A stretch of 64,000 nt of DNA, from assembly GCF_000313135.1 (NCBI RefSeq), contig NW_004457554.1, positions 635,848-699,847 on the forward strand, read 5' to 3'. Position 1 is the first letter of the stretch, and each line of letters begins with the position of its first letter. Shown here in pieces: positions 1 through 64,000 of this stretch. The stretch comes from Acanthamoeba castellanii str. Neff. Lineage: Eukaryota > Discosea > Longamoebia > Acanthamoebidae. Made by a program: the position numbers and the translations under genes. Under the pieces are notes generated by a model, which was given only the letters and a program-made list of their open reading frames with translations, was not told where the DNA came from and searched no databases.

Positions 1-46
1 GGGTTCGTTTCTCCCCCTTTCCCTGTCCTCCCGCGTTTCATGCAAC

Positions 47-164
47 TCACGCAACACGCAACACGCAACACGCAACACGCAACACGCAACACGCAACACG
101 CAACACGCAACACGCAACACGCAACACGCAACACGCAACACGCAACACGCACACGCAACACACA
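47..164. repeat. CACGCAA heptamer minisatellite in an intron
   Basis: About fifteen near-perfect copies of a 7-bp unit (CACGCAA on the + strand) run up to a CACACAG splice acceptor at 161-165. The array therefore most likely lies in the last intron of the gene that ends at 749. The unit is not a known telomere repeat and has no spacer structure. Confidence 0.85.
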
Positions 165-165
165 G

Positions 166-749
166 AACGTGGAGAGAGGGAGGAGTTCGGCACTGATGAG
201 GAAATGGAGGCGGGAGAGGGCCGCGGCGACAGCCGGGGCGGCAACAAGAAGGGCGGCCGTGCGGGCAACACCAAGGCCGACAAAAAGAACCAGCTCAAGA
301 TCAAGCGGGACGAGTTCTCGGGCCTCAACCGGGTGCAGAAGCGGCGCAAGATGCAGGAGAAGGCCATCAAGAAGTGGGCCGGCGAGGAGGAGATGGAGAA
401 GCAGGCCAAGCAGGCCATCTCCGCGCGCCAGGCCAAGAAGGCCGACCGCGACCGTCGCAGCGGCAAGTTCGTGCCGCCGCCCGAGAACGCCGGCAAGCGC
501 GGCAAGAAGCGCGCGCGAAGCGACGACGGCGGCGCGCCCGCGGGCGGCGGCGGCGGTGGTGGTTCGCGCTTCGAGGCGGACATGACGCAGCCCAAGAAGA
601 AGCAGAAGGCGGCAGGGTCGGCCTTCGACGGCGAGAAGGGCGGCAAGGGCGGCAAGAGCGGGGCCGCCGACGGCGAGAAGAAGCATCTGGGCAAGAAGCG
701 CGGCAACAAGGCCTTCAAGTCCAAGAAGAGGTTCCAGCGGAGGAAGTGA
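166..749 (+). CDS. Last exon of a Lys/Arg-rich, probably nucleolar protein (5' part outside the window)
   Basis: An open frame follows a CACACAG acceptor and continues to TGA at 747-749; the frame is open upstream of the internal ATG at 204, so this is the 3' exon of a longer gene. The product is dominated by Lys, Arg, Gly and Ala. It has a stretch reading LNRVQKRRKMQEKA, a long KKADRDRR-type basic helix, a Gly run near 540-560, and several KKGKK/GKKRGNK clusters resembling bipartite nuclear or nucleolar localisation signals. Tails like this are common in ribosome-biogenesis factors and DEAD-box helicases, but no catalytic domain lies in the window. The family assignment is open. Confidence 0.55.
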
Positions 750-1213
750 TGACCTCCACCACGTTCCCCTCCCTTTACCGCCAACAAATTATTTCTTTGC
801 ATTTTGGCTCTCACGGTGCTTTGGAGAAGCGGGTGTTGGTCACGCCCGAGTGGTGGGTCGAGTAGTTGAAGCCGTTAGGGGCCGCTAACGTCATGACGCA
901 GGCGCTCATCGATGATGCCACCATGGAAGTGGGTGGAGCCTATTCCTCCAATGAATAAAAAGATTCACATTCCAATATGTCGGAGTTGGAAACACTTCGA
1001 CGTCACGTGCACTTGGCCAGGAAAGAGGAGTGGAACCAGCAACCAAACCTTCATCAGCCGTTGCCAGCTCCATGAGGCGCCAGAGCACGGCTTCGAAGTG
1101 TCCACTATCGGGTATAAAAGCAGAGAGATCATGTACGGAGCATTCAGTATCACTCACATCTTGACCTGCAACAAGCTCACCTCACGACTAAGCTCCACCG
1201 AATCATCAGCAAC
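750..1213. other. Intergenic region and promoter of the Cys-rich secreted protein
   Basis: No supported gene. It holds the 3' flank of the basic protein gene and the upstream region of the gene starting at 1214, including the TATA box listed separately. Short open frames here have no protein-like features. Confidence 0.6.
1113..1120 (+). promoter_or_regulatory. TATA box (TATAAAAG)
   Basis: A consensus TATAAAAG lies 94 bp upstream of the ATG at 1214. This spacing would put the transcription start near 1145 and leave a 5' leader of about 70 nt. Most genes in the window lack so clear a TATA box, so this gene may be highly or inducibly expressed (inference). Confidence 0.65.
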
Positions 1214-1962
1214 ATGCGCTTCGTAGCCTTCGTCTTGCTTGTGTTGGCCGCTCTCTGCGGTACCGCCACTCACCACCGTGGTTGATCTGTCAAGGTTGGT
1301 GTTGATGTATGTTGGTTGGCATGGACAGTGGTGGCCAGGGCCAATGATTGCATCATGTCCAAGTGCCCTCACGAACTCGACGCCTGCATCAACGACGCCA
1401 CCTGCGCCGCCTCCCTCGAGTGCTCTGTGGCCTGCGAGGACACCGCCTGCACCCAGCAGTGCGCCCACAAGGCGTACGTCTCTTCTTCCCTTCTCCGCCT
1501 TCGCCTCCAGTCTCTGCTCACACCGCACCGCACACACATAACTGCAACACACGCACACGCACACGCACACGCACACACTCAGGAGCTGCAATGACGCGTT
1601 CAAGAACATGACGGCCTGCGCCTCGCAGTGCCTGCCCGAAGTGCACGCCCAGGTGCTGGACCTCATCGCCGAGGAGGAGGCCGAGACGCTGGAAGACGAG
1701 CTGCTGTGGGCGTCCAAGTCCAAGTGCAAGTTCCTCAAGAAGGCCAAGTGCGCCGTCAAGGTCGCCCTCGCCATCAAGCAGTGCAGCCACGACATCCCCT
1801 GCATCATCCAGAAGCTCAAGAGCTGCGCCAAGTGGTACGTACCTCGGCTCCCGCGCGTGTGCGGTGGTGCGTGTGCGTGTGCGATACTCACACATGAGTG
1901 TGTGCGCACACAGCTTCTGCTCGATGGTCAAGTGCAAGGGTCCCTGCAAGAACATCTGCTGA
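1214..1962 (+). CDS. Small secreted cysteine-rich protein
   Basis: Four exons join in frame: 1214-1259, 1329-1473, 1583-1834 and 1914-1962 (TGA), giving 163 residues. The N-terminus (MRFVAFVLLVLAALC, then VVARA) is a typical signal peptide with cleavage expected before NDC. The mature part has about 20 cysteines in short-spaced groups (CX4C, CX5C, CX3C, CX9CX3C and a Cys-dense tail ending KCKGPCKNIC). Two helical, charged stretches separate the Cys clusters. The pattern implies a disulfide-stabilised extracellular protein. I do not recognise the family; the spacing is not that of saposins/amoebapores or EGF. The TATA box upstream supports strong expression. Confidence 0.8.
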
Positions 1963-2061
1963 TGAGCTTCCCCTCCACCATACCACTACCCCTCATGTGT
2001 ACCATTCGCTTTAAAGAAAAAGGAGACGACTCTTCGTCGTCGTCGTCTCTTGTAGTTTTGT

Positions 2062-2560
2062 TTAATACCTTCTCCTACTCGACCACTTGATCGTCTCGCT
2101 CTCCTTCTGCTCCTGGGTTGATGTTGATGTTGATGATGAAGGTGCCGATGGCGGTTGGTCTTGGTTGAGTTGTTGCTGGTAGCGCGCCTCGAGCTGCTGG
2201 AGCACGCGCTCCACCCGCGTTGGCTCGGGGATGTCGCCCCGCTCGCGCTTCTCACGCAGCTGGCGCTGCACCTCGGCTCCCACCTCCTGCCACGAGTTCT
2301 GCCAGTCCGGTGCCGACGACGTGGCCACCACAGCCTCATCTAGATCGGTGCGGTGTGTGAGCAAGACGGCAGTGTGAGTGAACATCGGCTATGTTCGCAT
2401 CTTTGTCAAGATGAAGATGAAGAAGAGAGCAAGTAGTACAAAATCCGGATTTAATCATGGCAAATTCGAGCAGGCCGCCAGCTGCAAAGGAGATGAGGCC
2501 CAGCTTGGCAAACCATCGCGGACCGAACGCGCGCCTCCCTGCTCCTGCCGCATTCTGCAT
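2062..2560 (-). CDS. Small mitochondrial membrane protein, SMIM4/UQCC5-like
   Basis: Two exons, 2560-2440 and 2339-2062, join across a 100-nt GT-AG intron to give about 132 residues. The first exon has a basic N-terminus, one hydrophobic segment (LISFAAGGLLEFAMIKSGF) and then FYE created at the splice. This order (basic start, single membrane span with a Gly-Gly turn, E-x-x-MIK, FY[DE], charged helix) resembles SMIM4/UQCC5, an inner-membrane factor in complex III assembly. The family call is from memory of that motif. The second exon adds an amphipathic helix and a Gln/Ser-rich tail that make it longer than the roughly 70-residue animal protein. It lies just downstream of the aconitase gene, in the same orientation. 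Confidence 0.55.
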
Positions 2561-2693
2561 CTTCTCGTTCTCTGCCGACGCTCACGTTGCGATTACAATC
2601 GATTTGCTTGTTCGCTTCGCAAACGTCTTTCATTCATTTCAAAACACGTTTCGAAAATTTTGTTTCCTTTCCCAACCATTTGGGATTTGTCGT

Positions 2694-5600
2694 TCAGGCG
2701 TGCTGTTGCTGGTTGCTGCTCGTGGCGGCGATGAGGTTGAGCGCCGAGCCGGCCTTGAACCAGGCGATCTGGCCCGGGTTGAGCGTGTGCTGGAGAGTCA
2801 CCCCGAAGCTCTCCTCCTGTCCGCCACCGGCGGCGGCTCGTCGCGTCACCTTGGCCCGAAGCGGCTTGCCCTCCTCAATCTCGCCCACACCCTCAATCGT
2901 GATCTTGTCGCCTCCTGCAATCCCCATCCCCATGAGCCACCACGGCACACGGCACACGGCACACGGCCCACGACCCACGACCCACGACCCACGACACACA
3001 CGACCCACGACACACACGACACACGACACACGACACACGACACACGACACACGTTGGGCAGGGTACCGGTGATCTTGTCGTAGTCGGCGGGGTCGGCGAA
3101 GGTGAGCGGCAGGATTCCCTGCTTCTTGAGGTTGGTCTCATGGATGCGCGCAAAGCTCTGCAAGCGCGAAGAGCGAAGAACGAAGTGAAGGTGAGCGTCA
3201 AGCAAACGCAGGCGGCAACACAGCTGGCGGCGGCGGGGGTCGCGTGCCTGGCAGATGATGGCCTGTCCGCCGAGGTAGCGGGGCTGCAGGGCGGCGTGCT
3301 CCCTCGCGCTGCCCTCGCCGTAGTTCTTGCCCGCGACCACCACCCACGGCAAGCCCGCCTTCTGGTACTCGCGCGCCACATCTGCCGACCGGGTCGAGGT
3401 CAGTCCACCCGATGCGCGAACACAAGTCAGTCGTGCGCGACGATGATGGGTGGCGTACCGGGAACGGTGCCCTCCTTGCCGGTCAGCTGGCTGACCACGG
3501 CGTTGACCTTGCCGGTGTCGGCGTTGACGGCGCCGATCAGCGTGTTGTTGGCGATGTTCTCCAGGTGGCCCTTGTACTTGAGCCACGGCCCTGTCAATTA
3601 CCATCGACCGAGCGTGAGTCAATCTACACCCTTTCGGCGCGTCGTGTTCATCGCACATGGCACACGCGGCATACACACGGCACACACGGCACTCACGGCA
3701 CACACGGTACGTACCGGCAGCGGAGATGTGGTCGGTCGTGCACTTGCCCTGAACCTTGATCAACACCGCAGCGTCGCGAATGTCCTTCTCACCCTTCGGC
3801 CAGGGGGCAAACGGTTCCTATGAAAGAGGCGAAAACGAAATGGGCCGCGTCCAGTTAACGTTCGGAGAGCGAGAAAGAAGAACGAAGAACGAAAGCGAAG
3901 AAGAATGCGACGCGGTGTACGAGGAGTTGAAGGCGGTCGCTGGTGGGCGAGACGGCGACCTCGAGGGACGCCCGCTGGTCGGCCGGCGGCGGGGCCAGGT
4001 AAGTGTCCTGGCTACGGCCCGCATCGAATCCAGCAGCGGGAAGCGTGGCCGTTGCCTGATCGTATCCACACGACACACACACACACGACACACGGCACGC
4101 ACGGCGATCAACGCACGACCAAGAGGCAAACCGAGATGGGGAGCGGGTGGTACCGCGGCGTCGGGGCTCTCGAGTTTGTACTTGTTGCCCTGCGCGTCGG
4201 TGAGGTAGTCGGTGGTCGGGTTGAAGGTGAGGCTGCCGGCGAGCGACATGGCGGTCACCAGCTCGGGCGAGGCCAGGAAGTTGTGGGTGTTCGGGTTGCC
4301 GTCGTTGCGCGCGGAGAAGTTGCGGTTGAACGAGGTGAGGATGCTGTTCTTCTCGCCCTTGGCGTCACTGCGCTTCCACTGGCCGATGCACGGGCCGCAC
4401 GCGTTCGCCAACACCAAGCCTGGTGCGTCACGAATCATGATTTTGTTTGCTTAGAATGCAAGTCATTACGAACACACTACACGCAACGCAGCGCATTCAT
4501 GAATGTTACGTTACGTTACCTCCAATGTCACGCAGCGCCTGCATCTGGCCGTCGCGCTCGATAGTGGCTCGGATCTGTTCCGACCCTGGACAATGTGTTG
4601 AGCGTTAGCCCAAAGCGCACACACGACACACGACACATGGCACATGGCACACGACACGCACCACCGCACACGCAACAAGGGGCGTACCGGGCGTGACGGT
4701 GAAGACGCTCTGCGCCTTGGTGCCCTTCTCGCTGGCCTGACGCGCGATGGCGGCGGCGCGGGACATGTCCTCGTAGGACGAGTTGGTACAGCTCCCGATC
4801 AAGCCCGCCTGTGACCCCAACCATACGCGAATCAGCCCTGTGTGTGTGTGTGTGTGTGTGTGTGGTGACCCTTGTGTGTGTGTGTGTGTGTCGCGTGTGC
4901 TTACGGAGATTTTCTCGGGCCATTGGTTCTTCTTGACGGCAGCGGCGAACTGGGACAGCGGGGTGGCCAGATCGGGCGTGAAGGGTCCGTTGATGTAGGG
5001 CTCGAGCTCGTCGAGGTTGATCTCGATCACCTCGTCGTAGTGGCAGCCCTCGTCGGCGCGCAGGTGGCCGCGGATCTCCTTGGCCGCCGTGATGGTGTCG
5101 GCAATGTCCTTGCGACCGGTCGCGGCCAGATAGGACAGCATCGACTCCGTCAGCGGGAAGACCGACGTCGTGGCGCCCACCTCCGCACCCATGTTACAGA
5201 TCGTAGCCATTCCTACGACCGCGCGATGGCATCAGTAAAGCCGCACACGCACATGCACCACCGCACACACGTATCGCACGCGCACCACCGCACACGCACA
5301 CGCCAAGTCGCTGTGGGGTGAGAATACCAGTGCAGGACAGGGTCTCGACGCCCGGACCGAAGTACTCGATGATGCTGCCGGTGCCGCCTCGGACGGTCAG
5401 CTTGCCGGCCAGCTTGAGGATGACGTCCTTGGGCGACGCCCAGCCTCGCAACTTGCCCGTGAGCTTCACGCCCAGCACGTTCGGCGCGCGCTGTTCGACA
5501 CAAGACCCACAAAACAAACATGTTAATATATTTCTATATATTGGGAGTATAAATATAAAGAAATCAAGAAATAATAAAATAAAGTAAACACGAATGAATG

Positions 5601-6879
5601 CAAATAGCAAAGGGCAGGTGTACCAGTTCCCACGCCATGCCGGCCATGACATCGACAGCGTCGGCACCGCCCACACCGATCGCGATCGTTCTGGTGAGTG
5701 GTATAGACTAGTGTTAGCCGCATGCGGTCCACTGCTGCGCTTTGCAAGCGAAGCGACGTGACGCGAGTGTACCCGAGACCGCCAGCGTTCGGTGTGTGGC
5801 TGTCGGTACCGATCATCATCGCGCCGGGGAAAGCCTGCATTGTAGTAATTGATTCGTGAGCGCCATGGGCGTCGTGCGCGTGTGGTGGGTTGGCAGTGTG
5901 GTCAGAGGAGTCGCGAGATGGAGAAGGGCGTACATAGTTCTCGAGCACGATCTGGTGGATGATGCCGCTGCCGGGCTTCCAGAAGCCAATCCCGTACTTC
6001 TGGGACGCCGAGGAAAGGAATTCGAACACTTCCTACACGCGACCGACCATCAGTGACTATTCCTTAAGTGTTGTGCAACACTATATTTCAATTGCAACTG
6101 CGAGCCAATGAGGGAAGGGCCAGCATTCACCTTGTTCGTGACTTTGGCGGATTCGAGATCCTGAGCGGCGCCGGTCTCTGCCTCGATCAGGTGGTCGCAG
6201 TGGGTGGACGCCGGCACGGCCTGTCACAATGTGCCGTGGGTGTGTGGTGCGTGTGCGGTGAGGTGTGGTGTGGTGTGTGTGGTCGTCAGCCTTGAAAGTG
6301 TAAATGATGGCGCAGGTGGGTGAGGCCTTACCGTGGAGGTGAGTCCGGAGGAGATGAACTGGAGGAGGGCCATCTGCGCGGAGGCGTCCTGCATGGCCAC
6401 ACGATCCGGCTTGAGCTTGAGGTACGTCTTGCCTCGCTGGATGTCGGCGCTCGTTGCCGGGTCCTCCAAGTGCCCGTAGACGATTTTCTCTGATCATCAC
6501 GCACACACCGCACACGCCGCACACACCGCACACGCCGCACACACCGCACACGCCACCAATACTGTGAGTGAACAATGATGCGTGAGTGGTGGAGGGTTGC
6601 TGCACAAGTACCGGCGAGAGTGAGCGGACGCTGCAGGAGCTTCTTGACGGTGAAGAGGTTCTGGTCGATGCGCTGGTAGGGCAGCTGGGTGTCCGGCTCC
6701 CAGCGGCTCATCGCAGCGGGCCTCTGCAGCACTCCGCGCGAAGTGCCAAAGAGTCTGCTCGCTCCCTGTGGTGGTGGTGGAGAGGATAAGTCCGCTTTGG
6801 GCGCGTTTGCACACTCTCGGGAGTGGAAGATGTTCTAGCGACGTAGAGGGGAGATATGATGGGAAGGACATACCGTCAT
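2694..6879 (-). CDS. ACO2: Aconitate hydratase, mitochondrial
   Basis: Converts citrate to isocitrate in the TCA cycle using a [4Fe-4S] cluster in the mitochondrial matrix. A tiny first exon (ATG ACG, 6879-6874) splices to 6770 and gives a presequence rich in Ser/Arg and lacking acids, followed by the conserved start [19 protein letters not shown]. Later exons hold [13 protein letters not shown] (about 5800), [16 protein letters not shown] (about 4790) and [14 protein letters not shown] (about 4400). The Cys of SCTN and the two of CGPC are the family's cluster ligands. The swivel domain includes [20 protein letters not shown] near 3300 and the C-terminus ends in [13 protein letters not shown]. 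Introns are short and several are packed with heptamer repeats. All key residues are present, so the gene looks functional. Confidence 0.93.
2938..3055. repeat. Intronic CACACG-type minisatellite in the aconitase gene
   Basis: Imperfect 7-8-bp units (CACGGCA, CACGACC, CACGACA) fill an aconitase intron. On the coding (-) strand the array begins directly at the splice donor (GTGTGTCGTGTGTCG...), so the repeat and the 5' splice site share sequence. Confidence 0.8.
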
Positions 6880-7494
6880 GGTCGGAAGCCTGGCTGGCCC
6901 GAAGAACGTCGTGCAGGCGCGATTGGCTCTCATTCCTGTCCATTAATGAACACAGGAATGATGAAGCGTGTGAATCGATTTTTGCAGATTTAAAAATCAC
7001 TGCCCATGGCAGTGTCGAATGTATGGCCAAACACTCAATCTCGCCAGCCGATGCACAGTAAAACGTACCCGCAGATTCAAGTACGATGCAGCCGACAAGT
7101 TCGAATTCTTTTCTCTCCACCGACAAGGGCAGCAACGCCAACACTGTCTTCCCGCCGGAACGCCGGAGTTAGCTAAATGAAGCACGCAAGAAAAGAAAGC
7201 CGTCTGCGTGCGGTGCGGTGCGTGCCGTGCGTGCAGTGCGGTGCGTGCCGTGTGTGCGGTGCGGTGCGGTGTCTTAGCCGTGAGCGTGTGCGGTGAGTAC
7301 GCCTGTAAGTGTGGAGTCATCAAACATTGTTGTAATAGATAAATACGCGCGTCAGCGCGACATGCGCTGCCAGGCCCACCAGCAGTAGCGGTAAACGGAT
7401 AGGCGCCTGAGTTGCCTGCCCGACTCTAAAGCTAGTCGTACACTTGAGTTGAGGGAAGACAAAGCTTCGTTCTTCTTCGTCACCTGTTCTTCTT
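6880..7494. other. Intergenic, 5' flank of aconitase
   Basis: Lies between the aconitase start and the 3' end of the PH-domain gene; both are on the - strand. It contains a GTGCGGTGCG-rich stretch at 7200-7275 and otherwise no conserved coding features. I see no RNA gene in it. Confidence 0.5.
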
Positions 7495-9791
7495 CTAGAG
7501 TTGGATACTCTTGACCCTGATCTGGGCCAAGATGGCTTGCTTCTCGTGCTCATGACTGACGTCACACAAAAGATCAAGGTCAAGACGGTGAGTGGGAGTG
7601 TAAATGTGAGCGAGTAAATGTGTGCGCACAAGTACCTTTCCACGATCAAGGAGATCTCCTTGGCGACAAGGGCGTCGATGATGGCGTCCCTCTTCTTCAA
7701 GTACTTCTCCACCACCTGCTCGATCTCTGCCTTCCGCTCTTCGTCGATCCTCTTGAGTTCGCTCTTCTGTCGGCCGGTAATCAACAGAGAGTGAGCACAC
7801 GGCGCACACAGTGGCACACACTACACACGATGCGACACACATGACGCGACACGCGCACGACAGAACAGAAACAAAGGGGAGGGCCACGCGTACGGCTCTT
7901 TCTCTTTCGCTGGTGCGGCCCTTCCCGTCCGATTTGGCGCCACCCTCCGGGGACCGCTTGTCCTTGCTGCCGGTTCGGTGACGGGGCTTCCTGTCCTTGT
8001 CCTCCTTCTTCTCCCTCTCCCTGTCTCCTCTGTCCCGCTCCTTGCTCTCGCCCTCCTTTTCCTTCTCGCGCGAGTGACGCGACGAACCCTTCTTGGCCGA
8101 CGACGATGTGGTGGGCGGTGGCTGGCTGCGGCTCATCCTCGCAGAGGCCTCAGCGCGCTGCGAGTGGATGAAAAGGGGCTCAGGTAAGATACACCACACT
8201 GACACACTACAACGCCAGCTGGCTCCAGACGTTTCCAAACCGAGCAGAGGCGTACCGGTGAGAGCGGCTCCAATTCCTGGCTGACCGATTGCAGGCGCGA
8301 AGGCTCCTGGGCAGCTAGAGGAAGCGGGGGGGGGGAAACAAAGAACGTGAGGGGCAGGTAAAGGGCCTGGGCGTGGGAAGGATTGGTGAGCATACGCTTT
8401 TCCTCTCGCTTCTTCTTTTTCTTTGTTAGCGTGCCCACCTTTTGCACTTGCTTCCTCTGCAACCATTACGTGGTGTGAGTTGAAGTTGATTCTCATCAAA
8501 ACAACACAGGACAGCACGAAGAAAGAGAGCGAGAGAGAAAGAGAGGAGCTTGCCGCACCCTCCTCTGGTTGTTGCCGATCAGCTGGGTAACCGCATCCAC
8601 CTGGAAGAGAGAGAGAGAGAGAAACGTGATTGAGGAAGACGGCTTCGATGAAGGAGAGTACGTGAAGCATCGTCACGTGGAGAAGGAGGACCGTACCCAG
8701 CCCTGCGCTTCCTTCTCGCTCAACTGTAGCTTCTCGGGCTGTGGCGCGAAGATGTAGGTGCGCGTGGGCACATCGACTGCGCATAGGAGAGGGAGTGGTG
8801 AGCACAAAAAGGTGAGGCACGCAAGCAAAAGGGGCAACTCACCCTTGAATCCAAAGATGCCCTTCTTTTTGTTGATGGCCATGAGCTCAACTGTGGCGAT
8901 CATCGTAGCGGGCACGCTTCCCTTCAAGCTGAACTTGTTCTCCTTGCCCTGGCGGACAGAGAACGATTGAGGCGGAGGGCGCATCGAGAGAATCGCAAGA
9001 TGAACACAAAACGACATGTAATAATGGATGTAATAAAGCTGGCAAGGTTACCTTGGGGCTGAAGTAAGACAGGCCTGTGGGGGTAAGCACAAGCCAGCGC
9101 TTCTTCCACGTCTTCCACGGAGGAGGTCCTTGCTTTAGCACCCAGCCTTCTTTCTGCACATGTGCATGAAGATTATTAATAAAATGAACTAAGGAATTAA
9201 CGTTAACATTGAACGTGACGCGGCCGCCGCACCTTGACCATCTTGTCATCGCTTTTAGAGTTGTCCTCAACGCTCTCGCCGCCTTCCATGATGAAGGACT
9301 TGCCTTCGTGGTTGGTAACGACGTAGAAGAAATTACCGTCGTCAACTGAAGATGTGCCCTTTTCTCTGTCGTGCTTTTCTCTTTCCTTGTTGTTGTCCCG
9401 ATCGCGTTCAGCTCTGGACGACGATTCTCCTCGTTCGCGCTCCTTCTCCCTATCCTTGTGGTCCCGTTCGCGATCTTTATCTCGATCTCTTTCTCGGTCT
9501 CGATGATCTCGCTCCCGGTCTCGCTCTCTGTCCCGGTGGTCGCGCTCTCTGTCCTTCTCCCTCTCCTTGTGATCTTTATCTTTATCTTTATCTTTGTGTC
9601 GTTCTCGATCGCTCCTGTGGCTGTGCTCGATTCGTGTGCCCCCCTCCTTGTCGCGCCCCTCTCGCTCCCTTCGTCTACTCCGTTGTTCCTTGGGTGCTCT
9701 GCACGTCTGCCGACGACGCAGACAGTGAACTGGAGGAAGAGGAGGTCGTTGGTGTCCGAATCATTGGCTGCGAATTCAGAAGCGGGTTCAT
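7495..9791 (-). CDS. PH-domain protein with Arg/Asp/Glu repeat and C-terminal coiled coil
   Basis: Multi-exon gene. The chosen start is the ATG at 9791 (MNPLLNSQPM), followed by a Ser-rich stretch. A predicted 55-nt intron then brings in frame a long RD/RE/KD repeat (about 9640-9360) like those in splicing-associated proteins. A PH domain follows, with a typical first strand and Trp motif (EGWVLKQGP, WKTWKKRWLVL, LSYFSPKG) and a terminal helix (EAQGWVDAVTQLI). A second Lys/Arg/Glu-rich segment and a coiled coil with EKYLKKRDAIIDALVAKE precede the stop at 7495. PH domains bind phosphoinositides or proteins; the charged repeats suggest protein or RNA contacts (inference). No catalytic domain is seen. 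The N-terminal splicing is a model. Confidence 0.65.
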
Positions 9792-10229
9792 CTTCTAAGA
9801 TGTAGCAAGCTTCGCTTCGCCCTACTTGAGGTATGGCCGGAGGGCAGAGAACCAACCACAGGAACAGACCCTCCGAGCTCAGAGGAGATGATGGAGCGCC
9901 TACCTCCTTCAACTTGATGCTCCGACAGGTCTTCGTTGAAGGCTGCTGGTAGTGCCCTTATGTATCACGCAGAGGGTTGCAGGCAAGCCCCTCATAAGGA
10001 AATCAGGTGGCTAGAACTCAACTTGTTTGAAATTTTTATGAAAGATTCAACAAAAACAATTCCAAAGTCAAAATATTGGCGGAAATGTTTGGCGCCATTT
10101 CGCCGCGTGGCCGTTGCGACGCAATGTGCCTTGATCGTAGGCAGAGATTTTGAAGTGGTGCTCGTGCATGGAAGCAAGGACGTGAAACATCCAATTGCAG
10201 TTGATTGGAAATCGAAAGAGTGAGGGGCA
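9792..10229. other. Bidirectional promoter between the PH-domain gene and PMS2
   Basis: A divergent intergenic region. It holds an AT-richer core (10020-10080) and a GC-rich block with an E2F-like site. No further coding potential is evident. Confidence 0.55.
10088..10096 (+). promoter_or_regulatory. E2F-like site (TTTGGCGCC) upstream of PMS2
   Basis: Matches the E2F/DP consensus TTTSGCGC and lies 134 bp upstream of the PMS2 ATG, with a further TTGGCGG-like half site about 15 bp before it. E2F control of DNA repair and replication genes is established in animals and plants; its use here is inference. Confidence 0.4.
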
Positions 10230-12641
10230 ATGGCGACTTCAGAAGCAGATGCACCACAAATTAAACCGATTGATCGTGCATCGGTTCATCGCATATGCTC
10301 CGGGCAGGTGGTCATCGACCTCGCCGGTGCCGTGAAGGAGCTTGTAGAGAACAGCGTCGATGCCGGCGCCACCAACATCGGTGTGACATACTCCCTCCCA
10401 AGCGCCGTGGGACAACCGCAGCAGTTCAGTTTCACTCATCTTGCGCCATCTCCAAACTTTCAGAGATTCGCCTGCGTAACAGCGGCGAGTCGTCCGTGGA
10501 GGTGAGCGACAACGGTCACGGCGTCGATCCTACCAACTACCCCTTCATAGGTACCCGGCCGTGCGCGTGCGTGGTGCGTGGTGCGTTGGTGCATGCTCAC
10601 CTCATCATCGTCCTTGAAACCACAGCCAAGAAGCACTGCACGTCCAAGCTGCGGGCCTTTGACGACCTGCAGTGGGTCAGCACGTTCGGCTTCCGCGGCG
10701 AAGCCCTCAGCTCGCTGTGCGCCCTCTCCAAACTTACCCTGTGCACGCGCACAGCTCAGCAAGTACGGCTCTGTGTCAAGCTTGCCACTTCCCTTCCCAC
10801 ATGCACACTCTCTTCTTGGTGCGCTGACAGACTCGATGTTGTGTGTCTCTTCTTTGTGCGTTCGTGCCTGCGTGCCCGATCAAGACCGTGGGGATGCTGC
10901 TCACCTACGACCACAACGGCGAGCTGGTCAGCCAGGTCCCCAAAGCGCGCGCCGTGGGGACGACGATCCACCTGCAGGACCTATTCGCTTCGCTTCCTGT
11001 GAGGTAGCCCGCCCGCGACTGAGCCCACTCGTCGCCCTCACTTCCCTACTCACATTCAAAAACAAAAAACCAACTTTCTACTTTCTTCACCCACGTACGC
11101 AATCAGGCAGCGGGAGTTCAAGCGCAACATCAAGCGTGAGTTCGCTCGGCTCGTGAGCGTGCTGCAGGCGTACTCCATAATCACCACCAATGTGCGCATC
11201 ACCTGCCAGAACCAGAAGGACAAAGGGTACCCCCGTTACATAATCCGTAGTGGTCCACCACTCACCCATTCACCACTCGCACATGTGTGACGGCTACCAC
11301 CGAGGCAGGCCGTCGACGCGCGTGTTGGGCACCAGCGGAAGCGGTCTGAAGGACAACATCGTGAACGTGTTCGGACCCAAGCTGGTGGCGCACATCATGC
11401 CGATCGATCTGCCCGGCATCACCTACACCACACGCAAGCGAGTCGAAAAGAGTTTCGGGTGCGTACAGCTGCGCATCTATATAGTCTCCCGCCCCCTTCC
11501 GCCATCACTTGTGGCTGACTCCACACACACGACCCGCTCCCCCTCCCTCCCCCAGCGTGAGCGGATTCGTGTCGCGGCCCGCCAGGGGGACTGGCCGCAA
11601 TACCGGCGACAGGCAATTCCTCTACATCAACAGCCGCCCGGTGGACCACTCCAAGATCGTCAAGGTATGATAACTGTCGCCTCTGTGCGTCTGCGCGTCT
11701 GCGTGCGTGAGTGCGATGGTGTTCGTGCTCTGCGTCCCTGCGTTCGTGTCATATCGTGTCGTAGGCTCGTGTGCTGATGATGGTATCTCCTCTGACGTGG
11801 TGGCTGCAGGTGATCAACGACGTCTATCGGCAAGCCAACCCCGGCCAATCCGCCATCTTCTTCCTGAACTTCGCCCTGGAGACCGACTCGTACGACGTCA
11901 ACGTGACGCCGGACAAGCGGACCATCATGCTCCACGACGAATCCGACATCGTCCAAGCCCTCAAGGTACTTATCATCAGCCACCGCCTCCAGCCTCTCTC
12001 TCTCTCTCTCTCTCACACACTCACACACCACACAGGCGGCCCTGGAAAAGTTCTACGGCATCTCTGAGTCACACGCCTACGGGCTAAACGACTCGCTGTC
12101 GCTTCAATTCGTGGACGACGACGAAGATCACGCAGGCGGCAGAGGCGATGACGCCGGCGATAGGCCGCCGGCGCTCTCACAGGGCAAGGGTCCTACGAGG
12201 GCCGCGAGTAAGAGCGTACCGCCGCCGAGCCCGAGTCGAATCGCGGTGGCTGGAGGTGGCGTGCGGGTCAACTCGCAGCGGACGAGCTCGCGCCAATCGT
12301 CTCCCGTACCCGCCGGCGGCCTCATGTCCCCGGCGGGCCGCGGCGGCCAACCGCCGGCGCCCGTACCCCTGCACTCTACGAGCGAGCCGGCGCCGGAGGA
12401 GCTAGACGATGTCGTCGATGACATCAATGCAACACAAGAAGACGGGGGAGACGAAGACGTCGAGGCGGCGGAAGTAAGCGGCGGTAGCGACACGAGCGCG
12501 AAGCCGGCGCTCTCGCTCAGCGCGTTCGCCTTCTCCTCGCCGATCAAGGCCGTAGCCCCCAAGTACGCCGTAGCCATTTTGCTCCTTTTTTGTTTCGTTG
12601 ATTGGTAGTCCATTTTAGCTCATGTCACCACACACACACCA

Positions 12642-12672
<31 letters not shown>

Positions 12673-14978
12673 CAACACACACCACACACACCACACACGA
12701 CACCGAACAGGACCTCCCGGGCGAGCGTGTTGGACCGGTTCAGGAACCTCCAACGCTCGTCGTCCGCGCCCTTGTCGGGAGCAGCCTCGCCGTCAACGTC
12801 AACGACCACCGCGACCACTGCGGTCCCGCCGCCTTCGCCGTCCTCGCTGTCGCGAACGTCTGGCATCTCCACGACCACGGCCTCGACCTCGACCACGACC
12901 ACGGCCAGCACCACTAAGATCGGGTTGACGACGAAGATCGACAGCGCCGCGGACATCTTCACCCGCTTCGCGCTGGGCAGTCCCACGATCAGCCCCGCCT
13001 CGCTGTCACGGTAGTAGCCCCCCCCCTCTCTTCCTCCAACCCAGCCTCGTTTGCCTAAGCTAAGCTAAAGGAACGGTGCGCAGTGCGCCGTTGAAGCGAA
13101 AGCGATCGGACGACGACGAGGCGGTGGCACCGCTCTTCGATCATGTCAAGACCGAGAAGGCGGATGATTGTCACAAGGAGGAGATTGGCGATGATGGCGA
13201 AGAAGCCAAGCTGTCCAGTGCCGGCTTCTTGAAGCAGGTCAAGGAGGAGATCAAAGGCGAAGAACGCGACGAGGAAGAAAGCGTAGTCGACCGCGATAAG
13301 CAGCGACCGTCGAAGAAGAAGTTCAAGCGAAGCGGCGCGGATGACGACGCGGCCCAATCTATTATTTATGTCACCGACGCCGAACTTGAGCTCGGCGGTC
13401 ATCAGAAGGACCAGGAGGCGACAACCGCCACCGGAGCCGGACACGGTAACTCAGCCCCCCTCCCCCTCTCGCATTCGTTCTTTGGCCGCCCTTGCCTCGG
13501 CTCACGTCCTCCTGTCATTTTCGTTCTTTCTCTTCCCCCCGCCCAATCACAGCGACGACGATCGATTTTGATGTGCAGGCGTGGAAGGCGAGGAACAAGC
13601 GCGACCAAGAGCGAAGGGCCAAAAAACGCGAAAGAGACGCCAACGACGGCAAGACGGGCGCCGGCCGCGTCAAGGAGGAAACAGGCGAGGAGGCCGCCGC
13701 AAAGAAGAACTCGGCGACGGCAGCAAAGCAGAGGATCAAGTTTTCGCTGGGCGATCTCCCGCTTGGGCGCTCGAACGAGGGCGTCAACGATGACGAGGGC
13801 CACAACGACGACGAGGGACGCAGCGATGAACACGACGAGGAGCACCGGTGCGAACACGCCCCGCCGACGACTGGCGACGCTGCCGCCGAGGAGGAACTGC
13901 GGCGGGTCTTCAAGAAATCGTTCTTTGACGATCTCCAGGTTAGTGTGCATGTGCGGTGGTGCGTGCGTGCGTGCGTGCGTGCGTGTGGTGTACGTGCGGT
14001 GAGCAGTCTTGACGGTTTTGGTGTTGCGCGGCCAGATCATCGGGCAATTCAATTTGGGGTTCATCATCGCCAAGCTGGACCAGGACGTGTTCATCATCGA
14101 TCAGCACGCCTCCGACGAGAAGTACAACTACGAAACACTCCAACAGACCACCGTCATCAACACCCAGCCACTCCTCAGGTTGCCCTCCGTCTCTTCGTGC
14201 GTGTCGTGTCGTGCGTGTCATGTCGTGCGTGTCATGTGTGTCGTGCGAGCTAAGCTTGTGTGCGACGGCACGCGATCGGAGGGTAGTCCGCTGAGCATGG
14301 AGCTCACGGCGGTGGAGGAGAGCATCGTGATGGACAACCGGGAGATGTTCCGCAAGAACGGCTTCCACTTTGTCATCGACGAACAGGCGCCGCCGCGCCA
14401 GCAGGTCAAACTGGCCTCGGTGCCGTTTTCCAAGAACAAACAGTTTGGCGTCGAAGGTGAGCGTGTGAGCGTGTATGTGCGTGTGTGCGTATGCGTGTGT
14501 TGTGCACTGTGCTCTGCGCGTTGCGCTCATCATTGTGCGCGTGCCGCAGATGTGCACGAACTGATCTGTCAGTTGGAGGAACACCCGGGCATGATGTGCC
14601 GCCTGTCGCGCGTGTCGGCCATGTTCGCCTCGCGCGCTTGTCGCTCCGCCATCATGATCGGTACCCGCCTACGGTGCCCCCCCTCCGCGGGTGTGTCGTG
14701 TGTTGCTGACGTGTCGTGTGTGCGCAGGTACGGCGTTGAGCAAGAAGGAGATGAAGCGGGTGCTGCACAACATGACCCTCCTCGAGAATCCCTGGAGTTG
14801 TCCGCACGGCCGTCCCACCATGCGACACCTCTTCGACCTCTCCACCATCGCCTCCCTCACCACCGCCGCCGGTGATGCCCATCGTCAGCGCTCCCCTTCC
14901 TCCACACTCCAGCGGTGGCAGGCCGCGTGGCGGAGCTCACCCGAATGGCACGCCCACGCCGCAAAACCGGTGGACTAA
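10230..14978 (+). CDS. PMS2: DNA mismatch repair endonuclease PMS2 (MutL-alpha subunit)
   Basis: Partner of MLH1 in MutL-alpha; nicks the discontinuous strand during nuclear mismatch repair. The N-terminal GHKL ATPase is complete: [15 protein letters not shown] with catalytic Glu, [27 protein letters not shown]. The transducer domain has [15 protein letters not shown] near 11900. A long, low-complexity linker (about 12100-13900) is rich in Ser, Pro and acidic residues and is longer than in animals. The C-terminal domain carries the endonuclease metal motif [12 protein letters not shown] (about 14100), an ACRSAIMIG segment and the zinc-site motif CPHGRPT (about 14800). About a dozen short introns; the first is 10381-10463. 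The protein ends in KPVD. An E2F-like site lies upstream. Confidence 0.95.
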
Positions 14979-15009
14979 CATGAACATACATTTGGGAGAA
15001 TATGAACAC

Positions 15010-15090
15010 ACGTGTGCGCACACGCACACGCACACACACGCACACGCACACGACACGCACACGCACACGCACACGCACACGCACACGCAC
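15010..15090. repeat. CACACG repeat between convergent genes
   Basis: A CACACG/CACACA microsatellite fills the short interval between the PMS2 stop and the mannanase stop, immediately next to the mannanase TAA-side end. Confidence 0.7.
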
Positions 15091-16600
15091 TTAGATGCAT
15101 TGGGTGCCGCCGGGCGTGCACTTGTAGCGGCCGTCGTTGGAGTACTGCTTGGAGCAGCACCCGTCGGCGCACTGGTCCGACGCCGAGCAGAACTGCCAGT
15201 CGCCCTTCTTGCCGCCACCGCCGCCGCCTCCACTCCAGTTGAACGGGCTGTTGGCGTTGCGCGCGGCGGCGGCCTTGGCCTGGTGGACCGACCAGGCGGC
15301 CGAGCCCACGTAGTACTCGTAGTCGCCGCCGCTGCACTTGACAAACTCCCAGGGCCAGAAGGGCACGCCCAGGCGGTTGGCCGCGTCGGCCTGGCTGCCG
15401 ATGACCGACGCCTGCTGGGCGCCCGTCGCGCCGAACTCCTCGTAGATGATCCGCTTCTTGTAGCTCAGGGCCTTGGCCACGCCGGCGCTCAGCTGGTACT
15501 CGACCTCGCTCTGCGACTGGTCGTAGTTGTGGACACCGATCACGTCGATCTCGGCGCACGCAAAGTTGCCGTCCTGGTAGCTGTCCGCCCAGTCCGCGCC
15601 ACCTCCTACATCACATAATATTTTAGATTCTCAATATCAATTTTACTCAAAATAAATAAATATAAATAAATAGAGTAATGGCAATGATGAATAAAAATGG
15701 TACCGGTGGTGACGTAGATGGTCTGGTTGATGAGGGGGCGGATGAGCTTGGCCCGGCCGCAGTGCCAGGTCCAAGGGGCGTGGAAGTCGGGCATGTGGCC
15801 CCGGGCCTCGTTCTGGATGGCGAAGGCCCACACGACCTCGCCCAGATCGCGCCACGGCCGGGAATTGAAGTAGGGATTCTTGTGGTCCAGAATGTGCTGG
15901 AGCCTTCGATCGAAGTCCGCCTGCGCATTCGGATTGGTGTAGAACTCCTCGGCCGACCCATACTTGTAGAAATAACCGTCCTATGTAACCAACCAGAAAA
16001 CAGTGACCAAATAAAAAGAACCAACCAGAAAATTGGTGTTCATTCCATACAGACCAATCAGCTCACTAAAGTGGCGCAGTGTACCTTTTGCCACACGCCG
16101 AGGGAGTAGCGGTCATGGAAGACGAGGTTGAGCTTGACGCCGTAGTCGCGGGCCTCCTTCATGAGGAGGTCGATCCGGTCGAGGATGGTGTCCTGGTAGT
16201 TGCCCACCTGCCACTCCTCGAGGTCGGGCGTGCCCTGGGCCGACGAGCCCTTGTTCCCGGCGTCCACGTGCACCACAAAGACTCGCACCACATTGACGCC
16301 CGCCGCCGACAACGCGCTCAAGTGGGCCTTCCTATCTTTATTGATAATAATTGTATTTTTAATAATGGACACAAATAATAAAGAATTCGTGATTATTCGT
16401 TTATATGCAAATGAATGATAAAAAAAAGTAGTTACGGAGGGGACGACACCAGAGTCGGAGAGGGACCACAGAAAGTACGAGTTGGCGCCGGAGAAGCTGT
16501 TGGAGGCCTCGACGCCGACGGTCGGCTGGCTCAGGACCAGGGTCAAGACCAGTAAGAGCGCCGACGCGCCAGCGACGGCGAGAGAAGAGCTCACGCGCAT
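15091..16600 (-). CDS. Secreted GH5-type mannan endo-1,4-beta-mannosidase with a Cys-rich C-terminal module
   Basis: Expected to cleave internal beta-1,4-mannosyl bonds of mannan outside the cell or in phagosomes. A signal peptide (SALLLVLTLVLSQPTVGVEA) is followed by the family's N-terminal motif with a GANSYFLW-like turn. NVVRVFVVH, the acid/base Glu in WAFAIQNEARGHMP (about 15810) and the likely nucleophile Glu in IIYEEFGATG (about 15440) mark a GH5 barrel related to fungal and plant mannanases. A Gly-rich linker leads to a 40-residue Cys-rich module with FCSASDQCADGCCS and KCTPGGTQC, probably carbohydrate binding (inference). Four exons; introns are AT-rich, unlike most in the window. Substrate could also be another beta-mannan or glucan. 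Confidence 0.82.
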
Positions 16601-16747
16601 AGCTTGTTGTGTGGTTCTGGTTTTACTTGTTTGGCCCAGTGCAGCTCATCGGCGCACCAATTCATACAGTCCACCAATCACCAAGCCATGCGAAGTGTTA
16701 CGTCCGCCAACCACACAGCCGCCAACCAGTGGGGCGCCACCTTAACT

Positions 16748-18945
16748 TTATTGTGACGCACCCACGGCCACGGGAAGGAGGACCAGGTGTTGGTAGGCGT
16801 CGGCGAACTCGTTCCAGAACTTGAGGTCCCGTTCGTTCACCTCCTCGACGCCGTGGTATCGCTTCCAGCATACGGCAAAGTGCGTCGGCGGCACGCCTGG
16901 TGGCCACCACGCCACCAGACACAACGACAGTCACGACGTTGTCAGTGGCATCATTGCGTGTGCGAGGAACAAAGAGATGCTTTATACCCTTGAATTCGAC
17001 TGCCGTGACGGTGGGCTGCTGATCGCCGGACGAGAGGCCGAGGAGCTCCTTGACGAACATGCGGCGGGTCAGGTGCTTGAAGCCCTCGGCAGGGTTCGGC
17101 AGACCGCCCAGCCGGAAGCCTTCCGGTCGTGGAGTGGGTTGATGAGCGTTCAAGCCCCATGTGGGCCACTGCTGCGAGACAAGGGGGACAGAAACCAATG
17201 TGACGTACATTGAATGCGAAGGATGTTGGGGAGGCCCTTGAGCAGAGGGTCCTCCTGGCCCTCGCGCTGCTTCTCGACCTGCGAATTGATCGCGGCGGTG
17301 ACAACCGCCTCGACCCGACGCAGCTGATCGAGATCGTCCGCCTCCACCAGCAACTCGTCATTGTTGTTGTAGCAGCGCAGGCCTTGCTCCGCTTCATTCT
17401 TTGCTTCGTTTACTTCGTTTTCGCTTTCGCTTTCGTTTCGGAGGCCACTGAGAGCGCCTTGCTCGTCGAGGTACCGGTGGAGGCGGCAGATGCGCCAATG
17501 GTTGACTGCGTTGACCTTGACCGGGCACGTGTCGTGGAAGACCACCGAGCGGAGCTCCTTGACGGCCAGCAGATAGGGGCTGGTGACGTGGAAGTGGTCC
17601 TTGAGCAGGTCCTCCCACGTCTCGTAGCCCTGAGTGTCCCACCAGATCTTGCGTTGGTGACAGCCATGCATAATATTCATGTGCGCGCGTGCGGTCGTGC
17701 GTGGTGCGTTGGTGCGTGTGCGTGTGCGGTCGTGTGTGTACGTGAACGATCGAAGGGTCATAGAAGCGGAGGGCGTTGAAGTTGGCGCTTCGGATGTCGA
17801 GTGAGAGGTAGTACTTGCCCACATTTGACGGCTCGTAGATCGAAGCGGGCAATTTCTGCGCACGCACCACCGCACACACACACGCACACACAGTCGCGCC
17901 TGGTTGGTTTCTCATTCAATCGAGGGCACGACAGAGATGGGCCAAATGACACACCTCCTGCTCGGCGGGCGCGAGGAAGGAGTCATCTCGGGCGAACTTG
18001 GCGAAGGCCTCCGACGACGAGAGCGCCTGCACGATCTTCTCCTTGGTGTTGAAGTAGAACTTGTGGAACGCAGCCTCGCCGCCTTGGTTCTTGATCTCCT
18101 CGAGCATGACATTCAGCTTCGCGTGCGCTTGCATCTCTCGATCGTACAGATCCATGAAGTACCGAAAGTCTTCGGGGTCGAAACACTGCGCGTAAGAGTG
18201 GAGGTGACGTGGCGTCAACCAACCAATGAGTGGGGATTTATATATGGGGAGGAGGAGGCGCGACAAGAGCACCTTGATGGGAATATCAAAGTCCTTTACG
18301 AAGCGGCGCTTCATTGAGATGCTCAGGGTCTCGAGCGTTCGCTCCTTCACGTCGGGCTGCTTACTCACCTGCATGCATTCGCCTTCAACTACTGAACCCA
18401 CATGACGCACTCGCGCGCACGACCGCATGCATACACGCACACACAAACACACACACACGCACACACGCACACACATACGCACACACGCACAGGTGGGAGG
18501 AGAGTGTACTTGGATGTGGCGCTCTTTGCCAAGGCCGAAGCTCTCGTGGGAGAGGTTGTACTCTTCGGCCAGGCGATGGACCACCTTGCGCTCGTGGGAG
18601 GGCAGGGACGCCGGAAAGGCCAGCGGCTCAGTCCGGCTCTCGTCCACTGCAAACGCCGCGATCTGGGCCTCGATCTCCTTCAACCGCTCCTCGGGCACCA
18701 CCCTACGAAGGAGTGCCACCACACCATTTCAATTTATATTTTTATTTATTGAGCAATGATATATCATTTTTTTTTTATTCATTAAAAACCACAGGTTGGG
18801 GAGGGGCGAACCGAAGGGCGGCTTTGGTTTGCTGCCACGGGCGGCCATTGGGATTCTGCTGCATGTGCTGCTGCTTGGAGGCTTTCTTCTGGTCGGTGGT
18901 GGCTGGTCGCCGAGTTTTATCTGCCTGCTTTGCGCCCTTCTCCAT
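16748..18945 (-). CDS. R3H-domain protein of unknown family
   Basis: Start ATG at 18945 (MEKGAKQADKTRRP). After a basic, Gln-rich N-terminus comes an R3H domain: SHERKVVHRLAEEYNLSHES then FGLGKERHI, with the Arg-x3-His motif that binds single-stranded nucleic acid. The rest (about 450 residues) is well-composed globular sequence with aromatic-rich segments such as VGKYYLSLDIRSANFNALRF, WWDTQGYETWEDLLKDHF and KELRSVVFHDTC, and ends VLLPVAVGASQ at TAA 16748-16750. I do not recognise a catalytic family in it. It lies head to tail with the mannanase gene, with a gap of only 147 bp. Nucleic-acid binding is supported by the R3H motif; anything else is open. Confidence 0.7.
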
Positions 18946-19095
18946 CACTCGTAGTGGCCGCGCTCTTGACTCCTTTGCTGCAGTCCTCGCCTTCCAACCC
19001 CAAGTGCCAACGCGCCCCTGTTCACGAATTCAGTTCTTTTTATTTTCTTAAGATTTGTTTTATTTTTTGCCCTTTATTTGTTCGCGCTGGTGCTA

Positions 19096-20935
19096 CTACT
19101 GCGGCGGGAGGGCGGTGTCGTGGACTTCGAAGCGCGTGCGAGGGCTCTTGTAGGCGCGCGACGCGCGAGGATCTTCGGCCACATACTTGGGTCGCTTCAC
19201 CACCACTCGCTTCCTCGCCACCTGCGCACTTGCCTTCAGTGACACACACACACACACACACACAAACACACGCTGAGAGAAAGGAGAGAGCACCTGTTGG
19301 GCGATTTCGAGCAGGCGGTTGGCGTCGGCGTCGTCGCCGACAAGCGCGCGGGCCAGCTGCATGCCGATCTTGGTCAACGCCTTTTGCCTTCGCTTGGGAT
19401 GCGGGTACATGGGGTCGATATACTGCGCGAGTGCGTGTTGTGTGCGGTGTGTACGGTGTGTGCGGTGTGCGGTGAGGTCTGATCAGAACTACTCTGCAGG
19501 GCCAGCTTAGAAAAAGACGAAAGAAGACAGCCAAGGGGCGATGTACGATGACGTCTGGCCGTTCTGCCACGGGCAGTGAAAGCAGGTACTGCGTCGAGTC
19601 GGCGTGCACCAGTTGCAGGTTGGCCTCCCATTCCCTCCCCTTGTCCGCCTGCAGTTGGTGTGTATGAGAGAGAGAGAGATCAGCGACACGCCGTGGCGCC
19701 TGTGGACAATGCCAAGCAAAGACGAGTCGTACGTCGCGCAATCGCTGCAGACCATCTCGCAACAGAGCGTGCACGACGGGATTCCGCTCGACGAGCGTAA
19801 CGCGGCACCCGAGCGAAGCCAACACGAACGCGTCCTTGCCCAGGCCTGTGTTGGCCAGAGCAAAGAGAAGGGGCGAGAAGCGACTGAGTGCCAGATCCAG
19901 CAGCGCGCTCCGAGCCCACTACAAGACACGCGGGCGCCCATGGTGGATCGGGGGAGTCGCGGGCGCACCTCCGGTGGCGTCCAGCACGGACAAGTTGGGC
20001 TCCTTGCCCACACCCACAGCGCGGGCCATGGGCGAGCGTTGGTCGTTACCGAACTTGGTGCGGTGGGCCAGCGCGCCTCGCACAAAATCAACGTACACGG
20101 GCGCCATCCTGCCAAACACACACACACACACACACCCCACAATGATGATGATGGTCAGCCACATGTTAAACTCGACACAGTGCAACTCAGAATGACTCGA
20201 GGGCGGGTACCGCTTGGCGGGCGCAGCGTGCTTGCGTTGGGTGACCTGCACGCGATGGGGCGCCACCTCCACCAGAAACTCGAACTGGCGCGAGAGCTGC
20301 GCCGACGGCGGCTCGGCGAAGAACGGGAGGCCGAGGTCGCGCGCCAGCCGCTCGGCTCTGGCCCGGATGTCCTGCTTCACCCTCTCCAGAGCCTCAGCCT
20401 CTAGAGAAGAAGAAGGTGCTTCGCTCTGTGTATGTATCTCGGTCTCTTTCTGCTTTTGTTGGTGGGCTCCTTCCTCTTCTGACTCTTCTTCGTTCACGTC
20501 ATCGTCATCCTCCTCAACATCATCTTCGGTATCGAATTCTTCATCTTCATCTTCATCTTCAAGCACAGTGGGTTGCTGTCCTACTGCAGTCGTTCGCTTC
20601 AATCGAGGGAAGGCGCAGCAGACGCCGATGCTCTTGGAGGGAGGTAGAGGAGCATTGAGCTCGTAGGCGACAGAGCGCCGCGGCACCAGAGGAGCCAATC
20701 TGCAACTCTTCTGTATCCATTCCGTCCTAGCAGGTGAGGATCGGCTTGGATTCCATCGATTGGCGCTTGCAATCGTTCGCACCGCTGACGAGCGCCAGAT
20801 GAGCGCCCCTGGGGCTACGCATAATCTTGAAGAAACTGCGAGATTTTGACCTCCTCGGCTCAGCAGCGGAAAGATCCTCGCGTGATGTGTTGTCACGCCT
20901 TCCAATCCCTTCACCCTCACCGCCAATCGCTCCAT
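19096..20935 (-). CDS. RsmJ-type rRNA (guanine-N2) methyltransferase, probably mitochondrial
   Basis: Bacterial RsmJ methylates G1516 of 16S rRNA. The C-terminal half matches the family strongly: [23 protein letters not shown] joined by splicing to [14 protein letters not shown] (SAM motif I), [15 protein letters not shown] (motif II), [16 protein letters not shown] (catalytic DPMFP-type motif) and [11 protein letters not shown]. The N-terminal about 190 residues are not in bacterial RsmJ. They begin with a leader rich in Arg, Ser and Ala and lacking acids ([20 protein letters not shown]), then an acidic, Glu/Asp-rich stretch. A mitochondrial target, and a bacterial origin of the gene, are inferences. 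An in-frame ATG lies 48 nt upstream; I chose the second because it starts the presequence-like stretch. Confidence 0.85.
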
Positions 20936-21195
20936 TGTGCTACCAATCTTGATTTCCACAAATTTGTGGTGTTGATTTTTCATGTTTTCTTTTTCCTTTC
21001 AGCTCCCAAAGTAACGGTCCTTTTGGCCAACAGCAAAATCATCGAAGCAGAAGAGGAGAGATCAGGAGGAGCTCCGTAACGCAAGTGCTTTTTTATCAAC
21101 CCACTCGGTACGCGCGGCCTTCTTGAGCTGGAGTGGAATCGTTTGACGACAATTTTCCAAATCAAATTTTGATCTGATTTTGGTTCTGGGCAGAG

Positions 21196-22903
21196 ATGTC
21201 CTCGTACGAGGCCGAGAAAGAACCCAGCGGCTCGCACAAGAGGAAGAGAGATGATGGAGAGGGGAGCGAGGGAAATGGAATGGAGGGATTTGTGGACCTT
21301 GGTGGCGAGGCAGTCGAGCAGGGATTCAGCAAAGAGGACGATCTCCTGCTAGAAGATTTGATCAACAGCGCCGATGGACTGGCATCAGGCGACCCAGATG
21401 ACATCGACACTGACTTTGGCGTCGTATTTGCCGATGGCGCCGATACGAGCGGCGGATCCGGAGCTGACGGCTACCACGACGAAGCTGGCCAGCAGCTTGA
21501 TGAGGATGCGACGTCACGGATCGATCTGATGGCGCGAGAGATCTTGGAGGACTCGAGCCAGTCACAGGGCACCGGGTACGGCCCCGGCCGCAAGAAGCCG
21601 CGCCGCCAGTACGCGCCGCCCGGGGGAACCGAAGCGGTCAAGGAGAGCGACGACAGCGGCGGTAGCAGCGACGACGAAGAAGACGACGATGAAGCAGAGG
21701 TGGAGGTGCTCGAGGAAGACGACGATGGTGACGGTGATGAAGGCGCCGATGGCGACAACAGGATCGGAGGCAAGGGGGTACACAGCCGACCGAAGCGCGG
21801 CAGCGTCGACGACGACGACGACGATGGCGATGAAGACGATGAAGACGACGAGGGCCAGGGCGATGATGGGAAGGAGTTCAGAGCGCTCGGCTCGAAGGGA
21901 CTGTTTACGGTGCGGGACGGGGCGGGAGTGGGCCGGACCGCGGCCGCCAAGGCAGACGATGACAGCGACAGCAACGACGAAGGCGAGGAACAGGAGGAAG
22001 AGGGCGGCGACAAAGAAGAGAAAGACGATGACGACGATGACGATGATGGTGATAACGATGATGAAGAGGAGGGCATAGAACACACGCTCACGCGAGCAGG
22101 CATGGACCAGTATCTGGACCTGGACGCCAAGATCAGTCTGCTGACTCGTGCCGTGCGCCGGTTCGACGCGCGGAGCCAAGTGTCGACGCTCCTCACGTCG
22201 GCCCTCCTCCAGCTGGCCAACACACGGCCCGACTTCGCGGCCGAAGTCGAGAAGGAGATCGAGCACGCCAAGGTTGGTGTTGCTTGCGTTGCGTGTGTTG
22301 CGTGTGTGCGGTGCGAAATGATGATCGTCGCTCACACGGTGATGTGTATGGGCTGCAGGAGGAGGACTATGACAGCGACGACGAAACGGAGGAAAAGGTG
22401 GAGGTCGATGAATCGGAGACCCTGGAGGGCTGGCTGGACGGCGCCGAAGGACGCGACGTGGATTCACTCCGCGCCTCTTTCCTCGATGAGTTACTCGAAG
22501 TGCCGTTCAAGGTATATTCCACCTTCTTCTCTCTTCACAACAAACCACACACACCGCACACGCACGACCGCACACGCACGACCGCACACGCATGACCGCA
22601 CACGCACGACCGCACACGCATGACCGCACACGCATGACCGCACACGCATGACCGCACACGCATGACCGCACACGCATGACCGCACACGCATCGATTGCAC
22701 GATCGGCTAACGCTGCCGGCGTGTGCCGACGTCTGCAGGCGAAGCTGAACGGGGAGCGGTGTACGGTGGTGCAAGCGGTGGAGGGGGACTCCCTGCTCGT
22801 GCGGCAGAACGGCGAGTCGTTCATCGCGTCGGCCAAGGCCCTGACCGGCGCCAAGGGACGCAACGGCGCCTTCCTCGCCGACTGGAAGCAGAACGGCTAT
22901 TAG
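21196..22903 (+). CDS. Very acidic Asp/Glu-rich protein, unknown function
   Basis: Three exons, about 470 residues. The N-terminus carries a KRKRDD nuclear-signal-like cluster. Residues about 150-300 hold several Asp/Glu runs of 6-10 residues broken by short basic or Gly patches. A helical block follows (about 22100-22270: SLLTRAVRRFDARSQVSTLL, LQLANTRPDFAAEVEKEIEH). The last exon encodes a small beta-rich, Tudor/SH3-like fold (GERCTVVQAVEGDSLLVRQN) and ends at 22903. Acidic tracts of this kind occur in histone chaperones and nucleolar proteins; that is the most likely class (inference), but I see no diagnostic motif. It shares a divergent promoter with the RsmJ-like gene. Confidence 0.7.
22549..22694. 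repeat. 14-bp minisatellite (ACCGCACACGCATG units) in an intron
   Basis: About ten copies of a 14-bp unit, alternating CATG and CACG variants, fill the second intron of the acidic-protein gene on the CA-rich side near its acceptor. Both strands read open through it, giving spurious frames. Confidence 0.85.
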
Positions 22904-23095
22904 AGGAGGCTCTTAAGGAAGAGATGATGATGATGAACAGCAGCAACAAGAAGAGAGAATGATTTGTGATTGTACTGAATTGAATTGTAGAGACAAGTAC
23001 TGCCAACAATAATAATAACCAATTTATTAATTTTTTTGTTATTGTCCGAGTATTAGTTTCGGCAAGCGAACCATCGACACCAACCAATCTTCATC

Positions 23096-24764
23096 ATGTC
23101 TGGCAAGGTAAGCCACGTCGCCGTTCGGTCCACTCTTGTCGAAGTCGACGTGCAATTTCAATTAATCAGAACGACTGACCACATCGAACCAATCTTCATT
23201 TCTTCACAAATCACAGAAGTACGGAGTGATTGGTGGCGGTGGATTCCTCGGCAAGTGGATCGTCGACGAGCTGCTCAACCGCGGCGAGAAGCACGTGCGA
23301 GTTCTCGACATCCGCCCCTCCCCCACCCCCGACGACCGCGTCGAGTTCGTTCAGGGTTCGTCCCTCCCTTTTCCTTTACCCTTCGCTTTCGTTCTCTTTC
23401 TCTTTCTCTCTTTTTTTCTCGGCTAACCGTGTGCGGCGTGTGTGTGTGTGTGTGCGGCGGCGTGTGTGGCGGAGAGCAGTCGATGTGACCAAGATCGATA
23501 CGCTGAGGAAGGGTCTGGCCGGTCTCACCACGGTCATCCACACGGCCTCTCCGCCGCACGGAAAGGGCTACCAGATGTACTACAACGGTGCGCCGTCTGC
23601 ATACGTGTGCGCGGCGTGTGCCGTGCCGTGCGTGTGCGAGCGAGCGAGCGAGTGTTCACCATTGGGTTGTGTCCACTTTCGTGCAGTTAACGTCGAGGGC
23701 ACCAAGAACGTGGTGGAGGCCTGCGTCGAGTTGGGCATCAAGCAGCTCGTCTTCACCTCCTCCGCCTCCGTCGTGTTCGACGGACGTCACATCAAGGGTG
23801 CTGAATTCCCCTGCCACACGTCGACCGCACACCGCACACCGCACACACCAACCGCATACACCGCACACACTGCACAGTTACTGATGGCACCGCAACGCAA
23901 TGTGTGCGCAGGCGGCGATGAGAGCCTGCCCTACTGCAAGACCCATCTGGACGGCTACACAGAGACGAAGGAGAAGGCCGAGCGCATCGTGCTGGAGGCC
24001 AACGGCAGGAAGGGCCTGCTCACCGTCGCCCTCCGCCCTTCGGGCATCTTCGGCCCCGGCGACGCCCAGGGCTGGCCCGGCTTCATTGAAGCCGCCCAGA
24101 ACGGCAAGTCCAAGTTCCAACTGGTGCGCCCCACCGCACACGCCCCATCGCACACACCGCACACACCGCACGCCCTCACACACTCGCACAGGGTGATGGA
24201 AGCAACCTGATGGACTGGACCTACGTGGAGAATGTGGCCTACGCGCACGTGCTGGCGGCCGACAAGCTGGTGCCGGGCAATGACAAGGTGGCGGGCCAGG
24301 CCTTCTTCATCACCAACGACGAGCCGGCGCCGTTCTGGGACATGGCCAAGTACATCTGGAAGAACCTGGACTACCCGACCCCGACCGTGGTGGTGCCCTA
24401 CTGGCTGGCCTACTACCTCGCCCTCCTGCTCGACTGGATTGTGTGGCTCCTGTCACCCCTCGTCTCCATCCATCTCACCTTCACCTTCTTCCGCGTCGTC
24501 TACGCCGGTGCCCACAGGTAAGCTACTCCCAGCCATCATCTGCGCTCACCACTAACACACACACACACGACACCGCACGCACGACCGCATACACCGCACG
24601 ACACGCACGACAGGTATTTCACGATTGAGAAGGCCAAGAGGGACTTGGGGTACAAGCCCAAGGTGGCGCTCAAGGAAGGCATGGCCCGGACGCTCAAGGC
24701 CTTCGAGCACAAGCGCAACCCCAAGGCCACCGGCAGCAGCCAGGACAAGAAAAAGGCCAAGTAA
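23096..24764 (+). CDS. 3-beta-hydroxysteroid dehydrogenase / sterol-4-alpha-carboxylate 3-dehydrogenase (NSDHL/ERG26-like)
   Basis: Short-chain dehydrogenase that oxidatively decarboxylates C4 sterol acids in sterol synthesis at the ER. A 12-nt first exon (MSGK) splices to KYGVIGGGGFLGKWIVDELL, the Rossmann GxxGxxG. VNVEGTKNVVEAC, VFTSSASVVFDG and the catalytic YTETKEKAE (YxxxK) follow, then VALRPSGIFGPGD and MDWTYVENVAYAHVLAA. A hydrophobic pair of segments (WLAYYLALLLDWIVWLLSPL) would anchor it in the membrane. The protein ends KKAK, fitting the KKXX ER-retrieval signal. About seven exons, with TG/CA-repeat introns. NSDHL/ERG26 is the best fit; a general 3-beta-HSD with other sterol substrates is possible. 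Confidence 0.88.
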
Positions 24765-24854
24765 ATAAATTCTCGTTTGGTCTGGTAAATAAATTTTAAA
24801 TCAATAATCAATAATCAATAATCCTAATAATTACTAATTGATTAAAAGAGAGGC

Positions 24855-26562
24855 TCAGGAGGTGAGAGTGCCGGTCTTCTTGCTGTGGCCGTCCTCGACG
24901 ATGAAGCGCTCGGGCATCTCGCGCGGAATGGGCCACCCGGCCCCGTAGAGGTCGTTCTCGCGTGCGCGCACCTCGATCTCCTCCTGCGTCCACCCCAGCG
25001 ACGGCAGCCGCGTCACCGCATCCGCCCACCACTCCTGTCGCTCTACACATCCACCATTAGGCGCGCGTCGTGTGCGTGTGCGTGTCGTGCGTGTGCGTTG
25101 CGTGTCATGCGGTGTGGTACCCCAGACGCTGCGCAGGTCGTCGGGCACCGGGCACAGGGCGCGCAGTCGCTCGGTGGTGTGGTTGAGGCCCAGGATGGCC
25201 TCGAGCTCCTCCTCGCGCTCCTTGAGCTCCGGGTCCATCTTGTCCACGTCATCCGCCTCCTCCTCGCCCTCGGCCCCGCCCACGGCCCGCCGGCTGCCCA
25301 TGTCCTCCAGGCGGGCCACCTCCTCCTCGGGCGTCAGCTTGCGCTCGCGCCACGACTCGCCATACTCGGCGCGGCGCGCGGCGCGGGCCTTCTCCTTGTC
25401 GGCCCACCACTGGAGATAGGCCGCGATGCGCTCGGGCGTCGGCAGGGGGATGTCGATGGCGAAGCAGTGGAGGCCCAGGCGCGGGTAGCCCTGCGGCGTG
25501 GTGGACTGCCAGTGGTGGTTGACCGGCAGATCGCCGTGCGTGCTGTCGCCGATGATCGGGTGCGACAGAAACCGACAGTGGCGACGCACCTGGTGGAAAC
25601 GGCCTTCGCATGATCAATGTGAGTGCGGTGTGTCGTGTGTCGTGTGTCGTGTGTCGTGTGTCGTGTGTCGTGTGTCGTGTGTCGTGTGTTGCGGCGTACC
25701 AGTGCGGATTTGGACGAGGAAGAGGGAGCTGGCGGTGTTGACCCGGCGGGCGGGCTTGGTCACTGCGGGGGTGGAGGCGTCGGCGGCCGGCGCCGGGGTG
25801 ACGACCGGCGGCGGAGTGGCGTAGGGCGTGGGGTTGAGCGAGCGCACCACGCTGATCGACTTCTTCATGCGGCCATTGCGCGCCAGCGGCTTGCAGATCT
25901 CCACCGTGTCAGCGCTCGGCGTCGTGCCCCGCACATGGGCTGTGTGTCGTGACGTCAGCTGCGTATCCGGTGGTGCGTGCTGCGCGTGTCGTGTCGTGTG
26001 CGTGTGCGTGTCGTGCGATACCGAGATAGGTCTTGTTGGCCGATGGGTGGGTCATGCAGCGCTGTAGGAGGGCCGCCCACGGTGCGGAGAGCGCGGCCAG
26101 GAGGCAGCCCGACGCCGGCTTGTCCAACCTGTGCACCAGATGCACCTTGCCCTGCCCCTCCTCCACTACTCCATAAAATAATATTTATAATTTCTATTAT
26201 TTAAAAAATTGCCAATTTATAATTAGAAAATAGTTTTTTCCAAAGATTTTCCTCTTATTTGATTTGAAAAAGATATGAAGTTAATTTTGAAAGATGATGG
26301 TACCAGGGGTGGTGCCCCAGTGGGAGGTGGCGAGGAGCTGGTCGACGTGGTCCTGGAGGAGCTGGGCGGCGTAGACGCGCTCGCTGGGCGGGAGGGACCA
26401 GTCCCACTGGTTCCGGTGTACGAACAGACCGCCGGCCTTGCACGCCACCACCCACTCTCCCGGACCCGGACCCACCCGCAGGACCCGTGCCAGCCCGCCC
26501 TTCGAACCCGCCGCCGCTGCCGCCGCCACCGCCGCTGCTCCCTCCCTTGCTGCCGCTTCCAT
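24855..26562 (-). CDS. RluA-family RNA pseudouridine synthase, TruC-like
   Basis: Isomerises uridine in tRNA or rRNA. The N-terminal part has GGLFVHRNQWDW, like the KPAGLLVHRS motif of bacterial TruC (tRNA U65). The catalytic motif is VHLVHRLDKPASGCLL with the active Asp. NKTYLGI is followed after a Thr/Pro/Ala-rich insertion by GRFHQVRRHCRFLSHPIIGD and LGLHCFAIDIPLP, all family signatures. A C-terminal extension of about 150 residues is charged (Lys/Glu/Asp-rich), absent from the bacterial enzyme, and ends SKKTGTLTS. Start ATG 26562 begins an Ala-rich stretch; the compartment is not clear from the sequence. It sits 107 bp downstream of MnmE, another tRNA modifier, on the same strand. Confidence 0.85.
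25621..25690. repeat. GTGTCGT heptamer minisatellite in an intron
   Basis: About nine copies of GTGTCGT on the + strand (CA-rich on the coding strand) fill an intron of the pseudouridine synthase gene next to its donor. Confidence 0.8.
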
Positions 26563-26669
26563 CTCTGATCTGTTCTTCCTTCTGAACCTGCTGTCTCCGC
26601 CCCACTGTTTTAAGGTGGCGGTACCGCTGGCGCAACGTGCAAGGCAAGAAAGCAGCCCATGAGGGGTTG

Positions 26670-29331
26670 TTATTTGCCGATGCAGAAGTCGCTGAAGATG
26701 ACGTCAAGGATCTCGTCGAGGTCGACGCGGCCAGTGATGCGGCCCAGCTCTGCGAGGCCACGCCGCAGCTCCTCCGCGGCCATGTCGATCGACATCCGCG
26801 CTTCTCGCGACGCGCTGGCCTCCTCCGCCATGTCCAAGTACCTATCGACCATCGGTAGCGGGTGAGCCATGATCGCACACACGCACACACGCACACACAC
26901 GCACACACAGAGAGGAGGCATTACGTGCGAAGGTGTTGGAGGGACCGCTCGAGGTGCTCCCTGTGTCGGGCACGCGTGACAACCGCGCCATCCGGCGCAG
27001 CCCCACTCTCGAAACTGCAGCGCGTTGGCAAGAGGGAGTCGGGTGAGTGAGCAAGCGCTGCGATGCTACGTTGATAAAGAAAGAAAGAAAGCGAGGGAAG
27101 TGCGTACAATGACTTGACCTGCGACTCGAGGGCCTTGGTGAGGTCCTCCAGCCCCTCGTAGTTCTTGCAGCTGATGGTGATCACACGGCGTTGCGTTCCA
27201 TCAGCCAAGCGCTGGGTAAAGGAGGAGCAATGCGGTGAGTTGTAGTGTGGCTTGCCACTCTCTCTAAGTCTACGACGTACCACGGACGCAGGTGCGGAGG
27301 TCAGCAGGTCCTTCTTGTTGAGCACGACGAGCGTGCTGGTGTCGACGAGCGACAGAAGATCGGGCTCCAACGACGGATACGTTGTCCCATCAAACAGGCA
27401 TATCTTGATGTCGGAACTTGCAAACCTAACCACGTTGATGGTGATGGTGATGACGCGATGGTGGTGGGTGGTGGGTGGTGAGTCATTACGCGCACACGTG
27501 AGCCAACGCGAGCGCGATGGTAATCCTCTCACCTTTCTCTGGCCAGTGCGACGCCTTCTTTCTCGATCTCGTCTTCCGAGTGGCGAATGCCGGCTGTGTC
27601 GGCGATGGTGAGCGGGTAGCCGGCCAGATCCAGCGACACCTGACCGTTGGACACGAAGCCGACGTTCGAATGTGACAGTCAGTTGCATATGCGCATGTCC
27701 CTCCAACCCCGTGACAGAGACTGTGTGTCGCGGGCAAGCGAACCTCGATCACATCGCGCGTGGTGCCGGGAATGGAGGACACGATCGCGGCTTTGCGTCG
27801 CGCCAGCAGGTTCAGCAGGCTGCTCTTCCCCGCGTTGGGCGGTCCTGGGGAAGCAGAGCGCAGCCAGTGCGCGGTTTAGGGTCGTTGTGTGCAGTGGTCA
27901 GGCTCACTTGGGGGGGACGCAGGTACCGACAATAGCCAGGGACGCGCCGCTTCGCATCCGCTCGCCTCTGTGCGAGTCGCTTAGGTGGAGGGCGATCATG
28001 TCGTGCAGCCGTTTGATTCGTGGTTGCACTGTGGGTGCGGGTAGTAAACAAGGTGTGCAAAGCAAGGGAAGGCCGAACGGCGCGTTTGCCATCACACCAC
28101 TAAGCGGCCAAAAGGCGCGGATGTACGATGTACCTGCAGCAGCGACTTCATGGTCGATGTGTTCATCCTCTCCAAAGTCTGCTCAGGTGGCGGTGGCGCA
28201 TGTGAGACTCACACATATGGGCGTTGGAAGACGTGGCAATGGGCGGTGTGTGTACCGATGACGGCCTCGACGTGGGCGATGCACTTGATCAGCTCCTCGC
28301 GCCACTCATTGCAAAGACGTCCCAGCGCACCCTGGGTGGGAAGGAATGAGCTCAACACGTACGTGCTGCGGTTAAGAGGGCGCATGATGTCATACCCCCA
28401 TCTGGCGCAAGGCCTGCTTCCTCTGTGCCTCGGTCTCGGCGTCGATGAGGTCGGCCAGGCCTTCGGCCTCGGTCAGATCCATCTTCCCGTTCTGGAACGC
28501 TCGCTTGGTGAACTCCTACGCGCGATACACCAACTCACTTTTGAGCGACCGCGCGTCACACACGACACACACGTCGCACACGACACACACGACACACCGA
28601 CGGTACGCACTCCGGGCTCGGCTGACCGCATGCCGGGCAGCTTGCCGAGGGCGTTGAGCACGGCCGTGATGGCAGCATGACTGCCGTGAATGTGCAGTTC
28701 GGCCATGTCCTCTCCAGTAAAGCTTCGCGGCCCTATGCACGCGCAGATCAGCATCGCACACAAACACGCACACACGCACACACGACATGCACATGCACAC
28801 GACACGACACGACACGGCACGACCAAAGACACGACCAAAGACACGGCATGACCAACGACACGACACTACACGACCAACTACACCACACCACACGGCACGC
28901 ACGACATGACGCCCACCTGGAAACCAGAGGACGAGGCCCTCGTCGAGCAGCTCGTCACGGTGATAGAGCTTGCGCAGGGAGGCCAGGCGGGGTGGTGGCA
29001 GCTCTTGCGCACGCGTCAGCTGGCGAACGGCTGCGCCGGCGCGCTCACCCGAGATGCGCACGACGGCGACGCCCGACTTGCCCGCCGGGCTGGTGCCGAG
29101 CGCGAAGATGGATTCGCCCGACTGCCCACCGTAGTGGAAGCCTCCACTGTAGCGCCGGGACCCGCGCAAAGATGGAGAGAAGATGCAGGAGTGGTCGAAA
29201 GGACACAGGGGAGAGGCCGCAGCGGCGGGGAGGAACGAGGCCGGATGTGCTGCAAGCGCGCATGGATGTGAGGAGGGGAGCAAGATTTGTCCTGTGTGCC
29301 AGTCTGAGATGTGGCCCCTTTGGCCGTGCAT
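26670..29331 (-). CDS. GTPBP3: tRNA modification GTPase MnmE (GTPBP3/MSS1)
   Basis: Acts with MnmG/MTO1 to modify U34 of mitochondrial tRNAs. The N-terminal THF-binding domain has [20 protein letters not shown], the [18 protein letters not shown] motif and [14 protein letters not shown]. The G domain holds [14 protein letters not shown] (G1, joined over an intron), PGTTRDV (G2), [13 protein letters not shown] (G3) and LNKKDLL (G4). The C-terminus is [23 protein letters not shown], keeping the family's invariant CIGK. Start: the in-frame ATG at 29331 is used; another frame offers a good Arg/Ser/Ala-rich leader from 29396 (MRAVRGRAAPSSYCASSLC), which would need an intron. The transposon end lies only 134 bp upstream of this start. 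Confidence 0.9.
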
Positions 29332-29465
29332 CTCGTAGCACAAAGAGAAGAAGCACAGTAGGAGGAAGGCGCTGCTCGGCCTCGCACAGCCCTCATCTTC
29401 TGCGTTACGAGATTGTATCAATTTTATTTTTATTTATTTGAAAAAATACAAAGTGTTTCGCAGTG

Positions 29466-29499
29466 CCCCACTGTCGGCCTGTGTTACTTGAACTAGTTT
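29466..29499 (+). repeat. Left terminal inverted repeat of the transposon
   Basis: Matches the reverse complement of 34879-34912 at 33 of 34 positions (the single difference is at 29476). Together with its left flank it forms the palindrome CAGTGCCCCACTG (29461-29473). Confidence 0.95.
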
Positions 29500-29716
29500 G
29501 GTCTTCTACGGAAGCTGCTAGACGAAAGGGGAAAGCAAAGGGGGGGGGGAAATGCCATAGGTTTCCAGACAACAGCGTTTTGGAGGGAAGAGCTTTGTGG
29601 GAGATCTTGGTAGACAAGAGAGACGGCAGTTCAAGACATGTGGTTGATACAAAAGAAAAGAGAAGAGAAATGAGGTGGAGGTGTGAGAGAGACCGTCTGA
29701 ACATGATCAGACAGAG

Positions 29717-31440
29717 CTAGACAACGCCAGCAGTAGAGGGGGAAGAGAGGAGGGCCTCAATGCCAAGCTGGCACTTGAGGTCAGTGTTGAGGAAGGGAAT
29801 TGATGCACAGCCTTCAAGGACACAGACCTGCATCCTCATAAACCACCACTCCCACACCATCCAAAGTGTGTCCATGGTGGAGGTACCACTGTAGCAGTGA
29901 GGGCAAGACAAAGGGAGAAGGAAGTACCTTGAGAAGAGCAGCTGCATGGCAACCTTTTAGGTGCCAGCCTTGCACGGGCGCCATGTTGGAGATGGTGAGG
30001 TGCACCTGTTGGCCAAACAAGACAGAGTTGAGCTTTGAGGGAAGGGAGAAAGGTGATGTGAGCAAGTGGAGGGATGAGGGATGAGGGGGTGAGGCACAGT
30101 CAGCTTACCTTGACCAAAAGGACTTGGTGGTCTGGCTGGTTCATTGTCCAGTCATGGAGCCAGTTGACCACCAGGTTGCCAATGTGGGCAAGTGCATGTA
30201 AAACGCAGAACATGACATTGTAAGGCTTGACACCTTTGACCAGGGGCTTGGTGTGAGAGGGATCTGGATAGCCTCCCAGGCCCTGTGTGGTGGCCTGTCT
30301 GTGCATGACATCAATGTGAAGTGGCCAGGAGGATTGTGAGCCAGGGAAGTGGTGCAGCCAAAAGCAGTAGATGCAGCACCATTCTGTTGAGCTTGGCCCT
30401 TGCCAGAGGAAGAACTGAAGCATTGGATTGTTGGAGCACACTTGAAGGGTGATGGGCATGGTGAAGGATGGCTTGTTGCTGGGCTGAATGGTCATGAAGC
30501 TGTTTGCCTTGGCCTTGGAGAGGTAACTGCATGCAGGCAAGTGTGGGAAGTGAGTGAGAGGCAAGTGGATGGAGGAAGGAAAAGGGGAACCTGTTGTTGG
30601 TGTGGAGGATGGCTTTGAGGTGAGGTGAGTGGGAGGTGGTGTGTGTCAAGATGCTCAGGAATTGGAAGTGTAGAGTTTTGCACAGATGCCTGAGGTTCTG
30701 ATATGTGTAGGTCTTGGTGTAGGTGGACTGGCCCCCTTGAGGGTATTCATCCATGTGATGGATGATGTCTAGACAAGTTGCATATTGGAAGTGTTGGGTG
30801 ATGAAGGGGTGGGAGAAGACGTAGTTGATGATGTTGGAAAGTGGCCAGACTGTTGTGGCATGACCATTTGACACAAATGTCCACAAACTGTGGACCTTGG
30901 TGAAGTTGTTGTGCTAGAAGGAGTGAACAGACTCCACTGATGGGAGGAGATGGGGAACTGGTGAACCTGAAGATGAGAAGAGTGAGCAGACATCAGTGAG
31001 TAGGAGTAGAAGACATACCAGTAGACAAGTGGAGAGGACGATTTTGAGGGTCATGGGGATCCTTCCCAAGGTAGAAGATGAGGCGTTTGTACTGACTGAA
31101 GGAGAGACCAACGCCCACAATGATTGCAGCTCCATGGAGAGGTTGGGTGAGGAGGTCTTGCAGGTTGGCAAGGAGCATGCAATCAAGAGACTGCTGCCAG
31201 TCTGGCACAGTCAGGCTGAGGGCAACAACTTCCTGTGGTGGGGCTTGTAGGTTGCTGAGGATGAAGGAGGCCTCCACTGGCATCCAGTGTGGATCCTTGG
31301 TTGTCCCTGATTGCAGGAAGGGCAAGAGTGTCTCCCTCTTGTGAGCAAGGGCCTTGTAGTTGTGGTCCTTGCTCTCAGGATTGTTGACGTTGTCAATGAA
31401 AAGCTCAATGAAGACCTTCCATGGTGCAACTGTGTTGGAT
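29717..31440 (-). CDS. Transposon coding block D, candidate transposase C-terminal part (unrecognised)
   Basis: Several exon-like open stretches on the - strand. Upstream to downstream they contain VFIELFIDNVNNPESKDHNY and PDWQQSLDCMLLANLQDLL (31440-31019, ending at a GTATGT donor). Next is LWTFVSNGHATTVWPLSNII (about 30913-30590), then KAKANSFMTIQPSN with WPLHIDVMHRQATTQGLGGY and MFCVLHALAHIGNLVVNWLH (about 30560-30110), then HLTISNMAPVQGWHLKGCH (about 30010) and a short tail ending in a TAG that is part of a CTAGACA motif (29717). The composition is protein-like (Trp, His, Asp conserved-looking blocks), but I could not join all pieces in frame. The D-H and H-H-x-GN blocks might be catalytic (inference). 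No family recognised. Confidence 0.45.
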
Positions 31441-32455
31441 ACTCTTCATCTCTCTCTCTCTCTCTCTCTTTTTCTCTATCTTTCTTTATGTTTACCTTTC
31501 TTTTCTTTATTCCCTCTTATTTCCTCTGACTTCACACTTGTACTGTTTCAGATCTCCTCAATACATTACCTTTTTTCCTTTCAGACATCTGGGGCTTTGA
31601 TGGACGCCAACACTATGCCCTGGCCCACGTGCTTGCTGCCTACTTCACCTTCAAGCCTGTATGTCCATGGGTGCTGTGGAGTAGGTGGTCTTTATGGCCA
31701 TCAGGATGGAGGTGCCAATGTGGCAGATGACATCTTCATCTGCCACCTTCAGCGTCAATGTTGCCTCCTCCAGGAGTTGCCTCTGCACCACCAACTTCTG
31801 GAGGAGCTCATCTCACTCACAGCACAGCTCATTGATGACAATAGAAGGGGGCTCATGCATGAGAGGTGGTGCTACTTGTGAGGGGGGGGTATAGACTGTG
31901 TAGTCTATAAGCCAATGGGCTGATAGCATTGCATGTGCAGCCACAGGTGCATGCCAGCGGTAGGGCGTGGTGCTATAGGGGTAGGGCGTGGTGTGGTGTT
32001 GCTGTGCTCCATCTGCCACTTGCTCTTCGTCTTGTTTATTTTCTTGTTGGCCTCAAACAACCACCTGTGATCTGCAGTACCACCTGCCCAGGCATTGTCT
32101 AGACAAGGAAGTGATCACCTTGTTGTCTGCAGTGAAAGTGTGTTTATTGCATAAGAGAAGAGGATCACAAGGTTCCTCATGAGGTGGTGTCCTTGCTGTT
32201 TTGCCTAGCTGTGGTACGCCCATGAGGAGGAGCTGGCTGGGCGTGAAGGCGTCTTTGCTGTGGGTTGTTGATGAGCTTGTGATCTTGTGTCATTGTGTGG
32301 TGCATGCTTTTCAGCATGACCACAAACTCCATCCCCTTCTGTTGCATTGGGGAGGGCTCACAGGAAGGCAGAGCTGGTAGGTGGAGGGAGGGATGTGGTG
32401 CTGTAGTAGGGGTGGTGTGAGAGTGGAGCTGCTGTAGATGTGGCACAGACAAGAC
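31441..32455. other. Transposon interior without a clear gene
   Basis: Contains a CT microsatellite (about 31444-31478) and T-rich stretch. It also has fragmentary - strand frames, for example LLQKLVVQRQLLEEATLTLK near 31800, broken by a TGA that sits in a GTGAGT donor-like sequence, and MQQKGMEFVVMLKSMHHTM near 32330. These may be exons linking blocks B and D, or remnants. I cannot support a model. Confidence 0.4.
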
Positions 32456-32854
32456 TTAGTCATTCCCAGACTGGAGCAGAAAAATGTCTAGATGTACCTC
32501 CAGTTGCTGCATTAGGCCAGTGTCTATCTCTTTGTGGGTGGGCACATGGCTCTGCACTTGTGCCTGGAGCCAAGGCCTGAGGCTTTCTGCCACAACACCT
32601 GCATTGGTGGGCTGGTATGCTGCCTGCCAGATGTGGCCACTGTGGTTGGTGTTGGTCCACAGGTGCCTGATGCACTGTGTGCAGACTTTGATGTTGTGTG
32701 GTGGGATGTGCAATGCACAGGTGATGCACTTGAACACTGGGCCTAGCACAGCATGGCACTTGTCACATGACTTGGTCAGGCGCTCTGGCTCCATGTTGTG
32801 CACAAGGAGCACGCCTGTGATCTGTATAGACAAATTAGCATAGTGTCTGGACAT
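32456..32854 (-). CDS. Transposon coding block B with ZZ-like zinc finger
   Basis: An exon probably begins after a CTATACAG acceptor near 32821 and runs to TGA at 32456. It encodes SCDKCHAVLGPVFKCITC, then IKVCTQC and a HSGHIW ending. The spacing (C-x2-C, ten-plus residues, C-x2-C, C-x2-C, H-x2-H) resembles ZZ zinc fingers, which bind peptides or histone tails. A Gln/Leu-rich stretch follows. An upstream exon with SSSKLIILAHVKEDEILAE (about 33005-32955) would join in phase. Role in the element is unknown: either DNA/protein binding by the transposase or an accessory protein. Confidence 0.45.
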   Translation of the reverse strand: MSRHYANLSIQITGVLLVHNMEPERLTKSCDKCHAVLGPVFKCITCALHIPPHNIKVCTQCIRHLWTNTNHSGHIWQAAYQPTNAGVVAESLRPWLQAQVQSHVPTHKEIDTGLMQQLEVHLDIFLLQSGND

Positions 32855-33026
32855 ACACTCAACAGGAACAGTTTGTGTACACTAGGCCTGGTGGCTTTGG
32901 CCTCTAGCCCCTGGTCGCTCTGAGGGGGGGAGGCTGTGTGCAACATGGCAGGATGCTGTACCTCAGCTAGGATCTCGTCTTCCTTCACATGGGCTAGAAT
33001 GATGAGCTTGCTGCTGGACCATGTGT

Positions 33027-34549
33027 TTAGTGTTCATGTACTGTTTTGTCTGCTTTGGCCTTCTTCTCTGATGGCTCTTGCATCAAGGGGTCCTTGTAGG
33101 CCGCTGCTGCCAGGGTGTTGGGGCGCTTGTGCTTCTTGTGATGGTGGTGGTGCTGCTCCTTGGCGTCTAGCTTCTGCTTCAGCTCCACCACCTCTGCCAC
33201 GAGCTTCTCATTCTTGGCTTGCTGCACATTCCATGCCACTGGTGAGTGTGTTGTGCAATTTGCAAGACATGGAATACATACCAGTCCAGACACTGCTTGG
33301 TGATGAACTGTCTGGTGGTGCTCCAGTTGCCATGCCATGATTGCCATTGCCAAGGTGGGGTTGTCTTGCACCTCCTGCCAGGTCCACTTGGTCTTCTTGT
33401 TTTTGTTGTACCATACACAACAAGCAAGATCTTGGCTGTTGTTGACACTACCTATTGTGTACTACACTTACACAAAACTCCAGGTTACATTGCACACACA
33501 AATTGTTGATGTCTGTACCTTCTTGGGTGTCTTGGAGCTCTTTCAGTCCTCTTCTTCTTCCTCTTCCACATCATCATCTTCCTCACCATTGCTGTCATTG
33601 TTGTCCCCCTCCTCCTCCTCCTCCTCCTCCTCATCACTCTCAGCCTTGTGATGCACACAGCTCAACCAAGTGCGCTTCACAATGGGCCCCTTCTCCTTTG
33701 ACATCTGCCTCCCCTTGAAGTGGTGGTGCCTGTAGTTGGTTGTGTTGATGTTCTGGTCATAGAGGTTGCACTGTGCTGCTGCCAGCACGGCATTGAAGGT
33801 CTTGATGACAGGCATGTAGATCATCTCAGCTTCCACAGGGGGGGTCGCCTGCTCCCATGACTGCAACATCACAAAGATGCCCCACTGACAAAACTGATCC
33901 ATTAAGACCCTGTCTAGGGTGTTAGTAAAGACTTTGCTTCAACTGGCTTAACAGACAGCGACAATGTATGTGTAGGTCGCTTCTGTGACATAGGAGTTGG
34001 CTTGGTGCATCATGCACTTGTGCAAGTTGAGGTCTTGGTTGAAGTAGTGCTGCTTGCAGAACCTGTGTACGTCCATGTAGTTTGTGTTGTGCTTGTCTAG
34101 CACTTGCACCATGTTGATGAGGATGTCTGCAAACATGCAGTTGGTGAGGTTAGTGTTGATGGACTGTGTCCACTCAATGCAGGCAAGCTCTTGCGGCAAG
34201 CCCTTGAGTTCAGGCTGTATGACTCCCTTCTTGAAGGTAGTTGTTGAGTGCATGATCAAGTGGTCACTTTGCTCCTGCCATATTCCCCCCCCCAATGCCC
34301 ACAACTGTGTATACACATGTTACCATTATGAGTTGCAGCTATTCAACACACAGACAACCATACCTTGAAGTGACCAATCTTGTCTAGGTGGATCCTGTGT
34401 GGTGGTGGAGCCTTGGTCTTGATGGGGGCTTGGTTGACTGCCTGGGGTGTGGCCATTGCTGCCAGGTGGCCCAGCACCTGTCTCATGTCTAGGTTGTGCT
34501 CTGCCAGGAGTTCGGTGAAGGCCTGAGGAGCAGGGGTATTGTGGTCCAT
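33027..34549 (-). CDS. Transposon coding block A (N-terminal protein with acidic tract and coiled coil)
   Basis: The start ATG at 34549 (MDHNTPAPQAFTEL) lies 58 bp downstream of a TATA box. Exon 1 (34549-34364) splices in phase 0 to 34304, giving LWALGGGIWQEQSDHLIMHS and HKCMMHQANSYVTEATYTYI. A 39-nt intron could join RVLMDQFCQWGIFVMLQSW and a Glu/Asp tract. A TGA interrupts the frame near 33543 just after the tract. A later exon has KKTKWTWQEVQDNPTLAMAI, reminiscent of a Myb/SANT-type helix, then a Lys/Glu coiled coil, a His run and a basic tail ending VHEH at 33027. The family is unknown. Whether the TGA is real or bypassed by splicing decides if the block is intact. Confidence 0.45.
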
Positions 34550-34671
34550 GGTGATGTGGAGCTGGTGGTCATTGGAGCAAGAAGAACGCATTTGGTGTGG
34601 TGGCTGTTTTATACAATCAACCAGCCCTCAAAATCTCTGCATGTACTGAGTGGGAACCTGTATGTGTCTAG
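33911..34671. repeat. Cluster of TGTCTAG motifs near the right end of the transposon
   Basis: TGTCTAG occurs at 33911, 34094, 34381, 34486 and 34665. Further copies inside the element are at 29717 (inverted), 30766 and 32096 (both the palindrome TGTCTAGACA) and 32485. Repeated short subterminal motifs are transposase-binding sites in CACTA-type elements; that role here is inference. Confidence 0.6.
34607..34613 (-). promoter_or_regulatory. TATA box of the transposon gene
   Basis: TATAAAA on the - strand, 58 bp upstream of the ATG at 34549. A start about 30 nt downstream would exclude the ATG at 34591, which supports the chosen start. Confidence 0.6.
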
Positions 34672-34878
34672 CCAATACTGCTGGCCTGCTCTTCTTGTCT
34701 ATTGTGCATTCCACGGTCTTTCTACGCCCAGACAAGGGTGTGCAAGCGCCCAGAGTTGGAGCCTTACTATGTGGTATCCTTTAATTTTTTTGACACCCGC
34801 TTCTACCATCCGTGCCGCCCGTCGGGATATTTAGGCTGTCTGCGACGTGTCTGCCACTTTTTCAGGCCGCCAAGCCCT

Positions 34879-34912
34879 AAACTAGTTCAAGTAACACAGG
34901 CAGACAGTGGGG
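34879..34912 (-). repeat. Right terminal inverted repeat of the transposon
   Basis: Partner of 29466-29499. Its CTAG at 34882-34885 provides, on the - strand, a TAG stop for the neighbouring NADAR gene reading in from the right. Confidence 0.95.
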
Positions 34913-37279
34913 ATTGATGGTGTAGCCCTCAGAAGCCGCGGGCCGGGACTGCTGGCCGAGGAGAAGTCACGCTGCTGGCCGGGAGAAGTTACAAGGCCGG
35001 CTGGCTCCTCCTCCATCGGCGTAGCCTGTTCGGCTTCCTCCAGGAACTGGGATGTGGCCGCGACGTTTGGCACCTTTTTGTGATGGCCTGTGCCAAGATG
35101 AGGTTAGGTGCTTGCGTGCCGGCGGTGGGTTGGCCATGAACGTACCGCGTTGCGGTGGCCTGCGCGGTGGGCCGCCGCTTCGAACGGGCGCCGCCAGGCG
35201 AGGCCCGGCCGGCTCGGCAACTTCGGCTAGCACGCTGACCTTGACCTCCGGTTCTACTGGTGTAGACGCCGCCGGTGGTGTTGGTAGGGGCTTGATGACC
35301 TTGTCTTGATTCTCCTTCTTGCTCTTTTTGTCCTCCTTCTTCTTTACATCTTCCTTCTTCTTGTTCTCCTTCTTCTCCTGCTTCTCCTTCCTCTCCCTCT
35401 CCTTCTTCTCCTTCTTCTCCTTCTCCTTCAATTCCTTCATTTCCTTTTTCTCCTCTTTGTCCTTCTTCTCCTCCACCTTCTCCTTGTCCTTCTTGAAGAG
35501 CTTGAGCCCGCCCTTGCCAGTCTTGGCGGCCGGCGCCGACGACTGTAGGGCCGCTCGCGGCGTCAGCACCTGCTGCGGCCGCTGCGGGAGCGGCAGAGGG
35601 ATGATCTTCTCGGGCTGTATGACCTCGAGCATGGGCAGGTGCGCCTCCTTCCTGCGGACCAGCTCGCCGCGCACCCACAGGAGCGCCTCGCCCATCATGT
35701 TCTCGCCCGAGCCGACCCGGTTCTTGTTCTTTTCGCCGTTGCCCAGGTACTTGTCGGCCTCCTTGTACACCAGATGCAGGCCGCCTGTGTTGAGCAGCTT
35801 CTTGCACAGGGTCTCGTTGCTGCCGAACTTGAACAGGTTGACTTCCCTCATTACCTGCAGAAACTTGGTGTGTGAGCCTCACGAAAGACGCTTCGGTGTG
35901 TCGTGTGTCGTGTCGCACCTCGAAACGAGAGTCGAGCCATTCTTTCTGGATCTCCTCGGGCTTGATGGAAGCATCGAACTTCTTGAGGTCCTTGCCGCTC
36001 GAGGCGGAATGCAGCTTCTTGGATGTGGGCGAGTCCGACGAGACCTTGTTTGCCTGTTAACAGAACATTAGCCACCAACACCACACGTTGCCGATCAGCG
36101 CCAGCTGCGAGAAGAAGAAGAAGAGAGGCTCAGTACCAGGTAGTAGTGCAGGCAAGTAGGCCAGAGTCGGCCGGCCAGGGTCATGTTCAGGGCGTAGGAC
36201 GGGCTGAGGCACGAGGCGTCGGAGAAGTACAGCACGCCGTCCTCGATGTGTTCGTCCTTCCCCAGGCTCTTCGAACGAGGCGAGAGCGCGTTGGCCGGCG
36301 ACTTGTCCTTGTTCCTCCGTCCGAAGCCGAGTCGCGCCTTCTTCTCGGTGGCCTTCTCGTTGGCCTTCTCGATCTCCCTGAGCGAGAGCCGCCGGCCCAC
36401 GCCGCTGTCGTCCAGGGCGCGCCGCAGCGGCGGTACCTGGAAGCCCGTCTCGCGCTGTCGCACCAGGCCCCGGTCCTCAGCGTTCATGTCCATGAGCGTC
36501 CGGGCGCTCAGGGCCTTGTACTCGGGCGTCATGGCGCGACTGCGACCCCGCCCATCACTCGAACCCTCGAGGAGGTTGAGCACGACGGCCGGCGCAGCTG
36601 TGTCGGGACCCTTAAGGGTCATGATCCTCGCCTCTCCTCGCGGTCGGGTCCGAGCATCCACCCCGTCTCCAGGCTCGCCCGCTTCTCCATCGCCGTCATC
36701 TTCTTCTGACGAGTCCGAATCATGGTTGATTAAATCGCTGCTCTCCTTCTCGGCCAGAATCTCTTCCGTGTCCACTTCGCCGGCCTCGTTGTCTTCCTCG
36801 TCGCCTTCAGCGTCATCGCTTGACTCTATGGACTTCTCTTCTTCGCCTGACTGCACCGCCACCTTTCCTTCTTCTTCTTCATCATCATCATCGATTGCTG
36901 TCTGCTGCTCCGTCGATTCGCTTACCCTCATCTCACCGCTTGGCTCCAGCAACGCGTTTGACTCTTCTTCATCATCGGTCACCGTATGCTCCTGGACTGG
37001 CTCTTCCTTCGATTCGCTTGTCTTCTCCCCTTCACTTGCTTCATCCAACTCGTTTGGCTTGTCTTCTTCGCTCGACTCCAAAACCACGTTCGGCCTCTCG
37101 TCATCGCCTGTCTCCTTCCGTGCGCTGGGCTTCTCTTCTTCGCCAGCCTCCGTCGATGCGCTCAGTTTCTCCTCTTCGCTGACCTCATCTTCCCCCACCT
37201 CCGTCGATGCGCTGGGCTTCTCTTCTTCGCCAGCCTCCAAGGACCTTTCGCCCGGTCTGTCTCCTTCGCTTGCCTCCAT
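34882..37279 (-). CDS. NADAR-domain protein with acidic N-terminus and Lys/Glu-rich tail
   Basis: NADAR proteins (YbiA-like) act on ADP-ribose-linked substrates such as ADP-ribosylated guanine. Residues 1-220 are a Glu/Ser repeat (SASTE.GEEEKPSA units). The domain starts at VLYFSDASCLSPSYALNMTL with GRLWPTCLHYY (about 36130). It continues over introns with ANKVSSDSPTSKKLHS, then LLNTGGLHLVYKEADKYLG and SGENMMGEALLWVRGEL (about 35660). A long KEKKEKKERERKE helix follows. Read without splicing it stops at 34967. A 58-nt GTACGT...CACAG intron (35145-35088) gives a better-composed tail that runs into the transposon TIR and stops at its TAG (34882); I prefer this model. The insertion probably truncated the gene. 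Confidence 0.75.
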
Positions 37280-37556
37280 CTTGGCCTATGTACACCCCTC
37301 CAACTTGCGAGGCTTGGCTTCTTGAACAGCCACTTTCAATTAGGGCCATTCCCTTTCTTTGGACAAACGTGGGGGGTCACATACCAAGAATTCCAGATTT
37401 GCTTCTTGCCTTCTTGCCGCCGTAGGCGGATGGAGAAGCCACGCGAATCCGTCGCAGTCCACACAACAGAGAGGGCACGCATCACTGTGTTTTCACTCTC
37501 TTCTTGAGAGCAATCTTCATTGATGATGCCATACATACACACCACCACACCCACCA

Positions 37557-38794
37557 CTACTTGGGCGTGGCATCCCGCATGGCCTGCACAAGAGAGCACA
37601 GAATGAGACAGAGACCTCAGCCAAAAGAGCTGCAGAAAAAGAGGGGTGAGGTACCTGATATCTGCCCGCGTAGTAGCCCGAGTAGTACCAAGCGTTCAAC
37701 AGACTCTTGAGCTCCTCATCGTCTAAGCCCGCTGTGGTGGAAGGCGAGGTGGTTGTGCGTCAGTCGTCAGCCAAAGAACAAATGGGCAAGAGAGGGTATT
37801 GTACCAGGAGGTGGTGGCGGAGGCGGAGGGTGGTGATGATGGTGACCATGGTGATGGTGGTGGTGAGGTGCGTGCGTGTGTGGCACTGGGTGGAAGTGGT
37901 AGTGTGGGGTGGTCGGCATCGGCGGGTAGGCAGGGGACATCATCGGATAGCCTGAAGGGGCTCCGTAGGGATACGAGGCACCATATGGTCCCTGAAATAC
38001 TGGGAGGTGAGCGTAGGTTGCGGTTTGGTTCGAGCTAGCGGGCAGCGTTACCTGAGGGTACGCCGGCGGATAGTAGGCAGCGTAGGCCGGGTCGTAAGCG
38101 GGAGTATCTACTGCTTGAGTTGCGTCCTTCTTCTTGCGCTGCGTCTTCTTTGGCGACGGGGCGGCTGGTGAGGCCGCCGCCGTGTAGGCACCGGGGTACT
38201 GTGGGTGGGGGTAGTATCCTCCGTAGCCACTGTAGTCATAGCCAGCGTACGCAGCAGCCTCATGTTCGCCCTGATCGAGGGCTCCAGGCGCCACAGCGGT
38301 TTGCGTGGCGGTCTCGTCTGCTGCAGCTTCTTCCCCCTCATCGTCCACGATCCGCTTGCGTGCGGCAGTAGACTTTCTGTGCGGTTGTAAGAGAGTGAGA
38401 CTCCAAGAACAAAGAAGCTGGCTTCTGAACGGACCTCTTGGGCGTCTTCTTGGACGTATCCTCCTTGTGTGCGGGAGTGGTCGGTGCGGAGGAGCTGACA
38501 GCCATGGCCTCCGCCGGTGCTGTTTGCGTTTCGCTTTCGTCCATTCTGGAGCCATCTGTGTACTCTTCTTCGCCCTCATCCTCCGGCATGGGAGTCTCCT
38601 CTTCCTTACGGTTTGGATCATGCATTTTCTGTACCCAATCAGTCAGCACAGTCCCCACGAATGAAAGATGCTAATAGGACCTTATAATAGTTGATGGACT
38701 TGGAAAACGCTTTGATGAGCTCAGTGTCGTCCCAGATCTCATTAAACTCGGCCCCGCCCATTGCGATGGGCTGCCATGATGCCTTGCCCTCCAT
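37557..38794 (-). CDS. SMN1: Survival motor neuron (SMN) protein lacking a Tudor domain
   Basis: SMN, with Gemin2, assembles Sm rings on snRNAs. The N-terminus has the Gemin2-binding helix FNEIWDDTELIKAFSKSINY (about 38740). The C-terminus has the YG-box oligomerisation motif LKSLLNAWYYSGYYAGRYQ (about 37690) spliced to AMRDATPK. Between them lie acidic and Lys-rich stretches, a Tyr/Pro/Ala-rich region and a poly-His/poly-Pro tract, as in the Pro-rich part of animal SMN. I find no Tudor domain, which animals use to bind symmetric dimethyl-Arg; fission-yeast Smn1 also lacks it. Start is the ATG at 38794 (MEGKASWQPIAMGG). It shares a 194-bp divergent promoter with SCC2. Confidence 0.85.
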
Positions 38795-38876
38795 CTTGAT
38801 CGCAAACTTTTCTTTTCTTTTTTCACACAGCAGCCCCAGATATTTTGGCAATTTGTTCGAGGAATGGGCCAAGCAG

Positions 38877-38885
38877 TTTCCCGCC
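38877..38885 (+). promoter_or_regulatory. E2F-like site (TTTCCCGCC) between SMN and SCC2
   Basis: Canonical E2F consensus, 104 bp upstream of the SCC2 ATG and 83 bp from the SMN ATG in the divergent promoter. S-phase control of the cohesin loader would make sense; function is inferred. Confidence 0.45.
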
Positions 38886-38988
38886 CTTTTTGTGCAGGCA
38901 AAGCCAAGACTGGATACTTGACTAGTTGTGATCGAGGCCGTGAGCAGGCTTGTGCTCGCATACGCTACGTTTGGACGCGAGTTGAAAG

Positions 38989-41900
38989 ATGGACAACCAT
39001 CCACCTCCGCCGCAGCCGCCCCCGTATAATTTGTGCAATTTGACGCATTTTACGAGCACTCTGCCGGCTTTGCCCCTGCCCACGATCACCGTGCCGTATG
39101 CCGTCAACGTCTTCGCCTCCCAACCGGCCGAGGTAGCGGTGCACGCGGACGAATGGTTGGACAATCCTACACCAGAAATCGATGCAATGATGAAAGAATG
39201 GCTGGCTGACGCCGACATGACCTGGGCGTACGATTTCCTCTCCTTACTCGCCAGCACTATTTATTACTGATTGTGGCACTTCTCGTAGGCCTAAAAGTGA
39301 AGAAGGTCAATTCAGCCGTACGCCGGCTCACTCGCTCTCCCTTCCTCGCAAGCCACTCGGGGACCTCTCGAACATGCCTCTTGCGAGTCAACAAACGGCG
39401 ACCAAAGCGGTCCCTTCCGCGGACAACCACCAACACCAACCAACTGCTCAGCACACCAGCATGCCTCCTCCTCAACCTGTCAAGGTACGGCGGTGTCGGT
39501 GGCAGGCCGCTACCTCGGTGCGAATTGGACACTTATCTTCTACACTTTTCGTGGTCCATCAGACCTTCTCCAAGAAGCGCCAGCAGCAAGGCCAGCAGGG
39601 CGGACCTGACCAGCCGAAGAAGAAGATGCTCAAGCTTAAGACTAATCGTCAGCAAGCAAGCAGCACGAAAGAAGGTGAACTCTGTCCCATGCCGCCTCTC
39701 TATGCTTGTAAACTCACATCTTCTAACCCGGTATATGTGTACTATTGTAGAGGACATACTTGAATCGATGGAGGGCAAGCGCTTCGGGGTGCTAATTGCG
39801 CACGTCTTTGAAGTGCATGATGCTAGTGTTCACGAGGAGGAGGAAGAACGCGTAGTAGAGTACGAAGTGGTACGCCCTCAGCGACTCTTGCTTCTGCCTT
39901 AGCTCATTGGTGTTAATTGTCCTACGGCGCAATCGTGTTACAATCGCGTCAGCTTAACGAACTATGGACCGAAACGGCGAAGCTCAAGTCGAACGGGTCT
40001 CTTTCACGCGTGCCAGCCGACGTGCTGTCCCGGCTGATCCAGATCTTGGACACTTACGTGAAGAAGGGCAACAACATCAGAATTCTCGAAGAGGAGGAGG
40101 AGCGAGTACGTAGCCCAAGACATCCAACATTTCGGTTAAATCATTGTTGCTGTGCTCATTGCTTACGTCGTTCATGTGAACACAGGGCGAAAAGGTGAAG
40201 GAGATCACTGTCCTGTACGGTTTCGTCGCTGCTTTGGTCATCCTCCATATCTTTGCGGCAGACAACCTTGAAAAGTCTTTGATCGTCGAGGAGGTACGCC
40301 TTTCACCTCATTTGGCATTTGTCGCAGCAATGTGTAACGGTTCATACTTGTTTCCTCAGGTGATCGAGAACATGCTTCAGTTTGCAAAGTTCAACGTAGC
40401 CCACAACATCATCCCCGCTTTCGATCCTCTGATGGAGACAAAGAAGACGAAAGGAAAGAAAGCAACCGAACGCAGCAAGAGGTAGCCCAGCTGAGCGCAG
40501 TTGCTTCGTGAATGCTCGTTCGGTCTACTAATGCGCTTTCGGCGACAGACTCGTTGGGTTGCTGTGCTGCTACCTCGACGTCTTGAACGAATTCGCAGCC
40601 AAGGAGCCACTTACGGACAGCATGGTGTTGGACATCTGCGCCGTTACCATCCCCACCTTCTTCATGGAGGGTGGTAGCGAGTTGCAGCTGCATGCGCTGA
40701 ACGTCGTTCGCACGGTGCGCCACACTGTCAGAGATGCATGCCACCTTGCCATTCACGCTGATTGCTGTCCCTTCAGATCTTCTCCCGATACGAGAAGCAC
40801 CGGACACTCATCCTCGAAGACATCTTCACCTCACTCGCCAAGTTGCCCAAAACGAAGAGAACACTGCGAACGTACCGGTAAGAGTTGAACGCCATTTCGC
40901 TTCGTTGCTCGTCTGCGGATACAGTTATTGATACTATCTCTTGCTTGTTCGTTCCTAAGCTTGCCCGAGGACAACAAGGCGATCCAAATGGTCTCTGCGC
41001 TGGTTCTTCAGTTGATTCAGTGCTGCCCTTCGCTCGTGAAGCTGGCCATCGTCGGCACCAAAAAGGGTATCGACCTGGAGCCCCAGAAGCCGCAAGCTGA
41101 TGGCGAGTCTGCTGTCACCGTCAGCGATGCCAACTCCTACGAAGCCGCCGCGGCTTGCGCCCTTGCCTTCATGAAATCGTTCGTGGCGAAGTACGTTAAC
41201 CCATCAAAAGGCGTATTTGCTCCTCGTCTTACCCGTAGTGTTGTATTTTTGCTTGCTCTTGATGCAGATGCTCTACTCGCGAAGAAGACAACGACTACCG
41301 GCAGATCCTCACAAACTTCGTTGAGGACCTACTGATGACCATCAACCTGCCGGAGTGGCCAGCGTCGCAAGTGGTCCTCCGAGTATTGAGCGGCATTCTG
41401 CTCAAGAACGTGAAGAAGGACTCGAAGGAGAGCACCGTGCTAAAGACCTTCTCGATTGAGATCCTGGGCAACGTGACGGCCAAGGTAAGAAGGAAATGGC
41501 CTTGGCACAGCAGTGGATGGAGGTGTTGCCTGGTCAAACGGTACGCCCTCACCTGCCAGAGTGTCCTGCTTCCCCAAACAGCCGGACCTGACCATTGTTC
41601 TTCAGCAGGACAAGGACGACAGCGTTTCATGCATCTGCAACACCAGACACGACGACGGGCAGTTCATGCTCGACTGCGACGAGTGTCACAAGTGGTTCCA
41701 CGGTGCCTGTGTGGGCGTGATCCCGAGAACGTAAGTGTCTCTATTCATGAAGCATCTTGCGTCTTCTTCTTCATCTCACGGCCTTCCTTCAGGTGCCGGC
41801 CAGGTGGTTCTGCGACACCTGTCTCATCCGAAGAAAGGTTCGGTCGAGGAAGAACGGCGATACGGGAGCAGCTCCCTCGATTGACCTCTCGCAGGCCTCC

Positions 41901-44900
41901 CTCGACATGTCCGTCGACGAACCTAACGAAGATGAGGTATTGGTCACAGCTTATTTTAGTCTTCAGCCCGCCTTAATGATGTACTGACAATGTTGTTCAG
42001 AAATCGGTGGATATGAGCATAGACACTCGAGAGGCGCATGAGATTGATGTCATGCGGCAGATGCTCCTCAATTACTTGGGTGAGCGCACCAAGATGGACC
42101 CATCGGTGCTCTTCTCGCGCCAGTTCTTCATCAGCCAGTGGTGTCACGGCGAGAACGACGAAGATAAGGTTCAAGACTACAAGTCGCAGTGGGAGGTCGA
42201 TTCGAAGAGGAGTCTGGAGATTGCCGAGAGGTACTACAGCTGGCTTTTGTCAACATAACTACCCTAACAGCATCTAACTATTTGGTTTCTTTAGGAACGA
42301 ACGGCTTCTCTCGCGTGACGGAGTGATGAAGATCGTCCGCTTCCTCTCCACGAAGGGCTCTTTGTTCCTCAGCTTCGACAGCATGCTCAACCAGATTCTC
42401 GGTCTGATGAACGAGCCGCTCACCACCTTCCGTTCGAAGGGACTGAAGGCTCTCACCGCCGTTTTGGAGGCAGACGCGAACACTCTGGGCGATGTACGCA
42501 CCCTGCTCAGTCAGTGCTAATGCGAGCTTCGTTACTTACTTTGACAATGTATCAGCCCCGAGTTGAACAGGCCGTGAAGGGCAGATTCTGGGATAACGCG
42601 ATCTCCGTTCGCAGTGCCGCGGTCGACCTAGTCGGCAAGTATGTGTTGGAGCGGCCCGAGTTCGCCTCGCAGTACTACCCGATGATCGCCGAACGAATCC
42701 TGGTACATGCTCCCCCGCTCCCGGCCATTAAGGAAACGAGTCAGCTGACAACCCTTTACACATGTACAGGACAAAGGCGTGACTGTGCGAAAGCACGTGG
42801 TGACGATTCTACGCAACATGTGCCTAGGCCAGCCGCATCACTCGCTTGTTCCCACCATCTGCAAGAAGCTGGTGACCAGGATTGGCGATGAAGACGAATC
42901 TATCAAGGTGCGTACTAATCTCAACTTTATGTTCTGCGAGCCCGTTGCCAACTCAAGCGCCTCTGTCCCCCAGGAAACGGTCCTGAAGACTTTCCAGGAA
43001 CTTTGGTTCAGCCCCATGCCCAAGAAGCAGGACGATGCCAACTCTGAGACAGACTCCTCTGCTGCCAAGGTATGATTTTGAATTCGTGAGTTTGAATTCG
43101 GATGGGTTGAAAACCGCCGCTTGCTCACTCTGAAACACCGCTGCTCCATCAGACGCTTGACATGCCCGCACGCGTGGATCAGCTAATCGAGGTCGTCACA
43201 ATCTCGAGCAGCAGCCAGTGGTTTATCGATCTGTTGGTCAGCGTATGTGGCTCACTCTTCTCGTAGCTTAAACTAGCGCTCGGCCATTTTGCAAATAGCG
43301 TGTCAAATCACTGACCCGCCTCTCTGCAGTTGCTGACCAAAGAATCGAAGGAATCCGGCAAGCATGTGCACGCCATCTGCAAGGTGATGGTGTCGTGCAT
43401 TGTCGAACGCATCTTTGCTGTAGACGAGCAGAACGTCGACCAAACCACTCAGCAGGTACCTTCATCCCTCCGACACGAATATAGAACCCTCAACTCACCT
43501 TTTGTTGTTTCCACCTAGGATCAAACCAAGCGCATCGTCAGATCTATGCCAGCCATTCTCCACGCGCTTCACCTGTTTTGTCAGGCGTCGCCTGATCTCC
43601 TTGTTCCACACATCACGACTCTCCATCCGTACATGAAGCTGCTGGTATGTACCACTGCGTCGCTGCCACGGAATATCCTTGGCCGCGATGTGCAAGTACT
43701 TGAGTAACGTATGTGTGTACGTGTATGGTCAGACGAACGACAACAGCGAGCACTTGACCGCGAAGAACGTGATCGGGATTATGGAGAGCGTGGCACCACT
43801 GATCGAACACCCCGACCCCACGTTTTTCGCTGCTGTCGAGAAGGACCTGGAGGAGCTCATCTACAACATCGCGCTCATCTCTCCGGTAGCTCCTCGGCTT
43901 TTGCTCTTTCAGTCTTACCCTCAAATCTTGAGTGCATTATAATGACCAGCCACTTTCCAACGCAGCTCGCTTGGTCGGTCATCGCTGTTGCTGCGAAGTG
44001 CCTCGCTACTTTCGTGCAGAAGCTGACGAGCCACCACGAACTAGTGCTGGGCATCGTCGATCGGTTCCAGACCTACCTCGACAAGTGTCGAGCTATCTGC
44101 ACAAAGCAAGAACTGCTGACCCCTTCTCGAGTGCTCAACGCTGGCCGAGCGCTCTACTGCCTCGGCCACATCTGCCGATACTACGACGCCACTCCTACAA
44201 GTGCGTATTTTACCACTGTGTGCCAGAGCTTGTGACCTCTCTTACCGATTTCTCTGGTTGTCTGTATCTTCATGTAGAGAAAGGCGCCGCTACCAAGGAT
44301 CCGATCCTGCATAAGACTTTCAACTTGTTGGTCATCTATGCGCAGAGCATCAGCACGGACCTGCAGCTGCGAGCAACTCAGGTGTGATCCCTTCGCAATA
44401 AGCAAAGCTGCTTGGACCTAACCGATCCGTCTCTTCTCTGTGGTGGTTTGCACAACCAGGCCATCGGAAGCATCTTCGTACGCGCGCCCGAGCTCATGCT
44501 TAAGTCCCACGTGCAGACCATCATCCGGAAGGGTCTATCTTCCGAATCGCACGAGGTCCGTCTTCAAATGCTGCTCAACATCTCCGACTTCCTTGCGGCG
44601 GAGGAGGCCAAGGCGCTTTCAGCAACAGCCGGCAAGAACAAGAAGAAGTCCAAGAAGCCAGGTGCGTGGGGTGTTGCTGGCGCCTGCAGTTTCTCTATTC
44701 TGATTCCTTACATTCGTGCTCGCCTCTGGGTGCAGTAAAAGCCAAAGCCCAGGCGAAACCCAAGGGAGAGGATGAGCTGGACCTCGATGGCTCGGTGGAC
44801 CATAACGAGTCGTTGGACGAGAGCAGCCACGAGCTGTTTGTGGAAATGGACAACAGCGACTCCGGGTACCCATGCAGTTCCCATTTCGTGACTTCCTAAG

Positions 44901-46645
44901 TGCTGGGAAAGCTGCTGACGTACCTTGTTCATGATAGGGTGAGCAACACAATCGCTCAGACGTTCCTCGAGTCAGTGTTGGAGCAATGCCTCGACACGCA
45001 CCCCCGCGTGCGAACTGCTGCGCTTAACACGCTAGCCCACATTCAACGTCAGGGACTCATGCACCCACTGCAGGTGAGCTCTCAGGCCAGTCCCTCAATT
45101 CTACACGATAACCAAACTTACCCCTCTCTTCCTCCTTCAGTGCGTGCCTCATCTGGTCGCGCTGGAGACCGACAGAGAGCTCGCTATCGCGGACAAGGCC
45201 CACCGACTTCTCATGACGATTAACGAGAAATACCCCAGCTTCCTGCACAACCGCTTTATCGACGGCATCAAGCTGTCGTACACGTTCCAGAAGAACACCT
45301 GGGGCACCTGCATAGGTACGCAAATACCGCTCGTCGATCGTCTTAGGACGATCTTCGTCTGACAAACGCATGGCTCTCCCTGCGCACAGCTCTGGCGCCC
45401 AACTCGGAGTTGCCACTGTCCGTGCTCGCCCAATTGTACACTCTGTTCAGCGACAAGCGCACCACCCGAAACTTCTTCCTCAGCTCCATCATCCGACTCT
45501 TCGAAAAGTGTACATCGTCGGAGGAGGTGCGCAGCTATTCTTCCTCCGCCCCTTCGACTCTTTTCTTTTACAGGCTAACGTGCCCTCCAACCTCAACCTA
45601 GACGGACATCAACTTCTTCCGTTATCTGGCCGAGCTCATCCTCAGTCTTCCCTACACCTATGCCGATGAGGTGTTGAGCATCATCTACTACATCAATCGC
45701 TCGGTATCGTTCGTGGGCGGCACTGCTCTGGTTGCGCTTGAGACCTTCTTCAAGAAGTCCAAGAGTAACGACAAGAACCCACCCGCGGTAGCGGAGGACA
45801 AGCTCAAGATCTCGTCCATGATCATGATCCTGCTGGTTCTCAAGCACACCCTCAAGCGAGCCTACAAGCTCACCGACAGGTACACACCCTCAAGCGAGCC
45901 TACAAGCTCACCGACAACTCAGCAATTCCGATCCTTCCGGTTGTTAGTAAATGGAGTTGACTGACCTTCCTCTACGATCAAGTCGATGCAAGGCCTACTC
46001 CCCGACGGAAACTGTCAAGGCGCGGGAGGGCAAGATCACCGAGGCGCCGGTGATAGAGTTCACCGCCGACAGCTCGCCCTTCGCGACCATCACCTGCGAC
46101 TTCGACGTCGATGACATGCCGGCGCTCAAGACCCATTACAAGGAGGTTCGTGCCCTACTGTGCGTGTCGTTGGTCATGTATTATCGTTGTCGTGTTGCGT
46201 ACATTCCAGTGTGTCATTTCGTACGTTCTGTGTAGTTCAAGCAGGTGATGCGGGAAGACGAGGGAGACTTCGACCTCAAGGAGAGCACGGCCAAGAAGAG
46301 CGCAGCCGCCAAAGGCAGGCCACGCGGACGTCCCAGGAAGGTCAAAGCGGCGGAGGAAGAGGCCGAGGCCGAGGGCGAGGTGGAGGGCGAGGGCGAAGAC
46401 GAAGAGCGATCGCCCGTCGCCCAGCGCACGCGCCCGCCAGCAAGGAGGACGACGCGAGCCAAGGCCAAGCGAGAGGAGAGCGAAGAGAGCGAGGAGGGAC
46501 AGTCAGAAGACGGCGGCGCCGCGACCAAGACGAAGAAGAACCGGCGGCGCGGAAGAAGAGAGCAGCGCCCGCACGCAAGGCCACCAAGCGAAGGCGCATC
46601 GGCGGCGATGACGACGACTCGAACGACGGCGACTTCGTGGGCTGA
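38989..46645 (+). CDS. NIPBL: Cohesin loading factor NIPBL/SCC2 with internal PHD finger and AT-hook tail
   Basis: Loads cohesin on chromatin with MAU2/SCC4. The first exon (MDNHPPPPQPPP, then LPALPLPTITVP and QPAEVAVHADEWL) resembles the MAU2-binding N-terminus of NIPBL and splices at 39227 to PKSEEGQFSRTPAHS. HEAT-repeat segments follow. A PHD finger (41610-41830: CICNTRHDDGQFMLDCDEC, HKWFHGAC, WFCDTC) is inserted as in plant SCC2. The C-terminal SCC2 motif TFLESVLEQCLDTHPRVRTA and KYPSFLHNRFIDGIKLSYTF lie near 45000-45290. The tail has an AT hook (RPRGRPRKV) and ends RRRIGGDDDDSNDGDFVG at 46645, reached only after a -1 type frame change near 46510-46540. About 30 exons. Confidence 0.92.
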
Positions 46646-46705
46646 TGATGGTCATCGCATTCTTTGCTTTGTGTCCTTGTGTTATTGCTTCATTTACAAC
46701 TTGTT

Positions 46706-48038
46706 CTACAGCTTCATGTCTTCGCCTTTGATCCACCACAGCCCTGTGCATTCGGGAAGTGTTGCTTCCTCGGTATCCTCTTCCTCTTCTTCTTCCTTTG
46801 TTTCTTCTTGTTCTTTCACTTCTGCTTCCTTGGCTTGCTCGTCGTGCTCTGTCGTGGTCTCCTTCGTTTTCGTTCTTTCTTCGCTTTCGCTGCCTCCCCT
46901 CCTGTTCTTCGCTTCGCTTTTTGCGCCTCTGCTTGACTCTTCGCTCTTCTGCCATGCCGGCCACCTGCCACCACCGGCAATCACCAGCGATCGACGATGA
47001 GAACTGACTACAACAAGAAGAAGGAGAAGCAAGAAGCAGACAAAGCAGCGTGCTTGCTGTACCTTGTTGCCAAAGAAGAAGCGTGTGAGGGCGATGGCCT
47101 CGTCCCAGTCGACGAAGCGGTAGTCTGTTCTGAACCATCGGAAATGGAAGCCAGCCTCCTCCAGCAGTGCGTAGAACAGGTTGCGCCGATTGGGCTCCTC
47201 GTTGCCCGTACCTGCGATCATGACGACGACGACACATGGGTCAAGAAGAAGAAGAAGAAGAGAAAGCAAAGGTGTGAGAGCTCAGCACAAGCGGCCCGTG
47301 TGGTGGTTGGAAGTTACCGAGGGTCTCGAGGATGACGAGGGAGCCGTGCGGTCGAAGGAGTGCGCGGAGATCGGCGAGTACTCGCTTCACCTCGACGTCC
47401 CACGTCAGGGATGACCACACCTCCGCCTTCACGTACGACAGCGTCCACCCTGCACCGCCGCCATCAGTGACGTCATCACCATCACCATGGCCGCTTGGTG
47501 CAAGAAGAAGAAGAAGAGAAAAAGTGGCGGTACCGGCCAGCACGACGTCGGCGGATGACGGCTGTAGTCCGAACGTGTGCACCTCGCGGTTGTTGCCTAC
47601 GCTGAACGTCGTTGTACAGCTCGTGGTGGCGGATGGAGGCATACGTTCGCGAGCGAGATCGAGCATGTGGGATGAGGAATCAAAGGCGTGGATGGATCGA
47701 ACCCAGGGGGCCACCATACGGGTGAGTCTTCCCGTGCCGGCGCCCAGCTCGACGACGTCAACGTCGGGATGGAAGACGTCGAGCTCGCGAATCGATCTTT
47801 CGATGTTGCCCGCGTAGTCCTGGCGCGAGACGAGCAGCTCGTAATGGGCGGCGTAGCGGCGGTAGATCTCCTTGTGGCTCACCTTGAACCCTGCATTCGC
47901 GATTTTCGAAGTGTCGGGTGATTTGGAACGATCCGATAGATTTGAAGCTGCAGACTTTCGACGCTTGCGTGGTTGTTGTGGTTCGACTTCGACGGGGCGT
48001 CGTCCACCCTCCACATCATCCCCTCGCCGTTCCATCAT
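46706..48038 (-). CDS. Class I SAM-dependent methyltransferase, substrate unknown
   Basis: Start ATG at 48038 (MERRGDDVEGG), then a basic nuclear-signal-like patch (PRKRRKSAAS). The fold is clear: IYRRYAAHYELLVSRQDYAG, motif I VDVVELGAGTGRLTRMVAPW, the acidic loop SIHAFDSSSHMLDLARERM, and later LLRPHGSLVILETLG spliced to TGNEEPNRRNLFYALLEEAG. WFRTDYRFVDWDEAIALTRF follows, a C-terminal signature I have seen in small bacterial methyltransferases. The tail is a Glu/Lys-rich stretch ending CTGLWWIKGEDMKL at 46706. It converges on SCC2, with 60 bp between the stops. Substrate could be a small molecule or protein; not decidable here. Confidence 0.75.
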
Positions 48039-48382
48039 CTCGAGGCATCTCGGAGAAAAGGGAAGAGAAAAATAGTTGAGGAAAATCGACACGAATTCGA
48101 AGAAGCTCAAAACGCAACACTGCACAAGACGCAGCACACAGATCGATCTGTGGACTGTCCAAACACAGCGAACATTGTTAGCGTCCTCCTTTACACTTGC
48201 CACCTCCTTTGCCTGTTCTACGTATCTTGGTACGCTCCCTTCACCATTGGCTTTCATCTCGTGTCAGCCGATTGATTATCTCCCCGCAGGCCTCTCTCGA
48301 GACCAAACCACTTCACCTCTCCATCTCATCCATCCATCTATAGAGGAGACGAACGATTTGAAATCTCTCGTAAGAGAGAAGC
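48039..48382. other. Divergent promoter region
   Basis: Lies between the methyltransferase and transporter starts. No TATA box or other clear element found; no coding support. Confidence 0.5.
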
Positions 48383-50683
48383 ATGCGACGCCCGATCAGA
48401 CCAGACGGCGAGGAAGAGGACGAAGAGGTGGAGGAGTTCGCTCCTCGCGTATACAGACCCCACGTTGCCATCAACATACACAATGACAACCACACGCACG
48501 ACGACGTCGCGATCGCCACCAAGAAGGCGCCGCCAAGTACGTACATGCTGGGTCCTGTGTTCGGTGGTCCGTCAGCTGCTGACACGTTCCTCTTGGCGTC
48601 GCCCAACCGTAGGTAAATGGCTGGCCCACTTGCCGCTGGGCATTCGCCTGTCCGTGACGGCCGTGCTTCTCGTTATCTTCTTTCTCGTACGGCCTCTACT
48701 CTCACACGCACCACCGCGCACCACCACATTTGCCTTCATTGAACGTTAACGTTGTTGTCTGGGTTGTGTCGCTCTTCAAGAGCGTATCAGCGGTGCCGAT
48801 ATGGAACAAGGAGATCTTCGCGGGCGATCTCCCCGGCGCAACGCCGTTCCCCTACGCTCTCACCGTCACCTTCCTGCAACTGGTAAGCGACGCGCTTTTT
48901 GTCTACATTCCTTCCGGCCTGTCTGATTGTGCGATGGCGCTGTGCGCGTGTGCGTGCGCGTGCGCGTGGGCGGCGCAATGCAGGCCGGCACAGATGTGCT
49001 GCTGTTTCTGGTGGTGCTGGCGACGGCCGGGGTCTACGCATACCGAGCACACGACCGCACCAGGCATTACGGGGCTGAGCCACCCGAACCCCTCAAGCCC
49101 TTCTACTTCACCCACCGCTTCCTCTTCAAATTGTACGCAACCACAGTCTGCGCCTAATCGCATGTGTGTCGTGTGCCGTGTGCCGTGTGTCGTGTGTCGT
49201 GTGTCGTGTGCCGTGTGCCGTGTGTGGACTCACGATGGACGTCTGCAACGCAGGTGGCACACACTACCCATCGGCGTGCTCTTCGGGTTCAAGCTAGGCC
49301 TCACCAACTGGGGCCTCCATCTGGCGCCCACAGTCAACTTTCATCTCTTGGTTCAGGCTTGCTCGGTATAAATCACAGGCCCGCGCCTCGTCTCGCGCGC
49401 GTCTATGTGTGCGTGTGTCATGTGTGTGGTGACTCACCACACATTGCGCGCATCGGATGGCCAGCTGTTCTTCGTGATTCTGTTCGCCTTCTTCATCCTG
49501 CGCGAGCGACCAACCATCTGGGCTCTCCTGTGCGCGGCGGGCGCCACCGCGGGCGCCATCCTCGTCTCGCTCCAGTTCGAACACGTACGCATTCATAGAC
49601 GTCACGCATTGTGGACTGGCTTCTGGTGCGATCGTGCCTCATCGGAACACACACACACACACACACAACACACACACAACACACGCACACACCACGCAAC
49701 AGGCTTGGGGTCTGGGCGACAAGTGGTGGGTGATCGGCGTCAATTTTGCGTCGGCGATCTTTGAGGGCCTGTCGATCGTCTTCCTGCGACGAGCGCGGAA
49801 CATCCTGGCCAAGGCTTTCCCGGAGGAGCGCGACGTTCTGCTCATCATCCAGATCACCTTCATGAAGCTGGTCATATCCGCCCTGGCCGTGTTGCCCTTC
49901 GCTCTCGCAATCGAGGGCTGGTGGAACCCGCTCAAGGTGCCGTCACATTTACATTATATTTTATTATATATTCGGGATATATATATATCGTGTGTTATTT
50001 TACGACGTGGCTCAATGTGTGCCACACCACAGGACGATATATTGTGGAAGGCGCTGCCGGAGACGTCGTTGACCCTCATCCCCTACATCTTCATCGGCTC
50101 CATCTTCACCTTCCTGTGCGTGTTCTACTCTCTTTTTTGCTGCTTTTTCACTCCTGAGCTTCGTAGGAAGCTAACCCCGATGGTGGTGGACACACAGCTT
50201 CCAGTGCGACTACACGACTCTCACTTTCCTCGCCGGAGCGCAGGACGTGGGCGTGCTGTCCCACATCAAGATGTACGTCCTCGTCCGCCTCCTTCTCGTC
50301 ACTACATAAGCAAGTCTCTCTTGCCGCGTCGGTGTACTGACGCTCGCCACATCACGACAGCGTGCCGCAGGTGGCCTTCTCGGAGGCTGTCTTCCAGAAC
50401 TTTGAGCCCACCTGGGAGAAGGTGCGTGTGCGTGTGCGTGTGCGTGTGCGTGTGCGTGCATAGCACTAACATTTACGCCTGGTGGTCGCCACAGATCGTG
50501 GGCCTGGTGCTGGTGCTTGTGAGCGGAGTGTGCTATGGTGTCCTCAAGTGGTTCCACCTCACGCACAGCCATCGCCACCACCATCATCATCACAAACACC
50601 ACCACGAGGAGGTCTTGCTGCTGAGCTCTCCACCACACTCTCCACCATTACTCTCCTCACCTCCCAACGACAGACTTCGATAA
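48383..50683 (+). CDS. Drug/metabolite-superfamily (SLC35/EamA-like) membrane transporter with His-rich tail
   Basis: An acidic, His/Asn-containing cytoplasmic N-terminus (MRRPIRPDGEEEDEE) is followed by about ten hydrophobic segments over eight to nine exons. They include LSVTAVLLVIFFL, GTDVLLFLVVLATAGVYAY, IGVLFGFKLGLTNWGLHLAP, QLFFVILFAFFILRERPTIW, ALLCAAGATAGAILVSL, FMKLVISALAVLPFALAI and IVGLVLVLVSGVCYGVLKWF. The FxxLxERP-type turn and ten-helix layout match DMT transporters, which include nucleotide-sugar and triose-phosphate carriers. The C-terminus is HSHRHHHHHHKHHH, which could bind Zn or Cu (inference). The substrate cannot be told from sequence; Golgi or plastid-type partners are not implied. 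Confidence 0.75.
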
Positions 50684-50789
50684 AATGAAAACGATGTCTT
50701 TGGAGATGAAGTAGTAGATGTGTAGTGTGTAGTGTGAAGCCGCACGTATACATGGTGAGAGAGAGGAGAGGGCAGAGAGATGGTCAAGA

Positions 50790-51505
50790 TCACCGCTTCT
50801 CGAGGAGCTTGAACTGGCTTCGCTTCATCTTCTTCAGCTTTCTCGTGTCGGTGATCTGAGCAAGCGCGGCCCACGGTCAGTCCCATGAAAGCATCAGCAG
50901 CACACGCACACGCACACGCACACGCACACGCACGCACGCACCTTTTGGACGACGGTGGACTTCTTGAGGTTCTCCTCCTTTCGCTTGCGTCGCTCGGCGG
51001 CTTCCTTCTTCTCCTGCTCCTTCTTCTGCTGGGTGTCCTCCTTGAGGGCGCGCTCCTTGGCCTTCAGCACCTTCAGCTTCTCCCGCTCCTGCGACTTGGC
51101 CTCCCACGTCTTGTTGTACGCCTTTCCCACCAGCAACGACGAACTCCTACAATCGCAATAGAAATAAAATAATTAATTACTGTTTAAATTGGCTGAATTC
51201 GAATTAGAAAAACAGATAAGGATAGGCAATTGAGATGAAATGCTAATTAATCTCCATATGCATCTCAGTAAATTGAGCTAAATTCACGATTGCTGTTGGG
51301 TGAAGATCTTACCTCTTGTTGTTGGTCGATTTCCAGACGCGGCCCGACTTGGGCACACCCTTGGCGACGGGAATGGTGTTCTTCTTGTGCTCGCCGTGGC
51401 TGGCACCGCAACATCTCCGCCAGCCTCAGAGGCCGCAGGCGCCGTCTCCACGCTAACAGCCGTTTTTTCCGTGGTCTCCTTCGTCGTCTTCTTAGCCTTT
51501 CCCAT
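50790..51505 (-). CDS. CGR1/CCDC86-like rRNA-processing protein with a frame break
   Basis: CGR1 acts in 60S pre-rRNA processing in the nucleolus. The pattern is clear: KGVPKSGRVWKSTNNKR spliced to SSSLLVGKAYNKTWEAKSQE, a Lys/Glu-rich helix, then TRKLKKMKRSQFKLLEKR at the end (stop 50790), matching CCDC86 (KLKRAKKKQL..IEKR). The ATG at 51505 (MGKAKKTTKETTEKT) opens a plausible N-terminus. However, that frame and the conserved frame differ by one base near 51420-51390, with no intron large enough between them. Either the sequence lacks one base there, or the true first exon is elsewhere. Confidence 0.72.
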
Positions 51506-51853
51506 CTTCCTTCTTCTGATGCGATTCGATTTGCGTGATTGAATTTGCTCCTTGTCGTCAACACAACTCAAATCTCCAACAGAAGAAACAAAGAACCGTT
51601 GGCCTCCTCCGGCAAGGTATTTATTTATGAAATAAATAAAATAAAACAAAATACAATAAACCAAATAAATGATGACACTGACCACAACGCCCTCACCTAA
51701 CACGAAGCGAAACGGCCTGGCTGGGGCCATCCTCTCTTGTGCAAACCTACAACTGAGGATTTGGTCTCATCTGAAACTGTTTCGAAAGTTTTCGATCGAA
51801 ACCTGGCGGGCCTGGGTCGGAGAAAACGATAAGGAGGCGAGAACAGGAGGGCG
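51506..51853. other. Intergenic, AT-rich core
   Basis: Between the CGR1-like start and the PPP1R11 stop, both on the - strand. An A/T-rich stretch (51615-51670, ATAAATAAAATAAAAC-like) may include the poly(A) signal of PPP1R11. No gene seen. Confidence 0.5.
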
Positions 51854-52409
51854 TCACGGGTGGGTTGGTGGGACGAGGTCTCCGGTCTCATGATGGAGGT
51901 GCTGATGATCATCAGAGGCGTCGTGCGGGTGGTGGTGAGCGCAGTTGTGGTGCCTGTGATCGTGCTTCTTCTTTGGCTGTGCAGTCACCAGACACACCGC
52001 GGTAAGTTGGGCGCGCAGAGAGAGGGTAAACACGAGACGGGAGACGCACGCGTGGTTGCTTTTCATAGGCGTTCTTGTTGTCATCGTCGCTGCTCTCCTC
52101 GCTGCTATCGCTGTCATCCCAGCTCCGCGGTTTGTGATAGATGCAACAAACTGGCGACAAAACAAGTAAATTATAGAAGATACAAAATGAAATCAGAATT
52201 AAGATGGGAGGGGTCGCGACAGGAGAGACGCGGCACGAACGCTTCGAGCTTTTCTTGTCGAGATGCTCGTTATCGATTACGTCTTCGTTCCATTTGACAC
52301 CCTTCTTCTTGCGTCGCGGCGCTAATCGCAACGTCACCACGGGCGACGCTGGCGGCACTTCCTGCACCAGCAAGGTGGTGGTCGACGCCGTTGATGATGT
52401 GAGCGACAT
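51854..52409 (-). CDS. PPP1R11: Protein phosphatase 1 inhibitor PPP1R11 (inhibitor-3/YPI1)
   Basis: Small disordered PP1 regulator. Start ATG at 52409. The core KKKGVKWNEDVIDNEHLDKK, with the PP1-binding VKW motif, splices to CCIYHKPRSWDDSDSSEESS. This reproduces the family order (VEW..DTVDNEHM, SSK, CCIY.KPRAF, acidic Ser run). A further exon gives a His-rich tail (HDHRHHNCAHHHPHD), corresponding to the HTHC/HRK region of the animal protein. Three exons. The His-rich tail is longer than in animals and may bind metal (inference). Confidence 0.85.
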
Positions 52410-52559
52410 CTTCAATTACAAATTTACTGGCCTTTGTTTCTTTTGATTTTTCTCTTCTGCTCCAACCTTTTCCGAATGTTTTTATTTTATCTACAACGTC
52501 CGGTTCATGCCATGCATGTTGTTGGTTCTTCTTCTTCTTCTTCAACCACCACGTCTCGT

Positions 52560-55500
52560 CTACTCGCCCTCCTCGAGGTAGCGGTACTCGAACGTGAATT
52601 CCGTCTTCTTGCGCTGACACCAGCCAGTCTCGTAGTCAAAGTACACATACGTCCCCTGTACGACAAGCAGGACACGCAGATGCGTGTAAGACTTGATGAA
52701 CGGAGAGAGAGAGAGAGAGAGAGGAGCGGTGGATGACGCACCTGCTCGTAGTCGTTGGTGATCTCCTTGGGCTCTTCGTGTCGCTGGAACCACGTGAGGT
52801 ACTTCTTGTGGTACCGCCAGAGCTGCTTCTTCAACTCACGCGCCGCAAGATACCTAGGTAGGAGCGGAGCACAGAGAGGGTCAGTTGTGGCGTAAAGATG
52901 ATCAACGTGCGGGGCGAGGATGAAAGAAGATGTATGGTTGGAGGGGGGTGGTAGTACTGTTGGTAGGTGCCCTGCTGGTAGTAGAAGATGAAGAACAGGG
53001 TGTCGGTGTCAAACTTGGAGAAGATGGCCGGGTTCTCGAAGACCGTCGACGGCAGCTGCGGGAAGGTGGCCGGCGTCGGGTAGGCATTCTGCGGCGTGTA
53101 CTGTCGTGGCCGGCTGCATCGACAAACGATAATATAAGTAAATAATAATAATAATAAAAGTAAATAAATAAATGACAGAAGAGGGCGACGGGCGTGTGTA
53201 CTTCTCATAGTCCATCTGCTCCGGCAGGTTCTCCATGGAGGTCTCGAGCATCTTGAGGTTGAAGAGCTGCTGCTGCTGCAGCTGGTGCTGCCTCTGCTGC
53301 TGCGCTCCCTGCTGCGGGTGCTGCGGGGGCATGCCCTGCTGCGGGTAGCCGCCTGGCATGTGGACCCCGTGGACGCGACCGAGCTCGGCCAGGGACACGT
53401 CTTCTTGTGTCGACAGACCAGCCTCCACGCCTGTGACGTTGTTTGGTGTGTCCAGCCAACAGTGTCAGCCCGCTCCCCCCCAACCACCATTACGCAGAAG
53501 CAGTAGTGGGGACGACGTACGAGCGGCGGCTGCGGCGGCCATCTCCAGGGATGCGCTGGCGGCCGAGAGGTCGGCGAGGGAGCCCGAGCTGATGGGGGTC
53601 GAGTTGTCGAACGTGTCCAAATTCTTGCTGTCCTCGGCAGCCTCCTGGAGCGTCTGTTGTTGTTGCGATCGATAGCGTGTGCACGGTTGACCGGCGTCGG
53701 TGTGAGCCCAGGCGCAGAAAAAAAAGAAAACGGCAAGAAGGAAAAGCGAACCTGCATGTACTGCTGGCGGCCCATCTGCTGCTGCGACAGCTGCATGAGC
53801 GATGGGAGCTGGGGCGAGGCCGCGCTGGGCTGCATCATCGATGGAGGCATGTGGTGCGCCGGGTGCTGCTGGTAAGGCGGCGCCGATGCGCTGCGCACCG
53901 CAAGCTCTGTGCAAGCGATAGAGAAGGATGAGTCTTCGGACACGTCGAGCGATTGCCGGGACAGTAGTACCTTCTTCCTTCATTCGCTGCGAGGGCATCT
54001 CCGGCGGTGGCGTTGGGCTCGCTGGAGAACACGGTGATGCGTTAATGAACTGTGTGCAATCCAGCGAAGCCACCTACAAGAAGAGACTTGTACCTTTGCC
54101 TCTGCGCGGCGACGTGGTACCTTGGCCGGCCTGGGAAGCGGCGGTGGGGCCGGCGGCTGGCCGCTGCTGCTGCGGCTGGCTGGGCGTGGCCACGAGGGCA
54201 GGCGGCTGCTGGTGCGAGACGGCCGGTTGCTGCTGCGGAGGCTGGGGCTGGTGAAGCAGGGGCTGCTGGACCTGGGGCTGGGCTGGTGGCTGCTGGGCGG
54301 CGGGAGGCTGCGGCTGCGATGGTGGCTGCTGCTGGGCCGCCGCAGGTGGCTGGTGGTGGGTCGCCGAGGGCTGGCTTCCGAGGAGGACGTCCCGCGCTGT
54401 TCGCTTCATGGTCTCAGGCACAGGCGCGCTTGAGGCGAGCTTCTTTTGTGCGGGCGCTGCTCGAAAGAAAAATTCGGCCAGCCGGTCAGCTTACAATCAA
54501 CAAGGTCGCACACGCACCGCACACTGACGCACGCACGCACGACCGCACACGCAGGGCAAGGCGTACCAGGGGTGGGAATGGGGAGAGAAGTCGTGGGCGT
54601 GGGGATGGGCAAGTGAGAGGGTCCGGCCTTGGCGGCGGCGGGTGTTGGCGTCTCCTGGCGCTCGGGCTTGGCCGCGGGTGCCGGCTCCGGTTTGCTTTCG
54701 ACGGCGGCGGTCTCCTCGCGAGCCTCCTCCGACTCCTCGTTTTCGCCATCTTCCTCGCCTGATCGTACGATTGACGACGACGACGACGACACGAAACCAC
54801 GGTAAGCCACTGTCCGACTGGCACTGTGTGGTTGTGTGCAGTGCAGTGATGCGGACCTTTCTTTCGCGTGTTCTTGAGTCCGACTTGACTCGATCGTAAG
54901 CCGCCAGAAGGCAGAGAGCTGGCCACCGCGGAGGCAAACGAAGCCGGGAATCCAGAACTGCACGAGAGAACGAATAGGCGTAAACGTCATCGCGTGAGTG
55001 TGCGAAGAAAACTGAACGTTGGATCGTCGGCTAACGGGGAGGAGGAAGGATTGATAGCCTCTCGTACCTGGTAGGCGGAGACGAGGAGAGGGGAGTAGCC
55101 GACGGAGTGGTGTTGGACGAGTTGGGCGAAGAAGTGTCGGGCGTCGCCGAAAGCGATCCTCCGGCACCGTGCGCCAGGTTCAGTTCATCATACAGCTGAT
55201 CGTCCTGTGTAGAACAACGAGTAGAAGAAGAGGATTGACTTCGTGATGAGAAAGAGTTGCCAAAGAGCGCTGGTGGTGCACGTCTTTGTGTAGTGCGACG
55301 AACCTCATAGAAGTCGGCCTCCTGGTTGCTGTCAATATAATACTCTACACCGTCCCTGATAGCGTCCACCTGTCGACGTGGGAAGCAAGAATGACAAGCA
55401 CGCGGTGAGCATGATGGAGAAGAGCGTAAGTAAGAAAATGTACAACGTACGTCCTCCTTTGCCACAGTCTCGTTGTCGAGCTTGCGGAGAATCTGTTCGA

Positions 55501-56385
55501 GCGCCTCCTCGTGATAGTGATGCTTCTTCACCAGCACCTTGAGTCGCTCCAGGCGATCCACAAACTCGACGCTCCGCTTGCCCTTCTTGGCCGCGAGGCC
55601 CTCGATTTCAGTGTCGAGCGCGTCGATCTGTGACCGCAGCTTCGTCAAGCATTTGCCGATCCTGTCTCGAGAAGGAGGAAGTAAGTGCGTGTGAGTGTTG
55701 TACCACTGCACCTTCGTCATCAACGAGATAACACTGCTGAAGAAGAAGAAGGGGACTGAGGGACTGAGAGGTAACCGTACCACTTCTTCGTTTCCGTGTT
55801 GGGGTCCTCATCCTTGGCAAGCGCCGCCTGCTGCAGACCCTCCTTTGAGAAGGCCTTCGTCTTCATCTCCTTTTCACACACCTTGAACTTTTCCATGTTC
55901 TGTTGCGGCGTAGGCAGGCAATTGAGCATCAAAATTGAACATAAGCCACGCACATGTGGAGGGGGCGAGCATGGAGAGGTAAATGCGCACCGCCTCGATC
56001 ATTTTTCGCGCCTCCACGAGGGCCTTCTTGTCCTTGATTACGTTTGACTGAGTCCATGTCTTGATCTGGTCTCGATACCGCTGGAGCTTCTTAATGGCCT
56101 TCTTCAGATCCGTTTCATACTTTTCCTTCTGATTGCTGCTTGCGGCAGTGTTGACCTTTCGTAAGATGTCTTCAAATTCTTTGGCCCCTTCTTGGACCTT
56201 TTTTAATACTCGGTCGATCTCGCCTGCAAGTTGGAGGGGGCGTCAGTGTACTGCCACTTCTATGCTGCAGATGGCACCGATGCTGGCTAATTAAACGATA
56301 AACGATAACAAATTTAAATGGAAAAGAAAAACTATCCACTCGATTGAGCGCCCGCACCGAGTAGTTTTCGTTGGGCCTGCGTCAT
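52560..56385 (-). CDS. CNOT3: CCR4-NOT transcription complex subunit 3 (NOT3/NOT5)
   Basis: Subunit of the deadenylase complex controlling mRNA decay. Start ATG at 56385: [10 protein letters not shown] spliced to [20 protein letters not shown], the NOT3 N-terminus. The long N-terminal coiled coil includes [40 protein letters not shown] and [20 protein letters not shown]. The middle (about 55200-53200) is Ser/Pro and Gln-rich, with poly-Gln-like runs. The C-terminal NOT box is [20 protein letters not shown], then [19 protein letters not shown] and [10 protein letters not shown], ending at 52560. About a dozen exons with short introns. Confidence 0.93.
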
Positions 56386-56621
56386 GGAAGAAATAGCGAA
56401 TATGAATCGAAGAGTCCAACTAATCGATCTGTACTCGACCGATCTGCGTTCTCTGATGAGTTGGTCGCCCCTCGCTCAGCTCTTTAGTATTTTGTCCATT
56501 TTTTTAAATCCCCCAAAAATCCTGCCACGGCACGTGTCTCGTGTGTGTGCGTGCGTCGCGTCTGGCGTGTGCGTGTGCGACGAAAGATCAGCAGGCTAAA
56601 GCTAGCGGTAGCGGATACAGT

Positions 56622-58503
56622 TCATGTTCGTCCTGGGTACTCTTCCTCTCTTTTTACATTCGCTCGCCGTTGGTCCTCCAGCTCGCGCTCGCGAGCCATC
56701 ATCCAGGCGTGGAACTGGGCCTGGCGGTCGTCGAGGTGTTTGACCTTGGTGTCGAGCACAACGAGCAGCGTGATGATGTACTCCATCTGACGGCTGAAGT
56801 CGTTCATCCGCTCGTTCATCTGATTGTTCAGCGCCACCACCAGCTGCTGCGTGATCGACATCTCGCCCACCCCTGCGCACCACGTCTTGTGAGGCACGCG
56901 CGCTCCGCACACAGCATCGCACACGCACATGCTTAAAGGCGCAACGAACCTTCCGTGTGGGCCTGCATTTTGAGGACTTGTTCGATGGTGAGATCACTCC
57001 TGTCCCACTCGTTGGCCTCGCCCCAGAGGCTGCCGGTCATGCGTGCGCCCCACAGGTTCTCGGCCTGGCGCGGTTGGTTGCGTCGACGTGGCGGGCCGCC
57101 GCCCACAATGTACTCCCCGCGGCTCCGCGCGTACCCTACACCCTCCTCCTCGCTCCAATCCATTGCACCCTGCTCATCCCAAGCATCTGCATCTTCATCT
57201 TCTTCATCATCGTCACCGTCCACCTCCTTCTTGTGGTCTCGCCTCTGCTCGTCGATCTTCTCCTCTTCGTGGTCATCGTCGTGGTCGCGCCCTACGTTCG
57301 ACTTCAGCCTCTGCGAAAAGTGCGCTGTGTGGTGGGTCATCAAGGCCAATAATAATAATAAAAAAAGAAGGACAACTGAGTACCTGCATGTTGGCATAGA
57401 CGGCGTCAAACAGCGTCTTGTCGAGCTGGCCAGGGGGGTCGCTTCCTCTTCTGTCGTCTCCCTCCGGACTCGATCCACGCTCAGGCTCAGCTTCTCTCGC
57501 ACCAGACCGATCCACCCCCTTGCATGCAAACGAATCATGTTGTCAGCAGCTGGTCAGTGATTGTGCGGCGCCATGCAGGCGGAATGCAAGCGCACCTCTT
57601 CTTGCTGTGTTGGAGAACCAGCGCTCGACGAGGAAGGAGTCGGTGACGGAAACGCAGTATCGGGTGCTGTGGACGGGAGTGGAGGAGGCGGCGGTGGCGG
57701 CATCGAGTGAAGAGAGGGAGAAGAGGGGCCAGGGGAAGAAGGAGCAGTAAGCCCTGGAGGAGGACGGAACGTGCGAGAGGAGGAGGAAGTGGAGGAGGAG
57801 GAAGTGGAGGAGGAGGGAGAAGGCCAGCAGAGCGCGGGTGGTCAGCTGAGTGCATGGCCGCTGGTGGCCCTGATGTCGGTCGAGTGCATGACCGCTGGTG
57901 GCCCTGATGCCGGTCGTGGCTGCGGTGCCGTCGCCGTCGCCGTGGCTGCTGCCTTCTCTTCTTCGTCTCGCCGGCGTCTGGCTCTTCCCTCGCGCTTGCG
58001 CGCCGCCTTGCTCCCGGCTCGCTCCCATCCCAGGGCACTGGTGCTCTCTGCAATTGCGCGCTTCGCTCGCTGATGCACTCGCCAAAGGGCCCTCTTCCAC
58101 TTCCGCTTTCTCGTCAACAGCAGCCGTGGGTGGTGAAGATGAAGGCGAAGGTGGTGAAGGATCCAGGGTGGCTTGGCTCGTGCCGCCGGGTTCGGCAGGG
58201 CACACTCTTTTTCTTCTTTTGCTTCTTCTTGTGTTTCGATTTCCGCTTTACTTCGCGTTCGGCTTCGATGAGGGCCAGCAGTTGGGCTTCGGCCGCCCTG
58301 GCCTGCTCCTCCTTCTGCTTGATGTCCTCTGGCGCCGCGCTCTGGCTGCCCTTCTTGCCGGCACCACGTCGCATCTGAGGTCGGGCATCGCGCAGGACTG
58401 CAGCCGCTAGCGATGGGGGCGTTGGAAGCAACGATTGATCCTTCTCCAGGTCCGCCCTCAGCAGTTGATTAATCGCATCTGAAAAATTGGGCGTGCTCTC
58501 CAT
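56622..58503 (-). CDS. Unrecognised disordered protein with C-terminal coiled coil
   Basis: Start ATG at 58503 (MESTPNFSDAINQLLRADLE), then KKEEQ/KSKHKKKQKKKK basic stretch. A Ser/Pro-rich middle follows, whose splicing (about 58200-57560) I could not fix. Then come an acidic run (HEEEKIDEQRRDHKKEVDGD), a block with GGGPPRRRNQPRQAENLWG and ANEWDRSDLTIEQVLKMQAH. The final exon is a coiled coil with NNQMNERMNDFSRQMEYIIT and VKHLDDRQAQFHAWMMARER, stopping at 56622. No catalytic motif. Adjacent to CNOT3 on the same strand, which does not indicate function in this kind of genome. Confidence 0.5.
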
Positions 58504-58916
58504 TCATCAATCGATTTCCATTCATTATTTTATTTTCATTTTTAATAATCCAAAAAAAGCAAAAAAGCAAAAAAGAAATCAGGAGAAAATGCCCCATTCG
58601 CGGATGATGTGCAACACCACTCTTCCGTGGAAGTGCGACGGGCTGGCGCGGGGGACGGAAGCTCAGGAGACTTAACGATTGGCTGGTATGTAATGGCTCT
58701 CTTCTTCCTGTTCCCGCTGGCGGTTCCGCCGCGGTTTTCCCCTGGTCCCGCACTTTCCGCCACATCCGAGCTAAGTGCTGTTTGACATCTAGGCGAGACC
58801 CAGGCCACACACAACTATATAAGCACAGGCCCTGCAGCACAGCAGACTCACTACAACCCCAAAGGTCTTCGATCCACCAACACATCATCACCAACAATCC
58901 ACACTCTTAAACCCAC
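58504..58916. other. Divergent promoter between the coiled-coil gene and the reductase gene
   Basis: Contains an AT-rich, A-run stretch near the left gene (58510-58590) and the TATA box of the right gene. No gene supported. Confidence 0.55.
58816..58823 (+). promoter_or_regulatory. TATA box (TATATAAG)
   Basis: Lies 101 bp upstream of the ATG at 58917, matching the spacing of the other strong TATA box in the window (1113). Confidence 0.6.
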
Positions 58917-61900
58917 ATGACCGACGACTTTCGATTCGCGACAGTCACCCAGGCGCTCGAGCACTATGCCAAGTCGCCCGCCCACAGCCGGAAGGCCGCG
59001 ATCATGCACGCCAGGCCCGGCCACGGCGCCGCCGCCGGCTACCAGACCCTGACCTTCCACGCGCTCAACCAGGTCACGGCCCGGCTGGCCAGCCACTACG
59101 AGACTGTCTTCAACAAGCAGCAGCGGCAGCAGCAGGGCGGCGGCCCTTCTAAGATCAAGAACGTGGCACTCTACGCCAACAGCAGCCCCGAGTACATACT
59201 CTCGCTCTGGGCTCTGTTGAGGGCCGGCTACGTGCCGCTGTGCCTGTCGCCCCGCAATTCGGCCGCGGCGGTGAGCCATCTGGCGACCAAGGCCCAGGCG
59301 GCCACGGTCGTGCGCGGCCGCGAGAGCAATCTGGTGGCTACCACTGACGCCCTCCTGCGCGAGGGCGCCATCGGCAACGTGGTCGACGTCATCTCGCCCG
59401 AGGAGCTGCAGGCCATCATCGACAGCGTGCAGGCGGGACAGGCCCCGGTACTCGAGGAGACCACCACGCCCGGCCGCGCCCAGCCAGACCTCAACTCACC
59501 TGCCCTCATGCTACACAGCAGCGGCAGCACAGGTCAACATTTTAACACTTACATTGTTTTTTGTTGATGTTTATTTGTGAATTACCATGACACCGTGTGT
59601 CATGTGGGTGGCTAACGAAGAGATGATTCCAGGCACCTTTCCCAAGCTGGTCGTGGTGCCGCAGCGCTACGTGGCTTCGCTGCTCACCTACAAGTGGTTC
59701 GGGGAGCAGGCCCAGCCGGATGACGTGTCCTACGTGCTGCCGCCGTTCTACCACGCCTACGGCATTTTCGTCTCCTTCAACAACCTGGGCCACGGCACCA
59801 CCGTTGTCCTGCCCGCCGTCCCCAGCTGGCCGCCCACCACCCAGGTACTTTGTTGCATTGCAACACATTCTTCATTCGTGGAATTCCTCATTTTTGCCCC
59901 ACATTCTTACAACATTCCTTAACAATATGCAGATGTTGGTGGAGAACATTACCGAGACCAAGTGCAATGTGCTGTGCTTGCTCCCGTGGCTGCTGGAGAG
60001 CATGCAGGCCGAGGCCGAGGAGGCCCAGGACGAGTGCATCTACAAGCTGCTGGCCGGCATGCGCGCGGTCACCTACGCCGCGGCGGCGCTCAACGAGCGC
60101 GTGGGCGACGCGCTCCACCGCAAGGGCGTGGTGCTCATCAACGGCTATGGCAGCAGCGAGGCCGGCCTCGTCGCGGCCAATCAGTATAACAGGCACGCTT
60201 GCTCACCTGCTCTACCCCATTCTCCAAATTCCATTTATCTCACGCGTGTCGTGTCGTGTGCGTGTCGTGTCGTGTGCGGTGTGAACACAGAATCGATCCC
60301 TGCACCCACTGGAACCACATCCAGATCCTGCCGCACGTGCACCACACGATGGAGTCGCACGTCGGGCGCCGGCCCAATCTGTACCGCCTCGTCATCAAGC
60401 GCGACAACCCGATGCTCGCGCTGGGCCAGGCCAACACGCCCGAGGGCGACTACGACATGAACGACATCCTCGAGCGCGTATTCGAATGCAAGCCCGGGCG
60501 CGCGTGCTATGTCCTCCGCGGCCGCGTCGACGACGTGATCGTGCACAGCACCGGCGAGAAGACCAACCCGACCCCCATGGAGGCCGCCGTGCGCAACCAC
60601 TGCCCTGCCGTACTGGCCGCCGCAGTCGTGGGCCAGCAGCGCTTCAGCACCGCGCTGCTGGTCGAGCTCAAGCCCGGCATCGAGCCCACGACGCCCGACG
60701 TGCTCGAAAGCCTGTGGCGCGCCGTGCAGGTCGCGAACCAGACCGCGCCGCAGCACAGCCGCATCCTGCGCGAGATGATCCACGTCATGGGCGCGGGCGA
60801 GGGCGGCGGCATCCCGCGCACCGACAAGGGCAGTCTGCGGCGCAAGCACATCGAGGAGCGGTTCAAGGCCCGCATTGACGAGCTCGCGCGGTTCGCCGGA
60901 GTGGCCCCCGAGGCCGAGGCCGCGGGCCTCAGCGACCCGCGCGACATCGCCGCGTGGCTCGAGCAGCGGCTGGTGCGTCTCTACAACGACCAGACCGTGG
61001 CGGCGGCGGCCGTGCCGGGCGAGAAGCTGTCGGGCCTGGAGCATGACGTCAGCATCTTTGCGCAGGGCTTCGACTCGCTGCTGGCCACCCAGTTCTACCA
61101 CCAGTACCTGCGCCCGGCCTTCCCCAACCTCAAGCTGCCCGCCAACCTGCTCTACCAGTGCTCCGACATCGACCACCTCGCCGCCCGACTGGCCGCCATG
61201 CTGCAGGGCGGCGCCGCTGCGGGTGGCGCCGACGAGCGCAACACGGTGCGGCAGGCCGAAGAGCTGTACGAGAAGTACCTGCGGCAGCTCGACGAGGATC
61301 ACGCGCGCGGCCTGCAGGCCGGCGGTGCCTACGCGCGGCCCGCTGTCGAGCGGGTGGTGCTGACCGGCTGCACGGGCGGGCTGGGCCTGTTTCTGCTGGC
61401 CCGGCTGCTCGACAGCCCCCGAGTGGAGCGGGTCTACGCCCTAGTCCGCGCCGGCGGCGGAGGTGGTGGCAGGGAGTCGGTCGAGGCCAAGCTGTCGCGG
61501 GCGCTTCGGGGCAAGCTGCTCGATCCGGCGCTGGCTGAGCACGACAAGCTCACGCTGTGGGGCTGCCACCTCAACCGGCCCAAGCTCGGGCTGGCCGACG
61601 ACCAGTGGGACGAGCTAGCCCGCCACAGCACCTCCGTCATCCACAACGTACGTTTTGTAACCGCACACGACACGCGCGACGCACGCGACGCCGCTCACAC
61701 CGTGGGCGTGCGCAGGCCTGGCTGCTGAATTTCGAGGCGACGCCGATCGAGTTCGAGGAGAGCTGCATCAAGCCCAGCTACGAGCTCATGCGCCTGTGCA
61801 GCGCCGATGCGCTGAAGCAGTACATGTTCGTCTCCAGCATCACCGCCGCGATCCGCAACGTTGCAGGCCCCCAGGGCACGGTGCCGGAGCAGGTGGTCGA

Positions 61901-62661
61901 CGACCAGCACCGCGCCAGCGCCATGGGCTACGGCCAGAGTAAGCTCGTCACCGAGCGCCTGGCCGCCCGCTACGCCGAGCGCTTCAGCGTGCCCGTCACC
62001 ATCGCCCGTGTGGGCCAGATCGCAGGCGACTCCATCCACGGTACCACCCGCCTCACACTCACATTCCATTCATTGCTCGAATTGCTCATGCTGACGTGGC
62101 GTCGGCGCAGGCACGTGGAACACGAGCGAGCACCTACCGCTGATGATCAAGGCCATCGAGACGCTGCGTGCGATGCCGGACCACTACATGAGCGTGGACT
62201 CGCTTCCGGTCGACGTGGTGGCGGAGACGATGACCACGCTGCTGACCGACGCACAGCTTCCAGGCGAGACCGAGGCCGAGCGCAAGAACACGCGTGTGGC
62301 CCACCTGGTCAACCCCGTGGAGCTGCCCTGGCTCGACTTCCTCAAGATCCTGCAGTCGCCTGACCTCGGCCTGCCCAAGTTCCGGGTTGTCAAGGCCCGC
62401 AAGTGGCTACGGCTACTGGAGGAGTCCTCGCCAGACCCTGTGGCCAACCCCATCAAGAAGCTCCAGGGCTACTTCGCTGACATGTACACCGCTGAGGAGG
62501 TGACCACAACCAAGGCGGAGTCCCAAGGCCTGGAGGCCAAGTTTGAGACAGTGCGCACAACCCAGCTGGTGCCCAGCATGCACTACAACCTGAACCATGA
62601 CTTCTGGTGCAAGGTCATTGGCCACTGGCGTGACATTGGCTTCCTCCAGAGGTTGGCCTAG
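58917..62661 (+). CDS. NRPS-like adenylation-thiolation-reductase enzyme (carboxylic acid reductase type)
   Basis: Activates a carboxylic acid as AMP ester, loads it on a phosphopantetheine arm and reduces it with NAD(P)H to an aldehyde or alcohol. The A domain has LMLHSSGSTG joined to TFPKLVVVP (core A3), YVLPPFYHAYG, NGYGSSEAGL (A5) and the A10 Lys in IPRTDKGSLRRKH. The carrier has the Ser in FAQGFDSLLATQFYHQYL. The reductase domain has VVLTGCTGGLGLFLLARLL (Rossmann), YALVRAG, FVSSITAAIRN, the YGQSKLVTERLAARYAE motif (YxxxK) and TIARVGQIAGD. Six exons. The domain order matches fungal NRPS-like reductases such as aryl-acid reductases. The last 200 bp show a sharp fall in CpG. Substrate unknown. 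Confidence 0.88.
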
Positions 62662-62955
62662 TGACCCACACCAGTCACTGTTGCTTGTAAACATGGCTCT
62701 CTTTCCCACTATGTGTCAACTATCAGTTGGTCAGGCTGGTCTTATAGCAGTCTTCTTGGAAACTGGTGAACTTGTCTGGGTGAAGGGGACCCTGTGGATT
62801 GAAATGTCACTCAGGGCAATGGAGAAGCAGGGCTCAAATGAAGAAGCAGTGGTTCTCAAGCCCAATTTATGGTGAGATTTGGCCCCCTTTGGGAGTTTGG
62901 AACTGTGAGGCTATTTCTATGGCAAAAACTAATTACAAAGCCCACTACAAAAACA
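62662..62955. other. CpG-free convergent intergenic region
   Basis: Between two convergent stop codons. It has no CpG except at its right edge and shows no gene or hairpin terminator that I can see. Confidence 0.6.
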
Positions 62956-63938
62956 CTAGAGGAATCCACGGCACTCATAGGCACCACAGAGGCATGGCTG
63001 TTGGCCTTTGGCACCAGGTGACATCTGATAGTCCCAGGTCAGTTCAGTACCCTGTGGAATGTCAAACCCTGCAAAGAAGCATGGCCTGCAGTGGCATTGT
63101 CAGAAAAAAACACAAAAAATGAGCCAAAGAGCACAGAGCCACACAGTGTAGGGAAGCATACTTGGCAAGGCGCAGATCCTGTAGCCCACTTACCACAGGG
63201 ACAATCCACAGGTTGGGGTGGCATGAATGCTGCCATATGTGTGTGCACACACACACACACACATGTACAGATTGGGTCAAACACTATTGGCAACTCCACT
63301 GTGCAGAGAGGGTTACATACATTGACAAAGTGTGAGATGTTGCCTCTCTCATGGGGGTTGACCACATAGGGTTCATCCTCACCATAGAGCTGCATCCGCA
63401 GCCCTACTGAGTTGCTGTCCTCCTCCCCTTCCTCCTCCTTATCATTCTCAGCCTCTGAACCCACTTGGGGTTGTGCTGCATACCAGTCTTCACCATCATC
63501 CTCATCTTGTAGGACCAGTGATGTGAAGAGTTGTGGCTCACTCTTGGGCTCCTTCAGGATTGCCTTCTCCCCCATTGCTGTTGTGGTCGTCATGGTTGTT
63601 GTGGTTGTTGTCGCCAGCGCCAGTGTTGCCTCAAGATCGGTGACCATGACGACCTGCGGCGAGTCACAGGCATCGATGGTCGTGGGCTTCTTTCGCTTGG
63701 CAGTCTTGGAAGACCAGGACACGCCCGTCTTCCTCCGCCGTTTGCGCTTCTTTGTGGACGCTTTCTCGTCGCCCGCCTGCTCGATCTTCACCTTGGCCTT
63801 CGCCTCGGCCTCGGCCTCGGCCGCGGCCGCGGCAGCCAGCCGGTCCTGCTCCTCCATCTCCGTGGCCTTCTGCTTGCGCCACTGTTCCATCGACTCCAGC
63901 ATGTCCAGGTCGAGGAGGTAGGTGTCGCTCTTGACCTT
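62956..63938 (-). CDS. SETDB1-like histone methyltransferase, 3' part with split SET and post-SET domains
   Basis: An exon (63938-63321) opens after a CGCGTAG acceptor with KVKSDTYLLDLDML, the SET strand before the substrate site. About 180 residues of Ala/Glu-, Lys- and Asp-rich sequence interrupt SET. It resumes at YVVNPHERGNISHFVN, spliced at 63229 to HSCHPNLWIVPVV (catalytic NHSC), then DLRLAKY. A third exon (63068-62956) gives FDIPQGTELTWDY (Y of the active site) and post-SET CLCGAYECRGFL, with its zinc cysteines. Order, the DLR motif and spacing match SETDB1, whose SET is bifurcated, and suggest H3K9 methylation. MBD/Tudor regions would lie beyond the window; the gene is partial at its 5' end. 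Confidence 0.82.
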
Positions 63939-63975
63939 CTACGCGTGCGTGTGTGGTGGTACGTTTGTGAGTGTT

Positions 63976-64000
63976 TTGTGTGTGTGTGTGTGTGTGTTTC
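63976..64000. repeat. TG microsatellite at the window edge
   Basis: A (TG)n run, CA-rich on the coding strand of the SETDB1-like gene, placed in the intron upstream of its exon at 63938. Confidence 0.7.

What the first reader, a model, noticed from the sequence alone, without database searches (positions are those of the whole stretch)
29466..34912. Complete TIR transposon of unrecognised family
Seen: 34-bp inverted repeats (33/34 identical) bound 5.45 kb that differs in base composition from both flanks. Known: CACTA elements end in CACTA/CACTG and carry subterminal repeats. Inference: a CACTA-related or new superfamily. No transposase motif I know fits blocks A, B or D, and no 3-bp target duplication is present; CCC and GGG flank CACTG...CAGTG as part of the TIR.
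Basis: partly seen in the sequence, partly recalled or inferred. Interest (0 to 1): 0.82.

Follow-up and report, generated by a model that had tools for sequence, protein, structure and literature searches.

The report
Hypermutated amoeba transposon, new CACTA-like lineage
A jumping gene in the soil amoeba Acanthamoeba has matching ends, a cut-and-paste enzyme that carries the motif pattern of the CACTA/RAG1 group but resembles no catalogued family, and has been silenced by an almost complete and partly one-strand loss of its CG sites.

Summary
29466-34912 is a mobile DNA element with 34-bp inverted ends (33/34). Three TIR-bounded copies occur in the genome, plus a diverged lineage with shorter related ends, CCCYACTGTC. 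The host is Acanthamoeba castellanii Neff. Of four independent insertions, three show no target duplication and one a 2-bp TT match.

The unfamiliar coding blocks are explained by decay. Copies differ almost only by CpG to TpG/CpA changes: W vs C124 shows 306 transitions to 10 transversions, and 0.49% divergence at other sites. In one copy (C234), 48 consecutive scored CpGs were lost on the same strand (shuffle P<=5e-5).

Relatives and copies together show D, D, C(2)C, LH, H(4)H and a provisional E, spaced much as in RAG1: the signature of the CACTA/EnSpm-Mirage-Chapaev-Transib group. No profile library or PDB search finds a transposase, structure models failed, and ends and duplication do not fit a named family. 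I read it as a dead copy of an undescribed CACTA/RAG1-like lineage. The strand-coordinated CpG hypermutation may be the more surprising part.

The parts
29466..29499 (+). left terminal inverted repeat
34879..34912 (-). right terminal inverted repeat, 33/34 complementary to the left
29466..34912 (.). whole element, 5447 bp, coding strand mainly minus; CpG observed/expected 0.15
34343..34627 (-). ORF block (N-terminal gene), kept in C124 and C234 copies
33948..34319 (-). ORF block (N-terminal gene), similar to C248 at the protein level
33543..33938 (-). ORF block ending in an acidic stretch
33027..33461 (-). ORF block, His/Lys-rich, possibly coiled-coil (inspection only)
32456..32881 (-). ORF block with Cys/His pairs, zinc-finger-like; weak DUF3716 match E=0.0029, below the curated cut-off
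31587..31657 (+). piece of the region upstream of the transposase core, inverted relative to the C124 copy
31432..31590 (.). truncated copia LTR (159 of about 206 bp) inside the element
31231..31433 (-). piece of a second ORF (238 aa in C124) that runs opposite to the transposase in C124 and C248; inverted here
30311..30913 (-). transposase block holding the first catalytic Asp (motif at 30737-30754)
30100..30645 (-). transposase block: second Asp motif (30418-30432, Asn-Asn in this copy), C(2)C (30364-30375), conserved LH (30196-30210)
29946..29966 (-). H(4)H motif of the transposase
29894..29897 (-). junction where 361 bp present in C124, including the provisional catalytic Glu block, is missing here

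Best explanation
The window holds a dead copy of a cut-and-paste DNA transposon of Acanthamoeba castellanii Neff. In the living element a set of two or more genes, a zinc-finger-like accessory protein and a DDE transposase with a C(2)C/H(4)H zinc module, would bind the 34-bp ends, cut the element out and join it to a target, leaving no or almost no target duplication. After insertion the copies were methylated at CpG and their CpGs turned into TpG or CpA, on one strand over a long tract in at least one copy, while internal deletions and an inversion finished the decay. Shown: ends, copies, near absence of duplication, CpG-restricted decay, strand tracts, motif order and spacing. Inferred: the transposition chemistry, identity of the catalytic Glu, function of the accessory genes, methylation of these particular copies.
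For: Three TIR-bounded copies and a diverged lineage with ends CCCTACTGTCTGTGTGT at C248 and C50. The catalytic region matches database proteins found by profile (seven at E<=10) and the relative L040. D1 to D2 is 85 residues in all 5 proteins that cover both (P0001-P0005); first D of the DD pair to C(2)C is 19, and an LH follows, in all 7 that cover them (P0001-P0007); H(4)H in P0002, W, C124 and C234. H to E is 20 in C124 across a GT..AG interval and about 18 in L040 (my count on the outputs). RAG1 has 19 and 20. Kojima 2025 (passages) gives C(2)C and H(3-4)H between second D and last E as shared by the whole clade. Transitions to transversions 306:10, 310:14, 331:17. CpG methylation of transposons in this species is published (passages).
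Against: No Pfam, NCBIfam, PHROGs or PDB match to any transposase (HMMER's filters drop most matches above E about 0.1). AlphaFold models failed (mean pLDDT 36 and 43), so no fold test. The last Glu is provisional: the region differs by a two-residue shift between C124 and L040. Which D of the DD pair is catalytic is unknown, so the spacing to C(2)C is 19 or 18; the pair reads NN in W and ND in C124 and C234, and the first Asp reads Asn in the relative P0004. No empty site was found, so the insertion rule rests on flanks alone. In print, DNA transposons as a class are not enriched for methylation in this species, though some inserts are highly methylated.
Confidence: 0.75

Rival explanations
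1. It is an ordinary CACTA/EnSpm (or Plavaka) element whose 2-3-bp duplications have been erased by mutation.
For: Motif order fits the clade; internal CACTG..CAGTG resembles CACTA ends; C124 shows a 2-bp TT match.
Against: Non-CpG divergence between copies is only about 0.5%, too little to erase duplications at W and C234; the ends start CCC, and the C248 lineage has TACTG, not CACTG; no Pfam transposase of this group matches even the undecayed relatives.
Confidence: 0.12
2. The CpG loss is ordinary slow deamination of 5-methylcytosine in old copies, not an active or processive process.
For: Only CpG is hit and there is no preference for the base 5' of the C (0.39-0.43 for all four); CpG methylation is known in the host; the strand test is not significant for the C124 copy (P 0.07) and small polarised subsets of W and C124 show no tracts.
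Against: CpG cytosines changed about 250-410 times faster than other sites, and C234 has 48 consecutive scored sites lost on the same strand over 1.15 kb. Independent deamination of both strands does not give such tracts.
Confidence: 0.4
3. The element moves by another enzyme (for example a tyrosine recombinase or a virus-like integrase) and the D-D-C(2)C-H(4)H pattern is coincidence.
For: No statistical similarity to any DDE family; almost no target duplication.
Against: TIRs plus a motif set with nearly the same spacings as RAG1, kept in relatives about 40-60% identical.
Confidence: 0.1

Closest known systems
CACTA/EnSpm-Mirage-Chapaev-Transib (CMCT) clade and RAG1
   Same: D, D, C(2)C, H(3-4)H, E order; D2 to C 19 (or 18) residues and H to E about 20 as in RAG1; TIR DNA transposon
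   Different: ends CCCYACTGTC rather than CA..TG; no 2-5-bp duplication at three of four sites; no detectable sequence similarity
Plavaka (A: TGT..ACA, 2 bp; B: CATCA..TGATG, 2-3 bp)
   Same: same motif clade; TIRs
   Different: termini, duplication, no Pfam match at E<=10
Spy/PHIS elements (recalled: no target duplication)
   Same: insert without duplication
   Different: recalled termini and transposase differ; no similarity found by Pfam
Fungal repeat-induced point mutation (RIP; recalled)
   Same: near-complete C to T decay of repeats with strand tracts
   Different: here strictly CpG, in an amoebozoan; some repeats escape; no enzyme identified

Membership tests
[quoted passage not shown]
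   both Cys invariant in all 8 rows of A6; 19 residues after the first D of DD
[quoted passage not shown]
   H(4)H in window, C124, C234 and P0002; LH His invariant in all 8 rows of A6. That the third His is the LH is my reading of a figure legend (2C and 3H)
[quoted passage not shown]
   first Asp in 3 of 4 database relatives that cover it (Asn in P0004), DD pair in 6 of 6 (P0002-P0007); Glu position provisional; structure models failed
[quoted passage not shown]
   none at W, C234 and C248/C50; C124 has 2 bp TT
[quoted passage not shown]
   CCCCACTG (3 copies) and CCCTACTG (C248/C50)
[quoted passage not shown]
   no Pfam transposase at E<=10; no RAG1 or Transib chain in PDB by profile. Repbase was not available
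KDZ (Kyakuja/Dileera/Zisupton) | 7-8-bp target duplication | tested here: not met
   definition from passages
RIP-like hypermutation | C to T decay of repeats far above background | tested here: met
   element middle CpG o/e 0.10-0.13; ten adjoining 200-bp bins have 0.70-1.33 except one at 0.21
RIP-like hypermutation | all sizeable repeats are hit | tested here: not met
   C15 copia copy keeps o/e 0.92; the left flank shared by C248 and C50 keeps 0.99 and 0.97
RIP-like hypermutation | strand-coordinated tracts within a copy | tested here: met
   C234 clear (P<=5e-5), window copy (P 0.007) and C124 copia (P 0.007) moderate, C124 copy not significant (P 0.07)
RIP-like hypermutation | a dedicated enzyme, premeiotic timing | not testable with these tools
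   no genetic experiment

The most novel reading that the evidence does not exclude
Acanthamoeba has an active, strand-processive CpG hypermutation system that destroys transposons soon after insertion, an amoebozoan counterpart of fungal RIP that works on methylated CpG; its victims include an undescribed DDE transposon superfamily that inserts without target duplication.
Probability: 0.35. Interest if true: 0.86.

Novelty: new variant of a known kind. Interest (0 to 1): 0.66.

Why it matters
A CACTA/RAG1-type transposase that inserts without duplication would add a branch to the clade from which vertebrate antibody-gene recombination came. Strand-coordinated CpG decay in an amoebozoan would suggest that genome defence by targeted mutation is not confined to fungi, and would offer a link between the known CpG methylation of transposons and giant-virus inserts in Acanthamoeba and their permanent inactivation. 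It also warns that transposon searches in such genomes can fail because the coding blocks have lost CpG-containing codons, catalytic ones among them.

Tried and rejected
Pfam scans of window ORFs, copies and relatives gave only chance-level matches (host MnmE-type matches apart). NCBIfam and PHROGs likewise. Rfam found nothing. Viral contigs: 6 pattern matches, none confirmed; phage records: none. PDB: only unrelated weak hits. Two AlphaFold jobs were poor, so I ran no fold search. Joined flanks found no empty site (only best candidates are scored there). C50 shares the left flank of C248 and the first 20 bp and the later part of its right flank, with about 700 bp present only in C248, so I count them as one insertion. 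A simple duplication-driven rule is not supported everywhere: their shared left flank is not CpG-depleted (o/e 0.99 and 0.97), the right-flank pieces have 0.32 and 0.79, and the C15 copia copy keeps 0.92 although it is repeated. The two C248/C50 element copies differ by 24 substitutions in 774 aligned bases of which only 4 are CpG-type; their CpGs were already gone (o/e 0.06 and 0.04), so this pair does not show the CpG pattern. A first runs test on pairwise mixed sites of the transposon was dropped as selection-biased in favour of sites whose CpG ancestry is shown by the two other copies; only the copia row that is polarised by the C15 copy is kept. Against processivity: C124 alone is not significant, and the four small polarised subsets of W and C124 show no tracts, while the two of C234 do. 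A reading of the window copy as carrying a simple solo LTR was rejected, since 423 bp of the C124 copy is missing there and the flanking pieces are inverted.

Full report
WHAT IS THERE. The 34-nt arms at 29466-29499 and 34879-34912 are 97% complementary. A genome-wide pattern search with up to 3 mismatches found 6 matches, all in three inverted pairs, against 0 for the reversed-pattern control. The pairs bound the window copy (W, 5447 bp), C124:327137-333934 (6798 bp) and C234:71328-76595 (5268 bp), which share blocks 89-97% identical. Diverged copies carry related ends: CCCTACTGTCTGTGTGT bounds 3546 bp on C248 and 1205 bp on C50 (4 matches, control 0). One-ended relatives lie on C109 and C79. 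C248 and C50 share the left host flank with 10 differences and 46 gap columns over 997 aligned bases, so I count them as one insertion.

HOST. A profilin gene in the same genome is identical over 125 residues to PDB 1f2k/2acg PROFILIN II, which I recall as the Acanthamoeba protein. A protein found later, P0007, is named ACA1_057560 of Acanthamoeba castellanii str. Neff and lies on a contig of 2,036,344 b, the length of C124 here.

INSERTION SITES. Flanking k-mers of 1-12 bases match at none of W, C234 and C248/C50; C124 matches for 2 bases, TT. No empty site was found with the joined flanks. CCC..GGG belongs to the ends in W, C124 and C234.

WHY THE PROTEINS LOOK STRANGE. W differs from C124 by 306 transitions and 10 transversions, from C234 by 310 and 14, and C124 from C234 by 331 and 17; three-way singletons sit almost all in CG, TG or CA. 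Removing CpG-derived sites leaves 20 differences in 4112 sites (0.49%), 21 in 4033 and 26 in 4183. From the mixed TG/CA sites I infer 319-339 ancestral CpGs of which 10-16% survive per copy, a rate per cytosine about 335-413 times that of other sites (this assumes the two strands decay independently, which the tracts below partly violate). CpG observed/expected is 0.10-0.13 in the middle of the three elements but 0.44-0.45 in the first 150 bp and 0.79, 0.73 and 0.39 in the last 200 bp. Outside the element, 14 of 16 4-kb bins have 0.92-1.19; of ten 200-bp bins beside the ends nine have 0.70-1.33 and one 0.21. A copia element gives an independent case: the C15 copy has 0.92, the C124 copy 0.26, with 157 CG in C15 changed to TG or CA in C124, 33 kept, and 10 other differences in 2251 sites; the rate ratio per cytosine is about 254. 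The 5' neighbour of the deaminated C makes no difference. One pair does not follow the pattern: the C248 and C50 elements differ by 24 substitutions of which 4 are CpG-type, their CpGs being already gone.

STRAND TRACTS. At sites where the other two copies prove CpG ancestry, C234 has 36 strand runs where 71 are expected and one run of 48 scored sites over 3159-4313 of its own element coordinates (145 sites, 20,000 shuffles, P<=5e-5). W has 44 against 56 (139 sites, P 0.007), C124 57 against 66 (131 sites, P 0.07). The copia copy has 63 against 78 (157 sites, 5000 shuffles, P 0.007). So the tracts are strong in one copy, moderate in two and not significant in one. Independent deamination would not produce the C234 pattern; enzymatic action on exposed single strands, as in fungal RIP (recalled), would. 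CpG methylation enriched on repeats in A. castellanii is published, with LINE and LTR elements preferred and DNA transposons as a class not enriched but some inserts highly methylated (PMC12344493, passages); highly methylated mobile elements and viral regions are described in PMC12210455 (passages). A library search for Acanthamoeba with repeat-induced point mutation gave 2 papers that, from titles and abstracts in the listing, are about other subjects; an earlier four-term search gave 0.

THE TRANSPOSASE. The best-preserved relative (L040, C124:165500-175499) has 682 codons with one stop. With it the protein search found P0002, then P0003, and with a three-row profile seven proteins in all at E<=10 of 7997 scored candidates, one of them with a locus name. 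The first Asp and the DD pair are 85 residues apart in the 5 proteins that cover both (P0001-P0005; the first three read from gapped alignment rows without gaps in between); the first D of the pair is 19 before a C(2)C pair, and an LH follows, in the 7 that cover them (P0001-P0007). The first Asp is Asn in P0004. In the 8-row alignment of the second block the two Cys and the LH His are invariant; the DD pair reads NN in W and ND in C124 and C234. An H(4)H motif follows in P0002 and in W, C124 and C234; a Glu lies 20 residues after it in C124 (across a GT..AG interval) and about 18 in L040, so the Glu is provisional (my count). RAG1 has D600, D708, E962, C727/C730 and H937/H942 (PMC4914335, passages), that is 19 and 20. 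[quoted passage not shown] Our element meets the motif tests and fails the ends and duplication tests. No profile library, PDB sequence search or structure prediction gave support. Hence 'works like a CACTA/RAG1 transposase' is likely, and 'is a CACTA element' is not claimed.

OTHER PARTS. A zinc-finger-like block (32456-32881) and acidic and basic blocks lie upstream on the minus strand. In L040 the corresponding blocks lie on the strand opposite to the transposase, so they probably form a separate gene. A 238-aa ORF of unknown function runs against the transposase in C124, with a counterpart in C248, and a 76-residue piece of it survives, inverted, in W. Each of the three copies lacks different segments: W the Glu region, C124 the first-Asp region, C234 the second ORF. 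No copy seen here is intact.

VERDICT. The finding is real and better than ordinary: an undescribed lineage of cut-and-paste transposon beside the CACTA/RAG1 clade, in a protist, in a state of extreme CpG-restricted decay. Undescribed here means not found by the searches named above; Repbase was not at hand. The strand tracts make a RIP-like process in Amoebozoa a testable proposal, which I put at about one in three.

Noticed in passing
C15:2975-7179 (L041) and C124:171126-175204 (L040): Two copies of one copia element, one CpG-intact (o/e 0.92) and one decayed (0.26), give a natural polarised test of CpG decay.
   Followed up: yes
C124 contig, L040:815-2860 (-) and 3365-4742 (+): In this relative the transposase and the zinc-finger-like gene are on opposite strands, unlike in the window copy; the database protein ACA1_057560 lacks the H(4)H stretch, as if it had been spliced out of the model.
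   Followed up: partly
window 26921-29433 (-): A MnmE/TrmE-like gene (MnmE_helical below cut-off, TrmE_N above it) lies beside the transposon; the insertion is at its 5' side.
   Followed up: no
window 29466-29615 and 34713-34912: CpGs near both ends of the element survive more often than interior ones in all three copies, as if the ends were protected.
   Followed up: partly
C248:6973-7173: The right flank of the C248 copy contains another repeat; parts of it match 16 other places in the genome.
   Followed up: no
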